A stretch of 64,000 nucleotides of DNA from Sphingomonadaceae bacterium 3R27E2-A (GTDB taxonomy: Bacteria > Pseudomonadota > Alphaproteobacteria > Sphingomonadales > Sphingomonadaceae). The notes beneath the pieces are model-generated. The model did not search any database and was not told where the DNA came from. It was given only the letters and a program-made list of their open reading frames with translations. The position numbers and the translations under genes were made by a program. Shown here piece by piece: positions 1 to 64,000 of the stretch (positions within the stretch are counted from its first letter, which is position 1; every line of letters begins with the position of its first letter). The stretch spans positions 1 through 64,000 of the forward strand of contig SCNT01000011.1 of NCBI GenBank assembly GCA_005503165.1, read 5' to 3'.

Positions 1-558
1 CAGCCCGACCCGCCGACGACGCCCGACAAACCGCCGGCTCCGCCGAGCGACAAGGCGCCTGCGGACAGCGACAAGGCGCCTGCTCCCGCCACGCAAGGCG
101 GCGAGGGCGTTGCGGGCGGCGAGGGCGCCACGACGACGCTTCCGCGCACGACCTTCGAAATCGAAAAAGGCCGGCCGGAAAAGGTTGGACCGACCCCGCC
201 GCAATTCCGCGCCATGTTCGTCCACGGCATCGAAGCGGGCTTCTACACCGACAAGACAGGGAATTTCGACGAGAAGACGTCGGGCGCCTGCTACCCCAAG
301 ACGGTGAAGATCAGCATCTTCGACACCTATGGCATGCACCGTGACGACCGGCCTGTCCCGATCAAGGTCTGCAAGATCGAAAAGCTGACCAAGGCGCCCT
401 ATCCCGCCACCCCGAACAAGATCTGGATCCAGAGCCAGGACGACATCACGCTGACGGTCAAGGACGATCAGGGCGTCGTCCTCAACTCCTACGTCCTCAC
501 CGCGGGCAAGAAATACACGGGCTGGCTCGCCGAGCGGCGGCCGGATAAAAAGCCATGA
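1..558 (+). CDS. C-terminal part of an unrecognised proline-rich protein at the head of the visible eCIS genes
   Basis: The frame is open from the first base, so the true start lies outside the window. About 30 visible residues are low complexity (Pro, Ala, Lys, Asp) with SDKAPA repeated at visible residues 16-21 and 23-28, followed by a Gly-rich stretch and then about 115 residues that look globular and contain two cysteines (SGACYPK and IKVCKIE). The stop overlaps the next start by 4 bases, so it is translationally coupled to the baseplate genes and probably belongs to the injection system. I do not recognise the family. The low-complexity part looks like a linker joining this domain to something upstream. 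Confidence 0.6.
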   Translation, partial: QPDPPTTPDKPPAPPSDKAPADSDKAPAPATQGGEGVAGGEGATTTLPRTTFEIEKGRPEKVGPTPPQFRAMFVHGIEAGFYTDKTGNFDEKTSGACYPKTVKISIFDTYGMHRDDRPVPIKVCKIEKLTKAPYPATPNKIWIQSQDDITLTVKDDQGVVLNSYVLTAGKKYTGWLAERRPDKKP

Positions 559-1208
559 CCAATTTCACCGGCTCTCCCAGGACGATCAAGGGCGCCATCG
601 TCGGGCTCGACATCTTCAACCCGCTCGCTTCGGTGGCGATCTTCCAATATAATCCCGAGCAGATCTCGCGCAGCCTGTCGCCGCAATATTCGGAAGCGGG
701 CGGGGGGAAGGCCGAGGCGCTGCGGCTTGCGGGACCGCCGACCGAGACGATCAGCGCCAACCTGACGCTCGACCTCGTCGACCAGATGGAGCGCGGCGAC
801 GCAGGGCCGCTCGGCGCGGGGATCAGCGGCTATCTCGCCGCGCTCGAGATGCTCGTCTACCCCAAGTCGCTGCTCGTCGCCGCGAACCAGATACTCCTTC
901 AGATCGGCACGATGGAGGTGATCCCGCCCGCGGCGCCGCTGACCCTCTTCATCTACGGCTGGAATCGCGTCGTGCCGGTGAAGATCGAGAGCCTGTCGAT
1001 CACCGAGACGATGCACGACCCCGACCTCAACCCGATCCGCGCCGACGTCGCGGTGTCGATGAAGGTGCTCACCTATAACGACCTTGCGATCACCCACCCC
1101 GGTTTCTGGGCCTTCATGGCGCATCAGGTGGTCAAGGAAGTGCTCGCGACCGTCGCCAGCGTCGACAATGTCGGCAAGCTGGCCGGCGGCGATACGGATT
1201 TGTTCTGA
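555..1208 (+). CDS. Contractile injection system tube/hub protein (CIS_tube-like, Afp7 N-terminal type)
   Basis: 217 residues. The N-terminal part contains the pattern GLDIFNPLASVAIFQYNPEQ and later FIYGWNRVVPVKIESLSITE and MHDPDLNPIRADVAVSMKVL, typical of the CIS tube protein family, which in Afp/PVC particles joins the inner tube to the baseplate hub. In Afp7 this domain is fused to a LysM domain; here the LysM-like part seems to be the next gene. The start overlaps the preceding stop (ATGA). No signal peptide or membrane segment, as expected for a cytoplasmically assembled particle. The family call is by recognition, not by search. Confidence 0.75.
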   Translation: MTNFTGSPRTIKGAIVGLDIFNPLASVAIFQYNPEQISRSLSPQYSEAGGGKAEALRLAGPPTETISANLTLDLVDQMERGDAGPLGAGISGYLAALEMLVYPKSLLVAANQILLQIGTMEVIPPAAPLTLFIYGWNRVVPVKIESLSITETMHDPDLNPIRADVAVSMKVLTYNDLAITHPGFWAFMAHQVVKEVLATVASVDNVGKLAGGDTDLF

Positions 1209-1223
1209 AGAGGATAGAAGGCG

Positions 1224-1529
1224 ATGTTCACGCTCACCAGCCGCTATGTCAACCAGCCGCAGCTGGTGGCCGACCGCGGCGACGGGGTGAGCGTGCGCTA
1301 TGTCCTGCCGCGGCTGCTGCCCGACCCCGCCGACGCCGTCGTCGCGACGCAGCACCGTACCACCGACGGCGACCGGCTCGACCTCATCGCCTGGCGACAC
1401 CTCGGCGCGCCGACCGCCTGGTGGATGATCGCCGACGCCAATCGCGTCGTCGATCCCGCGGCGCTCCCCGGCGGCCCCGGCGACAGCTTCGTCATCCCGC
1501 TCCCCGGTACCGGGAAGGTCAGCGGATGA
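1224..1529 (+). CDS. LysM-like/gp53-type baseplate protein
   Basis: 101 residues, starting 15 bases after the previous gene. The centre reads LDLIAWRHLGAPTAWWMIAD and the C-terminus FVIPLPG, a pattern of the short LysM-like baseplate proteins (tail protein X or T4 gp53 type) that help clamp the hub to the tube. It probably supplies the function of the C-terminal LysM domain of Afp7. The stop overlaps the start of the gpD-like gene by 4 bases. The protein is small and the call rests on pattern and position. Confidence 0.65.
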   Translation: MFTLTSRYVNQPQLVADRGDGVSVRYVLPRLLPDPADAVVATQHRTTDGDRLDLIAWRHLGAPTAWWMIADANRVVDPAALPGGPGDSFVIPLPGTGKVSG

Positions 1530-2683
1530 GCCTGCTCGGCAACCTCCTCGGCGTGCGCCTCAACCTGCTGATCGGGCCCAGCCCGGTTGCGCTGCCCGCA
1601 CCCGCCGACGTGATGAGCGCGATCGCCGACCTCGAGGTCAAATTGTCGGCGACCGCGCAATCGGGGTTCAAGCTGGCGATCAACACCGGGCGCACCGGCC
1701 CCTTCGACTTCCTCGAATCGCCGCTGATCATGCACCCGCAATTGCAGCGCGGCTGCCGCGTGATCGTGACGATGATCTTCGACGTCGTCCCTTATGTGAT
1801 CTTCGACGGGCTGGTGACGAAGCGCAGCTATACGCCTGGCACCGGCTCGTCGTCGGGGGTGCTGACGCTCTACGGCCGCGACCTCACGATGGAACTCGAC
1901 AAGGAGGTCAAGCAGACCGAGCATCCCGCGATGGACGAGACGATGATCGCGATGCTGATCGCGGTCTCCTACGCGCAGTTCGGGATGATCCCGATGGCGC
2001 TGCCGCCCAAGTTCATCGACCCGCCGATCCCGATCGACCGCGTGCCGATCCAGAACGGCAGCGACTGGCAATATCTGAACCAGATGGCGCGGCGTCATGG
2101 CTACGAGACCTATATCGACCCGGGACCGGTGCCGGGGGTCAACACGCTCTATTGGGGACCGCCGGTCAAGCCCGGCGTGCCGCAGCGCACGCTGACGGTC
2201 GACATGGGGCCGGGTTCGGACGCCTATGACGTCACGACGTCGGAGGACGACGAGGTGCTGACCTCGGTCGAAACCAAGGTGATCGACCGGATCAGCGGAC
2301 AGGAAATCCCGGTGGTTGCGCTCGTCGGCAGCACCCCGCCGCTCGGCGCGGTCCCCGAAACCGTCGCGCGCTTCGGCGACACGCGCAAGCAGCCGATCGA
2401 GACCTCGGGGCTCAACGCCGCGCAGGCGATGGGCCGCGCGCAGGCCAAGGTCGACGAGGGCGCGAAGGAGGCCTTCACCGTGTCGGGCACGATAGATTCC
2501 ACCCGCTACAACGCCGCGCTCAAGGCGCGCGACATGGTGTTCCTGCGCGGCGCGGGATTGAGCTACGGCGGGCTCTACAAGGTCTCCGAAGTCCGCCACC
2601 TGATCAAGCCCGGCAGCTACCAGCAGCAGTTCAAGCTTGCGCGCGGCGAACGGGGGTCGATGGCCCCGCTGGTGCTGCCATGA
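1526..2683 (+). CDS. Phage late control D/gp27-like hub protein of the injection system
   Basis: 385 residues from ATG 1526, which overlaps the upstream stop as ATGA; an in-frame ATG 35 codons earlier lies inside the preceding gene and is rejected. The sequence carries the features of gpD/gp27 hub proteins: an N-terminal barrel region followed by VPIQNGSDWQYLNQMARRHG and YETYIDPG near the middle, then a second barrel. In phage and eCIS baseplates this trimeric hub sits below the tube and holds the spike. In Afp8 the hub and spike are one VgrG-like protein; here the spike is the next gene. Confidence 0.8.
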   Translation: MSLLGNLLGVRLNLLIGPSPVALPAPADVMSAIADLEVKLSATAQSGFKLAINTGRTGPFDFLESPLIMHPQLQRGCRVIVTMIFDVVPYVIFDGLVTKRSYTPGTGSSSGVLTLYGRDLTMELDKEVKQTEHPAMDETMIAMLIAVSYAQFGMIPMALPPKFIDPPIPIDRVPIQNGSDWQYLNQMARRHGYETYIDPGPVPGVNTLYWGPPVKPGVPQRTLTVDMGPGSDAYDVTTSEDDEVLTSVETKVIDRISGQEIPVVALVGSTPPLGAVPETVARFGDTRKQPIETSGLNAAQAMGRAQAKVDEGAKEAFTVSGTIDSTRYNAALKARDMVFLRGAGLSYGGLYKVSEVRHLIKPGSYQQQFKLARGERGSMAPLVLP

Positions 2684-3201
2684 GCAAGCTCCCCGACGGC
2701 GGTCCCGCCTTTTACGGCAAATATCGCGGCAAGGTCGAAAACCCCGCCGACGTCCAGGGTCTCGGCCGTATCCAGGTCAGCTGCCCCTCGGTGCTCGGCG
2801 ACAGCAAGCTCGCGTGGGCGATGCCGTGCCTGCCCGGCGCCGGGCCCGGCGTCGGCCTCTATGCCATCCCGCCGATGGGCGCGAAGGTCTGGGTCGAGTT
2901 CGAGGGCGGCAACCCCGATTACCCGATCTGGTCGGGCGGTTTCTGGGATCTGGGTGACACGCCAGCGCCGCCGGGACCCGTGGGGTTCCTGACCAAGGCG
3001 TGGAAGGGCGAGAATTTCAGCCTCGAAATCTTCGACATCCCCGGCGCGCCGACGCTCGCGCTCGAACTCACCACCGCGGTGGGCCCCGCGAAGATCGAGG
3101 CCGACCCGACCGGCCTCACCATCACCCACGGCATGAGCACGGTGAAGCTCGCCCCCGACGGGGTGTCGATCAACGGCGCGAACCTGAAGGTGCTGCCATG
3201 A
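2680..3201 (+). CDS. Baseplate assembly protein V/gp5-like spike with OB fold
   Basis: 173 residues. The N-terminal half reads as a gp5/gpV OB-fold: GKYRGKVENPADVQGLGRIQ, WAMPCLPGAG and PPMGAKVWVEFEGGNPDYPI. The C-terminal third (IEADPTGLTITHG, VKLAPDGVSINGANLKV) has the short regular strands of a spike beta-helix, shorter than in a full VgrG. It should form the membrane-piercing spike below the gpD-like hub, capped by the PAAR-like protein encoded next. It overlaps both neighbours by 4 bases. Confidence 0.85.
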   Translation: MSKLPDGGPAFYGKYRGKVENPADVQGLGRIQVSCPSVLGDSKLAWAMPCLPGAGPGVGLYAIPPMGAKVWVEFEGGNPDYPIWSGGFWDLGDTPAPPGPVGFLTKAWKGENFSLEIFDIPGAPTLALELTTAVGPAKIEADPTGLTITHGMSTVKLAPDGVSINGANLKVLP

Positions 3202-3536
3202 CCATACCGATCGTCACCATGGCCTCGCTCGCCCAGTGCCCCCACGCGATCCCCGCCACCTTGCTGTCGTCGGCTTCGAAAGTGCTCGTCGTGGGCGCGC
3301 CGCCGCTCGTCATGGGCGACAAGGGAACCGTCGCGGGCTGCCCCTTCCAGCTCCCGGCGGGGCCGACCCCGTCGCCGTGCGTCACGCTGATGCTCACCGG
3401 CGCGTCGAGCAAGGTGCTCGTCGAGGGCAAGCCCGTACTCAGGGTGAGCCCGGGCGATCTCGGCGTCGCCGCGACACAGGCGCCGCAGGGCCCGGTCATC
3501 TGGGCCAGCGTGCAGGCCAAGGTGCTCGCGACATGA
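3198..3536 (+). CDS. PAAR-like spike-tip protein (Afp10 type)
   Basis: 112 residues, beginning MTIPIVTMASLAQCPHA. It has repeated hairpin-like segments (KVLVVGAPPLVMGDKGTVAG and KVLVEGKPVLRVSPGD) and cysteines in CPHA, AGCPF and SPCV, as in the PAAR-like proteins found beside eCIS spikes. PAAR proteins form a metal-bound conical tip on the spike. The start is fixed by ATGA overlap with the spike gene. It has no C-terminal extension, so it is a bare tip and not a fused effector. Confidence 0.75.
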   Translation: MTIPIVTMASLAQCPHAIPATLLSSASKVLVVGAPPLVMGDKGTVAGCPFQLPAGPTPSPCVTLMLTGASSKVLVEGKPVLRVSPGDLGVAATQAPQGPVIWASVQAKVLAT

Positions 3537-3892
3537 CCCATTTCGGCTTCCCCTATCGCATCGGCGCCAACGGCATGACCGCGGGAGCGGGGTCTGAGGC
3601 CCATATCCGCGAAATGATCGAGCAACTATTGTTCACGCGCCGCGGCGAGCGCGTCAACCGCCCCGATTTTGGCGCGGGGGTCAACGAGCTGGTCTTCTCC
3701 GAAAACGCCCCCGAACTCGCCGCCGCGGCGCAGCATATGGTGATGGCGGCGCTCCAGCAGTGGCTCTCGGCGGCGATCGAAGTGCGCGGGGTCGAGACGA
3801 ATGCGGTCGACAGCCTGCTCTCGATCACCGTCCGCTACCGCCCGCTCGACGAGGCGCGCGAGCGGCTCGTCACCGTGGAGCGCGTGTTTTGA
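3533..3892 (+). CDS. GPW/gp25-family baseplate wedge protein (Afp9 type)
   Basis: 119 residues with the gp25 signature: IREMIEQLLFTRRGERVNRP followed by DFGAGVNELVF, then a C-terminal pair of strands ending RLVTVERVF. gp25-family proteins contact the sheath and trigger its contraction from the baseplate wedge. The ATG overlaps the PAAR-like stop, and its own stop overlaps the TTG start of the next gene, so translational coupling continues. Confidence 0.88.
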   Translation: MTHFGFPYRIGANGMTAGAGSEAHIREMIEQLLFTRRGERVNRPDFGAGVNELVFSENAPELAAAAQHMVMAALQQWLSAAIEVRGVETNAVDSLLSITVRYRPLDEARERLVTVERVF

Positions 3893-6411
3893 CCGGCGCG
3901 CTGCAATATTGCGGCACCGAGCGCCGCCGCCAGCGCGTCGCCGAGGCGGCGATCGACACCGGCGGCGGCGTGCTGCTGAACGGCATCGACTATCTCGAGG
4001 TCGTCGACCGCGATGCGCCGAGCGACGCGCTGCGCCAACGGCTGCTGACGCTCGCTTTCCTGCGTGACGACGGCGTGCTCGCCGCGGGCGTGCCGCTGCT
4101 CGACCCCGACAATTTCCGCATCGACGGCGGCACGCGCGTGACCGGCATACGCGTCACCGGCGTCGCCGCCGGGCCGTTGCCGCACAGCCTGACGCTCACG
4201 CTCGACGCCGCGGGCGATTATTCGCCCTACCGGCTGTCGGTGCGGCTCGGCACGGTCAACGACGCGATCCCGCCCTTCCTCGATCCCGTCCTCGCGGCGC
4301 TCGACTTCAGCTTCAAGGCCGAATGCCCCTCGGCCTTCGACTGCGCCGCGCCCGACGGCCCGGGAACGCCACGCCCCTTCGGCCCGCCGATCGACTATCT
4401 CGCCAAGGATTACGACAGCTTCCGCCAGCTGATGCTCGACCGCATGGCGGTCAGCCTGCCGGGCTGGACCGAACGCAGCCCCGCCGACCTCGGCGTCACT
4501 TTGGTCGAGGCGCTCGCCTACGCCGCCGACCGCACCAGCTGGTTCCAGGACGCGGTCGGGACCGAGGCCTTCTTCGGCCGCGCGCGGCTCCGCCAGTCGG
4601 TGCTGCGCCACGCGCGGCTGCTCGGCTACCGCGCGTCCGAAGGCTGCAACGCGCGCGTCGCGGTCGCGGTGATGGCGGGGCTCGACGTCGAGCGCGGCCC
4701 GCTCGCCGACCCGATCCTGCCGCGCGGCGCGCGGCTCATCACGCGCCCGCCCGACCTCACCGCGCCGCTCGCGACGGTCCAGAAGCGTGACCCCGAAATC
4801 TTCGAGGACTTGATCGGAACGGGTGCCATTACCTTCGAAACGCTGCATGATCTCCGTTCGCTGCGTGTCGCGCGCAACGCGATGCTACTGCACGATTGGG
4901 GCGATGCCGCCTGCTGCTTGCCCGCCGGCGCGACGGCAGCCCATCTCGTCGGTACGCGCGCCGCGCTCGGGCTCGCCAAGGGCGACCTCATCCTCTTCGA
5001 GCAGCTGATCCCCTTCGGCGGCGAGGCGGGCGACCCGCCCGATCCCGCGCACCGCCAGCTCGTCCGCCTGTCGGCCGATCCCGTCGATGTCGCAGACGCC
5101 GTGATGGCCGAGGATCTGGTGCGCATCGAATGGTTTGCCGACGACGCGCTGACCTTTCCGCTCAACCTCGCCGCGGGCGGCGCGGTGGCGCGCGGCAACA
5201 TCCTGCTCGCCGACGAGGGGCGCAGCGTCGATTATGGCCTGACGCCCGAGCAGGCCTTCGAGGATGCCATCGCGGTCGGCGATGACTTGCGCACCGGGCT
5301 GCGCCCCGACGACGGCCCCGGCACGCTCAAGCGTTTCCGCCTGCGCGGCGAGACGATCGTCCACGCGGTGCCTTATGACTCCGCCATTGCTGCCGCAGAG
5401 CCGGCACGCGCGACGCTCGCGCCCGCCGGCGCGCCGCTGGCTGAGGTGCGCATCGACGGCGACGGCCATATCTGGCGCGCCGCCCCCGACCTGCTCGCCG
5501 CTGATCCTTTCACCGCCGAATTCTGCATCGAGGCGTCCGACCAGGTGCATTACGCCCGCTTCGGCGACGGGGCAGGGGGCCGCCGCCCGCCCGACGGCGC
5601 ACGGCTCACCGCGCGCATCCGCCACGGCGGGGGCCGTCGCGGCAATATTGGCGCCGATGCCATCGCGCATGTCGTCACCTCGGACGGCGCCGGAATCGCG
5701 AGCCTCCGCAATCCCTTGCCCGCGACCGGCGGCCGCGACCGCGAGCCCGTCGCCGCGATCAGAGTGGCCGCGCCCCGGCATTTTCGTACCCTTCGCCGCG
5801 CCGTGACCCCCGCCGACTATGTCGCCGCGGCCGAGGCTTATGGCGACGTCCAGCGCGCCTATGCCGAGCGGCGCTGGACGGGCAGCTGGAACACCATCTT
5901 CCTCGCGATCGACCGCCGCGGCGGCGGCGCGGTCGACGAGAATTTCGAGAATTCCCTGCGCGGCCATCTCGCGACCTATCGCCTCGCGGGACACGACCTC
6001 GAAATCGTGGCGCCGCGCTTCGTCGCGCTCGACATCACGCTCTTCGTCTGTGTCTGTCCGGACCATTATGCCGGCGACGTCGAACGCGACCTCCTCGACA
6101 TCTTCTCGGCCAGGACGATGCGCGACGGGCGCCCGGGCTTCTTCCACCCCGACCATTTCAGCTTCGGCGACAATATCCTGCTTTCGCCGATCATCGCGCG
6201 CGCGATGCAGGTCGCGGGGGTGCAGTGGATCGGCACGCGCGACGGCGCGAGCGCGGTCAAGGGCCGTTTCGGCCGGCTCGACCAGCCCGGCCTCGACTAT
6301 GCCGACGACGCCGAAATCCCGATCGCCCCTAACGAGGTCGCGCGGCTCGACAACGATCCGACCTACCCCGATTTCGGGCGCATTTCCTTCCTGACGGCGG
6401 GAGGCCGCTGA
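3889..6411 (+). CDS. Putative baseplate assembly protein, J-type wedge protein 1 (Afp11-like)
   Basis: 840 residues if it starts at TTG 3889, which overlaps the gp25 stop in the same way as the other junctions; the next upstream in-frame ATG lies well inside gp25. Around residues 165-260 is the block PIDYLAKDYDSFRQLMLD and LGVTLVEALAYAADRTSWFQ seen in eCIS baseplate assembly proteins. Around residues 630-740 is a gpJ-like block (RTLRRAVTPADYVAAAEAYG). J-type proteins build the wedges around the hub. Only two bases separate it from a second J-type gene. Confidence 0.8.
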   Translation: MTGALQYCGTERRRQRVAEAAIDTGGGVLLNGIDYLEVVDRDAPSDALRQRLLTLAFLRDDGVLAAGVPLLDPDNFRIDGGTRVTGIRVTGVAAGPLPHSLTLTLDAAGDYSPYRLSVRLGTVNDAIPPFLDPVLAALDFSFKAECPSAFDCAAPDGPGTPRPFGPPIDYLAKDYDSFRQLMLDRMAVSLPGWTERSPADLGVTLVEALAYAADRTSWFQDAVGTEAFFGRARLRQSVLRHARLLGYRASEGCNARVAVAVMAGLDVERGPLADPILPRGARLITRPPDLTAPLATVQKRDPEIFEDLIGTGAITFETLHDLRSLRVARNAMLLHDWGDAACCLPAGATAAHLVGTRAALGLAKGDLILFEQLIPFGGEAGDPPDPAHRQLVRLSADPVDVADAVMAEDLVRIEWFADDALTFPLNLAAGGAVARGNILLADEGRSVDYGLTPEQAFEDAIAVGDDLRTGLRPDDGPGTLKRFRLRGETIVHAVPYDSAIAAAEPARATLAPAGAPLAEVRIDGDGHIWRAAPDLLAADPFTAEFCIEASDQVHYARFGDGAGGRRPPDGARLTARIRHGGGRRGNIGADAIAHVVTSDGAGIASLRNPLPATGGRDREPVAAIRVAAPRHFRTLRRAVTPADYVAAAEAYGDVQRAYAERRWTGSWNTIFLAIDRRGGGAVDENFENSLRGHLATYRLAGHDLEIVAPRFVALDITLFVCVCPDHYAGDVERDLLDIFSARTMRDGRPGFFHPDHFSFGDNILLSPIIARAMQVAGVQWIGTRDGASAVKGRFGRLDQPGLDYADDAEIPIAPNEVARLDNDPTYPDFGRISFLTAGGR

Positions 6412-6413
6412 GC

Positions 6414-9400
6414 ATGGCGCACAAACCCCCCGCCAATATCTGCGGCGCGGTCGACCGCGACGAAAAGCGTCCCGACAACCGCCCGGGGCTTGCGGCGATC
6501 GCCTATCGCATCGGCAGCCATCCCGAATTCATGGACCGCATGGAATGGCGCCTGCCGCGCCAGACCGTGGTCGAACCCGAAACCAAGGCCGAGCTCCACC
6601 CGCTCGCGGCGCTGCGCGCGCGCGAGGTGAGCGATCCGACGATTGCCTTGCTCGACGGTTTCGCCGCGACGCTCGACGTATTGAGCTTCTACAGCGAGCG
6701 CGTCGCGAACGAGGCCTATCTCGGCACGGCGACCCAGCGCCGCTCGCTCGTCGAAATGGCGCGGATGATCGGCTACGAGCCTGCGCCGGGCGTCGCCGCG
6801 TCGGTGGCCTTGTCCTTCACCGTCGAGGCGTCGGACGACCCCTATCGCGCGGTCGAGATTCCGGTCGGCGTCCAGGCGATGTCGGTGCCGGCGCGCAAGG
6901 GCGAACTGCCGCAGATATTTGAGACAGCGCAGCCGATCACCGCGCGCGCCGAATGGAATGCGATGCCCGCGCGTACGCTCTACCAGCAGCCGCTCGCGCT
7001 GTTTCACGACGCTGCCGACGCGACCCACGCCGACAATGGCGCGATCTTCCTTTTCGACCTCGACAACAGCTTCGGCGACGATGCGCTCGCCGACCCCGGC
7101 CTGCGGTCCTTCGCCGACGTCGCCGCGCTTGCGCGCTACCACGCCCTCGACGCCGAAACGGATCTTGCCGACGCGCTCGCCCAGCGTATCGCCGCGCACG
7201 CGCTCAATCCCGAGGCCGAGCCGCTCCTGCGCGCACTGCCCGTGGACGAAATCTACCTCCGCGGCACCGGGCTGGCGCTGAAACCCGGGCAGCGCATCGT
7301 CGTCGTCGGGGTCACCACCGCCTCGGACGGTACGCGCAAGGTCGCCGCCTCGACGCTGCATGTCGTCAGCGCCACCGACGATCGCGATTTCGGCGTAACG
7401 CGCCTCGTCGCGCGCAAAGGCGGGGGCATGCCCGACAGCGTGCGCCGCGCCCCCACACGCCGCTCGCCGCGCTTCAAACGCATCGCCATGCCCACGGTGC
7501 GGCTCGCCTTCACCAGCGCGACGGTCAACAATATCGTCCGCCAGGCGGTGTGGACCGGTCCGGCGCTGACGGCGCTGGTCCGCAGCCAGTCCTGGTCGCG
7601 CACCAAGCTGATGCACCTCATCCGCCGCGTGCGGGATATCGATGCGCCCGAGACCGCCGAGGCCGCCCCCGGCCTCTACATCCTGCGCGACGATTGCGGC
7701 TTCTTCGGCAACGCCGCCCCCAGGCACAGCGCGCTCCCGGCGGGCCATGGCCACGGCGCCGACTGGGACGCAAGCGGCGGCGTGACGATCTGGACCGACA
7801 GCCAGGCCACCCAGCTCAGCGGCGCGCACGTCTTCCTCGAGCGCGAGGCCAAGGAGATCATCCCCGACGGCTGGGCGGCGATCGAGACCCCCGAGGGCGA
7901 GGCGATGGTCTTCCGCGTCGCCGCCGCCGCGACCCAGTCGCGCGCCGACTTTGCGCTGACGGGCAAGGCGAGCGGGCTGATCTTCCGCCGGCCCGACGGC
8001 AGCGACGTCGACGTGCCGACGCCGAGTGAATCCTCGCCGCTCAACGATTTCAAGTTCCGCACCGCGCATATCTTCGCCGCGAGCGCGCCGCTCGCGCTCG
8101 CGGGCACGCCGATCCGCGAGGATGTCGAGGCGGGCGCCGACGCGATCGACCTCGACGCGCTCTACCTCGATCTCGTCGACGGCCAGACGATCTCGATCGC
8201 CGGCGATCGCAGCGACGCCGACGGGCTCGCGTCGAGCGAGACTTTGACGGTCAGCGACGTCGTCCACATCGGCGGCTTCACCCGCCTGCTGCTCAAGAGC
8301 GGCCCCGAATACAGCTATCGCCGCCCGAGCGTCACCGTGAACGCGAACATGGCCGCGGCGACGCACGGCGAGGCCTATGAGGAACAACTCGGTTCGGGCG
8401 ACGCGGCGCAGATCTTCCAGCGCTTCAAGCTCACCAAGGCGCCGCTCACCTATGTCAGCGCCGAGACCCCGACCGGGCGCGCCTCGTCGCTCTCGATCCG
8501 CGTCGACGGGCTGCTCTGGCACGAGGTGCCGACGCTCTACGACGCCGGTCCCGACGATCGCGTCTATATGGTGCGCGGCGAGGACGACGGCAGCAGCTGG
8601 GTACAGTTCGGCGACGGCCTGCGCGGCAGCCGCCTGCCGACCGGCCAGCTCAACGTCGTCGCCAGCTACCGCGCGGGAATCGGCCTCGCGGGCGAGGTCG
8701 CCGACGAGGCGATCATCCAGTTGAAGACGCGCCCGCTCGGCATCCGCTCGGTCGTCAACCCCAGCCGCGCGAGCGGCAGCGCGCCGCCCGAAAGCCTCGC
8801 CGACATCCGCACCGCTGCGCCGCGCGACGTCAAGACGCTCGGGCGCATCGTGTCGCTGATCGACTATCGCGACTATGCCGCGAACTTCGCCGGCGTGGGC
8901 AAGGCGCTCGCGGCCGAGCTCTGGTCGGGCGACCGGCGGATCGTGCTCGTCAGCATCACCGGCACCAGCGATACGATTCTTGAGCCGGGCGCGCCGCTGA
9001 TCGCCAACCTCCAGGCCTCGGCCGACGGCGCGCGCGACCGCTCGCACCGGATGGTCGTGCTCCCCGCCGCGCGGCGCTTCTTCCAGCTCGCGGCGCGGTT
9101 GTTCCACCACCCCGACTATCGCGCCGAGGATGTCGAGCTCGCCGCGCGCGCGCATCTGCTCGATACCTTCGGCTTCGCGCGCCGCAACATCGGCCAGGTG
9201 GTGAGCGCCGCCGAGGTCATCGCCGCGCTGCAGGCCGTGCCGGGCGTCGTCGGGGTCGACCTCGACCTGCTCGCGCTGATCGACGACGGCGGCGCGCCCG
9301 ATCCCGGGGCGAGCCTCGCCACCGTGCTGCCGGCGCAGCAGGCGCGGCTGCTGCCGCCCGAGGAGGACGAAGACTATGCCGCCGCCGAGCTGCTCACCAT

Positions 9401-9446
9401 CTTCGACGCCGGCATCGCGCTGACCGTGGAGGCCGCCCGTGCATGA
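6414..9446 (+). CDS. Putative baseplate assembly protein, J-type wedge protein 2 (Afp11/Afp12-like)
   Basis: 1010 residues, starting two bases after the previous stop. The N-terminal 150 residues repeat the logic of the preceding protein (DPTIALLDGFAATLDVLSFY, NEAYLGTATQRRSLVEMARM, IGYEPAPGVAASVALSF). The C-terminal 200 residues carry the J-like domain (VKTLGRIVSLIDYRDYAANF and AAEVIAALQAVPGVVGVDLD). The middle is longer than in its neighbour. Two unequal J-type wedge proteins in tandem fit the heteromeric wedges of eCIS baseplates. The stop lies inside the next gene (8-base overlap). Confidence 0.82.
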   Translation: MAHKPPANICGAVDRDEKRPDNRPGLAAIAYRIGSHPEFMDRMEWRLPRQTVVEPETKAELHPLAALRAREVSDPTIALLDGFAATLDVLSFYSERVANEAYLGTATQRRSLVEMARMIGYEPAPGVAASVALSFTVEASDDPYRAVEIPVGVQAMSVPARKGELPQIFETAQPITARAEWNAMPARTLYQQPLALFHDAADATHADNGAIFLFDLDNSFGDDALADPGLRSFADVAALARYHALDAETDLADALAQRIAAHALNPEAEPLLRALPVDEIYLRGTGLALKPGQRIVVVGVTTASDGTRKVAASTLHVVSATDDRDFGVTRLVARKGGGMPDSVRRAPTRRSPRFKRIAMPTVRLAFTSATVNNIVRQAVWTGPALTALVRSQSWSRTKLMHLIRRVRDIDAPETAEAAPGLYILRDDCGFFGNAAPRHSALPAGHGHGADWDASGGVTIWTDSQATQLSGAHVFLEREAKEIIPDGWAAIETPEGEAMVFRVAAAATQSRADFALTGKASGLIFRRPDGSDVDVPTPSESSPLNDFKFRTAHIFAASAPLALAGTPIREDVEAGADAIDLDALYLDLVDGQTISIAGDRSDADGLASSETLTVSDVVHIGGFTRLLLKSGPEYSYRRPSVTVNANMAAATHGEAYEEQLGSGDAAQIFQRFKLTKAPLTYVSAETPTGRASSLSIRVDGLLWHEVPTLYDAGPDDRVYMVRGEDDGSSWVQFGDGLRGSRLPTGQLNVVASYRAGIGLAGEVADEAIIQLKTRPLGIRSVVNPSRASGSAPPESLADIRTAAPRDVKTLGRIVSLIDYRDYAANFAGVGKALAAELWSGDRRIVLVSITGTSDTILEPGAPLIANLQASADGARDRSHRMVVLPAARRFFQLAARLFHHPDYRAEDVELAARAHLLDTFGFARRNIGQVVSAAEVIAALQAVPGVVGVDLDLLALIDDGGAPDPGASLATVLPAQQARLLPPEEDEDYAAAELLTIFDAGIALTVEAARA

Positions 9447-11721
9447 CCGCCCGCCCGTCTCGCTGATCGAGCTGCTGCCGCAGCATCTGCGCAACCGCGA
9501 CGCCGAGGAGGGCAGGGCGCTCGAGGCGCTGATGGGCGTGCTCGGCGAGGGGCTCGCGATCGTCGAGCGCGACCTCGACCAGCTCTACGACAATTTCTTC
9601 ATCGAAAGCTGCGAGCCTTGGGTCATCCCCTATATCGGCGCGCTGATCGGCGCGCGCCCGATGCGCAGCTTCGGCGCGGGCGAGGTCGGACTGCGCTCCT
9701 ATGTCGCGAATACGCTTGGCTATCGCCAGGCCAAGGGCACCGCCGCCGCGATCGAGCAGATCGCGCGCGACGTCACCGGCTGGCCCGTCGTCGCGGTCGA
9801 ATTTTTCCAGCGGCTGATCTGGAGCCAGCACGTCAACCATGTCCGCCCCGGCGCGCTCGGCACCGCGTCGATCCGCGATGCCGAGGCCGCGCGCCTGTCG
9901 GCAAGCGCCTTCGGCGACGCGTGCCACAGCGCCGCCGCCGGTCCCGTCGACACGGCCTCGGGACGCTACGCCATCCCGCACGTCGGGCTGTTCGTCTGGC
10001 GGCTCGACGCCTATCCGCTGGGTTTCCTTTCGAATGAGGCCGCAGGCTACACCGGAGGCCTCGTCCCGCGTGTCTCGGCAATCGGCCCGGGCTTCCGCCA
10101 TTTCGATCCGCTCGGCGCCGACCGCGCGCTGTTCAACCAGCCCAAAGCCGACCGCTCGATCGCCGGGCGCGTCGACATGCGCATGGTGCCCGCGCCGCTC
10201 GACCGCCGGCTCCTCCACCGCGACCTCAATCGCCTGCGCAATGGTGAGCCCGGCGGCGGGCGCTGGTTCGACGAGGTGCCCGTGCTGCGTATCCGCCTCG
10301 GCGGCGCCGAAGTCCCGCCCGAGCGGCTGCACAGCTGCAACCTCGAAACGCGCGACGACGGCTCGGGCAATCCGACATGGCGCCGCCCGCAACAGGCGGG
10401 GCACATCCTCTTCGACCCCGAACTCGGCCGCCTCGCGCTGCACGCCAGCGACGAAGGCAAGGCCGTCGAGGCGGGCTGCGCCTTCGCCGCGCCGTTCGCG
10501 CTCGGCGGCGGGCCCTATGACCGCGCCGCGAGCTTCGCTGCCTGGCGCGACACGCTCTTCGTCGAGGGCGCCCCTGCACCATGGGTGATCGGCGTCTCGG
10601 CGCGGGCCGAGGAGCAGACGAACGACATTCTACAGGGCGGGGTGGTGGTCGCCTCGCTCGCCGAGGCGATCCTGCGCTGGAACGCTGCGGCGGGCGCGGG
10701 CACGCGCGGGCTGATCGTGCTGCTCGACAATGCGAGCTATGCCGAGGACCTCAGCGACGCGGCGCATATCCTGCGCATTCCCGCCGCGGCGCGGCTCGCG
10801 ATCGTCGCCGCAGCCTGGCCAACGGTCGCGCGCGCCGGGGGGGTGATCGCGCGCGACCTCGATGCCTTGTCGCTCACGCACCGCCGCCCGCACATCCGCG
10901 GCGACCTCCGGGTGCGCGCCACCGCGCCCGGCGCCGAGGAAGAGGCGGGCAGCCTGATCCTCGACGGGCTGCTGCTCGAGGGCGAGGTCGCGATCATGGC
11001 CGGCGCGCTGGGGACGCTGTCGCTCCATCATTGCACGATCGGCGCTTCGGCGGCGGGACTTACCAAGGGCGTGCGGGTGATCTCGCAGAATGGTGGGCTC
11101 GCGGTGACGGTCGACCATTGCATCACCGGCGCGCTCGCGCTCGGCACCGCCGGGGGCGGTCTTGCGATACGGGATTCGATCGTCGGCGAGGACCGCGACC
11201 TCCAGGCCGATCCCGACCTGCTGCCGCTCGCGATCGACGCGCTCGTTGCCGACGTCGATATCGCGCGCAGCACGATCCTCGGCCGCGCGAACATCCGCTC
11301 GATCGAGGCCGAGAACAGCCTGCTCGTCGGCACCACGCGCGCCGCGCAGCGCCAGCGCGGCTGCGTCCGCTTCTGCTATGCCCCGCTCACCTCGCGCGTC
11401 CCGCGTCGCTATCGCTGCCAGCCCGACCTTGCCGTCGCCGAGGCCGAACAGGCGGCGGCGCCCGCGCCGCTGTCCGATCCCGAGCGGCAACGCGTCGCGC
11501 GCAGCATGGCGCCGACCTTCGCCGCCAGCGCCTTTCCCGCCAGCGCCTTCGGCCAGCTCGCGCTCGCCTGTCCCGACGGCGTCGCGGCGGGGGCGTTCGG
11601 CGGCGCCGAAATGGGCGCGGGTTTTGCGGCGGGCACCCCGTTCCGCCGCGCCAACCTGGCCGACATGCTCGACGAATATCTGCCGTTCGGATTGGTGGCG
11701 GCCCCCCTGTTCCAGACCTGA
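9439..11721 (+). CDS. Phage tail protein I-like baseplate/fibre-anchoring protein
   Basis: 760 residues. The first 150 or so resemble gpI of P2-like tails (SLIELLPQHLRNRD, LDQLYDNFFIESCEPWVIPY, RSYVANTLGYRQAKGTAAAI). The rest is far longer than gpI. From about residue 480 it has repeated short strands (LILDGLLLEGEVAIMAG, LSLHHCTIGASAAGL, VTVDHCITGALALG), suggesting a parallel beta-helix. gpI proteins sit at the wedge periphery where fibres attach, so this may combine a wedge anchor with a fibre-like arm. It overlaps the J-type gene by 8 bases. Confidence 0.72.
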   Translation: MHDRPPVSLIELLPQHLRNRDAEEGRALEALMGVLGEGLAIVERDLDQLYDNFFIESCEPWVIPYIGALIGARPMRSFGAGEVGLRSYVANTLGYRQAKGTAAAIEQIARDVTGWPVVAVEFFQRLIWSQHVNHVRPGALGTASIRDAEAARLSASAFGDACHSAAAGPVDTASGRYAIPHVGLFVWRLDAYPLGFLSNEAAGYTGGLVPRVSAIGPGFRHFDPLGADRALFNQPKADRSIAGRVDMRMVPAPLDRRLLHRDLNRLRNGEPGGGRWFDEVPVLRIRLGGAEVPPERLHSCNLETRDDGSGNPTWRRPQQAGHILFDPELGRLALHASDEGKAVEAGCAFAAPFALGGGPYDRAASFAAWRDTLFVEGAPAPWVIGVSARAEEQTNDILQGGVVVASLAEAILRWNAAAGAGTRGLIVLLDNASYAEDLSDAAHILRIPAAARLAIVAAAWPTVARAGGVIARDLDALSLTHRRPHIRGDLRVRATAPGAEEEAGSLILDGLLLEGEVAIMAGALGTLSLHHCTIGASAAGLTKGVRVISQNGGLAVTVDHCITGALALGTAGGGLAIRDSIVGEDRDLQADPDLLPLAIDALVADVDIARSTILGRANIRSIEAENSLLVGTTRAAQRQRGCVRFCYAPLTSRVPRRYRCQPDLAVAEAEQAAAPAPLSDPERQRVARSMAPTFAASAFPASAFGQLALACPDGVAAGAFGGAEMGAGFAAGTPFRRANLADMLDEYLPFGLVAAPLFQT

Positions 11722-11732
11722 GGACAACGACG

Positions 11733-14700
11733 ATGACTGGCGATTTCACCCGCGACACCTTCCGTCCCGACAAGGGCTACAGCGCCGTCCGGATGCAGCA
11801 GGGGCGGCTGTTCACCGACGCCGACTGGAACGAGGAGGGAGACATCCATCGCAGCGCGCTACGCACCACCGCGCACTCGGTAATCGGCGCGAGCGGCTTT
11901 CCCGAAGATGCGGCGGGCTTCGCGATCCTCGCCGGGGCGGGTGGCCAGACATTGCTGATCGGCGGTGGCCAGGCGTATGTGGACGGCATCGGCATTTCGC
12001 ATACCGCGCCGGTTCGCCTGTCGCTGCTCCGCCATTCGGGCGCGGGCGCCGCGACGCGGTGGCGCGTCGAGGCCGGCGCGCGCGTCGCGGTCGGCGACTA
12101 TCTGGTGCTCGCGGGCAATGGCCCCGCGCAGGCGGTCCGCGTCGCGACGCTGCTCGACGATGTCGACGGTCGCCAGACCTTCCAGGCGGCGGCGGCAATT
12201 TCGGCGGCCAACGACGCGCAGGTCGACCGCTATCGCAGCGCCGAGAGCCAGCCCTTCCTGCCCGGCGACAATCTGCCCGCCGCCGCGGGCGACTATCTCG
12301 CTTATCTCGATGCGTGGGAGCGCCCGGTCACCGCCGCCGACGACCCGCTGATCCGCGAGACCGCCTTCGGCGGTCCCGATACCGCGATCCGCGACCAGCT
12401 CGTCTGGCAGGTCAAGTTCGCGCGCACCGTCGACCTCGTCGCCGCGGGCGCGGTAACCGCGCCGGTCAGCTGTTCTAGCTTCGCCCCCGGCTGGTCGCCT
12501 TTCGGCCCCGCCGCGACGGGCGGCATGCGCGCGCGCGCCAATCCCGCGGCGGCGGTGGTCGATCCTTGTGCCTTGCCCGCGACCGGCGGCTATCGCAGCC
12601 TCGAAAATCACCTCTACCGGATCGAAATCCACAATGGCGGCGCGGCCGGCGGGCGCTGGAAATGGTCGCGCGACAATGGCGGGCGCGAAGCGCGCTATGC
12701 CGAGATCGACAATGGCGCGCTGATCCTCGACAGCCTCGGTCCCGACGAGCCCAGTGCGCTCAAGAAGGACGATTGGGTCGAGATCGTCGACGAGGCGCGG
12801 CGGCTGAAGGGCCAGCCCGGTTTCTTCGCGCGCCTCTCCGACATCAACGGCACGCGCGCCAGCCTGGGCGAGGTGCGCCACCCCGACACGCTCGCCGCGC
12901 TCACCAGCGGCAGCGCCCCCGACCTCAGCGTTCTGCCCGCCACGGGCATCGTCCGGCGCTGGGAGGGCGGGCTCCCCATCGACATCGTCCCCGACGTCTG
13001 GGTGCCGGTCGAGCAAGGGGTCGAGGTCGAGTTCCGCGCCGGGCGCATGGCGACCGGCGATCATTGGCAGGTCCCGGCGCGCTCGCTCGCGGCGACGATC
13101 GAGTGGCCGAAGAACGAAGCGACCGGCGAGCCCGCGACGCGGCCCGCCAGGGGGATCGCTCACCACTATGCCGCGCTCGCACTGGTGACGCGCGCCGCGA
13201 ACGGGATATGGACGGTCGCCAGCGATTGCCGGACCATTTTTTCGCCGCTCACCGCGCTGCGCAGCTTCCTCTATCTCGGCGGCGACGGGCAGGAGGCGAT
13301 GCCCAACCCGCTCGCGCCCGCCACGCCGGTCCCGCTCGCATCGCCGCTGCGGGTCGGGGTGATCCGCGGCAAGACGCCGCTGCCGGGGCTCGCGGTCGAG
13401 TTCGAGATCATCGCCGGCGACGGGCGGCTCGGCCCAGTCGCCGACAATGTCAAGAAACGCATCGCGCTCACTGACGCTGACGGCGTCGCGCAGATCGACT
13501 GGTCGCTCGACGCGGTCGTGCCGACCCAGCGAGTCGTCGCGCGGCTGCTCGACGCCGCGGGCCAGCCGACGCATCTGCCGATCCAGTTCAACGCCAATCT
13601 CGGCACCGCGGCGACGACCTCGTTCGACCCCGCCAACACCCCGTTGCTGGCGGGCGAGAACACCGTGCAGGGCGCGATCGAGAAGCTCGCGGGCCAGACG
13701 CAGGTCGGCTGCTCGACCTATATCGTCACCGAGGGCAGCGACTGGGCCGAGATATTGAAGTCGATCAAGGACGGCGAGGATGCCGCGATCTGCTTCCAGC
13801 GCGGCACCTATGAAACCGCCGTCCCGGTCGAAATCTCGAACAAGGGGCATCTGACGTTCCATGGCGCGGGCGAGGGGACGCAAGTCATCGCCAGGCGCGC
13901 CGAATGTGCCTTGCTGTTCAGGGGGTGCGCCAGCGTCACGATCCGCGACATGGCGGTGTCGGCGCCCGACGGGTCGGGGGCGCTCGACGATTTCCAGTCG
14001 CGGCATGGCCCGGTGACCATCCTCGACTGCCCGACGGTCGAGGTGACCGGGCTGATGCTGCGCTGCGGCGGCGGCGCGGCGGCCGAACGCACCGGGCTCG
14101 CGATCCGCGGTTCGACCGAAAAGCCGCTCGATTCGGTGCAGGTGACGCACAATCGGCTGGCGATCGGGCTGGCGCAGGACGGCATTCTCGTGACCGATGC
14201 GGTGCATATCCTGATCGCCGACAACGAGCTCGCGGTCGTGCCCGGCAAGGCGGGCCTGAAGCCCGGCCGGCTGCTCGAGGATGCGCGCTGGCGCAAGACG
14301 ATCGCCGACCTGCTCGTCGCCAGGCCGCGCGAGGCGGCGGGCAAGGCGGGCGGGGGCAACCGCGAATTTCGCGCGGGCTCGATCACCGCGACCTTCGAAT
14401 CGCCGATGCCGCAGGAGGAATGGAACAAATTGTTCGAGGCCGAGCCGCCGCGGGCCGACGAGGCCCGCACGATCGCCGGCATGCAGGGTTATATCAAGCG
14501 GATCAGCGACGTCGTGATCGCCGATCCCGAACGCTCGCCGACCTTCAAGCGCGCGATCCGCACGATGGGCGGGCGTATCGGCGAGGCGCGGATGGCGAAT
14601 GTCGATGCCGAGGTCAAACGTTCGCTGGTTCTGATCGGCGAGCCGAGCGCGCGCACCGAGCGCGGCGAACGCGAGGTGCCCGGCGCCGCCGACGGCAGCG

Positions 14701-15440
14701 TGACCGTGCGCGCGGGCTCGATCGGGGTGGCCTTCGACTCGCCGATCGGCCAGACCGACTGGAACAATGCCATGAAGCTGATGCCCGCGCGCGATGTGAC
14801 GACCACCGCCGACCTCGTCAGGCATCTGCGCAAGGTCGGTGCGCGCATGGGCGCCGACGAACATTTCCGCGAGACGCTGCCGAGCGCGAAGGGATGGTTC
14901 GACCGCTTCACCAGCCGCATGCCCAGCTATGCGCGGCAGGCGATCACCTGCGGCGGGCGCACCCAGGCGACGGTGCAGATCCGCGGCAACAAGGCGTTCG
15001 GCTTCGTGCGCGGCGTGCAGGTCGGCGCCAGCGGCACCGATCCCAAGCTCGTGCGCGCGGGCAATGTCACCGTTGCCGACAATCACCTGTCGCTGCGCAA
15101 GCCCGGCCCCGGCATCTATGTGCCGATGGGGCTCTTCGTCGGCAACGTCGAAACGCTGCGCATCCAGCGCAACACGCTCGACTGGGCGGGGCAGGCCAGC
15201 GACGACCTGTTCAACCACGGCATCCGCGTGTGGGGCGACATCGGCCGCTATCTCAAGATTTCGGACAATCGCATCGCGGTCGCGCGCATCGGCATCGCGG
15301 TGCAGCCGATCCTCGAGCTCGACCGCCAGCAGCTGTCGCGCTACCTCTGGGTGGCATCGGACAATCTTTCGGAGGCGTCCTTGCCGGCCAATGTGGTCAA
15401 GGCGCCGCAGTTCATGCTGAAGCGCGACAACCGGCCCTGA
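11733..15440 (+). CDS. Large DUF6519-type beta-helix protein, likely fibre or surface component of the injection system
   Basis: 1235 residues from ATG 11733, 11 bases after the gpI-like stop with GAGGA upstream. The N-terminus (GDFTRDTFRPDKGYSAVRMQ, RLFTDADWNEEGDI) matches the DUF6519 proteins often encoded with eCIS. An Ig-like segment lies near residues 540-610 and a right-handed beta-helix from about 660 to the end. Two related insertions begin at residues 880 and 993 (RAGSITATFESP and RAGSIGVAFDSP, each followed by a W-N motif), 113 residues apart. It is the last gene of the operon. A receptor-binding or shell role is inference; no toxin motif is visible. Confidence 0.65.
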   Translation: MTGDFTRDTFRPDKGYSAVRMQQGRLFTDADWNEEGDIHRSALRTTAHSVIGASGFPEDAAGFAILAGAGGQTLLIGGGQAYVDGIGISHTAPVRLSLLRHSGAGAATRWRVEAGARVAVGDYLVLAGNGPAQAVRVATLLDDVDGRQTFQAAAAISAANDAQVDRYRSAESQPFLPGDNLPAAAGDYLAYLDAWERPVTAADDPLIRETAFGGPDTAIRDQLVWQVKFARTVDLVAAGAVTAPVSCSSFAPGWSPFGPAATGGMRARANPAAAVVDPCALPATGGYRSLENHLYRIEIHNGGAAGGRWKWSRDNGGREARYAEIDNGALILDSLGPDEPSALKKDDWVEIVDEARRLKGQPGFFARLSDINGTRASLGEVRHPDTLAALTSGSAPDLSVLPATGIVRRWEGGLPIDIVPDVWVPVEQGVEVEFRAGRMATGDHWQVPARSLAATIEWPKNEATGEPATRPARGIAHHYAALALVTRAANGIWTVASDCRTIFSPLTALRSFLYLGGDGQEAMPNPLAPATPVPLASPLRVGVIRGKTPLPGLAVEFEIIAGDGRLGPVADNVKKRIALTDADGVAQIDWSLDAVVPTQRVVARLLDAAGQPTHLPIQFNANLGTAATTSFDPANTPLLAGENTVQGAIEKLAGQTQVGCSTYIVTEGSDWAEILKSIKDGEDAAICFQRGTYETAVPVEISNKGHLTFHGAGEGTQVIARRAECALLFRGCASVTIRDMAVSAPDGSGALDDFQSRHGPVTILDCPTVEVTGLMLRCGGGAAAERTGLAIRGSTEKPLDSVQVTHNRLAIGLAQDGILVTDAVHILIADNELAVVPGKAGLKPGRLLEDARWRKTIADLLVARPREAAGKAGGGNREFRAGSITATFESPMPQEEWNKLFEAEPPRADEARTIAGMQGYIKRISDVVIADPERSPTFKRAIRTMGGRIGEARMANVDAEVKRSLVLIGEPSARTERGEREVPGAADGSVTVRAGSIGVAFDSPIGQTDWNNAMKLMPARDVTTTADLVRHLRKVGARMGADEHFRETLPSAKGWFDRFTSRMPSYARQAITCGGRTQATVQIRGNKAFGFVRGVQVGASGTDPKLVRAGNVTVADNHLSLRKPGPGIYVPMGLFVGNVETLRIQRNTLDWAGQASDDLFNHGIRVWGDIGRYLKISDNRIAVARIGIAVQPILELDRQQLSRYLWVASDNLSEASLPANVVKAPQFMLKRDNRP

Positions 15441-15543
15441 AAATCGTCCGAAAAACGGCGATTTTCGTTGCAATTTCCGGAAGAATTGGCCAACATATCC
15501 ATGGCCTTGATTGATAATGAAGGCAGGATGATCTGGTGCCGTT

Positions 15544-15569
15544 AAGGGTTCGAGTCCCTTTTGGGGTCA
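15544..15569 (+). other. tRNA 3'-end-like fragment (T arm plus acceptor strand), possible attachment-site scar
   Basis: AAGGG, loop TTCGAGT, then CCCTT form a canonical tRNA T arm at 15544-15560, followed by TTGGGGT like an acceptor 3' strand. No complementary 5' acceptor strand or D arm lies in the 120 bases upstream, so this is not a complete tRNA gene. Such remnants commonly mark the end of an element integrated at a tRNA. It lies just past the last eCIS gene. The parent tRNA cannot be identified here. Confidence 0.4.
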
Positions 15570-15570
15570 T

Positions 15571-15596
15571 GGGGCGGGTCCACAGAGGTCCGCCCC
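15571..15596 (+). terminator. GC-rich hairpin after the eCIS operon
   Basis: GGGGCGG at 15571-15577 pairs with CCGCCCC at 15590-15596 across a 12-base loop. T-rich sequence follows only from about 15602 on, so termination efficiency is uncertain. It is the only strong hairpin between the end of the injection-system operon and the leftward genes that follow. Confidence 0.4.
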
Positions 15597-15635
15597 TATC
15601 CATTTTGGGCAGATTTTTCTTTTTCTGTAGCTATT

Positions 15636-16295
15636 TCAGCCGCCTGCGGCCCGTTCCTGGCTACGCGCGATTTTCGCCCACGGGTTTAGGTCGGGCTCGC
15701 CGATCCTGACCAGCCTGTTGCGGTCGCGGTGGAGGAAGGGTTCGTCGCGGCCCTTCACGACCAATGTGGTGTCGGAGACATAGCTCCAAGACCCGTCGTC
15801 GTGGAAATCGATCGTCAGCCGATAGGCGTCGGTGCGAAAGGCGAGGTCGAGGAAGCTCGTCGAGCAGATGCCATATTCGGTCGCGCCGCGGCCCGCCTCG
15901 ACGACCAGCCGCTTCGCATCGGGCTCGGCATAGCCCGCGGCCATCGCGATCTGCCCGCGCGGGATCGCCAGTGTCTGCAGGATCAGCCCGGTCGCGGGTT
16001 CGTAGAGCCAGTAACCGACCTGGTCGTGAAAGCTGATATCCTCCTCGCGCGTGTTGACATGCTGGTGATAGCGCAGGCCATAGAAGAGCTGCGGGCCATT
16101 GGCCTGCGGATCGATCGGCTGCATCTCGATCCGCTCATGATAGTGCCGCGTCTCGGGACCGTCGGCCTTGGGGTTGATGTCGACCCCGCGCTCGCCCTCC
16201 CAGATGCCGGCCAACCGCGCGAGCGGGCCGAGATTGGCCAGCGTCTCGGGATCGACATCCTCGGGCTCGGTAAAAATATCGTCGGGTAATTCCAT
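15636..16295 (-). CDS. FABP-like heme-binding beta-barrel protein (nitrobindin/THAP4-like domain)
   Basis: 219 residues. The N-terminal region has LARLAGIWEGERGVD, a variant of the GxWxGxG opening of nitrobindin-like barrels, followed by HERIEMQPIDPQANGPQLFY, FHDQVGYWLYEPATGLILQT and AIPRGQIAMAAGYAEPDAK, which are characteristic of the bacterial family. These barrels bind heme and have been linked to reactive nitrogen or oxygen chemistry. The start at 16295 was chosen because the longer ORF has no family similarity upstream. It is followed at 30 bases by aguB on the same strand; any link to polyamine metabolism is unknown. Confidence 0.75.
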   Translation of the reverse strand: MELPDDIFTEPEDVDPETLANLGPLARLAGIWEGERGVDINPKADGPETRHYHERIEMQPIDPQANGPQLFYGLRYHQHVNTREEDISFHDQVGYWLYEPATGLILQTLAIPRGQIAMAAGYAEPDAKRLVVEAGRGATEYGICSTSFLDLAFRTDAYRLTIDFHDDGSWSYVSDTTLVVKGRDEPFLHRDRNRLVRIGEPDLNPWAKIARSQERAAGG

Positions 16296-16324
16296 GGCTT
16301 GCCCCTCAAGCCTTAGACAGTGTC

Positions 16325-17176
16325 TCAAATATCCTCGACCAGCCGCACATAGAGTTGCGGGCGCCGGTCGCGGAAAAAGCCCATCCCCGCGCGATGCTTC
16401 GCCGCGCGGTCCAGGTCGATCGTCCCGACGAGCACGCCGCACTCGCTCGCGCCATATTCCTGCGTCAGATCGCCCCATTCGTCGCTGACAAAGCTGTGGC
16501 CATAGAAATTCGCGTCGCCCTCGGCGCCGATGCGGTTCGCGGCGACCACCGGCATGCAGTTCGAGACGCTATGCCCCTGCATCGCGCGCCGCCACATGCG
16601 GCTCGTGTCGAGGTCGGCGTCATAGGGCTCGCTGCCGATCGCAGTCGGATAGAAGAGTATTTCCGCGCCCATCAGCGCCATCGCGCGCGCGCATTCGGGA
16701 TACCATTGGTCCCAGCACACGCCCACGCCGATCCGCGCGCCGAAGACGTCCCAGACCTTGAACCCCGTGTTGCCGGGGCGGAAATAATATTTCTCTTCAT
16801 AGCCGGGGCCGTCGGGGATGTGCGATTTGCGGTACGTCCCCATGATGCCGCCGTCGGGGCCGACCATCGCCAGCGTGTTGTAATAATGATGGCCGTCGCG
16901 CTCGAAGAAGCTCGTCGGGATCGCGACCTTCAGCTTCGCGGCGAGCGCCTGCATCGCGACCACGCTAGGATGCTCGGCAGTCGGCCGCGCCGTCGCGAAG
17001 AGCGCCTCGTCCTCGACCTGGCAGAAATAGGGGCCTTCGAAGAGTTCGGGCGGCAGGATCACCTGCGCGCCCTTCGCCGCGGCCTCCTCGACGAGCGCCG
17101 AGACGGCGTCGATATTGGGCTGGACGGGGCCCGGCAGGGCGAGTTGCAGCGCGGCGACGGAGAGGGTGCGGGTCAT
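16325..17176 (-). CDS. aguB: N-carbamoylputrescine amidase
   Basis: 283 residues of the nitrilase superfamily. The catalytic triad is visible as E44 (LPPELFEGPYF), K117 (TYRKSHIPDGPGYEEKYYF) and C154 (GVGVCWDQWYPE); the last motif is diagnostic of N-carbamoylputrescine amidases. It hydrolyses N-carbamoylputrescine to putrescine, CO2 and ammonia in the cytoplasm, the second step of the agmatine route. The upstream gene on the same strand is agmatine deiminase, which makes its substrate. Confidence 0.95.
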   Translation of the reverse strand: MTRTLSVAALQLALPGPVQPNIDAVSALVEEAAAKGAQVILPPELFEGPYFCQVEDEALFATARPTAEHPSVVAMQALAAKLKVAIPTSFFERDGHHYYNTLAMVGPDGGIMGTYRKSHIPDGPGYEEKYYFRPGNTGFKVWDVFGARIGVGVCWDQWYPECARAMALMGAEILFYPTAIGSEPYDADLDTSRMWRRAMQGHSVSNCMPVVAANRIGAEGDANFYGHSFVSDEWGDLTQEYGASECGVLVGTIDLDRAAKHRAGMGFFRDRRPQLYVRLVEDI

Positions 17177-17234
17177 TCAGGGGTCCGTGATGGCGAGCAA
17201 ATCGAGCCGAATATAGGCCGCTTCACGCGCGATG

Positions 17235-18218
17235 CTAGGCCGGAAGCTGCTGGCTCGAACAATGGAAGCTGCCGCCCCCCGCGAGAATGCCGAGCGCGGG
17301 CACCCCGATCGCGCGCCGCCCCGGGAAGAGCGCCGCGAGCGCCTCGACCGCCGCGGCATCGTTCGCGACGCCATAGGTCGGCACGACGACGGTGCTGTTG
17401 CCGATATAGAAGTTCATATAGCTCGCCGCCGCGATTTCCCCACCGATCTCGACGCGGCCGGGCGAGGGCAGGTCGACGATCTCGACCCCGCCGAACGCCG
17501 CGGTCCGCGCGCGCGCGTCGGCATAGATCGCCGCATTGGGATCGTCGTCGCCCGCCGCGACGGGGATCGCCAGCCGTCCCTCACCGACGAAGCGCGCGAG
17601 ATTGTCGACATGGCCGTCGGTATGGTCGCCGACCAGCCCGTTACCGAGCCACAGCAGCCGCTCGATCCCCAGCGACTGGTGCAGCCGCGCTTCGATGTCG
17701 GCGCGCGTGAGATCGGGGTTGCGGTTCGGATTGAGCAGGCACTCCTCGGTGGTGACGCACAGCCCCGTGCCGTCGACGTCGATCGCGCCGCCTTCGAGTA
17801 CCCAGCCCGGGTGCTGCGTCGGCAGGCCCGCGTGCGCCGCCAATATTGCGCCAATCTCGCGGTCGCCGGGCATCACGAACTTGTTGCCCCACCAGTTGAA
17901 GTCGAAATTGCGCGCCTCGCGCCGGGTGCCGGTGCCGGTGACGATCGGGCCGGTGTCGCGCAGCCAGATATCGCCGAAGGGGGCGACGAACAGCTGCACG
18001 CCCGCATCAACGAGCGCCTCGGCGATATCGGCATTCTCATGGTCGCGAACCAGAAGATGCACCGTCTCGCCGCGTCCGCCATCGTGGACAGCGTTGGCAA
18101 AGGCCGCGACATCGCGCCGCGCGGCGTCGATCTGCCCCGACCATTCCTCCGCCATATGCGGAAAGCCGATCCAGACGGCGTCGTGCGGGGCCCATTCGGC
18201 GGGCATGCGCAATGTCAT
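17235..18218 (-). CDS. aguA: Agmatine deiminase
   Basis: 327 residues from ATG 18218 (MTLRMPAEWAPHDAVWIGFP). Peptidyl-arginine-deiminase-like fold, with FGDIWLRDTGPI, EGGAIDVDG and the catalytic cysteine near residue 320 in GGGSFHCSSQQ. It converts agmatine to N-carbamoylputrescine and ammonia, feeding aguB 58 bases downstream. An alternative start four codons later (MPAEW) is possible. The long ORF upstream of 18218 runs through a palindrome and is not coding. Confidence 0.95.
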   Translation of the reverse strand: MTLRMPAEWAPHDAVWIGFPHMAEEWSGQIDAARRDVAAFANAVHDGGRGETVHLLVRDHENADIAEALVDAGVQLFVAPFGDIWLRDTGPIVTGTGTRREARNFDFNWWGNKFVMPGDREIGAILAAHAGLPTQHPGWVLEGGAIDVDGTGLCVTTEECLLNPNRNPDLTRADIEARLHQSLGIERLLWLGNGLVGDHTDGHVDNLARFVGEGRLAIPVAAGDDDPNAAIYADARARTAAFGGVEIVDLPSPGRVEIGGEIAAASYMNFYIGNSTVVVPTYGVANDAAAVEALAALFPGRRAIGVPALGILAGGGSFHCSSQQLPA

Positions 18219-18277
18219 CGCGTGATAGTCCCTTGCGTCGATGCCGGCGGCATCGGTCGTATCATCCAGAACGCAGC

Positions 18278-18307
18278 AATCCAGAACGGCCCGTGCCGTT
18301 CTGGATT
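18278..18307. repeat. Perfect 13-bp inverted repeat between the M28 peptidase and aguA
   Basis: AATCCAGAACGGC and its exact reverse complement are separated by four bases (CCGT). A partial direct copy (ATCCAGAACG) lies just to the left at 18264-18273. There is no T tract on either strand, so it is not a classic terminator; it may be a REP-like unit or an mRNA-stabilising hairpin between two leftward genes. Confidence 0.6.
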
Positions 18308-18354
18308 GCCGGAACGTGAGGCTCTCCGCAACCGCGGAGGAGCGATTGCCGTCT

Positions 18355-20040
18355 TTATTTCCCGGCGCGCGACTTGTCGCGGGCGGCGCGGAATTCGTCG
18401 CCTTCGACCCAGTTCGGCCACGCATCGGTCATCGCCAGCATCCGCCCCGCGGCATAATAGAGGCGCAGGTCCGACATCATGCCGTCCCAGTTGGTGATCG
18501 CCTCATATTCGTCGCCCGGCGCGTGATAGCGGTTCTTTTCATAGTCTTCGGCGGCTTTCTTGCCGGCCTCGACTCCGCCCTCGACCAGCTCGTCGCCGCT
18601 GCCGAAGTTGAACATCGGCACGCCCAGCTTGGCGAAGCTGAAATGGTCGGAGCGGTAATAGAAGCCCTTCTCGGGCGTCGGTTCCTGCTTGACCGTGCGG
18701 CCCTCCATTTTGGCGAGCTTGGCGACATAGGCGTCGAGTTCGGACTTGCCGCCGCCGACGACCACGATGTCCTTCGCCGGGCCGACGGCGTTCAGCGCGT
18801 CCATATTCACCCCGCCGACGGTCTGCGCGAGCGGGAAGACCGGGTTTTCGGCGTAATATTTCGAACCGAGCAGGCCCGATTCCTCGGCGGTCACGGCCAG
18901 GAAGACGATGCTGCGGTCGGGCGCGCCCGCGGTCTTGAACGCCTGCGCCAGCGTCACGAGGCCGGCGATGCCGCTCGCATTGTCGACCGCGCCGTTGCAG
19001 ATGTCGTCGCCCGCGACCGGCGTGCAGCGGCCAAGATGGTCCCAATGACCGGTGTAGAGCACATATTCGTCCGGACGCTTGGCGCCCGGCAGCACGCCGA
19101 TGACGTTGCGCGACATCTTCTTGGCGATCTCGTTGTCGAACGAGAAATTGGCCTTCACGCCGGTCAGCGGCACCGGCTTGAAGCCCTTGACCTTCGCCGC
19201 GTCGCGCAGCTTGTCGAAATCCTGGCCGGCGCTCGCGAAGAGCTCCTTCGCCTTGGGCAGCTGGATCCAGCCGTTGGCGACGGTCTGGCTCGCGCCGCCG
19301 TCCTTGCTTTCGGCAAGATATTGCGTGCCGGTGTTGCTGCTCTCGACGACGTTCCAGCCATAGGCGGCGGGTTCGGTGTCGTGGACGATCAGCACCGCCG
19401 CGGCGCCCTGGCGCGCGGCTTCCTCATATTTATACGACCAGCGGCCGTAATAGGTCATCGCACGGCCGTTGAATTCGCCCTTGGTCTCGGGGGTCTGCCA
19501 GTCGGGGTCGTTGACGAGGACGACGACGGTCTTGCCCTTCACGTCGAGCCCGGCATAGTCGTTCCAGCCCTTTTCGGGGGCGTTGATGCCGTAACCGACG
19601 AAGACGACGTCGCTGTCCTTGATCTCGGTTTTCGGCTGCACGCGCCAGCTGAACGCGACATAGTCCTTGGCATATTGCGCGGTCACCGGGGTCTTGCCGC
19701 CGGTGAAGCTGATCGGCGTCGCATTCTTCGCGGTGATCTCGACCAGCGGCACGTCCTGCGTCCATTGGCCGTTGTTGCCCGGCTGCAGGCCCGCTTCCTG
19801 ATATTTCTTGATGATATAGGCGACGGTCTTTTCCTCGCCCGCCGTTCCCGGCGCGCGGCCCTCATAGGCGTCCAACGACAATTCCTTCGTCACTTCCTGC
19901 AAGGTCTTCAGCGACAGTTCGGGGATCTGGACGTCGGGAATCGCGCTCGCGGCGGCATCGCTCGCGGCCTTTTCGCCGCCGCACGCGGCAAGCGACAGGA
20001 GAACCGCGAAGGCCGCGGCGGATCGGGGGGAACGCAGCAT
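18355..20040 (-). CDS. M28-family metallopeptidase, predicted lipoprotein
   Basis: 561 residues. The start at 20040 gives a lipoprotein signal (MLRSPRSAAAFAVLLSLAAC, cleavage before Cys). A protease-associated domain lies in the middle (EEAARQGAAAVLIVHD), then the zinc-peptidase core: LYTGHWDHLG, GAVDNASGIAGLVTLAQAF and VTAEESGLLGSKYYAENP supply the metal ligands and catalytic Glu, with a final histidine region YRSDHFSFAKLGVP. It is a periplasmic or outer-membrane-anchored aminopeptidase of unknown substrate. It is divergent from rlmJ. Confidence 0.9.
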   Translation of the reverse strand: MLRSPRSAAAFAVLLSLAACGGEKAASDAAASAIPDVQIPELSLKTLQEVTKELSLDAYEGRAPGTAGEEKTVAYIIKKYQEAGLQPGNNGQWTQDVPLVEITAKNATPISFTGGKTPVTAQYAKDYVAFSWRVQPKTEIKDSDVVFVGYGINAPEKGWNDYAGLDVKGKTVVVLVNDPDWQTPETKGEFNGRAMTYYGRWSYKYEEAARQGAAAVLIVHDTEPAAYGWNVVESSNTGTQYLAESKDGGASQTVANGWIQLPKAKELFASAGQDFDKLRDAAKVKGFKPVPLTGVKANFSFDNEIAKKMSRNVIGVLPGAKRPDEYVLYTGHWDHLGRCTPVAGDDICNGAVDNASGIAGLVTLAQAFKTAGAPDRSIVFLAVTAEESGLLGSKYYAENPVFPLAQTVGGVNMDALNAVGPAKDIVVVGGGKSELDAYVAKLAKMEGRTVKQEPTPEKGFYYRSDHFSFAKLGVPMFNFGSGDELVEGGVEAGKKAAEDYEKNRYHAPGDEYEAITNWDGMMSDLRLYYAAGRMLAMTDAWPNWVEGDEFRAARDKSRAGK

Positions 20041-20281
20041 GATATGTCCTTGGATAGTTTCGATTGCGACGAGCGGGCTTGTGCCAGCCGGGGCAGGGGG
20101 ATGCAAGGGTGGGGCGCCGCCATTCCCATGTCGAACTCGGCTCGGGGCGGCCTCTCAGAATGCTTTGAAGCTTCCCCCCCGACGCTATACGGGCACCGGA
20201 TTACTTGCTTCGATCGCCTCGCGCCCGGCTTCCGCGCGCGGACGTCGGCATGAAGGCAGATCGCCGGGATTTTGAACGACA

Positions 20282-21112
20282 ATGAATTATCGCCACAGCT
20301 TTCATGCCGGCAACAGCGCCGACGCCGTAAAGCACAGCCTGCTGATCACCCTTGTTCGGGCGTTGCAGCTTAAAGAGAGCCCCCTCACTCTGATCGACAC
20401 CCATGCCGGCTGCGGGCTGTACGACCTTGGCGGCGAGGAGGCGCTGCGTACCGGCGAGGCTACACAGGGCGTGCTCCGAGCCTTCGCCGATACGAACCCC
20501 TTGCTGGACGACTACCGCGCCGCCGTACGGGCGGTGAATGCCGGGGCCGAGCCGCGCCTCTACCCTGGATCGCCGCGCTTCCTGGCGCAGCTTCTGCGTC
20601 CGCAGGATTTTCTGATCCTGAACGAGAAACATCCCGAAGACGCCTATGCCCTGCGCGGCGCGATGCGGGGCACATCCGCCGCGGTACATCAGCGCGACGC
20701 CTATGAGCTGTGGCTGGCGATGCTGCCGCCCCGTACCCCGCGCGGCGTCGTGGTGGTCGACCCGCCGTACGAGCAGACCGATGAACGCGCCCGCATCACC
20801 GCGACCCTCGCCGCGGCTACCCGCAAATGGGCGCATGGCGTGACGGTGATCTGGTATCCGCTGAAAGACCGCGCCGCGCATCTGCGGTGGAAGGCGCAGC
20901 TCCGCAAGCTCGGCATCCCGAAGTTTCTGGTGGTGGAGCATTGGTTGTACGATGCGGATCAGCCCGACATCTACAACGGCGCGGGCCTTTTTATCGTCAA
21001 CCCGCCCTACGCCTTCACGCAGGCGCTGCCGCCCCTGCTGGAAGCCCTGCGCGCCGCGCTGGCGCCGGAGGGGCATAGGGGAAGGATCATAGCCGATTGG
21101 TTGGCCGATTAG
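20282..21112 (+). CDS. rlmJ: 23S rRNA (adenine-2030-N6)-methyltransferase RlmJ
   Basis: 276 residues. The start MNYRHSFHAGNSADAVKHSL and TLIDTHAGCGLYDL (SAM-binding) are hallmark RlmJ segments. The N6-adenine methyltransferase catalytic motif DPPY is at residues 160-163 (VVVDPPYEQTDE). It methylates A2030 of 23S rRNA. It is a single gene, divergent from the M28 peptidase; the 241 bases between them hold both promoters, but no clear -35/-10 pair could be assigned. Confidence 0.93.
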   Translation: MNYRHSFHAGNSADAVKHSLLITLVRALQLKESPLTLIDTHAGCGLYDLGGEEALRTGEATQGVLRAFADTNPLLDDYRAAVRAVNAGAEPRLYPGSPRFLAQLLRPQDFLILNEKHPEDAYALRGAMRGTSAAVHQRDAYELWLAMLPPRTPRGVVVVDPPYEQTDERARITATLAAATRKWAHGVTVIWYPLKDRAAHLRWKAQLRKLGIPKFLVVEHWLYDADQPDIYNGAGLFIVNPPYAFTQALPPLLEALRAALAPEGHRGRIIADWLAD

Positions 21113-21215
21113 CGTGAAACCTCACCGCCCCCGTCTCCGCCGGGAGGAGTTGCCACGCTTTAGGTTGTAATAATTTGGCCGCATCGCCCCAGATATCCGT
21201 GGCTTGTCGCCCAAC

Positions 21216-21246
21216 GAAAAAGGGCGGCCCGCCTTCGGACCGCCCT
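21216..21246 (-). terminator. Rho-independent terminator of rpsD
   Basis: Read leftward, AGGGCGG pairs with CCGCCCT around a short GAAG-containing centre, followed by TTTTTC. It lies 25 bases past the rpsD stop, an expected position and structure for an intrinsic terminator. Confidence 0.8.
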
Positions 21247-21271
21247 CTTGTTTCTGCGATGAACCGCCGGA

Positions 21272-21883
21272 TCAGCGCGAATAGAATTCGACGACCAGGT
21301 TCGGTTCCATCTTCACCGGATAGGGCACTTCGTCCAGCGTGGGCACGCGGACATAGGTGGTCTTGGTGCCGTCGACCGCCAGATATTCGGGCAGGTCGCG
21401 CTCGGGCAGGCTCTGCGCTTCGGCGACCAGCGCCATTTCCTGCGCCTTCTTGCCGAGGGTGATCTCGTCGCCCGGCTTCACGAGGCGGCTGGCGATGTTG
21501 CACTTCACGCCGTTGACATAGACGTGGCCGTGGCTGACCAGCTGGCGCGCCGCGAAGATCGTCGGGGTGAATTTCGAGCGGTAGACGACGGCGTCGAGGC
21601 GGCGCTCGAGCAGGCCGATCAGGTTCTGGCCGGTGTCGCCCTTCATGCGGCTGGCTTCGAAATAGTTCTTCTTGAACTGCTTCTCGGTGATGTCGCCGTA
21701 ATAGCCCTTCAGCTTCTGCTTGGCGCGCAGCTGGATGCCGAAGTCCGACACCTTGCCCTTGCGGCGCTGGCCGTGCTGGCCGGGGCCATATTCGCGGCGG
21801 TTGACCGGGCTCTTCGGGCGACCCCAGATGTTCTCGCCCATGCGGCGGTCGAGTTTATACTTGGCGCTCTGGCGCTTCGACAT
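21272..21883 (-). CDS. rpsD: 30S ribosomal protein S4
   Basis: 203 residues, the usual alphaproteobacterial length. It begins [20 protein letters not shown] with the internal [17 protein letters not shown] and [15 protein letters not shown] blocks. The S4 RNA-binding domain ([20 protein letters not shown]) lies near residues 95-160. It binds 16S rRNA early in 30S assembly. The longer ORF start at 21940 is rejected because S4 proteins start at this Met. The gene is monocistronic, with its own terminator. Confidence 0.98.
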
Positions 21884-22096
21884 TGTCGTCTCCAATATGC
21901 TGTGTGCCGAAGGATTTCGGCGGTTCCCGGGTCGCACCATATGGACGAGATGCCATATGCGACCGCCGCTTCACCGGGGTGCGGGATCCATTGCGAAGGC
22001 GCGCGGTTAGACGGCGGGGGCGGCAAAGTCAAGCGCTGCCGCGCGTCTCCGACGCGGCGGCTCGACAGCGGGAAAAAAGCCGCTAAAGCCGCGCGC

Positions 22097-22414
22097 ATGA
22101 CCGCTGCCAAATCGCCCGAGACCTGCGAAACGATGACCGACGTCCGCGCCGGGGTCGACGAAGTCGATCGCGAACTCGTCGCGCTCCTCGTCCGCCGCTT
22201 CGGCTACATGGACGCCGCGGCGCGCATCAAGACCGACCGCAATGTCGTCCGCGACGAGGCGCGCAAGGCACAGGTGCTCGACAATGTGGCGCGCGCCGGC
22301 GCGGCCGCCGGGCTGGAGCCCGACCGGCTGCGCGCGATCTGGGACGAACTGGTCGAACAGTCGATCGCCTATGAAATGGCCCGCTGGGACCGGCTGCGCG
22401 CGGACCCCGCCTGA
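22097..22414 (+). CDS. Chorismate mutase, AroQ class
   Basis: 105 residues, all helical. VRAGVDEVDRELVALLVRRF, the Arg/Lys pair in AARIKTDRNVVRDEARK and LVEQSIAYEMARWD match the AroQ fold (chorismate mutase or isochorismate-pyruvate lyase subgroup). It converts chorismate to prephenate for Phe/Tyr synthesis. It stands alone, divergent from rpsD, with no aromatic pathway gene near. A second, different AroQ protein is encoded at 39836-40123. Lyase activity cannot be excluded from sequence. Confidence 0.85.
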   Translation: MTAAKSPETCETMTDVRAGVDEVDRELVALLVRRFGYMDAAARIKTDRNVVRDEARKAQVLDNVARAGAAAGLEPDRLRAIWDELVEQSIAYEMARWDRLRADPA

Positions 22415-22422
22415 CGCGCCGC

Positions 22423-22662
22423 TCAGTTGGTGTTGTTGCCCGACGCTTTGCCGGTCGCGCTGACGGTCGCCTCGGTTTCGACCTTGGGCGTCTCGACGGT
22501 GCGGCAGACCTTTTTCGGCACGCTGCTGCCGGTCGATTCGATCCGCTGGCAGATCTTCTTGGGCTTGGCGGGCTTGGCCGTCTGGACGGTGGTCGCAGCG
22601 GCCGAGCCGGCAGGATCGCCCGAGGCCGCGGCAAGCGCGAGCGAAAGGAACAAGGTCATCAT
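22423..22662 (-). CDS. Small secreted protein with a KPKKIC-TGS-KKVC motif, copy 1
   Basis: 79 residues with an N-terminal hydrophobic stretch (MMTLFLSLALAAAS) resembling a signal peptide. The mature part has KPAKPKKICQRIESTGSSVP and KKVCRTVET, with two cysteines 14 residues apart that could form a disulfide. It is paralogous to the protein encoded just upstream on the same strand (22807-23070), which shares the signal region and the spacing Lys-Cys-TGS-Lys-Cys. Similar short proteins occur in sphingomonads without known function. Confidence 0.7.
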   Translation of the reverse strand: MMTLFLSLALAAASGDPAGSAAATTVQTAKPAKPKKICQRIESTGSSVPKKVCRTVETPKVETEATVSATGKASGNNTN

Positions 22663-22806
22663 GAAAATTATACTCCCGGATACTGGCTGACGGGCCTCTC
22701 CATGCGTCGGCCTGTTCCTCGAGCCGATCCCTGTGAAATTGGTTCGCGGGCTTTTGCCGGATTGTCACGGTGCCGATCGCTGATCCGCACCGTCACGGGA
22801 GGGGGC

Positions 22807-23070
22807 TTAATTGCCGAGCGGCGAATCGCCGACGCCGGTGTTCTGCTTGTACCCCTGGTTGATCGTGTCGATATTCGCGGCCTGACCGGCGTCCCATTGC
22901 TCCTGGGTCTTGCAGGTCCGCTTGCCCAGATTGCTGCCGGTCATCTTGACCGTCTTGCAAATCTTCTTCGGTTTTGCGGGTTTCGCGGGCTGGGTGGTGG
23001 TTGCGCCATCGGCGGGCGGATTTTCGACGGCGGCACCGGCGAGTGCCAGCGACAGGAAAAGGGTCATCAT
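22807..23070 (-). CDS. Small secreted protein with a KPKKIC-TGS-KRTC motif, copy 2
   Basis: 87 residues, beginning MMTLFLSLALAG, then QPAKPAKPKKICKTVKMTGS and NLGKRTCKTQEQWDAGQ. It shares the first ten residues and the cysteine motif with its downstream neighbour, so the pair arose by tandem duplication. The C-terminal tails differ. It lies 36 bases downstream of trmJ on the same strand. The function is unknown; periplasmic location is inferred from the N-terminus. Confidence 0.72.
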   Translation of the reverse strand: MMTLFLSLALAGAAVENPPADGATTTQPAKPAKPKKICKTVKMTGSNLGKRTCKTQEQWDAGQAANIDTINQGYKQNTGVGDSPLGN

Positions 23071-23105
23071 GGGGAAAGTAACTCCTGAAACAATTTTGCC
23101 GCTGC

Positions 23106-23846
23106 TTATCGTCTTTTCGGCGTTCGGCCAAGAGCCGTTATGATGCCGCGCATCATCCTGATATCATTGTACGACCAGCCGGTCTTGGTGAGCGCGGTGC
23201 GCAGCGTTCGCAGCGTCATCGTCCGCCGGTCGGGCGGAAAGAAATAACCGGTAGCGTCGAGGTCGCGAACCAGATGATCGATCAGGCCTTCGAGTTCGCC
23301 ATGCGGGGCGGGGGGATCGAGCGGCGCTTCGGGCGGGCTCGCCAGCGCCACCCCCTTCGACCATTCATAGGCGAGCAGGATCACCGCCTGCGCGAGGTTG
23401 AGCGACCCGAATTCGGGGTTGATCGGCACTGTGACGATGCTGTGCGCCAGTGCGACGTCGTCGGTCTCCAGCCCCGACCGCTCGGGGCCGAAGACATAGG
23501 CCGAGCGTCCCGGAGTGGCATATACCGCTTTCGCCGCGGCCTCGGGGGTGAGCACGGGCTTGGTCACCCCGCGCTTGCGAACGGTGGTGGCGTAGATGTG
23601 CGTGCAGTCCGCGGTCGCTCCGGCCAGGCTGTCGAACACTTGGGCCCCGGCGAGCACGCTATCGGCCCCCGACGCCGCGGGGCCGGCATCGGGATTGGGC
23701 CAGCCGTCGCGCGGGCTTACGAGGCGCAGCTCGGTCAGCCCGAAATTGAGCATCGCGCGCGCCGCCTTGCCGATATTCTCGCCGAGTTGCGGGCGGACGA
23801 GGACAATGACGGGCGGCGGGGCGGTGGAGGCGTCGATCTCGCTCAC
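23106..23846 (-). CDS. trmJ: SPOUT-family tRNA/rRNA 2'-O-methyltransferase, TrmJ-like
   Basis: 246 residues with the trefoil-knot SPOUT pattern: [19 protein letters not shown] near the N-terminus, then [18 protein letters not shown] and [20 protein letters not shown]. This matches TrmJ, which 2'-O-methylates position 32 of some tRNAs. Its start overlaps the nrdR stop by 4 bases, so the two are co-translated. A generic SPOUT rRNA methylase is the alternative call. Confidence 0.87.
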
Positions 23847-24307
23847 CCCTTGTGCGCCGCCTCGTTGATGGTCGAGGCGAATTCTTCGAAATCCTTGGCC
23901 TCGGTGAATTCGCGATAGACGCTGGCGAAGCGGATATAGGCGACGCTGTCGAAGCCTTTCAGCGCTTCCATGACCATTGCGCCGATCTGCGCCGCCTTAA
24001 CCTCATTCTCGCCCGAGGTTTCGAGCTGGCGCTGGATGCCCGACACCAGACGTTCGATGCGCGCGCCGTCGATCGGGCGCTTGCGGCACGCGATCTGGAC
24101 GCTGCGCATCAGTTTCTCGCGGTCGAAGGGTTCGCGCCCGCCGTCGGCCTTGAGCACCGCGACCTCGCGCAGCTGGATGCGTTCGAAGGTGGTGAAGCGC
24201 GCCCCGCAATCCTCGCATTGCCGCCGTCGCCGGATCGCCGCGCCGTCCTCGGTCGGACGGCTGTCCTTCACCTGGCTGTCTTCATGGCCGCAATACGGAC
24301 AACGCAT
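23843..24307 (-). CDS. nrdR: Transcriptional repressor NrdR
   Basis: 154 residues, the standard length. The zinc ribbon uses C3, C6, C31 and C34 ([29 protein letters not shown]), followed by an ATP-cone domain ([20 protein letters not shown]). It represses ribonucleotide reductase genes by sensing ATP/dATP. It sits between a small membrane protein gene and trmJ in a leftward run that continues from glyA and rpiB. Confidence 0.97.
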
Positions 24308-24310
24308 CGG

Positions 24311-24529
24311 TCAGCGCTTCACCCGCGAATAGAGTGCGATGCCGGCGCCGACAAACAGGCCGACGGGCCAGCTGACAACGGGCAGCACCGCGCCGATCAC
24401 CCCGCCGACCACGCCGCCGGTCAGCACCGGCCGCGTCGAGGGGTGGGCCATGCCCTGCTTGCCCATCGCCTTGACCTCTTCGATCGTCAGTTCGACCAGC
24501 GTCGGCTCCTCGGGGTGCTGCCGCGCCAT
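24311..24529 (-). CDS. Small membrane protein of unknown function
   Basis: 72 residues from ATG 24529. The first 30 are charged (PEEPTLVELTIEEVKAMGKQ), followed by a hydrophobic segment rich in Gly and Val (GGVVGGVIGAVLPVVSWPVG LFVGAGIALY) with a short basic tail, giving one or two membrane passes. It starts two bases after the glyA stop and ends three bases before nrdR, so it is in the operon. The family is not recognised. Confidence 0.65.
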   Translation of the reverse strand: MARQHPEEPTLVELTIEEVKAMGKQGMAHPSTRPVLTGGVVGGVIGAVLPVVSWPVGLFVGAGIALYSRVKR

Positions 24530-24531
24530 TG

Positions 24532-25839
24532 TCAGCCGCCGTAGATCGGAAAGCGTTCGCACAGCGCGCGCACCCGCTTGCGGACATCGGCCTCGACATC
24601 GGCGTCGCCATGCTCGCCCTTGTCGCGCAGCGCTTCCAGCACGTCGGCGACCATGTCGCCGATTTCCTCGAATTCGGCGATGCCGAAGCCGCGCGTCGTG
24701 CCCGCGGGCGAACCGACGCGGATGCCGCTGGTCTTGACCGGCGGCAGCGGGTCGAAAGGCACGCCATTCTTGTTGCAGGTGATCGCGCTGCGTTCCAATG
24801 CCTCATCGGCGTCGCGGCCGGTGATGCCGAGCGGGCGGAGGTCGATGAGGGCGAGATGCGTGTCGGTGCCGCCCGCGACGACATCGGCGCCGCGCGCCTT
24901 CAGCCGGTTCGCGAGCGCCTGCGCATTGGCGATGGTCGCCTTGGCATAATCCTTGAACTCGGGGCGCAGCGCTTCGCCGAACGCGACCGCCTTGGCCGCG
25001 ATGACGTGCATCAGCGGGCCGCCCTGCAGCCCGGGGAAGACCGCCGAATTGATGCGCTTGGCGATCGCCTCGTCATTGGTCAGGATCATGCCCCCGCGCG
25101 GGCCGCGCAGCGTCTTGTGCGTCGTCGTCGTGACGACATGCGCGTGCGCCATCGGCGAGGGGTGCGCGCCGCCGGCGACGAGGCCCGCGAAATGCGCCAT
25201 GTCGACCATCAGCAGCGCGCCGACATCGTCGGCGATGGCGCGGAAGCGCGCAAAATCGAGCGTGCGCGGATAGGCGGAGCCGCCCGCGATAATGAGCGAG
25301 GGACGATGTTCCTTGGCCAGCGCCTCGACCTGGTCGAAATCGACGAGATGGTCGTCGGCGCGCACGCCATATTGCACCGCGTTGAACCATTTGCCCGACA
25401 TCGCGGGCGGCGCGCCGTGGGTCAGGTGCCCGCCGGCGTCGAGGCTCATGCCCAGGATCGTCGCGCCGGGCTTGGTCAGCGCCAGCATCACCGCGCCGTT
25501 CGCCTGCGCGCCCGAGTGCGGCTGGACGTTGGCGAAGTTGCAGTCGAACAACTTCTTGGCGCGGTCGATCGCCAGCGTCTCGACTTCGTCCGACGGGGCG
25601 CAACCCTGATAATAGCGCTTGCCCGGATAGCCCTCGGCATATTTGTTGGTGAAGACCGATCCCTGCGCCTCGAGCACCGCCTTCGACACGATGTTCTCCG
25701 AGGCGATCAGTTCGATCTGATAGCGTTCGCGCTCCATCTCATGCTTCATCGCCGCCGCGACCGCGGGGTCGACAGTGGCGACGCCGTCGGTGAAATAGCC
25801 GGCCGATTTGATGGGCTTGTCGAGCGTTTGGGTGGTCAT
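24532..25839 (-). CDS. glyA: Serine hydroxymethyltransferase
   Basis: 435 residues. PLP lysine K242 lies in [16 protein letters not shown]; the substrate-binding blocks [19 protein letters not shown] and [16 protein letters not shown] are intact. It interconverts serine and glycine with tetrahydrofolate, supplying one-carbon units. The start overlaps the rpiB stop by 4 bases; the glyA-nrdR proximity is common in alphaproteobacteria. Confidence 0.98.
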
Positions 25840-26300
25840 CGGCTGGTCTCCAGTTGGGCCAAATCGGCGGGAGGATTGGAAAGCTTGTCGACGCGCGGGC
25901 CGTGTCGGCCGCCGGCAAAATCGCCGACAAGGAAAGAAGTGACGCAGGCCTTGGCCATATCTTCGCCGATCAGGCGCGCCCCCATCGCCAGAACATTGGC
26001 GTCGTTATGCTCGCGCGACAGCGCGGCAGAATAAGGGTCGCTCACCAGCGCGCAGCGCGCGGCAGGGTGGCGGTTGACCGCGATCGAAATGCCGATGCCC
26101 GATCCGCAAAGCGCTATCCCGCGCTCGGCGCGTCCATCGGCGACCGCTTCTGCCAGCTTGTAGCCATAATCGGGATAGTCGACCCGGTCCGCCGTATCGG
26201 GGCCGAGGTCGTTTACGTCGTGGCCCTGCTCGCGCAGCCAGTCGGCGAGCACGGCTTTGAGCTCGTAAGCAGCGTGGTCGGAGGCGATGGCGATGCGCAT
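25836..26300 (-). CDS. rpiB: Ribose-5-phosphate isomerase B
   Basis: 154 residues. The N-terminus [15 protein letters not shown], the active-site cysteine C65 in [14 protein letters not shown] and the His/Arg region [20 protein letters not shown] identify RpiB/LacAB enzymes. It interconverts ribose-5-phosphate and ribulose-5-phosphate in the pentose phosphate pathway. It is the first gene of the leftward rpiB-glyA-nrdR-trmJ run. The 112 bases to the divergent gene at 26413 hold the promoter. Confidence 0.95.
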
Positions 26301-26412
26301 GACGCGGCTCCCGCAGGGCTGGAGGGAATCGATGAGCGGCCTTTAGGCGAAGGCGCGCGGATTGGCCATAAGCGAGGTGGCAAATTTGTGACGGCGACGA
26401 TAAAGCCCGCCT

Positions 26413-26604
26413 ATGTCAGACACGATCATGTCCATCCTCATGCTGACCGGCGTCGTCCTGACCGGGGGCGCCATCTATGTGTTCCGCATGGGCGACAGGC
26501 GCCGCGCGCTGCTGATGCTCGTCGCGGCGCTGGTGATGTTCGCCAATGTCGCGATCTGGCTGGTGCCGGTGAAGGAAGCCCCCGCGAGCACCGCCGCCGG
26601 ATGA
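26413..26604 (+). CDS. Small two-pass membrane protein
   Basis: 63 residues with two hydrophobic segments (MSILMLTGVVLTGGAIYVF and ALLMLVAALVMFANVAIWLV) joined by a basic loop RMGDRRR, so both ends are probably periplasmic. The stop overlaps the start of the DUF3667-like gene by 4 bases, so they are co-translated. The family is not recognised. Confidence 0.7.
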   Translation: MSDTIMSILMLTGVVLTGGAIYVFRMGDRRRALLMLVAALVMFANVAIWLVPVKEAPASTAAG

Positions 26605-27302
26605 CCGCCGGCTGCGTTCACCGCGAGGTCGGGCGCTATTGCCCCGATTGCGGCAAGGATCTGTTGCCCGAACCCTTCGACCGCCGCACCGTCGTCGACG
26701 AACTGGTCGGCAACTGGTGGGAAAAGGGCGTGTTGCAGACGCTCGGCGGCCTTTTCCTGCGGCCGGGGGTGCTGATCCGCCGCTACATCGAAAGCGACCG
26801 CGACATCCTCGTCAAGGCGGTCCCCTATATCGCAGTCGCCCTCGCGCTGAACTATGCGCTGCGCGCGCGTTTCCTGCCCGGCAGCACCACGACCAACCTG
26901 TCCGTCATCGAAATGCTGCAGAACGAGCCGCTGGTCATCCCGCTGCTGTCGGCGGCGATCTCGGCGCTGGTGCTGCACTTCATCTTCTACCGCGGCGGAA
27001 CGGCGGGCCTGTTCGGCACGATCGTCATGCGGCTCTACATACTCGCGCAAGCGACGCTGCTGGTGGTCTTCGCCGACCTGTTGATGGAACTCTTCCTCGC
27101 CAACCGCGGCATCGGGCGCAACCTCGCGCGCCTGACCGTCGGCATCGGCTACACCATTTTCGCGGTGCGGCAGTTCTACGCGGGCGAAGGGCGCGGCGCC
27201 TGGATCCGCGCGGTCGCCGCCGTCATCTGCGGCGAACTCGCGCTGATCCTGCTCGTCTTCATGCCCGCCGCGATGATCGAGGGGGCAGGGCTGCTCGATT
27301 AG
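26601..27302 (+). CDS. DUF3667-like membrane protein with N-terminal zinc ribbon
   Basis: 233 residues. A short ribbon (CVHREVGRYCPDCGKDLL) is followed by a basic linker with KGVLQTLGGLFLRPGVLIRR YI, then four or five hydrophobic segments (AALNYALR region, PLLSAAISALVLHFIFY, LYILAQATLLVVFADLLMEL, ICGELALILLVFM). This matches the DUF3667 family. The function is unknown. Its TAG stop overlaps the stop of the convergent hydrolase gene. Confidence 0.75.
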   Translation: MTAGCVHREVGRYCPDCGKDLLPEPFDRRTVVDELVGNWWEKGVLQTLGGLFLRPGVLIRRYIESDRDILVKAVPYIAVALALNYALRARFLPGSTTTNLSVIEMLQNEPLVIPLLSAAISALVLHFIFYRGGTAGLFGTIVMRLYILAQATLLVVFADLLMELFLANRGIGRNLARLTVGIGYTIFAVRQFYAGEGRGAWIRAVAAVICGELALILLVFMPAAMIEGAGLLD

Positions 27303-27955
27303 CGGATCGGCGAATCGGGCGCGAGCCGCATATCCAGATAGTTGTCGAGCGACTTCATCAACTGGTCGAGCTCGTGCTCGAAGAAGTGATTGGCGCGCGG
27401 AATCTCGTCGTGATGGATGGTGATGCCCTTCTGCGTGCGCAATTTGTCGACCAGCTTCTGCACCGCGCTTGGCGGCACGATCTCGTCCTGCCCGCCCGCG
27501 ACGATGATGCCCGACGAGGGGCAGGGGGCGAGGAAGCTGAAGTCGTACATGTTCGCCGGCGGCGCGACCGACAGGAAACCGCGGATTTCGGGACGGCGCA
27601 TCAGCAGCTGCATGCCGATCCACGCGCCGAAGCTGAAGCCCGCGATCCAGGTCGTCTGCGCCTCGGGGTGGATCGACTGCACCCAGTCGAGCGCCGAGGC
27701 GGCGTCGCTGAGCTCGCCGATGCCATTGTCGAAAGTGCCCTGGCTGCGGCCGACGCCGCGGAAGTTGAAGCGCAGCACCGCGAAACCGCGCGCGACGAAG
27801 CTCTTGTACATCGCCTGGGTGATGCGGTCGTTCATCGTGCCGCCGCCCTGCGGATGCGGGTGCAGGATCAGCGCAACCGGGGCGCGCGGGCGCGGCGGGG
27901 GCGAGAAACGGCCTTCGATACGGCCTTCGGGGCCGGGGAAAATCACGTCGGGCAT
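27299..27955 (-). CDS. Alpha/beta hydrolase (dienelactone-hydrolase/esterase-like)
   Basis: 218 residues from ATG 27955. LILHPHPQGGGTMND is a conserved opening of this family, FRGVGRSQGTFDNG follows, and the nucleophile elbow is FSFGAW (G-F-S-F-G). The Asp and His candidates are in GGQDEIVPP and PRANHFFEH. It is a cytoplasmic serine hydrolase of unknown substrate, sometimes annotated as CocE/NonD-like. The ORF upstream of 27955 lacks family similarity. Confidence 0.85.
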   Translation of the reverse strand: MPDVIFPGPEGRIEGRFSPPPRPRAPVALILHPHPQGGGTMNDRITQAMYKSFVARGFAVLRFNFRGVGRSQGTFDNGIGELSDAASALDWVQSIHPEAQTTWIAGFSFGAWIGMQLLMRRPEIRGFLSVAPPANMYDFSFLAPCPSSGIIVAGGQDEIVPPSAVQKLVDKLRTQKGITIHHDEIPRANHFFEHELDQLMKSLDNYLDMRLAPDSPIR

Positions 27956-28101
27956 GGGCGCACCTTTATGTTTCTGGGGCTTGCCACCGATTCGCCGGAC
28001 GGCGGGTGGAGCGAGTTGGCGCCTATATAGAAAACAGGTCTCGACTTGCAAATTTTGCGAATCGTTCGCAACAAGGGTGTCAAGCTATGGCTTACCCTTC
28101 T

Positions 28102-28180
28102 CCGTTCGTGTCGAGCGAAGTCGAGACACGCGAAGGCATGCGCAACCCAAATGTGTCTCGACTACGCTCGACACGAACGG
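28102..28180. repeat. Sphingomonad-type palindromic (REP-like) repeat, GTTCGTGTCGAG family
   Basis: Two 28-base arms (28102-28129 and 28153-28180) are reverse complements with a single mismatch and a 23-base spacer. The unit CCGTTCGTGTCGAGCG is a widespread interspersed motif in sphingomonad genomes. It lies just upstream of the cysteine desulfurase start and downstream of the divergent hydrolase promoter region. Confidence 0.85.
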
Positions 28181-28202
28181 GTTTAGGGGGCAAATGCCGC
28201 CC

Positions 28203-29294
28203 ATGATCTACCTCGACTACCAAGCCACGACGCCGCTCGCTCCCGAGGCGCGCGAAGCGATGCTGCGTTGGCTGGACGGACCGGGGCAGGGCGACGGTTT
28301 CGCCAACCCGTCGAGCACGCACAAGGCCGGCCGTGCCGCCGCCGCGGCGGTCGAGGTCGCGCGCGACCAGGTCGCGGCGCTGCTGCCGAAGGGCGGGCGG
28401 CTCTTCTTCACCTCGGGCGCGACCGAGGCGCTCAACTGGGCGCTGCTGCGCGGCGCCGAGGCCATGCCCGGGGGCGTCGCGGGGCTCAGCATCGAGCATG
28501 CCGCGTCGCTGCAGTGCCTCGAACGGCTGAATGCGGCGATCCTGCCGGTCGATGGCGCGGGGCTCGCGCTGGCGCCCGACGAGTCTCTGATCCCCGAAGG
28601 CGGCATCGTCGCGACGATGCTGGTGAACAACGAAGTCGGCACGATCCAGCCGGTCGCCGATTTCGCCGCCGCCGCGCATGCGAAGAACAGCCTGCTGCTC
28701 TGCGATGCGGTGCAGGGCTATGGGCGGGTCGCGATCCCCGATGGCCCCGACCTGATCGCGATCTCGGCGCACAAGATCCATGGGCCGAAGGGCATTGGCG
28801 CGCTGTGGGTCAAGGACGGCGTCGACCTGCCGCCGCTGATGTTCGGCGGTGCGCAGGAACAGGGCATGCGCTCGGGCACCGTCTCGCCTGCGCTCTGCGC
28901 GGGCTTCGGCGCGGCGGCCGCGCTCGCGGCCGAGCGCGCCGACGCGGACGCGGCGCATGCCGAGCGCCTCTGGTCGATCGCGCGCGAGATGCTCCCCGAA
29001 TGGACCATCAACGGCTCGGTCGAGCGCCGCTACCACGGCAATCTCAACATCCGCCGCGAGGGCGTCAACGGCCTCCGCCTGATGTCCGACGCGCGCAATG
29101 TCGCCTTTTCGCTCGGCAGCGCGTGCGGCAGCGGCTCGGGCAAGGTCAGCCATGTCCTCCGCGCGATGGGGGTGAGTGAGGCCGACGCCCGCGCCTCGAT
29201 CCGCCTCGGCTGGGGCCGCTACACGAGCGAAGCCGAGTTGCGCGACGGGCTGAACGCCATCAAACAGGCCGCACGCCTTCAGGGAGTGAATTGA
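28203..29294 (+). CDS. Cysteine desulfurase (NifS/IscS-type aminotransferase class V)
   Basis: 363 residues. The start MIYLDYQATTPLAPEARE is typical; PLP lysine K191 is in SAHKIHGPKGIGALW and the active-site cysteine C308 in FSLGSACGSGSGKVSHVL. It releases sulfane sulfur from cysteine for Fe-S or thio-cofactor assembly. An ATG three codons earlier (28194) is possible. A 2Fe-2S ferredoxin gene follows directly. It carries several changes from canonical IscS and is not next to iscU, so the precise system (isc, suf or other) is open. Confidence 0.92.
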   Translation: MIYLDYQATTPLAPEAREAMLRWLDGPGQGDGFANPSSTHKAGRAAAAAVEVARDQVAALLPKGGRLFFTSGATEALNWALLRGAEAMPGGVAGLSIEHAASLQCLERLNAAILPVDGAGLALAPDESLIPEGGIVATMLVNNEVGTIQPVADFAAAAHAKNSLLLCDAVQGYGRVAIPDGPDLIAISAHKIHGPKGIGALWVKDGVDLPPLMFGGAQEQGMRSGTVSPALCAGFGAAAALAAERADADAAHAERLWSIAREMLPEWTINGSVERRYHGNLNIRREGVNGLRLMSDARNVAFSLGSACGSGSGKVSHVLRAMGVSEADARASIRLGWGRYTSEAELRDGLNAIKQAARLQGVN

Positions 29295-29630
29295 GTGCGC
29301 GTGACCTTCATCCACGCCGACGGCAAGGGACGGACCGAGGCCGAGGCCGAACCCGGCAGCATCCTCCTCGACGTCGCCCAGGCAAATCTGATGCCGCTCG
29401 AAGGGACGTGCGAGGGGCAGATGGCCTGCTCGACGTGCCACGTCATCGTCGACAAGGAGGACTTCGACCGCCTGCCCGACGCGAGCGAGATGGAGGAGGA
29501 CATGCTCGACCTCGCCGCGGGCGCGCGCCGCACCAGCCGCCTGTCGTGCCAGATCGTCCTGACCCCCGACCTCGACGGCCTCACCGTCCACATCCCCGCC
29601 GAAAGCCGCAACATGCAGGGGCCGCGCTGA
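29295..29630 (+). CDS. 2Fe-2S ferredoxin, adrenodoxin type
   Basis: 111 residues starting at GTG 29295, immediately after the desulfurase stop. Cluster ligands C39, C45, C48 and C85 fit the C-x5-C-x2-C-x36-C spacing of adrenodoxin-like ferredoxins (EGTCEGQMACSTCHVIVD, SRLSCQIVL). It is a cytoplasmic electron carrier. Adjacency to the desulfurase suggests Fe-S assembly, as Fdx does in the isc system. Confidence 0.93.
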   Translation: MRVTFIHADGKGRTEAEAEPGSILLDVAQANLMPLEGTCEGQMACSTCHVIVDKEDFDRLPDASEMEEDMLDLAAGARRTSRLSCQIVLTPDLDGLTVHIPAESRNMQGPR

Positions 29631-29674
29631 CCGGAAGCGACCGTTGCCAGCCGGACGTAGCCGGTGGCGCCCCT

Positions 29675-29755
29675 CGTGATCCCCGGCGAAAGCCGGGGGC
29701 CATGAGGGGAGGGCCGTGCTCGCCATCTGGGCCCCGGCTTTCGCCGGGGATCACG
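29675..29755. repeat. Palindromic repeat, CCCCGGCGAAAGCCGGGG family
   Basis: CGTGATCCCCGGCGAAAGCC at the left end is the reverse complement of GGCTTTCGCCGGGGATCACG at the right end. Each arm is itself a short hairpin. It lies between the ferredoxin gene and the next repeat, part of a 669-base non-coding stretch that also holds the SRP RNA. Confidence 0.85.
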
Positions 29756-29787
29756 GAAGGACGGCTAACGACCGGTTCCGGACATCA

Positions 29788-29933
29788 ATCCTCCCTGTGG
29801 CGAAGCCATGGGGAGGGGGACCGCCGCGAAGCGGTGGTGGAGGGGCCATAAGCTTGCGCGACGCCTGACGGCGTCGGCCCCTCCGTCAGCGCTTCGCGCT
29901 GCCACCTCCTCATCGCTGCGCGAAAGGGAGGAT
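29788..29933. repeat. Long imperfect palindrome, ATCCTCCCTG family, copy 1
   Basis: The 146-base unit opens ATCCTCCCTGTGGCGAAGCC and closes with the complementary AAGGGAGGAT. Internally GGTGGTGGAGGGGCC faces GGCCCCTCCGTCAGCG. Three other copies are at 32343, 60236 and 62858. All are intergenic. Confidence 0.85.
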
Positions 29934-30020
29934 ATTGAGCGTCCGCTTCCCACCCCAAAACCGCCGTATGCCGATCGATAGCGACGCTTGCTTTTCGCCG
30001 ACCGCGCCGCCATATGCGCC

Positions 30021-30114
30021 GCGGGAGTCGGGCGGACGTGGTCTTCGCCAACCCGGTCAGGTCCGGAAGGAAGCAGCCGCAACGAATTCGCCGCGGGTCG
30101 TTCCGGCTCCCACC
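30021..30114 (+). ncRNA. ffs: Signal recognition particle RNA, small bacterial type
   Basis: The universally conserved SRP domain IV is present as GGTCAGGTCCGGAAGGAAGC followed by AGCCGC at about 30056-30080. The flanks pair as expected: GGGAGTCGGGCGGAC near the 5' end with GTCGTTCCGGCTCCC near the 3' end. The length is about 95 bases. It forms SRP with Ffh for co-translational membrane targeting. The exact ends are estimated from pairing. It lies upstream of dnaX. Confidence 0.93.
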
Positions 30115-30130
30115 CCAAGAATTTATTGAT

Positions 30131-30236
30131 CTCGTCACCCTGAACTTGTTTCAGGGTCCATGGCCGAATCTCTAATTTGCGCCGCTTTGGTGGCGAGGCC
30201 GGGCCATGGATGCTGAAACGAGTTCAGCATGACGAG
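30131..30236. repeat. Nested palindromic repeat, CTCGTCA-CTGAAC family
   Basis: Two 35-base arms (30131-30165 and 30202-30236) pair with about five mismatches. Each arm contains its own hairpin (CCCTGAA...TTTCAGGG on the left, TGCTGAA...GTTCAGCA on the right). Four of the arm differences keep those inner hairpins paired. It lies between ffs and dnaX. Confidence 0.8.
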
Positions 30237-30299
30237 CTGTGGATCGCAGCGTCCGCATTCCCCTTCGACAAGCGTGCTGCCGCCCCCTAAGACAAGTTC

Positions 30300-32003
30300 A
30301 TGAGCGATTCCGCCGACGACGAACCGACGATGCCGGGCATGGATTTGCCGGAGACGCCCGCGCCTTCGGCTTCCTCGGGCCCCTACCGCGTCCTCGCGCG
30401 CAAATATCGCCCGCAGACCTTTGCCGAGCTGATCGGGCAGGACGCGATGGTGAAGACGCTGGGCAACGCCATCGCGCGCGACCGGCTGGCGCACGCGTTC
30501 CTGATGACCGGGGTGCGCGGGGTCGGCAAGACCTCGACCGCGCGCCTGATCGCCAAGGCGCTCAACTGCATCGGCCCCGACGGGCAGGGCGGACCGACGA
30601 TCGACCCGTGCGGCATCTGCGAACCGTGCCGCGCGATCACCGAGGGGCGCCATATCGACGTGATCGAGATGGACGCCGCGTCGAACACCGGCGTCGACGA
30701 CGTCCGCGAGATCATCGAGGCGGTGCGCTACGCCGCGGTGTCGGCGCGCTACAAAATCTACATCATCGACGAAGTCCATATGCTGTCGCGCAACGCGTTC
30801 AACGCGCTGCTGAAGACGCTTGAAGAGCCGCCGCCGCACGTCAAATTCCTCTTCGCGACCACCGAAGTGAACAAGGTGCCGGTGACGGTGCTGTCGCGCT
30901 GCCAGCGCTTCGACCTGCGCCGCATTACCCCCGACATGCTCTTCGCGCATTTCAGCGCGATCCTGCAGAAGGAGGGCGTCGAGGCCGAGGCTCCCGCAAT
31001 CTGGCTGATCGCCAACGCGGCCGAGGGATCGGTGCGCGACGGGCTGTCGATCCTCGACCAGGCGATCGCGCATGCCGACCTCGACGGCGGGGGCAAGGTC
31101 AGCGCCGACCAGGTGCGCGTAATGCTCGGCCTCTCGGACCGCTCGTCGATCGCCAGCCTGATGGCGACGATCCTCGAGGGCGACGCCGGCGGCGCGATCG
31201 ACCTCGCGCGCGGTCAATATGCGCTGGGCATCGAACCCGTCGCGATGGTGCGCGGGCTGATGGACCTGGTGCATGCGATCACGCTGGCGAAGGTCTCGCG
31301 CCACGAGGATCCGGCGCTGGCGCAGGCCGACCGCGAGCGGATCACCGACTGGGCGCAGAAGCTCGGCTTCGCGCCGCTCAACCGCCTCTGGCAATTGCTG
31401 CTCAAGGGGCATGACGAGGTGCTCCGCGCGAACAATCCGCTCGAACATCTCGAAATGCTGCTGCTGCGCGTGATTTATGCGGCGTCGATGCCCGATCCGG
31501 GCGAACTCGCGAAACTGCTCGAAACCGGTCATTTCCCGGCTTCGCCGCTGCCAATGCCCGCTGCGCCCGCGCAGGATGCGACCGCCACTGCGCCCGAGCC
31601 GGTAGCAGAAGGAGCCGAAGCGCCCGCCTCGGCGCTCACCGTCGCGCAGATCCACCAGCTCCTCGAAAGCACCGGAAATCATCGGCTTGCGGTCGATGTC
31701 TACGACCATCTGCGAATCGTCACGCTCGAACCCGGGGTCATCGAGTTCGTCGCGGCCCCCGCGCTCGGCGAGGGCTTCGCGCGCGACCTCGGCGAGGCCT
31801 TGCTGAACGCCACCGGCAGCCGCTGGCAGGTGCGCAGCGCCGAAGGCGAGGGGCGGCCGAGCCTCGGGCAGATCCGGAGCGCCAGCCTCGCCGACAACGA
31901 CCAGCGCATCCGCGAACTGCCCGTGGTGAAAGCCGCCTTCGCGGCTTTTCCCGATGCGAGGCTTGTCGAGGACGACGATAATCGCCATAGGTCGAACCCA
32001 TGA
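30300..32003 (+). CDS. dnaX: DNA polymerase III subunit gamma/tau
   Basis: 567 residues. Walker A is at residues 71-79 (GVRGVGKTST), with the zinc module cysteines in NCIGPDGQGG and CGICEPCRAI, IIDEVHMLSRNAFNALLKTL (Walker B) and VTVLSRCQRFDL (sensor). It is the clamp-loader motor of the replisome. The C-terminal Pro/Ala linker and 150-residue tail are present. I see no obvious slippery A-run that would yield a separate gamma form. Its stop overlaps the ybaB start, the usual dnaX-ybaB arrangement. Confidence 0.97.
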   Translation: MSDSADDEPTMPGMDLPETPAPSASSGPYRVLARKYRPQTFAELIGQDAMVKTLGNAIARDRLAHAFLMTGVRGVGKTSTARLIAKALNCIGPDGQGGPTIDPCGICEPCRAITEGRHIDVIEMDAASNTGVDDVREIIEAVRYAAVSARYKIYIIDEVHMLSRNAFNALLKTLEEPPPHVKFLFATTEVNKVPVTVLSRCQRFDLRRITPDMLFAHFSAILQKEGVEAEAPAIWLIANAAEGSVRDGLSILDQAIAHADLDGGGKVSADQVRVMLGLSDRSSIASLMATILEGDAGGAIDLARGQYALGIEPVAMVRGLMDLVHAITLAKVSRHEDPALAQADRERITDWAQKLGFAPLNRLWQLLLKGHDEVLRANNPLEHLEMLLLRVIYAASMPDPGELAKLLETGHFPASPLPMPAAPAQDATATAPEPVAEGAEAPASALTVAQIHQLLESTGNHRLAVDVYDHLRIVTLEPGVIEFVAAPALGEGFARDLGEALLNATGSRWQVRSAEGEGRPSLGQIRSASLADNDQRIRELPVVKAAFAAFPDARLVEDDDNRHRSNP

Positions 32004-32335
32004 AATCGATCGAGGAAATGATGAAGGCGGCGCAGGAAGCTGCCGCTACCGTGCAGGCCCAGATGGCGGAGGCGCAGGCGAAACTCGATAATGTCGAGGT
32101 CGAGGGCGTGTCGGGCGGCGGGCTCGTGCGGATCACCGCGACCGCGAAGGGCCGGATCAAGGCGATCGCCATCGACGACAGCCTGATGGTCCCCTCCGAC
32201 AAGCAGATGCTCGAGGATCTGCTCGCTGCCGCGTTCAACGACGCGCGCGAAAAGGCCGACGCCGCGAGCAACGAGGAAATGGGCAAGATGACCAGCGGCC
32301 TGCCGCTGCCCCCGGGCTTCAAGCTGCCGTTTTGA
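32000..32335 (+). CDS. ybaB: YbaB/EbfC nucleoid-associated protein
   Basis: 111 residues. MKSIEEMMKAAQEAAATVQA begins an N-terminal helix, with VEGVSGGGLVRITATAKGRI in the central sheet and LLAAAFNDAREKADAASNEE in the C-terminal helix. It binds DNA as a dimer. It is translationally coupled to dnaX (ATGA), and is usually followed by recR, which is absent here; a repeat and lon follow instead. Confidence 0.95.
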   Translation: MKSIEEMMKAAQEAAATVQAQMAEAQAKLDNVEVEGVSGGGLVRITATAKGRIKAIAIDDSLMVPSDKQMLEDLLAAAFNDAREKADAASNEEMGKMTSGLPLPPGFKLPF

Positions 32336-32342
32336 ACGAATT

Positions 32343-32534
32343 GATCCTCCCTGCGGCGAAGCCGTGGGGAGGGGGACCGCCGCCGCAGGCGGTGGTGGAG
32401 GGGCGGCGACGTCGTGATAAAGCCCCTCCGTCGGCGCTTCGCGCTGCCGCCTCCCCATCGCTGCCCGAAGGGCAGCCTGTCCTGAGCGGTCGGCCTGCCG
32501 GCCTGCCGGCCAGCCGAAGGGCGACAGGGAGGAT
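32343..32534. repeat. Long imperfect palindrome, ATCCTCCCTG family, copy 2 with internal insertion
   Basis: It opens GATCCTCCCTGCGGCGAAGC and closes CAGGGAGGATC. The 192-base length exceeds that of the other copies (136-146). The extra sequence around 32475-32520 (CAGCCTGTCCTGAGCGG and a GCCTGCCGGCCTGCCGGCCA run) resembles a second REP type nested in the right arm. It accounts for most of the 313-base gap between ybaB and lon. Confidence 0.8.
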
Positions 32535-32560
32535 CGAATATGGCCGTTCAGCACAGCGAC

Positions 32561-32588
32561 ATTGAATGCGGCGCAAGTTACGCCATAT
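32561..32588 (+). promoter_or_regulatory. Sigma-32 (RpoH)-like heat-shock promoter of lon
   Basis: ATTGAAT at 32561-32567 and CGCCATAT at 32581-32588 are separated by 13 bases. They match the heat-shock consensus CTTGAAA-N13-15-CCCCATNT at 5 of 7 and 7 of 8 positions. It lies 60 bases before the lon start. lon is a known RpoH target in proteobacteria, so position and function agree. Confidence 0.6.
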
Positions 32589-32648
32589 TAGCCGAGACAC
32601 GCCTATAAGAAGGACGGCGCGCCGACTGCGGGCGCCGCTCCAGGAGCC

Positions 32649-35048
<2,400 letters not shown>

Positions 35049-35117
35049 CCGCGGTTCGGCCAAGTCGTTTTTCGTCGCAAAATCGTCATTTTCATCGGTT
35101 TTTGCCCCTTTTTTGCT

Positions 35118-35146
35118 TTGACAAGCGGGGGGCAAAGGTCGTTAGT
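35118..35146 (+). promoter_or_regulatory. Candidate sigma-70 promoter of hupB
   Basis: TTGACA at 35118-35123 is followed after exactly 17 bases by GTTAGT. The -35 is perfect; the -10 is weak, as is common in alphaproteobacteria. It lies 61 bases before the hupB start. Confidence 0.5.
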
Positions 35147-35206
35147 GGCGCCCCATGGCCGCGGCCATGAATCATTCAACCAAATAATCACAGGGGTTCC
35201 TTAGGC

Positions 35207-35479
35207 ATGAACAAGCAAGACCTGATCGCCGCCGTTGCTGACTCGAGCGGCCTGACCAAGGGCGACGCGAGCAAGGCAGTGGAAGCTGTTTTCGACGCGA
35301 TCACGGGTTCGCTCAAGAAGGGCGGCGAAGTCCGTCTCGTCGGCTTCGGCACCTTCGCCGTCAGCAAGCGCAAGGCCTCGACCGGCCGCAACCCGCGCAC
35401 CGGCGAAACGATGACCATCGCGGCGTCGAACCAGCCGAAGTTCAAGGCCGGCAAGGCCCTCAAGGACGCCGTCAACTAA
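35207..35479 (+). CDS. hupB: DNA-binding protein HU
   Basis: 90 residues, the standard HU length. MNKQDLIAAVADSSGLTKGD begins the dimerisation helices, GEVRLVGFGTFAVSKRKAST leads to the arm, and RNPRTGETMTIAASNQPKF is the DNA-contacting beta-arm signature. It is a nucleoid architectural protein. It has its own strong terminator and probably its own promoter. Confidence 0.97.
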   Translation: MNKQDLIAAVADSSGLTKGDASKAVEAVFDAITGSLKKGGEVRLVGFGTFAVSKRKASTGRNPRTGETMTIAASNQPKFKAGKALKDAVN

Positions 35480-35506
35480 GTTGGCCGGCACCTTCTGGTA
35501 AAAAAC

Positions 35507-35545
35507 AGTCGGGCCGTGGCGCAAGCCGCGGCCCGACTTGTTTGT
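35507..35545 (+). terminator. Rho-independent terminator of hupB
   Basis: AGTCGGGCCGTGGC pairs with GCCGCGGCCCGACT (one G-T pair) around GCAA, followed by TTGTTTGT. The hairpin begins 28 bases after the hupB stop. Confidence 0.85.
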
Positions 35546-35640
35546 GCGCGATGATCGGCAAAATCGCCGTTGCAATCGCCGCGGCAGCGGCTATGGACGT
35601 CCGGCTTTCGGACGCGGCGCCCGCCGCATCGCTCCGGGAC

Positions 35641-35715
35641 GGGCGCGTAGCTCAGCGGTAGAGCACACCCTTCACACGGGTGGGGTCACAGGTTCAATCC
35701 CTGTCGCGCCCACCA
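35641..35715 (+). tRNA. tRNA-Val (anticodon CAC)
   Basis: A complete cloverleaf: acceptor GGGCGCG/CGCGCCC, D stem GCTC/GAGC, anticodon stem CACCC/GGGTG around TTCACAC (anticodon CAC), T stem ACAGG/CCTGT around TTCAATC, discriminator A and encoded CCA. It reads GTG codons. Confidence 0.97.
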
Positions 35716-35789
35716 TGGTTGGCCAGCCTAACCATGGATGACCGGACCATTCATCGCCTATTCAATGCATTCGCATTAGGAATCCGGCC

Positions 35790-36098
35790 ATGTTCCGCAC
35801 TCTCTCTCTTTCGCTGGCCTCGGCCCTGTTGATCGCCGCCGGCGCGCCCGCCGAGGCGCGCGGCGACCGCGATCAGGACCATCTCCGCAGCGCCGCGGCG
35901 CAGGGCAAGGTCGTCCCGCTCGGCAAGCTGATCGCCGACGTGAAATCGCGCCCGCCGTACAGCGACATGACCTTCCTCGGCGGCGCGCAGTTCGACCCGC
36001 AGCGCATGATCTATACGCTGAAGTTCATGGACGGCAGCCAGGTCGTCGTCGTCTATGTCGACGCGCGCTCGGGCCGCATCGTCGGGCGCAAGCCCTGA
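35790..36098 (+). CDS. Small periplasmic PepSY-like protein
   Basis: 102 residues. A signal peptide (MFRTLSLSLASALLIAAGAP, then AEA) is followed by PLGKLIADVKSRPPYSDMTF and YTLKFMDGSQVVVVYVDARS GRIVG, the alternating strand pattern and terminal D-x-x-x-G-x-I of PepSY domains. It lies 90 bases upstream of an OmpR-type regulator. PepSY proteins are often linked to such systems and may modulate the sensor in the periplasm; that role is inferred. Confidence 0.75.
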   Translation: MFRTLSLSLASALLIAAGAPAEARGDRDQDHLRSAAAQGKVVPLGKLIADVKSRPPYSDMTFLGGAQFDPQRMIYTLKFMDGSQVVVVYVDARSGRIVGRKP

Positions 36099-36188
36099 CA
36101 TCTTAGGACATTTGCGATCACTCTCGGGGGTGATACAGACGGGAAAAGCGACCGGGCCGGCCCGGCTCGTGCTAGGAAAGGCGCCTGA

Positions 36189-36854
36189 ATGCGAATCTTG
36201 ATTGTCGAAGACGAGCCCACGCTGGGACCGCAGCTCAAGGCGACGCTCGAGGGCGCGGGTTACGCCGTCGACCTTGCGACCGATGGCGAGGACGGGCATT
36301 TCCTCGGCTCGACCGAAAATTACGACGCCGCGATCCTCGACCTCGGCCTGCCCGAGATCGACGGGCTCACCGTGCTCGACCGCTGGCGGCGCGAAAAGCG
36401 CAATTTCCCGGTACTGGTGCTGACCGCGCGCGACAGCTGGTCGGACAAGGTCGCGGGGCTCGATGCGGGCGCCGACGATTATCTCGCCAAGCCCTTCCAG
36501 ACCGAGGAACTGATCGCCCGCCTGCGCGCGCTGATCCGCCGCGCCGCGGGCAATGCGTCGAGCGAGCTGATCGCGGGCAAGGTGCGCCTCGACACGCGCT
36601 CGGGCCGCGTCACGCTCGACGGCGAGCCGGTCAAGCTCACCGCGCAGGAGTATAAATTGCTCTCCTACCTGCTCCACCACAAGGGCAAGGTCGTGTCGCG
36701 CACCGAGCTGATCGAGCATATCTACGACCAGGATTTCGACCGCGATTCGAACACGATCGAGGTGTTCGTGACGCGCATCCGCAAGAAGCTCGGCGCCGAT
36801 ATCATCACCACCATCCGCGGCCTCGGCTACCAGCTCGACGACCCGCAGGGCTGA
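36189..36854 (+). CDS. OmpR-family response regulator
   Basis: 221 residues. The receiver domain has acidic residues in LIVEDEPTLG, phospho-acceptor Asp in AAILDLGLPEIDG, Thr in VLTARDSWSDK and Lys in DYLAKPFQTEEL. The C-terminal winged helix has LTAQEYKLLSYLLHHKGKVV and TRIRKKLGADIITTIRGLGY. The partner sensor kinase follows but is separated by a 266-bp element that begins on the last base of this stop codon. The target genes are unknown. Confidence 0.95.
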   Translation: MRILIVEDEPTLGPQLKATLEGAGYAVDLATDGEDGHFLGSTENYDAAILDLGLPEIDGLTVLDRWRREKRNFPVLVLTARDSWSDKVAGLDAGADDYLAKPFQTEELIARLRALIRRAAGNASSELIAGKVRLDTRSGRVTLDGEPVKLTAQEYKLLSYLLHHKGKVVSRTELIEHIYDQDFDRDSNTIEVFVTRIRKKLGADIITTIRGLGYQLDDPQG

Positions 36855-37119
36855 GGGTCCATACCCGGCTACAGCGCCGTCGAGGTTTGAAGCAAAATGG
36901 CCCGGTGCGAGGAGAGAAGGCGCGGGGATATGTCAATATTTCAAGACTTCTCGACGAAGCAATGGGCCATTTTGATCAAATCCCTTCGGGACGTCCAAAT
37001 GGCTTCCATCCCGGTCCGAAAGCCGCTTGGAAAGGCAACCAGCCTTCCCGGCGCGTCTTTCTGCCCGACCTGTTCGCCATTTGGGCGCCTCGACGGCGCT
37101 GTAGCCGGGTATGGACCCT
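36854..37119 (+). repeat. 266-bp terminal-inverted-repeat element, copy A, inserted between regulator and kinase genes
   Basis: The first and last 32 bases are perfect reverse complements (AGGGTCCATACCCGGCTACA start, GCCGGGTATGGACCCT end). Copy B at 40140-40405, read on the minus strand, aligns without a gap over all 266 bases at about 64% identity by hand count. The best-kept blocks are CGAGGTTTGAAGC, TCAAATCCC and AAATGGCTTC. It contains a 63-codon ORF (ATG 36930, stop at 37119-37121) colinear with one in copy B. Removing 36854-37119 leaves TGAGGATGG, a tight regulator-stop/kinase-start junction. No transposase is present, so it would be MITE-like if mobile. Confidence 0.75.
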
Positions 37120-37122
37120 AGG

Positions 37123-38523
37123 ATGGCCGAGGCCGACGCTCCGGCCGTTGCTGCGGACACCGAAGCCGCCAAGCCCGCCGCGCTGACGAGCCGGATCACC
37201 GGATCGCTCGCGCGGCGCATGATCGCGATCGCGACGATCTGGATTTCGGTGCTGCTGCTCGGCGGCGGCTTCGCGCTCGACCGCGTGCTCACCGGGGCGA
37301 TCACGCGCAATTTCGATTCCAGCCTCGAATATGTGCTGATCGCGATGATCCGCTCGTCCGAAATCGGTCCCGATGGCGAGGTGCGGCTGATCGATCCGCT
37401 CGGCGACCAGCGCTTCCTCGAACCCTATAGCGGCCTCTACTGGCAGATCAGCGGCGGCAGCCAGGAGCCCTATCGTTCGCGCTCGCTGTGGGAACGCACG
37501 CTGAAGGCGCCGGCCCCGCATGTCGACAATGCGCTCCACATCTACGACAGCGCGCAATTCCCCGAAGAGCAGCTTCGCGTGCTCGAACGCAACGTCATCC
37601 TGCCAGGCAGCAAGGTCAACTGGCGCTTCCAGATCGCCCAGTCGCGCGAGGCGCTCGACCTCCAGATCCGCGCGGTGCGCGCGACGCTGATCCCCAGCCT
37701 CGCATTGCTCGGGCTCGGGCTGATCGTGCTCGCGGCGCTCCAGACCTTCTACGGCCTCTGGCCGCTCCGCCACATCCGCCGCGCGATCGCCGCGATGCGC
37801 GGCGGCCAGCACCGCCGCGTCGTCGCGCCGCTGCCGCTCGAAGTGCAGCCGATGGTCGACGAGCTCAACGCATTGCTCGCGCACAACGAAAAACAGGCCG
37901 AGGAGGCGCGCCTCCACGCCGGCAATCTCGCGCATGCGCTCAAGACCCCGCTCACCGTGCTCGTCAACAGCGCGACGAGCGACACGTCCGAACTTGCCGA
38001 AACGGTGCGGCGCGAGGCGGCGACGATGCAGCGCCAGGTTGACCACCACCTCGCCCGCGCCCGCGCGGTCGGGCGGCGCGGCGCGGCGCAGGCGAGGGCG
38101 AATGTCCGCGACAGCGTCGACAGCGTGTCGCGCGCGGTGGCTTTGCTTCATCCCGACGCCCGCCTCGACGCCTCGGGCGACAAGACCCTCGTCGCGCGCG
38201 TCGAGCGGCAGGACCTCGACGAGCTGATCGGGAACCTGCTGGAGAATGCGGCGAAATATGGCGGCGGCAGCGTCTTCGTCACCGTCCAACGCGACGGCGC
38301 CATGGCCGAAATATTGGTCGAAGACGACGGCCCCGGCATCTCGCCTGCCGACCGCGTGCGCATCTTCGACCGCGGCGTCCGCCTCGACAGCGGCAAGCCG
38401 GGCACCGGGCTGGGCCTCGCGATCGTTCGCGACGTGGCCGAAATCTACGGCGGCAGCATCGCGCTCGAAGAGAGCGAGGATCTGGGCGGACTGCTGGTGC
38501 GGCTCAGGTTGCCGGCGGGGTAG
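37123..38523 (+). CDS. Sensor histidine kinase
   Basis: 466 residues from ATG 37123; ATG 37111 is in frame but lies inside the right arm of the inserted element. Membrane segments are MIAIATIWISVLLLGGGFAL near residue 40 and LIPSLALLGLGLIVLAALQ near 200, bracketing a periplasmic sensor region. Then HAMP, a HisKA phospho-acceptor (NLAHALKTPLTVLVN), and an ATPase with N box NLLENAAKYGG, DDGPGISPADR and GTGLGLAIVRDVAEIYGG. It pairs with the response regulator upstream. No clear ribosome site precedes either start. Confidence 0.92.
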   Translation: MAEADAPAVAADTEAAKPAALTSRITGSLARRMIAIATIWISVLLLGGGFALDRVLTGAITRNFDSSLEYVLIAMIRSSEIGPDGEVRLIDPLGDQRFLEPYSGLYWQISGGSQEPYRSRSLWERTLKAPAPHVDNALHIYDSAQFPEEQLRVLERNVILPGSKVNWRFQIAQSREALDLQIRAVRATLIPSLALLGLGLIVLAALQTFYGLWPLRHIRRAIAAMRGGQHRRVVAPLPLEVQPMVDELNALLAHNEKQAEEARLHAGNLAHALKTPLTVLVNSATSDTSELAETVRREAATMQRQVDHHLARARAVGRRGAAQARANVRDSVDSVSRAVALLHPDARLDASGDKTLVARVERQDLDELIGNLLENAAKYGGGSVFVTVQRDGAMAEILVEDDGPGISPADRVRIFDRGVRLDSGKPGTGLGLAIVRDVAEIYGGSIALEESEDLGGLLVRLRLPAG

Positions 38524-38555
38524 GGGGGAGCGTCGGCTTTTGGATTGCCGGCGGC

Positions 38556-38894
38556 TCAGAGCGCTTCATGCCTGAGTAAGATCACCCGAGGATGACCTTC
38601 CATTTCGGATCGTATCTGCTGGCCACGGACGCTGCCGTCGACATAAAGAAGAAATCGATGGTCCGCGAAATCTGGTTCGGCTGGATCGCTATCCATGGGG
38701 TCGAGATTTTCGCGCAATTTGAAGGTTTCAGCGCCTTGTCCAGTCGCATGGAAATATATTCCGATGTAGCTGCTATCACGTTGAACGAACGCAATGGCCA
38801 AAAGGCTACTGATCAATTCCTTTGCATCATCGAGCGTTTCAGTCCCGATGCCATAAAGATCATAGGCTGCTTGCATGCAGTTTTTCTCATTCAT
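38556..38894 (-). CDS. Hypothetical protein of atypical composition
   Basis: 112 residues from ATG 38894 (MNEKNCMQAAYDLYGIGTET). Codons are visibly less GC-rich at third positions than in neighbouring genes, suggesting recent acquisition. It reads as a small acidic alpha/beta protein (AFVQRDSSYIGIYFHATGQG, HRFLLYVDGSVRGQQIRSEM) without signal peptide or membrane segment. The family is not recognised; size and isolation resemble immunity-type orphans, but no toxin gene is adjacent. A start 12 codons upstream (38930) is possible. Confidence 0.55.
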   Translation of the reverse strand: MNEKNCMQAAYDLYGIGTETLDDAKELISSLLAIAFVQRDSSYIGIYFHATGQGAETFKLRENLDPMDSDPAEPDFADHRFLLYVDGSVRGQQIRSEMEGHPRVILLRHEAL

Positions 38895-39095
38895 GGTATG
38901 GCGACTGCCGGAATACCTGCGTTTGCGCAAGATGTGGCGTTTTCATAGCCTGATCGGTTGTTTCCCGCCTCTCGCGAAATAGGACGGTCAGCGGCAAATC
39001 ACCGCTTTCCTAAACTATTCCGCTGTGCCAGCCTTTGACAGGCTCTTTGAATTGTCGATCATCGCTACCGCTTCGCGATCGTTCCGAAAACAGCC

Positions 39096-39154
39096 CTTAA
39101 AGCCACAAAGGACACAATTTGGAGCCGCGCATCGGGGGCTTTTGTGGCTTTAAG
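39096..39154 (-). terminator. Inverted repeat overlapping the end of the glutathione transferase gene
   Basis: CTTAAAGCCACAAA at 39096-39109 and TTTGTGGCTTTAAG at 39141-39154 are perfect 14-base complements, with a 31-base spacer. The right arm contains the gene's TAA stop. The loop is long and no T tract follows, so it may be a terminator variant or a repeat. The 255 bases from here to 38895 show no gene. Confidence 0.45.
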
Positions 39155-39839
39155 CCGAAGTCACCACCAGCCCGCGCTGCACCCCCGGCCGCGCCAGCCC
39201 GGCGTCGAGCCAGCGCTGGACATGGCCGAAGCGCTCGAACCCGACGATCTCGGCGGCATCGTAGAAGCCGATCAGGTTGCGCACCCAGCCCAGCAGCGAA
39301 ATGTCGGCGATGCTGTAACCATCGTCGATGATCCATTCGCGCGCCGCCAGCCGGTCGTTCAGCACCCCGAGCAGTCGCGCCGATTCCGCCGCGTAGCGGT
39401 CGCGCGGACGCTTGTCCTCATAGTCCTTGCCGGCGAATTTGTGGAAGAAGCCGAGCTGGCCGAACATCGGCCCCGCGCCGCCCATCTGCCACATCAGCCA
39501 CTGGATCGTCTCGTAGCGCGTCGCGGGATCGGCCGAGAGAAATTGGCCCGACTTGTCCGCCAGATAGATCAGGATCGCGCCCGATTCGAACAAAGCCAGC
39601 GGTTTGCCGCCGGGTCCGTTCGGATCGAGGATCGCCGGAATCTTGCCGTTGGGATTGACCGCGAGGAAGGCCGGATCGTGGCTCTCGTTCGCCATGATGT
39701 CGACGCGGTGCGGCTCATAGGGCAGGGCGGTTTCCTCGAGCATGATGCCGACCTTCACGCCGTTGGGCGTCGGCGCCGAGAAGAGCTGGAGCCGGTCAGG
39801 ATGCTGCGCGGGCCATTTGGCGAAAATGGGGTGCGTCAT
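39150..39839 (-). CDS. Glutathione S-transferase (YfcG/nu-like)
   Basis: 229 residues. The N-terminal thioredoxin-like domain includes LFSAPTPNGVKVGIMLEETA, NPNGKIPAILDPNGP (cis-proline) and ALFESGAILIYLADKSG (glutathione gamma-glutamyl contacts E-S). The helical C-terminal domain has YSIADISLLGWVRN. The pattern fits the YfcG/Ure2p-like disulfide-bond reductase branch. The start overlaps the chorismate mutase stop by 4 bases; the longer ORF upstream is a shadow of that gene. Confidence 0.9.
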   Translation of the reverse strand: MTHPIFAKWPAQHPDRLQLFSAPTPNGVKVGIMLEETALPYEPHRVDIMANESHDPAFLAVNPNGKIPAILDPNGPGGKPLALFESGAILIYLADKSGQFLSADPATRYETIQWLMWQMGGAGPMFGQLGFFHKFAGKDYEDKRPRDRYAAESARLLGVLNDRLAAREWIIDDGYSIADISLLGWVRNLIGFYDAAEIVGFERFGHVQRWLDAGLARPGVQRGLVVTSA

Positions 39840-40123
39840 GCGTCCTGCTCCCTTTTGGCCTTCTGGTGGTGGCGGATCACTTCCTCGATGATGAAGCGCA
39901 GGAATTTCTCGGTGAAATCGGGGTCGAGGTCGGCGTCGCGCGCCAGTTCGCGCAGGCGCCCGATCTGGCGCTCCTCGCGGCCCGGATCGGCGGGGGGCAG
40001 CCCCTCGCGCGCCTTGAGCTCGCCGACCGCCTTCGTCACCTTGAATCGCTCGGCGAGCATATAGACGAGCGCCGCGTCGATATTGTCGATGCTCTGGCGG
40101 TAACGGCTCAGCTGGTCGTCCAT
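39836..40123 (-). CDS. Chorismate mutase, AroQ class (second copy in the window)
   Basis: 95 residues. YRQSIDNIDAALVYMLAERF, KVTKAVGELKAREGLPPADP and RFIIEEVIRHHQKAKRE match AroQ chorismate mutases, with the catalytic Lys in KAVGELKA and the N-terminal Arg. It makes prephenate. It has a good ribosome site (AAGAGGAG, 5 bases before the ATG), and the 266-bp element copy B ends just beyond that site, so its promoter must lie within or beyond the element. It is co-translated with the glutathione transferase gene. Confidence 0.9.
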   Translation of the reverse strand: MDDQLSRYRQSIDNIDAALVYMLAERFKVTKAVGELKAREGLPPADPGREERQIGRLRELARDADLDPDFTEKFLRFIIEEVIRHHQKAKREQDA

Positions 40124-40139
40124 ATGCGGCTCCTCTTGT

Positions 40140-40405
40140 AGGGACCAAGCCCCTTAATTGCACGTTCGAGGCGTCGAAATGGCGAAGATATCGCCGTCGC
40201 ATGGCCGCCGCGGATGGTGGTTCCATCTGCAAGGCCTTGCGGGGGCGAGATCGAAGCCATTTCGGCGTCCCTTCGGGATTTGACCGATTTTGTCCATGGC
40301 CGCGTCAGCGAGCCTTGGAATATTCTCATATGCCTACGTCTCGCTTCCTCGCCCTGAACAAAATCGCTTCAAACCTCGAACGTGCAATAAAGGGGCTTGG
40401 TCCCT
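40140..40405 (-). repeat. 266-bp terminal-inverted-repeat element, copy B, in a divergent promoter region
   Basis: The terminal 32-base arms are complementary with one mismatch (left AGGGACCAAGCCCCTTAATT, right AAAGGGGCTTGGTCCCT). Read on the minus strand it aligns gaplessly with copy A. Arms agree within the copy at 31 of 32 positions but with copy A at only about 21 of 32. A 63-codon reading frame starts at 40329 and runs to the element's last base but one, exactly as in copy A, then continues 10 codons outside. A GT dinucleotide flanks both ends. It separates the chorismate mutase (leftward) and polyprenyl synthase (rightward) starts. Confidence 0.75.
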
Positions 40406-40492
40406 GTCGGCACGCTTGGCACCGGGGGGGCGTCCAAAGCAAGCCGAAAGTCGTTGCAAAATTATGGCCCTCCGGCCAATGCGGCACCTGTC

Positions 40493-41506
40493 ATGAGTGC
40501 CGAAATCCACCGCCTCCACGGCGACAAGCCGCCTTCGCTCGACCCGATGATGGCGCTCGTCGCCGCCGACATGAACGAGGTCAATGCGGTCATCCTCGAC
40601 CGCATGCAGTCCGAAGTGCCGCTGATCCCCGAACTCGCCGGTCACCTGATCGCGGGCGGCGGCAAGCGCATGCGGCCGATGCTGACACTCGCCTGCGGCA
40701 AGCTGCTCGACTATCCGGGCCGCCGTCACTGCAAGCTCGCGGCCGCGGTCGAATTCATCCACACCGCGACGCTGCTCCACGACGATGTCGTCGACAAATC
40801 GGACCTCCGTCGCGGGCGCAAGACCGCGAACATCATCTGGGGCAACAGCGCGTCGGTGCTCGTCGGCGACTTCCTGTTCAGCCGCGCCTTCGAGGTGATG
40901 GTCGAGGACGGCTCGCTCAAGGTCCTCAAGATCCTCAGCCGCGCCTCGGCGGTGATCGCCGAGGGCGAGGTCAACCAGCTGTCGGCGCAGCGCCGCATCG
41001 AGACGAGCGAAGACCAGTATCTCGCGATCATCAACGCCAAGACCGCCGAGCTCTTCGCCGCCGCGTGCAAGATCGCCGCGGTGGTCGCCGAGCGCGACGA
41101 CGCGGCCGAGGCCGCGCTCGACAGCTATGGCCGCAACCTCGGCATTGCCTTCCAGCTCGTCGACGATGCGATCGACTATGTCTCCGACGAGGCAACGATG
41201 GGCAAGGGCGTCGGCGACGACTTCCGCGACGGCAAGGTCACGCTGCCGGTGATCCTCGCCTATGCCCGCGGATCGGCCGACGAGCGCGAATTCTGGAAAC
41301 AGGCGATCGTCGGGCACCGGACTTCGGACGAGGATCTCGCCTACGCCACCGCGCTGCTCCACAAGCACGACACGATCGCCGACACGCTGGCGCGCGCGCG
41401 GCATTACGGCCAGCGCGCGGTCGATGCGATCGGCGGCTTCCGCGCCAGCCAGGCCAAGGCGGCGCTGACCGAAGCGGTCGCCTTCGCGGTCGCGCGCGCT
41501 TATTGA
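40493..41506 (+). CDS. Polyprenyl (octaprenyl/decaprenyl) diphosphate synthase
   Basis: 337 residues from ATG 40493. The two aspartate-rich motifs are LLHDDVVDKSDLRRG and FQLVDDAIDYVSDEA, with GGGKRMRPML as the first basic motif and KTAELFAAACK. It elongates farnesyl-type primers with isopentenyl diphosphate to make the ubiquinone side chain; sphingomonads mostly use Q-10, but chain length cannot be read here. Upstream in-frame sequence to 40397 lies beside the element and lacks family similarity. Confidence 0.93.
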   Translation: MSAEIHRLHGDKPPSLDPMMALVAADMNEVNAVILDRMQSEVPLIPELAGHLIAGGGKRMRPMLTLACGKLLDYPGRRHCKLAAAVEFIHTATLLHDDVVDKSDLRRGRKTANIIWGNSASVLVGDFLFSRAFEVMVEDGSLKVLKILSRASAVIAEGEVNQLSAQRRIETSEDQYLAIINAKTAELFAAACKIAAVVAERDDAAEAALDSYGRNLGIAFQLVDDAIDYVSDEATMGKGVGDDFRDGKVTLPVILAYARGSADEREFWKQAIVGHRTSDEDLAYATALLHKHDTIADTLARARHYGQRAVDAIGGFRASQAKAALTEAVAFAVARAY

Positions 41507-41515
41507 GGCGCGGCG

Positions 41516-41902
41516 ATGGCGATGATGGGCCCAGCGGCGGAAAGCCCCGACGCCTATATCGCCGCGCTGTCGGGCTGGCAGCTCGAGCTTTGCACGATGC
41601 TCCGCGCCGCGGTGGTGCGCGCCGCCGCCTTCGACGAGACGATCAAATGGACCAACCTCGTCTTCCTTGCGAACGGCCCGTGCATCCTGATCCGCGCCGA
41701 GGAGCATCGCGTGCTGCTCGGCTTCTGGCGCGGCAAAAGGCTCCGCGAGATCGAGCCGCGCATCAAAGCCAGCGGCAAATATGAGCTCGGCAATCTGGTG
41801 ATGACCGAGGAGACGGTGGTCGATCCTGCGATGGTCGAAAGGCTCGCCGCAGAGGCGTACCGGCTTAATTTCGACCTCGGCAATCCGTCGACAAGGACAT
41901 GA
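41516..41902 (+). CDS. DUF1801 (YdhG-like) protein
   Basis: 128 residues. ESPDAYIAALSGWQLELCTM, DETIKWTNLVFLANGPCILI and LLGFWRGKRL match the DUF1801 fold (YdhG/YjbR-like). The function is unknown. It starts 9 bases after the polyprenyl synthase, and its stop overlaps hrpB by 4 bases. Confidence 0.85.
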   Translation: MAMMGPAAESPDAYIAALSGWQLELCTMLRAAVVRAAAFDETIKWTNLVFLANGPCILIRAEEHRVLLGFWRGKRLREIEPRIKASGKYELGNLVMTEETVVDPAMVERLAAEAYRLNFDLGNPSTRT

Positions 41903-44376
41903 GCCTCGTCCTGCCGATCGACGCGGTGCTGCCCGATATCATGGCGGCGCTGACGCTGAAGCCCAATGTCGTCGTCGTCGCGCCGCCGGGTGCGGGCAAG
42001 ACGACGCGCGTCGCGCCCGAAATATTGCAGCAGCCCTGGTGCCAGGGCGCGGTGTGGCTGCTCTCCCCCCGCCGCCTCGCCGCGCGCGCCGCCGCCGAAC
42101 GCATCGCCGAGGAGACGGGCACCAGGGTAGGCGACCTTGTCGGCTATGCCACGCGCCTCGATAGCAAGCAGTCGAAGGACACGCGGCTGCTGGTGATGAC
42201 GCCCGGGCTGTTTCGCAACCGCATCCTCGGCGACCCCGAATTGTCGGGGGTCACCGCGGTTCTGTTCGACGAGGTGCACGAGCGCAGCCTCGACGGCGAT
42301 TTCGCGCTCGCGCTGGCGATCGACGCACAACAGGGGCTGCGCGACGACCTCCGCCTCGTCGCCATGTCGGCGACGCTCGACGGCGCGCGCTTCGGCGCTT
42401 TGCTCGGCAACGCGCCGGTGGTGAAGAGCGAAGGCAGGAACTGGCCGCTCGAACTGCGCCATATCGGCCGCCGCGCCGAGGACCGGCTCGAGACCGGCGT
42501 GCTGGCCGCGGTGCGGCAGGCCCTCGCCGATGAGCCGGCCGATGAGGGTGGGGGCGATATCCTGACCTTCCTGCCCGGCGCCGGCGACATCGAGCGCGCC
42601 GCGACCGCGCTCGAAGAGGCGCGGCTGCCGCTTGTCGTCCACCGGCTGCACGGGCAGATCGACCCGGCGCTGCAACGCGCCGCGCTCGTCCGCGATCCCG
42701 GCGGGAAGCGCAAGCTGATCCTCGCGACGAGCATCGCCGAGACCAGCCTGACCATCGAGGGCGTGCGCATCGTCATCGACGCCGGGCTGTCGCGCCGCCC
42801 GCGCTTCGACAAGGCGGCGGGGATCGCGCGGCTCGTCACCGAGCGCGCCAGCCAGGCCTCGGCGACGCAGCGCGCGGGGCGTGCGGCGCGGCAGGGCCCG
42901 GGGGTGGCCTACCGCCTGTGGGAAGCGGCGGCGACCGCGGGCATGCCGCCCTTCGATCCGCCCGAGATCCACGAGAACGACCTGATGCCCGTGGTGCTCG
43001 ATTGCGCGAGCTGGGGCATCGTCGATCCGCGCCAGCTCGGCTGGCTCGACCCGCCGTCGCCCGCGGCGATTTCGGAAGCCAAGACGCGGCTGCAGGCGAT
43101 CGGCGCGCTCGCGGCCGACGGGCGGATCACCCCGCACGGCCACGCGCTCGCGGCGATCCCGCTGCCGGTGCCGCTGGCGCATATGATCCTCGACGCGGCG
43201 GCAGCAGGGGAGGCCGAACTCGCCGCGCGGCTCGCGGTGCTGCTGACCGAACCGGGGCTCGGCGGGCGCGGGGTCGATGTCGAGGCGCGGCTCCAGCGCT
43301 GGAAGGGATCGCGGAACGACCGCGCCGAGGGCGCGTGGCGGCTCGCACGGCGGCTTGCGGCGCTGGCCGAGAAACGCGTCGAGGACGGCGCGCCGCTGAC
43401 CTCGCGCTCGGTCGGCGGCTGGATCGCGACCGCCTGGCCCGACCGTGTCGCCCGCCAGCGCGCCGGGCAGCGCGGCGACTATCTCAGCGTCGGCGGCCGC
43501 GCGTATAAACTCGACCCGCTCGATCCGCTCGCGGGCCAGGAATGGCTCGCCATCGCCGATGCGCAGGGGCATGCGGCGGGGGTCCGCATCCTCGCCGCCG
43601 CGCCGATCGCGCAGGTCGAGGTCGAAGCGATCTTCGCCGATCGCATCCTCGTCCACTCGGGCAGCAGCTATGACGCGGCGAACGACCGCGTCGACCATCG
43701 CCGCGAACGCCGCCTCGGCGCGATCGCGCTGACCAGCGGCAAGGCCGGGCGCGACGAAAGTGCCGAAGACGACGCCGCGCTGCGGCTCGCCGCGGTGCGC
43801 GACAAGGGGCTCGGGCTGATCGGCTGGGGTCCGATGTCCCAGGCCTTGCGGCTGCGGGCGTCCTTCGCCGGGATCGACGCGCTGTCGACCGCGGCGCTCG
43901 CCGACGGCCTCGATTTCTGGCTCGCGCCGCTGCTGCCCGGATGCCGGGGGCTGCGCGACATCGGCGACAGGCGGCTCACCGACGCGCTGATGGGGCTGCT
44001 CGACTGGCCGGCGCGGCAATTGCTCGAAAAGCGCGCGCCCGAAGATTATGCGACCCCGGCGGGCAGCCGGCACAGGATCGACTATGGCGCCGACGGCGGG
44101 CCGCAGGTGTCGGTGCGGGTGCAGGAGATGTTCGGGCTCGCGCGCCATCCGACCGTCGGCGAGCCGCCGGTGCCGCTGGTGCTCGCGCTCACCTCGCCCG
44201 CGCACCGCCCGATCCAGACGACGCGCAACATCGCGAGTTTCTGGAGCGGCAGCTGGCACGAGGTGGCGCGCGAGATGCGCGGCCGTTATCCCAAACACAG
44301 CTGGCCCGACGACCCCGCAACGGCGCGCCCGACCCTGCTGACCAAGGCGGCGCAGGCGCGGCGCGACGGGGCGTGA
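41899..44376 (+). CDS. hrpB: ATP-dependent helicase HrpB
   Basis: 825 residues, DEAH/RHA family. Walker A APPGAGKTTRVAPEIL near residue 33, motif II FDEVHERSLDGDFALAL, motif III AMSATLDG and motif VI SQASATQRAGRAARQGPGVA are intact. The C-terminal HrpB-specific domain (IDYGADGGPQVSVRVQEMFG, IQTTRNIASFWSGSWHEV) distinguishes it from HrpA. It is a probable RNA helicase of unclear substrate. It is translationally coupled to the DUF1801 gene. Confidence 0.96.
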   Translation: MSLVLPIDAVLPDIMAALTLKPNVVVVAPPGAGKTTRVAPEILQQPWCQGAVWLLSPRRLAARAAAERIAEETGTRVGDLVGYATRLDSKQSKDTRLLVMTPGLFRNRILGDPELSGVTAVLFDEVHERSLDGDFALALAIDAQQGLRDDLRLVAMSATLDGARFGALLGNAPVVKSEGRNWPLELRHIGRRAEDRLETGVLAAVRQALADEPADEGGGDILTFLPGAGDIERAATALEEARLPLVVHRLHGQIDPALQRAALVRDPGGKRKLILATSIAETSLTIEGVRIVIDAGLSRRPRFDKAAGIARLVTERASQASATQRAGRAARQGPGVAYRLWEAAATAGMPPFDPPEIHENDLMPVVLDCASWGIVDPRQLGWLDPPSPAAISEAKTRLQAIGALAADGRITPHGHALAAIPLPVPLAHMILDAAAAGEAELAARLAVLLTEPGLGGRGVDVEARLQRWKGSRNDRAEGAWRLARRLAALAEKRVEDGAPLTSRSVGGWIATAWPDRVARQRAGQRGDYLSVGGRAYKLDPLDPLAGQEWLAIADAQGHAAGVRILAAAPIAQVEVEAIFADRILVHSGSSYDAANDRVDHRRERRLGAIALTSGKAGRDESAEDDAALRLAAVRDKGLGLIGWGPMSQALRLRASFAGIDALSTAALADGLDFWLAPLLPGCRGLRDIGDRRLTDALMGLLDWPARQLLEKRAPEDYATPAGSRHRIDYGADGGPQVSVRVQEMFGLARHPTVGEPPVPLVLALTSPAHRPIQTTRNIASFWSGSWHEVAREMRGRYPKHSWPDDPATARPTLLTKAAQARRDGA

Positions 44377-44444
44377 CGATGACCCTTTTCGAGCGCTCGC
44401 CGACGCGCTAAGGCGCGGCAAAGGCTCCATCCGAGGACGAGAAT

Positions 44445-44723
44445 ATGAAGGCGCGCATTTTCCAGAAGCCCAAGAACGCGATGCAGTCGGGGCGTGCGGG
44501 GACACAGCGCTGGATGCTCGAATTCGCGCCCGCTGAGGCGCGCAAGGCCGACCCGCTGATGGGCTGGGCCGGCAGCGGCGATACGCAGCGCCAGCTGCGG
44601 CTGGGTTTCGCGACGCGCGAAGAGGCGGTCGCCTATGCGGAGCGCAACGGCATCGACGCCGAGGTGATCGCGGCGCCCGAGCGCAAGCTCAAGATCCAGG
44701 CCTACGCCGACAATTTCCGGTGA
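44445..44723 (+). CDS. NDUFS4-like accessory subunit of respiratory complex I
   Basis: 92 residues. MKARIFQKPKNAMQSGRAGT, WMLEFAPAEARKADPLMGWA and LGFATREEAVAYAERNGIDA match the ETC complex I subunit conserved region, the alphaproteobacterial counterpart of mitochondrial NDUFS4. It sits on the peripheral arm of NADH dehydrogenase. It is encoded away from the nuo operon, as is usual. Confidence 0.95.
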   Translation: MKARIFQKPKNAMQSGRAGTQRWMLEFAPAEARKADPLMGWAGSGDTQRQLRLGFATREEAVAYAERNGIDAEVIAAPERKLKIQAYADNFR

Positions 44724-44734
44724 GATCTGAATAG

Positions 44735-44830
44735 CGTCATTGCGAGGAGCCGCAGGCGACGCGGCAATCTCCAGCTATCGATATTGAACGGCCGCTGGCT
44801 GGAGATTGCTTCGCTTCGCTCGCAATGACG
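44735..44830. repeat. Palindromic repeat, CGTCATTGCGAGGAGC family
   Basis: The left arm CGTCATTGCGAGGAGCCGCA ... GGCAATCTCCAGC pairs with the right arm GCTGGAGATTGCTTCGCTTC ... GCTCGCAATGACG. The unit is a well-known interspersed palindrome in alphaproteobacteria. It lies between two convergent genes. Confidence 0.88.
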
Positions 44831-44837
44831 AGTGTCG

Positions 44838-45053
44838 TTACGCCGCGTCGGGCTGCAGCAGCTTGTGCAGGTGGACGACGACATATTTCATTTCGGCGTC
44901 GTCGACGGTGCGCTGGGCGGCGCTGCGCCACGCCTTTTCGGCGCTTTTGTAATCGGGATAGAGGCCGACGACATCGAGGTTGTGGAGGTCGACGAAGTCG
45001 AGGCCCTGCGGGTCGCTGACGCGGCCGCCGAACACCAGGTGCAATTTGCTCAT
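44838..45053 (-). CDS. DUF4170 protein
   Basis: 71 residues. LHLVFGGRVSDPQGLDFVDL, VVGLYPDYKSAEKAWRSAAQ and MKYVVVHLHKLLQP match DUF4170, a short alphaproteobacterial family of unknown function. It is a compact alpha/beta protein without signal or membrane segment, and a single-gene unit. Confidence 0.9.
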   Translation of the reverse strand: MSKLHLVFGGRVSDPQGLDFVDLHNLDVVGLYPDYKSAEKAWRSAAQRTVDDAEMKYVVVHLHKLLQPDAA

Positions 45054-45125
45054 GATGGCTTTCCTAGCAGCGAAGGGGAGAAGCCGCGCCCCCTATCAGC
45101 GCGGCGCCGTCCGGGCAAGACCGGC

Positions 45126-45497
45126 TCAAACCTCGCGGTCGTCGCCCTTGCTGCCGCCGCCCTTGGGGAGCAGCGCGCCGAGCAGCGCACCGATCGCCAC
45201 TGCGCCCGCGACGAGCGCGACCGGCTGTTTCTCGGCGACGTCCTTGAGCTTGGAGTTGGCGCGCTTCGCCTGCGCCTTGCCCTTGGCCAGCGCCTCGCCG
45301 GCGGCGTCGCGGGCGACCGCGGCCTGCTCGGCGCCCTTCGCGGCGAGCTCGCTCGTCGCGGCGCGCGCGCGGCCATAGCCGTCCTGGATGCGCGCCTTCG
45401 CCGCTTCGGCGGTCGCCTTGGCGTTTTCGGCGGTTTTCTGCGCAACTTCACTCACTTTCGCGGTGGTTTCGCGCGCGGTTTCACTGAGCGGCTTCAT
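45126..45497 (-). CDS. Apolipoprotein-like helical protein with C-terminal membrane anchor (DUF883/YqjD-like)
   Basis: 123 residues. Long amphipathic helices with Ala/Lys/Glu periodicity (KVSEVAQKTAENAKATAEAA, GEALAKGKAQAKRAN) end in KQPVALVAGAVAIGALLGAL L, a single hydrophobic anchor. This resembles ElaB/YqjD membrane-anchored stress proteins. The start at 45497 overlaps the end of the upstream gene by 17 bases. It is the last of four adjacent envelope-associated genes. Confidence 0.72.
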   Translation of the reverse strand: MKPLSETARETTAKVSEVAQKTAENAKATAEAAKARIQDGYGRARAATSELAAKGAEQAAVARDAAGEALAKGKAQAKRANSKLKDVAEKQPVALVAGAVAIGALLGALLPKGGGSKGDDREV

Positions 45498-45867
45498 TCT
45501 GGTCCTCCACTTCGTCAATTTCTTCGGCGTCATCGGCTGACCCCGGGCGTATCTTGTCGAGCCCCGCCTCGGCAAGGTCGCGCAGCTTGCGGCCGAGGCG
45601 CGGGGCATGTTCCATGATCGGCTCGCGGAAGAGCCAGGCGAGCCCCGCCGCGGCGGCCAGTGCGATCGGCAAGCGGTTGTTCTCAAATTGTTTCTGGACG
45701 GCGTGCGCCGTGTCGTCGATCTTGGTATCGAGACGATATTTGCCGCGCTTGACCAGCGCCTTGGGCTTGAAGGCGTCGCTGGCGACGCCCAGCTTGCGCC
45801 CGAGTTCGGCGCGCTGGATCATCGCGCGGTGCGCGGCGTTGATCAGGCGGCTGCGGGTGCGCGGCAT
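45481..45867 (-). CDS. Hypothetical membrane-associated protein in the envelope stress cluster
   Basis: 128 residues. A basic N-terminus (MPRTRSRLINAAHRAMIQRA) is followed by DTAHAVQKQFENNRLPIALA, one hydrophobic segment (LPIALAAAAGLAWLF) and an acidic tail (SADDAEEIDEVEDQNE). The architecture resembles DUF3618-type proteins that accompany YqjE-like genes, but the N-terminal motif is not clear. It overlaps the upstream YqjE-like gene by 3 bases and the downstream gene by 17. Confidence 0.65.
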   Translation of the reverse strand: MPRTRSRLINAAHRAMIQRAELGRKLGVASDAFKPKALVKRGKYRLDTKIDDTAHAVQKQFENNRLPIALAAAAGLAWLFREPIMEHAPRLGRKLRDLAEAGLDKIRPGSADDAEEIDEVEDQNEAAQ

Positions 45868-46331
45868 CAGTCGTCTCCCCGCTCGCCGGCCAGGTCGCGG
45901 CGGAACGCCGTGCGGATATCGGCATAGCTGCGTTGCGCGCGCCAGCCCGCAAAACCGGCAATGGCGACCAGCACCGCCACGACGATCAACGTCGCAAGCA
46001 GCGGGCCGACAAGCGGGGAAAGCGCCAGGATCGCCCCGACGGCCAGCGCCAGCAGCGCCACGCCCAGCGCGGTCGCGGCGACCGCTCCCCAGGTCGCGGT
46101 CCACGTCACCCCATGCAGCGCGAGTTCGCCGCGCGCCTCCAGCAGTTCCAGTTCGGCCTTCACCGTCGCCTGCACATTATCGACGACATCGCCGACGATC
46201 TTTTCCAGCGGCACCGGGGGCGGGGTCACGGGACGCCCGTCGGGCGCATAGCCGTGGCTCACGCGGTTGAGCGGACCCCCAATCGATGAGGCGTCGGCGG
46301 GGGCAGGGGTTTCAGGCTGTTCGGGCGGCAT
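45867..46331 (-). CDS. YqjE-like phage-holin superfamily III membrane protein
   Basis: 154 residues. LEKIVGDVVDNVQATVKAEL ELLEARGELALHG is the N-terminal amphipathic helix of this family, followed by two membrane segments (AATALGVALLALAVGAILAL and LLATLIVVAVLVAIAGFAGW). The name reflects homology, not lysis function; YqjE-like proteins are housekeeping envelope proteins of unknown role. It is preceded by a proline-rich N-terminal tail. Confidence 0.82.
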   Translation of the reverse strand: MPPEQPETPAPADASSIGGPLNRVSHGYAPDGRPVTPPPVPLEKIVGDVVDNVQATVKAELELLEARGELALHGVTWTATWGAVAATALGVALLALAVGAILALSPLVGPLLATLIVVAVLVAIAGFAGWRAQRSYADIRTAFRRDLAGERGDD

Positions 46332-46346
46332 CTCGCTGGATCGGGA

Positions 46347-46883
46347 TCAGTCGCTGCTCGAGCCCTTGAGCATCCGGGCGAGCACGAAGCCGATCACCGC
46401 GGCCGCGCCGACCGAGATCGCCGGGTTCTTCTTGACCATATCCTTGGTCGCCGCGGCGAGTTCGTCGAGATCCTTCTTGTCGAGCGACGTGGCGAGGCCG
46501 GCGACGGTCGAGGCGGCGGAGCGGGCATAGTCGCCGTACTGCTTGCCGAACTTGCTGTCGACGGTGCCCGCGCTGTCCTCGAGCATCTTGGCGAGGCTGC
46601 CGACCGCTTCGGCGGCCTTGTCCTTGCCCTTCGTCGCGGCGTCGCGGGCCCGGGCCTTGGCTTCGCCGGCGAGGTTGCTGGCGTCGGCCTTCAGCGCCGC
46701 GGCCTTCTTCGAGGCTTCGCTCTTGATCGTCGCGCCGGTGGCGGCGAACTGGTCGCGGATCGGGGTTTCCTTGGCGGCTTTCGCGCTCGCTGGCTTGCGC
46801 GCGGGGGCAGCCTTGGTCGCCGCGGGCTTGGCGGGCGCTTTGGGCGTGGCTTTCGGGGTGGCGGGCGTAGCGGCTTTAGCCAT
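46347..46883 (-). CDS. Lys/Ala-rich helical protein with C-terminal membrane segment
   Basis: 178 residues from ATG 46883. The first 50 are a Pro/Ala/Lys tract (KATPKAPAKPAATKAAPARK) like histone-type tails. The centre is helical (KKAAALKADASNLAGEAKAR ARDAATKGKDKAAEAVGSL). The C-terminus has DLDELAAATKDMVKKNPAIS and one hydrophobic anchor (VGAAAVIGFVLARML). It heads the four-gene leftward envelope cluster. It resembles the nutrient-deprivation-induced proteins of alphaproteobacteria; this similarity is from memory. Confidence 0.7.
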   Translation of the reverse strand: MAKAATPATPKATPKAPAKPAATKAAPARKPASAKAAKETPIRDQFAATGATIKSEASKKAAALKADASNLAGEAKARARDAATKGKDKAAEAVGSLAKMLEDSAGTVDSKFGKQYGDYARSAASTVAGLATSLDKKDLDELAAATKDMVKKNPAISVGAAAVIGFVLARMLKGSSSD

Positions 46884-47043
46884 GGTTCGTCCTCTTTCTC
46901 TTTTCCGGACGCGTCCTTGCGGGCCGCGCCTGTCCCTGTCTCTGCGATAATATAGCAACACAGCGTGAATGGTTCCATAGGCCCACAAAATTCCCCCATA
47001 AATAGCAATGCGAGCGGTTGCACTAGCGGCAGGTCGCCGATAA

Positions 47044-48372
<1,329 letters not shown>

Positions 48373-48395
48373 GCGCCGACGGGTGGGATGATCTC

Positions 48396-48797
48396 GTGGG
48401 CGGCGTTAACCTCTACTGTGGTTCTTTTGCTGGCGCCGATAAATCCGGCTCGGCGTTCGAGGCCGTATTCGGTGAACTCGCTGTACTCTCGTCCCCGGAC
48501 ATTAGGGAGGTGGTCAATCAGCTGATGTCGGAGCTCGAGGTCGCTCGAGATTACCTCCTGATTGCCCCGGATGACGCACGATTGCTCCTGCCTGCATTGC
48601 GCAAGCAGGCGGAAATTCTCTGGGTGAAGGCGTCTGCCGAAACGGCGCTTGCACAGATGGTCGTCGACGAGGAATCGGCTGGCCGCCGCCTCGACCCGTC
48701 CGAAAGCCTAGGCTGGAAGCTCTATTGCATCGACGACCTGATTGCAGCTTGCGAGACGTCTGCTGCCGAAGGTGAGCCCATAGCGTTGGTCTGGTAG
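48396..48797 (+). CDS. Hypothetical protein inserted between eno and the S9 peptidase gene
   Basis: 133 residues from GTG 48396. Helical and acidic (DIREVVNQLMSELEVARDYL, LLPALRKQAEILWVKASAET), with no signal or membrane segment. Codon use is less GC-biased than in eno. It interrupts the otherwise common eno-ftsB-pdhA synteny, which suggests acquisition. The family is not recognised. The start is uncertain because no strong ribosome site precedes it. Confidence 0.5.
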   Translation: MGGVNLYCGSFAGADKSGSAFEAVFGELAVLSSPDIREVVNQLMSELEVARDYLLIAPDDARLLLPALRKQAEILWVKASAETALAQMVVDEESAGRRLDPSESLGWKLYCIDDLIAACETSAAEGEPIALVW

Positions 48798-48816
48798 CTT
48801 TCGGAGAGGTTCGCCC

Positions 48817-50748
48817 TCACTCCCCCTTCAGATATTTATCGAACCATCCGATCGTCCGGCGCAGCGAGTCCAGCTGGTTTTCGCGCTTCTGGAAGCCATG
48901 GCCTTCGCCGGGGTAGTAGATCGTTTCGACGACATTGCCCTTGGCTTTCAGGATGTCGTGGACTTCCTGCGCCTGACCGCGGGGGACGCGGATGTCGTTT
49001 TCGCCCTGGATGGTGAGCAAAGGCGCCTTGGCGGCCTTGATATAGGTCAGCGGCGAGGAGGCGTCGTAGACCGCGCCGTCGGCCTCCGGCGTGCCGAGCA
49101 GCGTGCGCTGATAGGCTTTGAGAAGCTCGTCCTGGTCGCGGTACATGGTGCGCCAGTTGATGATGCCGAACCATTGCACCGCGGCGGCGAATTCGTCGGG
49201 GGTGCGGCCGATCGCCATCAGCGACATGAAGCCGCCGTACGAGCCGCCGAAGATGCCGACCTTCTTCGCGTCGACATAGCCCGACTGGACGAGGAAGCTC
49301 TTGGCCGCGACGGTGTCCTTGAGGTCGCCGCCGCCCAGATCCTTGAAATTCGCCTCCTGGAACGCCTTGCCATAGCCGGTCGAGCCGCGGAAATTGGGCT
49401 GGATCACGACATAGCCGCGCGTCGCAAACGCCGTCGCATAGCGCGAGAAGCCGTCCTGCGCCTGGCCGGTCGGGCCGCCGTGCGGGATGACGATCGCGGG
49501 GTTGCTGCCGTCACGCTTCAGGTTGAAGGGCATGGTGACGACCGCGCTGATCGGCGTGCCGTCGAAGCTCTTGTAGGTCACGATCTGCGACTTGGGCAGC
49601 AGCGCCGGGGTCAGGCTGGCCATCGCGAGCGGCACGATGAGGACGGCCTTGTTCGCCGCCAGGTCATAGGCATAGAGCATCGTCGGCGAGTCCGCGCCGC
49701 TGCGCGTCACGAACATCTTGCTCCCGTCGGGCGAGATCGCGGCGAGGCCGGGGATCGACGCGCGGCCGGGATCGAGCGCCAGGTCAGTCTTCGTCATGGT
49801 CGCGAGGTCGACGCGCGCCAGCGTCGAGCGCCCGTCGTTGTTGGTGCGCACGAACATCGCCTTGCCGTCGGGGGTGACGATGTCGCTCGTCTCCTCCCAC
49901 GGCGTGTTCGGCAGCCACGCCCATTTCTTCGTTGCGATAGTATAGGCGCCGGCGTGCGGCTGGCCGGTGCCTTCGTCGGTGGTCACCGCGAGCACCCCGC
50001 CGTCGGGGGTCGCGCCGCTCGCGGCATAGATTGTCTTCGCCTTGCCGAGCAGCATTGTCGCGGCGCCGCTCTGGACGTCGACCTTCCACACCTCGCTGAC
50101 CGAGCTGTCGACGAGGCTGCGGTTGGCGATGATCGCCTTGCCGCCGTCGATCCACGCCGCGGGCGCCCAGCTGTACGCCGGGTCCTTTTCGGCGGTGAGG
50201 TTCCGCACCTTGCCGCTGGCGTCCATCACCGCGAGGTTGCTCTGCCCCTCGCTCTTGAGCTTGGTCGACAGCGCGACGAGGCCGCCCGCGGGTCCCGCGA
50301 GCAGCCCGCTCTCGCTGCGCTCGGGGGTGTCCGTCAGATTCTCGGGCGAGCCGCCCGCGACCGGGACGCGGTAGACGTCATAATATTCGTTCCCGCCGGC
50401 ATCCTGCGTGAAATAGAGCCACGCGCCGTCGCGCGACGTCGCAAGCCCCGATTGGGCCTCGTCCGACTGGGTGAGCTGCACCGGCCAGCTGCCGCCCGCG
50501 TCCATGCGCCAGATGTTGACGCGGCCGGTGAGGTCGGTGGCGATGAAGATCGTCTTGCCGTCGGCGCTCCACACGGCGTCGTAGAGCGAGCGCGTCACGC
50601 CGATGTCGTCGAGCGGCACCGGGCGTGCCGCGGGGTTGGCGGGCGAGACGATCGTCTTCGGATCGGTGATCGGCCGCACGGGCGTCGCGACCTGCGCGAG
50701 GACGGGTGCGGCGGTGGCGAGCAGAAGGGCGGTGAGAATCGGGCGCAT
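48817..50748 (-). CDS. S9-family prolyl oligopeptidase-like serine peptidase
   Basis: 643 residues with a signal peptide (MRPILTALLLATAAPVLAQ). The N-terminal 350 residues form a WD/beta-propeller (WSADGKTIFIATDLTGRVNI, TSRDGAWLYFTQD). The C-terminal alpha/beta-hydrolase has the serine elbow GIFGGSYGGFMSLMAIG, an Asp in GENDIRVPRGQAQE and a His in YPGEGHGFQKREN. It is a periplasmic dipeptidyl or acylaminoacyl peptidase of unknown substrate, divergent from ftsB. Confidence 0.93.
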   Translation of the reverse strand: MRPILTALLLATAAPVLAQVATPVRPITDPKTIVSPANPAARPVPLDDIGVTRSLYDAVWSADGKTIFIATDLTGRVNIWRMDAGGSWPVQLTQSDEAQSGLATSRDGAWLYFTQDAGGNEYYDVYRVPVAGGSPENLTDTPERSESGLLAGPAGGLVALSTKLKSEGQSNLAVMDASGKVRNLTAEKDPAYSWAPAAWIDGGKAIIANRSLVDSSVSEVWKVDVQSGAATMLLGKAKTIYAASGATPDGGVLAVTTDEGTGQPHAGAYTIATKKWAWLPNTPWEETSDIVTPDGKAMFVRTNNDGRSTLARVDLATMTKTDLALDPGRASIPGLAAISPDGSKMFVTRSGADSPTMLYAYDLAANKAVLIVPLAMASLTPALLPKSQIVTYKSFDGTPISAVVTMPFNLKRDGSNPAIVIPHGGPTGQAQDGFSRYATAFATRGYVVIQPNFRGSTGYGKAFQEANFKDLGGGDLKDTVAAKSFLVQSGYVDAKKVGIFGGSYGGFMSLMAIGRTPDEFAAAVQWFGIINWRTMYRDQDELLKAYQRTLLGTPEADGAVYDASSPLTYIKAAKAPLLTIQGENDIRVPRGQAQEVHDILKAKGNVVETIYYPGEGHGFQKRENQLDSLRRTIGWFDKYLKGE

Positions 50749-50844
50749 CGGTGAATTCCCCTGTCAGGTCCGATGCACAGACTATCGTGTGGAAAAGCAA
50801 AGTATAGGCGCTTGACCCTGCGAATCACTTGTGATTCAAGGGCC

Positions 50845-51183
50845 ATGATGACGCAGCGCCACAAAGTACGGAAATCGGTGAACCGGGCCATCGGCCCCAC
50901 CATCGCCGTTCTCGCGGTGCTGGCGATGATCGGTTACGCGATCTTCGGGCCGACCGGCCTCTACGCCTGGGGCGATTACAGCCAGTCGGTCGAAAAGAAG
51001 CGCGTCGTGCTGGCCGAACTCACCAAGAAGCAGAACGAGCTCAAGAACCGCGTCAACCTGCTCGACCGGCGCCGCGTCGATCCCGACCTTGCGGACGAAT
51101 ATGTGCGCGAGAAGCTGGGCGTGATGCACCCCGACGAGGTTGCGATCCCGATGCCGCCCGAAGGCGAAACGCCCGCGCGCTGA
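50845..51183 (+). CDS. ftsB: Septum formation initiator FtsB/DivIC
   Basis: 112 residues. A short cytoplasmic N-terminus is followed by one membrane segment (PTIAVLAVLAMIGYAIF) and a periplasmic coiled coil (QSVEKKRVVLAELTKKQNEL). The segment DPDLADEYVREKLGVMHPDE is the FtsB/DivIC signature. It forms the FtsQBL divisome complex. The start MMTQRH (50845 or 50848) is chosen because upstream codons lack similarity. It is upstream of pdhA, as is usual in alphaproteobacteria. Confidence 0.93.
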   Translation: MMTQRHKVRKSVNRAIGPTIAVLAVLAMIGYAIFGPTGLYAWGDYSQSVEKKRVVLAELTKKQNELKNRVNLLDRRRVDPDLADEYVREKLGVMHPDEVAIPMPPEGETPAR

Positions 51184-51245
51184 ACCGCGCTTTTGCATCT
51201 TTGCTGCATACGTAATGCTGCGCCCCCGCGCGGCCCAAGCGGGCG

Positions 51246-51274
51246 TTGCCAAGCATGGCTGGGCAGTCCTATAG
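51246..51274 (+). promoter_or_regulatory. Sigma-70 promoter of the pdhAB operon
   Basis: TTGCCA at 51246-51251 and CTATAG at 51269-51274 have exactly 17 bases between them. The start codon is 39 bases beyond the -10, and AAAGGA lies before the TTG start. Confidence 0.6.
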
Positions 51275-51313
51275 GGGGCGCTGCCGTAACGGCTAACCCA
51301 AAAGGAACCCGCC

Positions 51314-52384
51314 TTGGCCAAAGCACCCGCGCGTAAGACTGCCGCGCCGAAAAAAGTCGCTTCCACCCCGGCGCCCACCGCCAACCGCGAAAAGCCGCGC
51401 GACCCCGCGCCCTATGACGCGACGCCGGAGGAGCTCGAGAAATTCTATCGCGAGATGCTGCTCATCCGCCGCTTCGAGGAGAAGGCGGGGCAGCTCTACG
51501 GCCTCGGGCTGATCGGGGGTTTCTGCCACCTTTATATCGGCCAGGAGGCCGTCGCCGTGGGCCTGCAGTCGGCGCTCGACGGCGACAAGGACAGCGTGAT
51601 CACCGGCTACCGCGACCATGGCCATATGCTCGCCTACGGCATCGATCCCAAGGTCATCATGGCCGAACTCACCGGCCGCGCCGCCGGCATATCGCGCGGC
51701 AAGGGCGGCTCGATGCACATGTTCAGCGTCGAGCATAAATTCTACGGCGGCCACGGCATCGTCGGGGCGCAGGTGTCGCTGGGCACGGGCCTCGCCTTCG
51801 CGCATAAATATCGCGGCGACGGCGGCGTCGCCATGGCCTATTTCGGCGATGGCGCCGCGAACCAGGGCCAGGTCTACGAGAGCTTCAACATGGCCGAGCT
51901 CTGGAAGCTGCCGATCATCTTCGTGATCGAGAACAACCAATATGCCATGGGCACCTCGGTCAACCGCAGTAGCGCCGAGGACCAGCTCTATCGCCGCGGC
52001 GAGAGCTTCCGCATCCCGGGCATGCAGGTCGACGGCATGGACGTGCTCGCGGTGCGCGGCGCGGCCGAGGCGGCGCTCGAATGGGTGCGCGCGGGCAAGG
52101 GGCCGGTGCTGATGGAGCTCAAGACCTATCGCTACCGCGGCCACTCGATGTCCGACCCCGCCAAATATCGCAGCCGCGAGGAGGTGCAGGCGGTGCGCGA
52201 CAAGTCGGACGCGATCGAGCATCTCAAGAAGCTGATGTCCGATGCGGGCATCGGCGAGGAGACGTTCAAGGAGATCGACAAGGAGATCCGCCAGATCGTC
52301 AGCGACGCGGCCGACTTCGCCGAAAGCGCGCCCGAACCCGAACTTCACGAACTCTATACCGACGTGCTGGTGGAGCAATATTGA
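51314..52384 (+). CDS. pdhA: Pyruvate dehydrogenase E1 component, alpha subunit
   Basis: 356 residues from TTG 51314, preceded by AAAGGA at a suitable distance; the residues after it ([20 protein letters not shown]) form a Lys/Ala/Pro tail common in alphaproteobacterial Pdh[21 protein letters not shown] and the TPP motif [20 protein letters not shown] ... [14 protein letters not shown] are intact. With PdhB it decarboxylates pyruvate and passes the acetyl group to lipoyl domains. Confidence 0.97.
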
Positions 52385-52385
52385 G

Positions 52386-53786
52386 ATGGCCATCGAACTG
52401 AAGATGCCGGCGCTGTCGCCGACGATGGAAGAGGGCACGCTCGCCAAGTGGCTGGTCAAGGAAGGCGACACGGTGAAGTCGGGCGACATCCTGGCCGAGA
52501 TCGAGACCGACAAGGCGACGATGGAATATGAAGCCATCGACGAGGGCACGATCGGCCAGATCCTCGTCGCCGAGGGCACCGACAATGTGAAGGTCGGCAC
52601 CGTGATCGCGACGATCGCGGGTGACGGTGAGGAAGCGTCCTCTTCCCCCGTTCGGGCTGAGCCTGTCGAAGCCCCGTCCTTGCCTTCGACGCCGCCGGAC
52701 GAAAAGAACGGCCCTTCGACAAGCTCAGGGCAAACGGAAGAAAAGGCCGAAAAGCCCGCCGCGACCGAACGCGCCTCCGACCCCGCAATCCCCGAGGGCA
52801 CCGCGATGGTCAAGCTCACCGTCCGCGAAGCCTTGCGCGACGCGATGGCGGAAGAGATGCGGAAGGACGACCGCGTCTTCGTGATGGGCGAGGAAGTCGC
52901 CGAATATCAGGGCGCGTACAAGGTGACGCAGGGGCTGCTCCAGGAATTCGGTCCGCAGCGCGTCGTCGACACCCCGATCACCGAATATGGCTTCGCGGGG
53001 CTCGGCTCGGGCGCGGCGATGGGCGGGCTCAAGCCGGTCATCGAATTCATGACCTTCAACTTCGCGATGCAGGCGATCGACCACATCATCAACTCGGCGG
53101 CCAAGACCAATTATATGTCGGGCGGCCAGATGCGCTGCCCGATCGTGTTCCGCGGCCCCAATGGCGCGGCCTCGCGCGTCGCCGCGCAGCACAGCCAGAA
53201 TTACGCGCCCTGGTACGCCAGCGTCCCCGGGCTGATCGTGATCTCGCCCTATGACGCGGCGGATGCCAAGGGGCTGATGAAGGCCGCGATCCGCAGCGAG
53301 GATCCCGTCGTCTTCCTCGAGAACGAGCTGCTCTACGGCCGCAGCTTCGAAGTGCCCGACGTCGAGGATTTCGTCCTGCCGATCGGCAAGGCGCGGATCA
53401 TGCGCGCCGGCAGCGACGTCACCATCGTCAGCTATTCGATCGGCGTCGGGCTCGCGCTCGAAGCCGCCGATGCGCTGGCGGCCGAGGGCATCGACGCCGA
53501 GGTGATCGACCTCCGCACGCTGCGACCGCTCGACACGGTCACCGTACTCGCGAGCCTGAAGAAGACCAATCGCCTCGTCGTGGTCGAGGAAGGCTGGCCG
53601 GTCTGCTCGATCGCCAGCGAACTCGCGATGGTCGCGATGGAGCAGGGCTTCGACGACCTCGACGCGCCGGTGATGCGCGTGTGCAACGAGGATGTGCCGC
53701 TGCCCTATGCCGCCAATCTGGAAAAGGCGGCGCTGGTCGACGCGCCGCGCGTGATCGCGGCGGTGAAAGCGGTTTGCAATAGGTAG
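52386..53786 (+). CDS. pdhB: Pyruvate dehydrogenase E1 component, beta subunit with N-terminal lipoyl domain
   Basis: 466 residues. Residues 1-80 are a lipoyl domain with the lipoylated Lys in [16 protein letters not shown]. Residues 81-135 are a linker that includes an in-frame palindromic repeat (encoded residues 88-117, reading [10 protein letters not shown] and [11 protein letters not shown]). The E1-beta catalytic body follows ([40 protein letters not shown]). The lipoyl-E1beta fusion is typical of alphaproteobacteria; the linker repeat is not. It starts one base after the pdhA stop. Confidence 0.97.
52648..52737. repeat. Palindromic REP unit inside the pdhB coding sequence
   Basis: The left arm CCGTTCGGGCTGAGCCTGTC GAAG pairs with the right arm CTTCGACAAGCTCAGGGCAA ACGG at 20 of 24 positions. 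This is the common sphingomonad unit built on CTGAGC-TTGTCGAAG. Its span is a multiple of three (90 bases), it contains no stop in the pdhB frame, and it falls between the lipoyl and catalytic domains. Confidence 0.85.
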
Positions 53787-53813
53787 GTGTTGAACCCACG
53801 ATACGGCCTGTGT

Positions 53814-53932
53814 CTCCCCTCCCGCAGGCGGGAGGGGTTGGGGGTGGGCAGCAACGTTGCAGTGGCCCACCCCGCTGCGACTAGGGCGCAAGCGCCCAAG
53901 TCTCGCTGCCCCTCCCGCCTGCGGGAGGGGGC
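53814..53932. repeat. Palindromic repeat, CCCCTCCCGCAGGCGGGAGGGG family
   Basis: Each end is itself a perfect palindrome (CCCTCCCGCAGGCGGGAGGG and CCCTCCCGCCTGCGGGAGGG), and the ends also pair with each other. Inner GGGTGGGC faces GCCCACCC. It lies between the convergent pdhB and TadE-like genes and may double as a bidirectional terminator. Confidence 0.82.
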
Positions 53933-53951
53933 CAGCTTTTGCCTCAACCCC

Positions 53952-54587
53952 TCAACACGCCGCTACTTTCGCCTCGGGCTCGGGATTGTAGATCTGCGAC
54001 AGGTCGCGATCGTCGCGGACGAGGAAGGACGAGGTGTAGCGGATTTCCTTCGGCCCCATCCAGCTGCCATAGGCGAGCGGCTGGTAGTCATAGGCGATTT
54101 CGACGAACATCACCGCCGTACCGCGCGGGGCTTTCACGCGCTGGCCGTCCTCGCCCATGCCGGTGAAATGCGTGCCCGTCTTGCCTATGCCTTCCAAGCC
54201 ATAGCTCGACGGGAAATCCTTGTGCCCGGCGCAGCGCTGCCAGTGGATCCACTGCCCGCCCTCGGCATTCTGCTCGAGGCTGGACAGGATCACACGTCCG
54301 TCCTGTTCGAGCGCCAGGCTCTTGTGGCGTTCGAGCAGCGATTGCAGCAGTTCGTTGACGTCGGCTTCGCGCATCTGCGGCATCGCGGCGCCCGTGTCGA
54401 TGCTGACGCGGGACGCGGCGTCGGCGAGCGTCGAGGCGGCCTGGCTGACGCGCATATGCGCGAGCGCGAGATTGGTGAGCTCGATCCCGCCCACGCCTAG
54501 GAACAGCACCGTCGGCAGCAGGATCGCGGTCTCGATGACGGCGCCGGCGCGCGTGGTGCGCGCGAAGGTCCGCAGGCGGCTCAGCAT
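53952..54587 (-). CDS. TadE-like pseudopilin-family protein
   Basis: 211 residues. The N-terminus MLSRLRTFARTTRAGAVIET AILLPTVLFLGVGGIEL is the TadE signature: a basic stretch, a Gly-Ala cleavage-like site, Glu five residues later and a hydrophobic helix. The periplasmic remainder is not recognised (DKWIHWQ-like region WIHWQRCAGHKDF, two Cys). It is the last of three co-directional overlapping Tad-type genes. No tad ATPase or secretin genes are in view. Confidence 0.82.
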   Translation of the reverse strand: MLSRLRTFARTTRAGAVIETAILLPTVLFLGVGGIELTNLALAHMRVSQAASTLADAASRVSIDTGAAMPQMREADVNELLQSLLERHKSLALEQDGRVILSSLEQNAEGGQWIHWQRCAGHKDFPSSYGLEGIGKTGTHFTGMGEDGQRVKAPRGTAVMFVEIAYDYQPLAYGSWMGPKEIRYTSSFLVRDDRDLSQIYNPEPEAKVAAC

Positions 54588-55180
54588 ATCGATTCCGCAC
54601 CGCCTTCGCCGTCGCTGTACGGCTGGTTGCGCAGCAGCGTGCTCGCCGAGATTCTTTTTACCTGCGGCTGGCCGAGCATCCGCCACAGCGGGAAGATGCG
54701 GACGAAATCGACGCTGGCGGTGAATTCGACCACCTGATTCGCACGGCCATTGCCGTCGACCGACGGGTCGGCGTCCCACCGCCCGTTGCCGTTGCTGTCG
54801 AAGAAACATTCGCCGTCGTCGAAGCGGCCGTTGCCGTCGGCGTCGGTGAATCGCTCGGGCGTGCGGACATTGGCATAGCCCGCATAGGCGCGGCGTTCGA
54901 TGTGCACGTTGATGCCGCGGTAAACATTGCTCGCCTGCGCTTGCACCGCCGCGTCGAGCGCGTCCTGATTGTTCGCAAAGGCCTGAAGCGTCGCCGACCG
55001 GCCTGCCTCCTCGACGATCCCGGACAGCGTCGCCTTCATATAATATTGCCAGGCGAGGTCGAAGATGCCCATCGTCGCGAGCAGGAAGAGCGGCGCCATG
55101 AAGGCGAATTCGACCGCCGCGACGCCGCGCCGGTCGCGCGCGATGCGCCGTAGTGCGGAGCGAGGGCCGCGCCACCTCAT
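54581..55180 (-). CDS. TadE-like protein with EF-hand/dockerin-like calcium loops
   Basis: 199 residues. The TadE N-terminus is IARDRRGVAAVEFAFMAPLF LLATMG. Around residues 105-140 are calcium-loop sequences: DADGNGRFDDGE fits an EF-hand loop (acidic or Asn at 1, 3, 5, Gly at 6, Glu at 12), followed by DSNGNGRWDADP and SVDGNGR. These loops are unusual for TadE. It overlaps the upstream gene by 4 bases and the downstream gene by 7. A calcium-dependent minor pilin or surface role is inferred. Confidence 0.8.
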   Translation of the reverse strand: MRWRGPRSALRRIARDRRGVAAVEFAFMAPLFLLATMGIFDLAWQYYMKATLSGIVEEAGRSATLQAFANNQDALDAAVQAQASNVYRGINVHIERRAYAGYANVRTPERFTDADGNGRFDDGECFFDSNGNGRWDADPSVDGNGRANQVVEFTASVDFVRIFPLWRMLGQPQVKRISASTLLRNQPYSDGEGGAESIC

Positions 55181-57081
55181 TTGGTGAGCCGCAGTTTCGA
55201 GATCTTGCCGGCGATCTTGCGGAACGCCGCCTGCAACTCGGCCGAATTCGCCGCCTGAAACGCCTTGTCGCCGCCCGAACATTGCGCGAGTGCGGGGGTC
55301 AGTTCGGTGCCGAAGGCGACGATCCAGATCGTCATGCCGCGCGCGCGCGTCGCCTTGCACAGCGCGAGGAAGCGGTTTTCGACCTCCTGGTTCAGCATCG
55401 CCGACGTCGGCGTCGCCGCTCGGTTTGTCTGGCGCCGCCGGTCGAGAAACGGGTGGCCATAGGCATCATATTCCTTGACCCCGACCGAGATATAGCCGTC
55501 CGTCATGAAGATCAGGTGGCGGACCTGGTCGCCCCTGTTCTCGGCGCGGAAGAGGCCGGTCGGCGACAGGAAGCGCGCGCCCCACAGCAGCCCGATGTCG
55601 TGGTGCGTCGCGCCGGTCGCGACGAGCGTGTCGAGATAATCCTCGAGCTGGACCCCGTCCATCGGTTGCAGCTTTTGCGCCGGCGCAGGACAGAAGCGCT
55701 GGCCCGACCAGTAATCGACCAGATTGGCATATTTCGCCGTCGTGATCACCGGATCGACATCGGGGCGCATGAAGACGAGCCCGGGCAGCGCCGGTTTCCA
55801 CTGCGTCGCGGGGTCGTTGGGATCGGGGACGAGGTCGATCTGCAGGTCGAGCGCCTCGGCGGGGAGGGGGTCGTAGCCTTCGGCGGCGACGGTCTGGCGC
55901 TCCTCGATGCAGCCGTGCCAGGGAATTTCGCGGTCGCTGCCGTCGTTGTTGATCTTGGCCTTTACCGACCCGCCGGAGCTTAGTCCCCGCAGCTTTTTCA
56001 CGTCATAGGTGATCGGGGCATATTCCCATTTTACCTCGACCAGTCCGACCGGTTCGGTCACCCATTCGAATGTGTGGTCATAACCGTCGTTGTCCGTCGC
56101 GCGCACTTCGCAGGTCGTGCCATTGAGAACCGCGCGATAGGTCGTACCGTCGATCACTTCATTGTATGTCTCGATCGTCCGGGTGCCGAGGGCGGGCGTC
56201 GTTACGGACTCGGTGCGGGTCGAAACGAGCGTTTTCTTGTACGTGGCGTTGCCGGCCGGTTTGCTCGGACAGCTGTAGTAGGAAAGGCCGCTCTCGCCCC
56301 CGTCATTGTAGACGGCCGGATAAGTCGATTCGAGCCGTTCGCTTCGATTTCCCCCATTTTTGGCGTCGTTGCGGGCGTATTGCACCACGCCCTCATCGCT
56401 CTTTTTGGAATCGATCCGCCGCGACTGATAGGTCGCCTTGTCCACCATCCAATCCTCGTCGAGCGAATAGCCGACGTTGACCGTCGAGGTATAGGGCATG
56501 AAGCCGTAGCGGATGGTCGCGCCGCTGGGCTTCACCGCCTCGAGTTCGCCGTGGAACCGGGTCACCGCCTCCTTCATCGCGTCGAAGCGCGAGACGCTGT
56601 CGCCGGGATTGACGTCCTTCATCGACCCCGTCGTGTCGAGGACGAACATCACGTCGGTGTTGGTGATTTCCTGCATCGCGCGGCAATCCGCGCCGAGCGC
56701 CATGACCTGCTGGCCGAACACGCGCATCACCGCGGTGTCGAGCTTGGCCGAAGCGGTGCCGATGATCTCCGATCCATTCTGCGTCAGCTGAAAATCGACG
56801 TCGCGACTGCCGAAGCTGCTCGGCCCGAAATTGGCGTTGAAATATTCGTCGCCGACCTTGCGGCCGTCGTCGGTCAGGCCGGTACCCGACACTTTGCGCG
56901 CCGCGAGCACGCCGGCGTCGCACGCGGCCTGCAGCCGCGTCTTCGCCATATAACCGCGGCTGACGTCGATCCCCGATCCGACAAAGGCGACGAGCGGCAG
57001 CATCATGCCCGCGACGAGCATCAGCGTGTTGCCGCGCCGGTCGCGTGCGAGGCCGCGCCAAAGGTCAGGCCATGACGCCAT
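55177..57081 (-). CDS. TadG-like protein with von Willebrand A domain
   Basis: 634 residues. The N-terminus (GLARDRRGNTLMLVAGMMLP LVAFVGSGIDVSRGYMAKTR LQAACDAGVLAARK) is the TadE/TadG Flp-type anchor. A vWA domain begins at about residue 140 with the MIDAS motif DVMFVLDTTGSMKDV and ends with HLIFMTDGYISVGV and IWIVAFGTELTPALAQCSGG. TadG-type vWA proteins are secreted with tight-adherence systems. It is first in the three-gene set; the 222-base gap to the divergent gene holds its promoter. Confidence 0.85.
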   Translation of the reverse strand: MASWPDLWRGLARDRRGNTLMLVAGMMLPLVAFVGSGIDVSRGYMAKTRLQAACDAGVLAARKVSGTGLTDDGRKVGDEYFNANFGPSSFGSRDVDFQLTQNGSEIIGTASAKLDTAVMRVFGQQVMALGADCRAMQEITNTDVMFVLDTTGSMKDVNPGDSVSRFDAMKEAVTRFHGELEAVKPSGATIRYGFMPYTSTVNVGYSLDEDWMVDKATYQSRRIDSKKSDEGVVQYARNDAKNGGNRSERLESTYPAVYNDGGESGLSYYSCPSKPAGNATYKKTLVSTRTESVTTPALGTRTIETYNEVIDGTTYRAVLNGTTCEVRATDNDGYDHTFEWVTEPVGLVEVKWEYAPITYDVKKLRGLSSGGSVKAKINNDGSDREIPWHGCIEERQTVAAEGYDPLPAEALDLQIDLVPDPNDPATQWKPALPGLVFMRPDVDPVITTAKYANLVDYWSGQRFCPAPAQKLQPMDGVQLEDYLDTLVATGATHHDIGLLWGARFLSPTGLFRAENRGDQVRHLIFMTDGYISVGVKEYDAYGHPFLDRRRQTNRAATPTSAMLNQEVENRFLALCKATRARGMTIWIVAFGTELTPALAQCSGGDKAFQAANSAELQAAFRKIAGKISKLRLTK

Positions 57082-57303
57082 GACGGTCCCCGTGTCCCCT
57101 GCCTTGCGGCACCATGCCGCTTTCCAACCGGCCTCGCACTAGGGCAGGCGTCGTAAGAGCGGGGCTAAGGCAGATGGTTAACCTGGGATCGAAGCGCCCG
57201 AAAAGGCGGGCTTCTTCGCCTTGGCCTGTCCCGCTGCGGGACGGTCGCGAGGGGGCGAGGAAGCGCTTGGGTCGCCGCACGCGCGGTGCTAGCGGTGCGC
57301 GCG

Positions 57304-57957
57304 ATGATCAGCGAAGCCCCTGACGGCGCCGGCGCCGCGCTCTATCCCGACCTGCGCGACCCGCGCGTGATGGTCGCGGTGGCGCGTCCGTGGCGTCCGG
57401 CGGCGGCGAGCCTGTGGGCGCTCGCTGCGCGGCTGACGCGGCTGCTCGCCGAAGCGCGCGAGCCGCTGATCGGACAGATCAAGCTCGCCTGGTGGCGCGA
57501 CATGATGACGATGCTGGCGAGCGACCCCGATGCGCTGCCGAAGGGCGAACCTCTGCTCGCCGAGCTCGCCGCGTCCTGGGGCGGGCAGCCGGGGCTGGGC
57601 GCGCTGGTCGACGCCGCCGAGGCGATGCTGCTCGCCGAGGACGACGATGCGCGCCGCGGGGCGGCGGAGGCTTTCGGGGCGCGGCTGTTCGCCTTGTCGT
57701 CGGCGCGGGCCGGCGACGATCCGCGCGGGCGGCGCTGGGGACTGCTCTGGGGTGCGGTCCAGCAGGAAGAGGCCCCGGCGGCGCATGCGCTGTTCGCGGC
57801 GGCCGGCGCAACGAGCGCGCCGCGCGGGTCATTCGCCGGCGACCGCGCCCTGCTGATGCTCGACCGCTGGGCGGCGGCGATTGCGAAGCGGGGCGGGGAA
57901 CGGCGCTGGCGAAGCGAGGGAGCGTTGCTCTTTCGCGTCGGACTGATGGGGCGGTGA
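57304..57957 (+). CDS. Squalene/phytoene synthase-like protein, short form
   Basis: 217 residues. LWALAARLTRLLAEAREPLI GQIKLAWWRDMM is the characteristic opening of squalene/phytoene-synthase-like proteins of the NDUFAF6 type, with the R-E-P...Q-x-x-W-W-R-D pattern. The family is usually near 280 residues, so this one lacks part of the C-terminal half. The Asp-rich DxxxD motifs of true prenyl synthases are not obvious. Enzymatic activity is doubtful; a complex I assembly role is possible by analogy. Confidence 0.7.
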   Translation: MISEAPDGAGAALYPDLRDPRVMVAVARPWRPAAASLWALAARLTRLLAEAREPLIGQIKLAWWRDMMTMLASDPDALPKGEPLLAELAASWGGQPGLGALVDAAEAMLLAEDDDARRGAAEAFGARLFALSSARAGDDPRGRRWGLLWGAVQQEEAPAAHALFAAAGATSAPRGSFAGDRALLMLDRWAAAIAKRGGERRWRSEGALLFRVGLMGR

Positions 57958-58040
57958 CGAATAAAAGACGCCGGGGCTGGAAATGGCGCCGCCGAACATC
58001 TATCTGTTGCGGTACATAATAGGGTCGCAGGGGACGTTTG

Positions 58041-58754
58041 ATGTTCAACGGGCTGGTCGCCTATCTCGATTCGATCAAGGCGCGCGACCCCGCGCCGCGC
58101 TCGCGCTGGGAAATCCTGCTCTATCCGGGCCTGCTCGCGGTCGGCATGCACCGCGTCGCGCACTGGCTGTTCGAAGCCGACCTGTTTTTCCTGGCGCGCT
58201 TCGTCAATCATTTCGCGCGTTTCCTGACGGCGATCGACATCCACCCGGGCGCCAGGATCGGGCGACACCTGTTCATCGACCATGGTTTCGGGGTGGTGAT
58301 CGGCGAGACCGCCGAGATCGGCGATAACGTCTCGATCTATCAGGGCGTGACCCTGGGCGGCACCGACCCCGCCAACGGCATCGGCGGCAAGCGCCACCCG
58401 ACGCTCGCGAACGACGTGATCGTCGGGTCGGGCGCGCAGATCCTGGGTCCGGTCACGGTCAGCGCGCGCGCGCGCATCGGCGCCAATGCGGTGGTGACCA
58501 AGGATGTGCCCGAGGGCGCGGTGATGGTCGGCATCCCGGCGCGCTCGACCCTGGTCGACGCCAGCGAATATGCGCGCGAATTCATCCCCTATGGGACGTG
58601 CAACGAGAGTTTCGACCCGGCGACGCAGAAGGTCGAGCTGCTTCAGTGCCAGCTCGAGCAACTGCAGAAGCAGCTTGCGGCGCTCGTCGCCGAGCGCGCG
58701 GCCGCCGCCCCTGTCAGCGAGCCCGCACCGCGCAAGGGGCGTAGCCGCGCCTGA
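58041..58754 (+). CDS. cysE: Serine O-acetyltransferase
   Basis: 237 residues. ARFLTAIDIHPGARIGRHLF IDHGFGVVIGETAEIGDNVS contains the catalytic Asp/His pair and the left-handed beta-helix repeats, followed by GGTDPANGIGGKRHPTLAND VIVGSGA. It acetylates serine for cysteine synthesis. It lacks the long N-terminal helical domain of E. coli CysE and has a C-terminal coiled coil (VELLQCQLEQLQKQLAALVA), as in the short EpsC-type enzymes. ATG 58041 is chosen over the adjacent TTG. The stop overlaps the next start. Confidence 0.92.
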   Translation: MFNGLVAYLDSIKARDPAPRSRWEILLYPGLLAVGMHRVAHWLFEADLFFLARFVNHFARFLTAIDIHPGARIGRHLFIDHGFGVVIGETAEIGDNVSIYQGVTLGGTDPANGIGGKRHPTLANDVIVGSGAQILGPVTVSARARIGANAVVTKDVPEGAVMVGIPARSTLVDASEYAREFIPYGTCNESFDPATQKVELLQCQLEQLQKQLAALVAERAAAAPVSEPAPRKGRSRA

Positions 58755-59101
58755 TGGGAACGGTGACGCCCCTGCCGCTCGCCGGTCGCACGGCGCCGCA
58801 GCAGACCGGTTTCGAGCGCACCGAGCTGATGCGCATCCTCGATCTTTACGGACGGATGGTCGCGGCGGGGCATTGGCGCGACTATGCAATGGACTTTCAC
58901 CGCGATGCGGCGATCTTCTCGGCCTTCCGCCGCGCCGCCGAGCGCCCCGAATATCGCATAGAGAAACGCCCCGCGCTCAGGAGCCGGCAGGGCATGTGGG
59001 CCCTTGTCTCCGAAGCCGGGGCGATCGTGAAACGCGGGGACGAGCTTTCCAATGTGCTCGCCCCCGTCGAACGCAAGCTTATGAAGCTGGTATCGGACTA
59101 G
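58754..59101 (+). CDS. DUF2794 protein
   Basis: 115 residues. GFERTELMRILDLYGRMVAA GHWRDYAMDF, FRRAAERPEYRIEKRP and RSRQGMWALVSEAGAIVKRG are the DUF2794 pattern, an alphaproteobacterial family of unknown function. It is translationally coupled to cysE by a single-base overlap. Its last 23 bases overlap the end of the convergent membrane protein gene. Confidence 0.92.
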   Translation: MGTVTPLPLAGRTAPQQTGFERTELMRILDLYGRMVAAGHWRDYAMDFHRDAAIFSAFRRAAERPEYRIEKRPALRSRQGMWALVSEAGAIVKRGDELSNVLAPVERKLMKLVSD

Positions 59102-60149
59102 GCGCCCCCGTAGCAGGCAGCTGGTTCGCGAGGTTCGCGGGCAGGAAACCCACCACCACGCTCCGCGCATTCTGCCAGAAAGCCGAGAGCAGCAGCAGCG
59201 CCGAACCGATCACGAAGGCGGTCAGCGCGACGTTGAGCTCGACCGCGCCGAAGGTGCGGAACAGCTCGGTCAGCGCGAACAGCACATAGGCGAGCGCCGA
59301 GACGAGCAAGGCGCGGCGGTCGATCGCCAGCGCGATGATCCCGAACAGGATATAGACGCCGACCACCAGCACCGCAGCGCCGCTGCCGATATTGCCGCCG
59401 TCGGTTACGCCGAGCAGGTGGAAGATGGGATGCGCGATCATCGGCGCGGCGAGCAGGTGGAGCCAGAAGGCGACGTCGCTGCGGCGCGTCTGGCGCACCC
59501 GGTCGCTGCGGTCCCACCACATCGCGAGCGCGAAGACGCCGAGCCCGGCGACCAGCACCAGCGACATCACCAGCGTCTCGCTGTGCTGCGGCACCCCGGT
59601 GATCGACAGCACCAGCGCGATCGCGGTGGCCGCGAGCGCGGCGGTGCCGGCGGCGACGGTGATCGGCACCATGAAGCGGCGCCAGTGGAACCAGGTCGCG
59701 CCCGCGGTGATCAGCGCGATCGCGCCGACGACGATCGCGCCGACGGTCTCGTCGGGGCGGTTGCCGAAGATCGCCTCGCCATGCTCGACCAGAAAGCCGA
59801 CCATCGAGGCGAAGACGCCGCCCGCAAAGGCGAGGACGAGTACGATGCTGGGCAGCGCCATGCGGCGTTTGCGGGTGAAATATTCGGCGAGGAACCACGC
59901 CGAGCCGGCGACGAACACGCCCGCGAGCGCGGTGTGGATCGACTGGCCGATCCACGCGACCGCCACGAGCAGGATTACCGCGGCGATGCTCACGAAGATG
60001 TCGTTGAAACCGGTGATGAGGCGGAATGATTCCTCGTCCGCCCCGGGGGCGGCGCGTACCGACGCGATATGCGCCCGGAAAGCCGCCACGGCCTCCGGCG
60101 TCATGACCTTTGCGTCGACCGCGGCTTGCAGGTCGCTTTCGCTATACAT
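59079..60149 (-). CDS. Multi-pass membrane protein of unknown function
   Basis: 356 residues from ATG 60149 (MYSESDLQAAVDAKVMTPEA). The N-terminal 45 residues are cytoplasmic and helical, followed by about ten or eleven membrane segments (DIFVSIAAVILLVAVAWIG, ALPSIVLVLAFAGGVFASMV, LLVSALAYVLFALTELF and others). The layout resembles DUF2157-type proteins, but I cannot confirm the family. The ORF continues upstream through a palindromic repeat, which is not coding. Confidence 0.78.
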   Translation of the reverse strand: MYSESDLQAAVDAKVMTPEAVAAFRAHIASVRAAPGADEESFRLITGFNDIFVSIAAVILLVAVAWIGQSIHTALAGVFVAGSAWFLAEYFTRKRRMALPSIVLVLAFAGGVFASMVGFLVEHGEAIFGNRPDETVGAIVVGAIALITAGATWFHWRRFMVPITVAAGTAALAATAIALVLSITGVPQHSETLVMSLVLVAGLGVFALAMWWDRSDRVRQTRRSDVAFWLHLLAAPMIAHPIFHLLGVTDGGNIGSGAAVLVVGVYILFGIIALAIDRRALLVSALAYVLFALTELFRTFGAVELNVALTAFVIGSALLLLSAFWQNARSVVVGFLPANLANQLPATGAPSPIPAS

Positions 60150-60235
60150 TTGGGGTCGTCCTTCTGTCCGATCCCCTTGCCCCGCGAGGCTTATGGCATG
60201 CGCGTGTTGCTGTGTCAATACAGTGATGCGGGTTG

Positions 60236-60371
60236 ATCCTCCCTGTCGCGCTGCGATGGGGAGGGGACCGCTCGCGTAGCGAGGGGTGGAGGGGCCACGA
60301 CGATGCGCTATCGCCCCTCCGTCACCGGATACGCCGCTGCCGCCTCCCCATGGCTTCGCCACAGGGAGGAT
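60236..60371. repeat. Long imperfect palindrome, ATCCTCCCTG family, copy 3
   Basis: It opens ATCCTCCCTGTCGCGCTGCG and closes GGCTTCGCCACAGGGAGGAT. The 136-base unit has the GGGTGGAGGGGCC centre. It lies between two leftward genes, in the 231-base gap upstream of the multi-pass membrane protein gene. Confidence 0.85.
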
Positions 60372-60380
60372 GGAGAGGCC

Positions 60381-61283
60381 TCAGCCGAGCGCCTGCAAGG
60401 CGCGCATCACCGCCATCGATTGTTCGCTGCCCGATTGCGGGACGGTCTCGCCGTTGCGGTCGATGATCTTCTCCCACGCCGCGGCGACGCCCTCGGGGGT
60501 GCGCTCGTCCTCGGGCAGCGCGACGCCGGGGGTCATGGTGACATAGGCGGCGTGGAACGCGCCCGCGCCCGCGCCGACGATCATGTTGGTCGGGGCATCC
60601 TCGCTGACGAGGTAGAGCGCGGCGGGGACGACATTCTCGGGCGTGAACTTCTCGAACAGTTCGGCGGGGAAGATGTCCTCGGTCATCCGCGTGCCCGCGA
60701 CCGGCGCGATCGTGTTGCAGCGGATGTTGTACTTGGCGCCCTCGAGGTGGAGCGTCTTGGTCAGCCCCGCAAGGCCCAGCTTCGCCGCGCCGTAATTGGC
60801 CTGGCCGAAATTGCCGTAGAGGCCGGTCGACGAGGCGGTCATCAGGATGCGGCCATAGGCCTGCTCGCGCATCGTGTCCCACACCGCTTTGGTGACATTG
60901 GCGCTGCCGCTGACATGCACCTTCAGCACTAGGTCGAAATCGGCGGGCTCCATCTTGGCGAAGCTCTTGTCGCGCAGGATGCCGGCGTTGTTGATGACGA
61001 TATGGACGCCGCCCCACGCTTCCTTGGCCTTGGCGACCATTTCGACCATTTGCTCATATTCGGTGACGCTGCCGCCGTTCGACATCGCGGTGCCGCCGAA
61101 CGCCTCGATCTCTTCGACGACTTGCAGCGCCGAGTCCGAATGCCCGGTGCCATCGCGCGCGCCGCCGAGGTCGTTGACCACGACCTTCGCGCCGCGGCGC
61201 GCGAGTTCGAGCGCATAGGCGCGGCCGAGCCCGCCGCCGGCGCCGGTAACGATGGCAACGCGTCCGTCAAATTTGATCGTCAT
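60381..61283 (-). CDS. Short-chain dehydrogenase/reductase (hydroxyacyl-CoA dehydrogenase-like)
   Basis: 300 residues. NAD(P) motif TGAGGGLGRAYALELARRGA, NNAG in HIVINNAGILRD, catalytic Ser in ILMTASSTGLYGN and Y-x-x-x-K in ANYGAAKLGLAGL are all intact. VVVNDLGGARDGTG after the second strand is typical of the peroxisomal multifunctional-enzyme-type (3R)-hydroxyacyl-CoA dehydrogenases, so fatty-acid or sterol side-chain oxidation is plausible. It is divergent from the porin gene; the shared 176-base region holds the Pho sites. Confidence 0.92.
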   Translation of the reverse strand: MTIKFDGRVAIVTGAGGGLGRAYALELARRGAKVVVNDLGGARDGTGHSDSALQVVEEIEAFGGTAMSNGGSVTEYEQMVEMVAKAKEAWGGVHIVINNAGILRDKSFAKMEPADFDLVLKVHVSGSANVTKAVWDTMREQAYGRILMTASSTGLYGNFGQANYGAAKLGLAGLTKTLHLEGAKYNIRCNTIAPVAGTRMTEDIFPAELFEKFTPENVVPAALYLVSEDAPTNMIVGAGAGAFHAAYVTMTPGVALPEDERTPEGVAAAWEKIIDRNGETVPQSGSEQSMAVMRALQALG

Positions 61284-61374
61284 GCTGGTCTCCCGAGAAG
61301 ATTTGGCCCCGTCCTTAGCCCGAGATCGCGGCGAGGCAAGCGATGTGTGCGGGGAAGCCCGCGGTGCAACATAA

Positions 61375-61414
61375 TTGTCACGACGGAGTCGCGGAATTGT
61401 CATCAATGCGTCAT
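61375..61414 (+). promoter_or_regulatory. Tandem Pho boxes upstream of the porin gene
   Basis: Four 7-base half-sites start at 61375, 61386, 61397 and 61408, each 11 bases apart: TTGTCAC, GAGTCGC, TTGTCAT and GCGTCAT, against the consensus CTGTCAT. The last pair, with CAAT between, forms a good 18-base Pho box. They lie 46-85 bases before the porin ATG, and phoB is the next gene beyond the porin. Confidence 0.75.
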
Positions 61415-61459
61415 AGCAGCGCGCCCAGACCCGCCACCGCACCAGCCGGAGCCCTATCC

Positions 61460-62821
61460 ATGCGTCCCACTTTGATCGCCGCCTTTTTCGCCTCGTCGAT
61501 GCTGACGATGCCGACCGCCGCCCATGCGCAGGCGATGACCGCCGAAGAGGCGGCCGCGCTGCGCGCCGAACTCGCGGCGCTCAAGGCAAAGGTCGAAACG
61601 CTGGAAACGCGGCTCGATGCCGCCACGACTCCGACCGCTCCGTCGGTGACGCCCGCCCCGGCGCCCGGCGCGCCGCCGGTGACCGCGAAGCCCGCGACCG
61701 AGATCAGCTGGAAGGGCGCGCCCGAGATCAAGACCGCCGACGGCTGGAGCTTCAAGCCGCGCGGGCGCGTCCAGCTCGACGTTGCCGGGATCGACGCGCC
61801 CGATGGCGTGCTCGGCAGGCGCGGCGGCACCGCGACCGAATTCCGCCGCGTCTATCTGGGCGTCGACGGCAAGATCCCCGGCGGCTTTTCCTATCGCGTC
61901 GAGGCCGATATCGCGAACAGCTCGGTCGAGCTGACCGACGTCTATCTCACCTACGGCCCGGGGCCGCTGTCGGTCACGGTGGGGCAGATCAAGCCCTTCT
62001 GGGGGCTGGACGACATGACGAGCGACCTGTTCACCAGCCATCTCGAACGCGCCGCCTTCGTCTCGGCCTTCGGTTTCGAGCGCCGCGTCGGGCTGTCGGC
62101 GCAGTATAAGGGCAAGTCGGTGCTGCTGCAGGGCGGGGTGTTCGGCGACAATGCCGCCGACCTCAACGACAGCAACCACAGTATCGGCTTCGACGCGCGC
62201 GCGATCCTCATGCCCAAGCTCGGCGATGCGCAGCTGCACCTCGGCGGCTCGATCCACCTGCGCGATCTCAACAATCCGGCGGGCACGGTGCGCTACCGCG
62301 CGCGGCCCTTCGTCCACACCACCGACGTGCGCCTCGTCGACACCGGCGAGATCGACGTCAGCGGCGAGCGCGGCATAGGGCTGGAAGCGGCAGTTCTGGC
62401 CGGCCCCTTCCACGCCGCGGGCGAAGGCTATTGGCAGACCGCGAAGCGCGATGGCGCCGCGAATCCGACCTATTTCGGCGGCTATGCCGAGGTCGGCATG
62501 GTGCTGACCAGGGGCGACAAGCGCGGCTACAAGGACGGCGCCTTCGACCGGCTGAAGCCCTCGAACCCGATCACCGGGGGCGGGATCGGCGCGGTCGAGG
62601 TCAACGCCCGCTACGATCATCTCGACCTCAATGACGCCGGCCTCGTCGGCGGGCGCCAGCGCGCGGCCTTGCTGTCGCTGGTGTGGGTGCCGATCGAATA
62701 TATCCGCCTGACCGCGAGCTACGGCCGCCTGCGCATCAACGACGCGCGCATCGCCGCGACGGGGGGCGACCGCGATTATTCGGCCGACACCTTCGGGCTC
62801 AGGACGCAGATCGATTTTTGA
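61460..62821 (+). CDS. Phosphate-selective porin, OprP/OprO-like
   Basis: 453 residues. Signal peptide MRPTLIAAFFASSMLTMPTA then AHAQ, a coiled coil (EEAAALRAELAALKAKVETL) that trimerises such porins, then a 16-strand-type barrel starting WSFKPRGRVQLDVAG with FRRVYLGVDGKIPGGFSYRV, TDVYLTYGPGPLSVTVGQIK, ending DTFGLRTQIDF with a terminal Phe. It takes up phosphate or polyphosphate across the outer membrane. The upstream Pho boxes and adjacent phoB-phoU imply phosphate-starvation control. Confidence 0.92.
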   Translation: MRPTLIAAFFASSMLTMPTAAHAQAMTAEEAAALRAELAALKAKVETLETRLDAATTPTAPSVTPAPAPGAPPVTAKPATEISWKGAPEIKTADGWSFKPRGRVQLDVAGIDAPDGVLGRRGGTATEFRRVYLGVDGKIPGGFSYRVEADIANSSVELTDVYLTYGPGPLSVTVGQIKPFWGLDDMTSDLFTSHLERAAFVSAFGFERRVGLSAQYKGKSVLLQGGVFGDNAADLNDSNHSIGFDARAILMPKLGDAQLHLGGSIHLRDLNNPAGTVRYRARPFVHTTDVRLVDTGEIDVSGERGIGLEAAVLAGPFHAAGEGYWQTAKRDGAANPTYFGGYAEVGMVLTRGDKRGYKDGAFDRLKPSNPITGGGIGAVEVNARYDHLDLNDAGLVGGRQRAALLSLVWVPIEYIRLTASYGRLRINDARIAATGGDRDYSADTFGLRTQIDF

Positions 62822-62857
62822 TGATTGGCGGGCGGGGTCGCGAGCGGACCTTCCCAA

Positions 62858-63003
62858 ATCCTCCCTGTCGCGCAGCGATGGGGAGGGGGACCACCCGCAG
62901 GGTGGTGGAGGGGCCGAGGCCTTGAGCGTCGGTTTCGGGCCGCCGCCCCTCCACCACCGCTTCGCGGCGGTCCCCCTCCCCACGGCTTCGCCGCAGGGAG
63001 GAT
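62858..63003. repeat. Long imperfect palindrome, ATCCTCCCTG family, copy 4
   Basis: It opens ATCCTCCCTGTCGCGCAGCG and closes GGCTTCGCCGCAGGGAGGAT, 146 bases. GGTGGTGGAGGGGCC faces GCCCCTCCACCACCGC, the best-preserved arms of the four copies. It sits between the convergent ends of the porin gene and phoB. Confidence 0.87.
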
Positions 63004-63034
63004 TAAACGGCAGCAACCGCCCGTCAGCCGACGC

Positions 63035-63730
63035 TCAACCCTTGCCCGCATCCAGCGCATAGCCCGCCGACCGCACCGTGCGGATGATGTCCGCGGTCCC
63101 CGGCAGGTTGATCGCTTTCCGCAGCCGCCGGATATGCACGTCGACCGTGCGCAGCTCGATGTCGCTGTCCTGGCCCCACACGCTGTCGAGCAATTGCCCG
63201 CGCGAGAAGACGCGGCCGGGATGCTCCATGAAGTGGCGCAGCAGGCGGAATTCGGTCGGGCCCATGTTCACGATCTGCCCGCCACGCACGACCTTGTGCG
63301 CGACCGAGTCGAGCTCGATGTCGGCATAGGCGAGCAGTTCGCCGGCGAGCGCGGGGCGCAGGCGGCGGAGTACCGCCGACACGCGCGCGACCAGCTCGCG
63401 CGGGCTGAACGGCTTGGTGACATAATCGTCGGCGCCGGTTTCGAGCCCGCGGATGCGGTCCTCTTCCTCGCCGCGCGCGGTGAGCATGATGATCGGCACG
63501 TTCGCCGACTTGGGGTTGCGGCGCAGGCGCCGGCAGACCTCGATCCCCGGCAGGCTCTCGATCATCCAGTCGAGCAGGACGATGTCGGGGACGCGTTCCT
63601 CGACGAGGACCAGCGCCTGTTCGCCGTCGGGGGTCTGGCGGACCGAAAAACCCTCGCGCGCGAAATGCCAGACGATGAGCTCGGCGATCGCCTCGTCATC
63701 CTCGATCAGCAGCAGGTCGGGCTGCGGCAT
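63035..63730 (-). CDS. phoB: Phosphate regulon response regulator PhoB
   Basis: 231 residues. The receiver has LLLIEDDEAIAELIVWHFAR, phospho-Asp in IVLLDWMIESLPGIEV, LTARGEE and TKPFSPRELVARV. The winged helix has MGPTEFRLLRHFMEHPGRVF SRGQLLD and RTVDVHIRRLRKAINLPG, a sequence closely matching PhoB. It activates pho regulon genes by binding 11-base-phased half-sites such as those before the porin gene. The start overlaps the phoU stop by one base. Confidence 0.96.
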   Translation of the reverse strand: MPQPDLLLIEDDEAIAELIVWHFAREGFSVRQTPDGEQALVLVEERVPDIVLLDWMIESLPGIEVCRRLRRNPKSANVPIIMLTARGEEEDRIRGLETGADDYVTKPFSPRELVARVSAVLRRLRPALAGELLAYADIELDSVAHKVVRGGQIVNMGPTEFRLLRHFMEHPGRVFSRGQLLDSVWGQDSDIELRTVDVHIRRLRKAINLPGTADIIRTVRSAGYALDAGKG

Positions 63731-64000
63731 CAGCCTTGCTCCTGCTCCGCGGCGCCGTCTTCGGGCTGTTCGCCGCGCTCGCGTTCCTCCATCCGCTCGC
63801 CGGTCACGACATAATAGACCATCTCGGCGATGTTGGTCGCATGGTCGCCCATGCGCTCGAGGTTCTTGGCGACGAACAGCAGATGCGCGCTTTCCGAGAT
63901 AAGCTTCGGATTTTCCATCATGAAGGTGACGAGCGTGCGGAAGATGCTGTTATAGAAATCATCGACAATCTTGTCGCGGACGGTCACCCGCACCGCGAGC
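63730..64000 (-). CDS. phoU: Phosphate transport regulator PhoU, C-terminal part
   Basis: The visible 89 residues include VDDFYNSIFRTLVTFMMENP, LFVAKNLERMGDHATNIAEM VYYVVTGE, the second E-R-x-x-D-x-x-x-N-I metal-binding repeat of PhoU. The acidic tail (EERERGEQPEDGAAEQEQ) is variable. The gene runs off the right end; its start and the usual pst genes are outside. PhoU links the Pst transporter to PhoR/PhoB signalling. Confidence 0.93.
   Translation of the reverse strand, partial: LAVRVTVRDKIVDDFYNSIFRTLVTFMMENPKLISESAHLLFVAKNLERMGDHATNIAEMVYYVVTGERMEERERGEQPEDGAAEQEQG

Follow-up and report, generated by a model that had tools for sequence, protein, structure and literature searches.

Palindromic repeats that are translated as part of a protein are already established, both as Rickettsia palindromic elements (RPEs) and as intragenic REPs. 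The RPEs were reportedly described by Ogata et al. in 2000. For different RPE groups lying at near positions, hotspots or a common origin have been raised in the sections of the article drawn on here (PMC3767692). Intragenic REPs with a GTAG or a CGTC tag are palindromic dimers located in conserved genes of many bacteria, where they encode 20-30 residues (Di Nocera et al. 2013, PMC3733652; here and below, as given in the cited portions of that article). Among their hosts are tRNA synthetase and truB genes of S. alaskensis, and also uvrA (PMC3733652). The same portions give no dedicated transposase for the CGTC units, report A-T at the first two stem positions and a CCA tail in most, not all, CGTC-tagged REPs, and equate RPE-6 and RPE-4 with CGTC families (PMC3733652).

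We analysed an in-frame element in a window of 64,000 nucleotides (the whole stretch of DNA under study, to which all coordinates refer). The genus, with a set of 80 genomes, was taken as Sphingopyxis. Among the matches listed, Sphingopyxis panaciterrae comes closest of the named relatives (88% for PdhB). The 80 named PdhB loci are the best among the matches listed and form a non-random sample. The host gene and its element comprise the following features:

52386..53786, + strand: pdhB, pyruvate dehydrogenase E1-beta with an N-terminal lipoyl domain, the host gene (Pfam Biotin_lipoyl, Transket_pyr and Transketolase_C; start at the ATG at 52386, end from the open reading frame)
52395..52616, + strand: lipoyl domain, PdhB residues 4-77 (Pfam PF00364, Biotin_lipoyl)
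52648..52737, + strand: inverted doublet of family I, 90 bp (core matches, own-genome and genus counts, arm comparison)
52648..52675, + strand: left unit of the family I doublet (core CTGAGCCTGTCGAAG at 52657-52671)
52710..52737, - strand: right unit of the family I doublet, inverted (core at 52714-52728, - strand)
52650..52742, + strand: repeat-encoded peptide of 31 residues, PdhB 89-119 (in-frame translation, peptide match)
52812..53336, + strand: start of the catalytic part, Transket_pyr, PdhB residues 143-317 (Pfam PF02779)

According to Pfam and to the translated open reading frame, the element at 52648-52737 lies in frame between the lipoyl and catalytic domains. The original prediction had placed a palindrome here, and its coordinates, 90-bp length divisible by three, gene and frame all proved correct by open reading frame, Pfam and arm comparison. 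The palindrome formed by the two inverted units is imperfect, since 22 of 28 outer positions agree between the arms; a repeat finder with a 9-base seed listed no inverted pair for it. As RNA, the element folds with -40.6 kcal/mol (z -3.31), and none of 200 shuffles folded as well. The 15-base core, with at most two mismatches, has two matches in the window (shuffle mean 0.25; at least two matches in 3 of 100 shuffles). The evidence for a repeat is modest from the window alone and strong genome-wide. In the same genome, the core with at most one mismatch was found at 28 sites, i.e. 10 inverted doublets (20 sites) and 8 single sites, against one site for the reversed control. Exact doublets were present in 63 of the 80 genus genomes (0-75 each), and the reversed pattern gave none in any genome. 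A dispersed palindromic repeat is thus read in the PdhB linker, as had been proposed. Family I consists, as REPINs do, of two inverted units in a dispersed doublet.

We then investigated where family I copies are located. Of the 10 own-genome doublets, 2 are within genes (PdhB and FliK), the remaining 8 having no Pfam support for an intragenic position (overlapping frames scanned). Elsewhere, 45 copies were sampled, namely one per genome from 30 genomes (the first on the list) and 15 of the 75 in genome G063. Two of them are inside Pfam-supported genes, ValS (L226) and NuoF (L228), and 16 others span open frames, 2 of these ahead of a Pfam domain (L422, L225) and 14 without a Pfam match. Hosts were called by Pfam because codon-bias scoring of the flanks was unreliable: it missed NuoF, misassigned the strand of FliK and also picked out frames lacking Pfam support. 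In 35 sampled copies, the outer ends are mostly CGTTC (49 of 70) or CGTTT (12 of 70), unlike a GTAG or CGTC end tag, and the core-to-core distance is 62-72 bases. GAGCTT was seen in 61 of the 70 arms of these 35 copies. All 19 family I copies shown from PdhB, PdhC and ValS have GAGCC in the left unit, read as EPVEAP, which may reflect a subfamily in common or else selection acting on the peptide. Both query and filter favoured EPVEAP, yet no ELVEAP was present among the PdhB and PdhC linkers listed. The rule that coding copies always read EPVEAP holds for these three proteins and fails for a second E2, UvrA, CoaBC, NuoF and FliK.

Among the 74 readable PdhB linkers of the genus (6 of the 80 genomes have none, and row L181, without a lipoyl part, was dropped), 8 carry family I, 15 carry a second repeat, family II, and 51 carry neither. 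The repeat is therefore absent from most relatives. The original prediction had considered that all sphingomonad linkers might carry the same residues as ancestral protein sequence; on the contrary, both repeats are absent from these 51 linkers, and wherever the residues occur they come with the palindrome or a decayed copy, e.g. in S. panaciterrae (G017, strongly decayed) and G065. Family II, which goes beyond that prediction, is a doublet of the form GTCGCCCC[C/A/T]GC... unrelated to family I, and was found in the PdhB linker of other species; both families also occur in the E2 linker. Its head-to-head dimers share the CGTC tag, the 8-bp stem and the 4-base loop with CGTC-tagged REPs; its stem starts with G-C and C-G instead of A-T at the first two positions, and its tail is not CCA. 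Family II is also dispersed, with 1-70 doublets per genome in the seven genomes searched (control 0). A doublet fitting a loose family II pattern, of CCCCGGCGAAAGCCGGGG type, was seen at about 29682-29749 of the window.

No stop or frame break was found in the 74 PdhB and 76 PdhC linkers, so that, as for RPEs, the insertions are in frame in conserved genes (hosts by Pfam) and leave the frame intact. Repeat-bearing linkers exceed the others by only about 8 residues (medians of 46 vs. 38 for PdhB and 60 vs. 52 for PdhC). The expected gain of about 30 residues is therefore not borne out: some 30 residues are encoded by the repeat, which must largely have replaced Pro/Ala-rich sequence, unless that sequence shrank around it. 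Two PdhB linkers contain, by eye, palindromes outside the families counted. The first (L074, Novosphingobium) has a CGTC-like doublet. The second (L107) has a CCTCCCGC/GCGGGAGG hairpin, similar to a 22-nt fully complementary inverted repeat pair of CCCCTCCCGC/GCGGGAGGGG type seen 3' of pdhB in the window (53816-53837 and 53909-53930, 71 nt apart).

The repeat peptides recur in other proteins, as had been anticipated. In the PdhC linker between the lipoyl and E3-binding domains, 27 of 76 genomes carry a repeat (family I in 8, family II in 18 and both in G073) and 49 carry neither; L360 and L361 (G056, G064) were left out of this count. Both linkers could be read in 71 genomes, of which 32 carry a repeat in PdhB and/or PdhC and 39 in neither. 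Further in-frame copies of family I occur in a second E2 acyltransferase, which has lipoyl, E3-binding and catalytic domains (L362, L364 and L374 by Pfam, L363 by likeness), probably the branched-chain enzyme, in UvrA (L368, L369; Pfam), in CoaBC between its two domains (L365; Pfam), in ValS of two genomes (L226 by Pfam, L261 by likeness), in NuoF (L228; Pfam) and in FliK (L027; Pfam). The peptide queries used to find hosts were taken from PdhB and PdhC. At the family level, a PdhC query matched 13 of 199 genomes, and the linker could be read by pattern in 5 of the 13 loci.

Several particular cases were seen among these hosts. In G036 (L353), a family II peptide is also found in the second PdhC linker, between the E3-binding and catalytic domains. 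In PdhC of G062 (L291) and G007 (L343), a further, CCCCGGACGCGATCCGGGG-like palindrome splits the family I copy, giving a repeat within a repeat, in frame. The pdhC frame of G056 is divided over two contigs (L390, L360) at or beside the repeat, which may have caused a break in the assembly. The PdhC linker of L436 (G122, another genus), one of the five read in the family-level search, has the family I units in reversed order, SASSAQT before AEPVEAPS. Finally, a long frame resembling the glycyl-tRNA synthetase beta subunit by eye (L407, G031) contains a family II-like peptide that is absent from the L404 frame.

We consider it probable that dispersed palindromic doublets of two families entered the lipoyl linkers, where they are predicted to have been translated since, through a few old insertions followed by loss or exchange and by homogenisation of the arms. 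A dispersed, normally non-coding doublet would have entered the flexible PdhB linker that follows the lipoyl domain, its frame there giving a hydrophilic peptide rich in Pro, Ala, Ser and Glu, and would have been linker since then. An unrelated CGTC-tagged doublet would likewise have entered the PdhB linker in other Sphingopyxis, and both families the PdhC lipoyl linker. For lipoyl linkers, flexibility presumably matters more than the exact sequence, so that they could tolerate insertions that would be lethal at other sites. The intact PdhB copies of each family, with one length and alignable spacers, look as if they came from one old insertion; loss, replacement or exchange between species, perhaps also between pdhB and pdhC, may have followed, and the inverted arms would have been kept alike in DNA by template switching during replication, as the simplest route.

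To what extent a few insertions suffice depends on the distribution of the repeats on gene trees, which is patchy. On the PdhB core tree (71 rows; L180, L182 and L183, too short, were excluded), family I requires 7 changes, a number as low being reached in 109 of 500 shuffles (mean 7.8), and family II requires 10, which 2 of 500 shuffles reach (mean 13.9). Constraining either family to one clade was rejected (AU p 7.5e-7 and 4.6e-8, respectively; 68 rows, three long rows L177-L179 being additionally left out). On the PdhC tree (76 rows, quick method), families I and II require 7 and 14 changes, against shuffled means of 8.6 and 17.2. Since neither family is one clade and family I is no more clustered than under shuffling, a single insertion needs many losses or exchanges. 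Such patchiness would also be expected if the linker were a hotspot, with an independent insertion in each carrier lineage from its own resident repeats, an alternative that we regard as unlikely. The hotspot is consistent with the finding that PdhB linkers, like those of PdhC, house two unrelated families or more, with the other palindromes of L074 and L107, and with family II in the second PdhC linker of G036. Moreover, carriers have more resident copies: genomes with family I in PdhB or PdhC contain a median of 13 doublets (n=15) vs. 2 in the others (n=64; p 4e-4, kinship ignored). However, the intact PdhB copies are of one length with alignable spacers, in contrast with the 62-72 bases from core to core in the 35 sampled family I copies, and PdhB is A-type in G062, G028, G060 and G071, while the perfect resident family II copies listed there are C- or T-type. 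Conversion of the PdhB family II arms from resident copies is likewise unsupported in these four A-type genomes, among the copies listed.

The copies themselves point to few insertions. Gap-free alignments were obtained for seven PdhB family I copies (93 columns) and for 13 PdhB family II copies (78 columns) (alignment A1, for PdhB family II, is without L153 and L176, and alignment A2 without L117). The spacers of the PdhB family II copies are 41-89% alike pairwise (L155, misread, left out), and family I copies in PdhC and ValS are mostly at the PdhB spacing. Gap-free copies, alike spacers and a common spacing suggest, from the alignments, a small number of insertions and then loss, replacement or exchange. 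Beside the linker, no recombination tract was seen in 78-base windows, the ratios of same-type to carrier/non-carrier distances being 0.83-1.03 for family I and 0.93-1.21 for family II. As for a donor form of family II, the PdhB spacers match the 78-bp intergenic form no better than shuffles do, in a comparison where the L155 spacer had been cut at a wrong position.

The two genes of one genome were also compared. Within genomes, PdhB and PdhC spacers are 0.731 alike vs. 0.660 for permuted pairs (p 0.0027, n=8, phylogeny ignored), and the match in arm type is not significant (p 0.11, phylogeny ignored). PdhB and PdhC carriers co-occur (Fisher p 1e-5), an association that is weaker on independent pairs (about 6.9 same vs. 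0.8 opposite, median p 0.07). It is rather improbable that the lipoyl linkers of 2-oxoacid dehydrogenases form an exchangeable repeat habitat in which cassettes from several palindrome families would pass between E1-beta and E2 and between species, their retained hairpins serving the mRNAs of different subunits as a common structural element under concerted evolution.

We then investigated the pairing of the arms. In the 13 PdhB family II copies, 97.6% of the local stem cells are paired vs. at most 54.8% when slid, and 93.3% are paired when the copies are taken as one long hairpin. Sixteen cells are changed on both sides, a number reached in 0 of 500 shuffles; counted by pairs or by pair types, covariation does not exceed the shuffles (401 and 165 of 500 as high). 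Among 30 PdhB and PdhC family II copies (PdhB of G044 and G046 and PdhC of G051 and G002 left out), both arms are of A-T type in 14, of C-G type in 11 and mixed in 5. Columns 12, 18, 21, 60, 63 and 69 are third codon positions, and a further pair, 56-73, alters residues (Ala/Val, Ala/Thr). The family II arms thus stay complementary while mostly silent positions switch together. Columns 18 and 63, which both lie in local hairpin loops, co-vary, and this points to linked arms rather than to two separate hairpins. Perfect inverted repeats of 30 and 26 bases are present in two PdhB family II copies (L165, L124). For family I, one pair switches among the 7 copies, between U-A (4 copies) and G-C (3 copies), with a score reached by 10 of 500 shuffles. 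All these arm-covariation shuffles ignore kinship.

Paired arms might indicate that the repeat was domesticated, i.e. retained for a useful hairpin in the pdhB/pdhC message or for a useful linker peptide, which we judge quite improbable. Despite the divergence of the spacers, 93.0-96.9% of cells are paired in the 30 copies, whereas sliding leaves no more than 54% paired. Identity at silent third positions without covariation is 87-100% in the arms vs. 58% at third positions of the spacer, and the co-occurrence of PdhB and PdhC carriers fits as well. Nevertheless, 39 of 71 genomes have no repeat in either linker, and copies are decayed or interrupted in G017, G046, G051, G062 and G007. In addition, template switching homogenises arms without selection, according to the part of the source cited (PMC8604942), and switching between the arms would most simply explain their covariation, selection being unneeded, though compensatory selection may also have played a part. 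An ordinary ancestral linker, palindromic by chance, is extremely improbable and is rejected as the origin of the PdhB repeat: the low complexity and high G+C of lipoyl linkers favour chance hairpins, but this DNA also occurs dispersed, as a doublet family whose reversed control is 0, and 51 of 74 relatives are without a repeat.

For the few old insertions that we favour, we also looked for a mover. No Y1_Tnp/RAYT gene (PF01797) was found in the genome of the window, and a PF01797 gene is present in 15 of the 80 genus genomes. At 17 RAYT loci of the genus (52.7 kb), no unit of either family was found, which is weak evidence at this unit density, and no transposase linked to units was seen. With none in its own genome and no units at these 17 loci, mobilisation by RAYT is unsupported, and the association with RAYT that characterises REPINs was not found. 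The term REP unit, used in the original prediction, therefore fits only loosely: the element has two units, is without a CGTC or GTAG tag and lies in a genome where no RAYT-type gene was found.

The linkers of PdhB and PdhC are flexible tethers of the swinging arms of the pyruvate dehydrogenase complex, so that a core enzyme would have absorbed repeat DNA as predicted protein. With dozens of related genomes, some carrying the insert and others lacking it, this is a comparative case of dispersed non-coding repeat DNA joining a core metabolic enzyme, and it opens to testing how coding palindromes arise, are tolerated, are lost and have their arms homogenised. In-frame repeats may also be mistaken for conserved protein motifs (EPVEAP, VAPAKAG), which calls for caution.

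Compared with intragenic REPs, family II shares the CGTC tag, 8-bp stem and 4-base loop of the CGTC units, and uvrA is a host common to both systems, whereas family I is without such a GTAG or CGTC tag (PMC3733652, cited portions). The case that comes closest to two families sharing a linker is recB of two Xanthomonas, where different REPs lie at about one site (PMC3733652). The main text of that article, in the portions cited, does not name a pyruvate dehydrogenase gene, and PdhB may already stand in its supplementary host list. Among the matches listed in the literature searched, no paper on repeats in pyruvate dehydrogenase or other 2-oxoacid dehydrogenase linkers was found, nor were the core strings of family I in the texts searched. 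Like REPINs, the Sphingopyxis repeats form dispersed doublets of two inverted REP units with a hairpin; REPINs differ in being associated with RAYT and studied extragenically, while here no RAYT link was found and copies are in frame (Bertels and Rainey 2011, PMC3116915, cited portions). The coding palindromes of Nematomorpha mitochondria are also long inverted repeats within protein-coding genes, although mitochondrial, in the part of the article cited (PMC6649704). The RPEs are likewise dispersed palindromes in frame in conserved proteins, and differ by their length of 105-146 bp, their sequence and the reduced intracellular genomes that carry them (PMC2229807, PMC3767692, cited portions). 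Unlike RPEs, the Sphingopyxis repeats concern free-living bacteria and 2-oxoacid dehydrogenase linkers, and what is new, as far as we have searched, is that two or more unrelated palindrome families have repeatedly occupied these linkers across a single genus.
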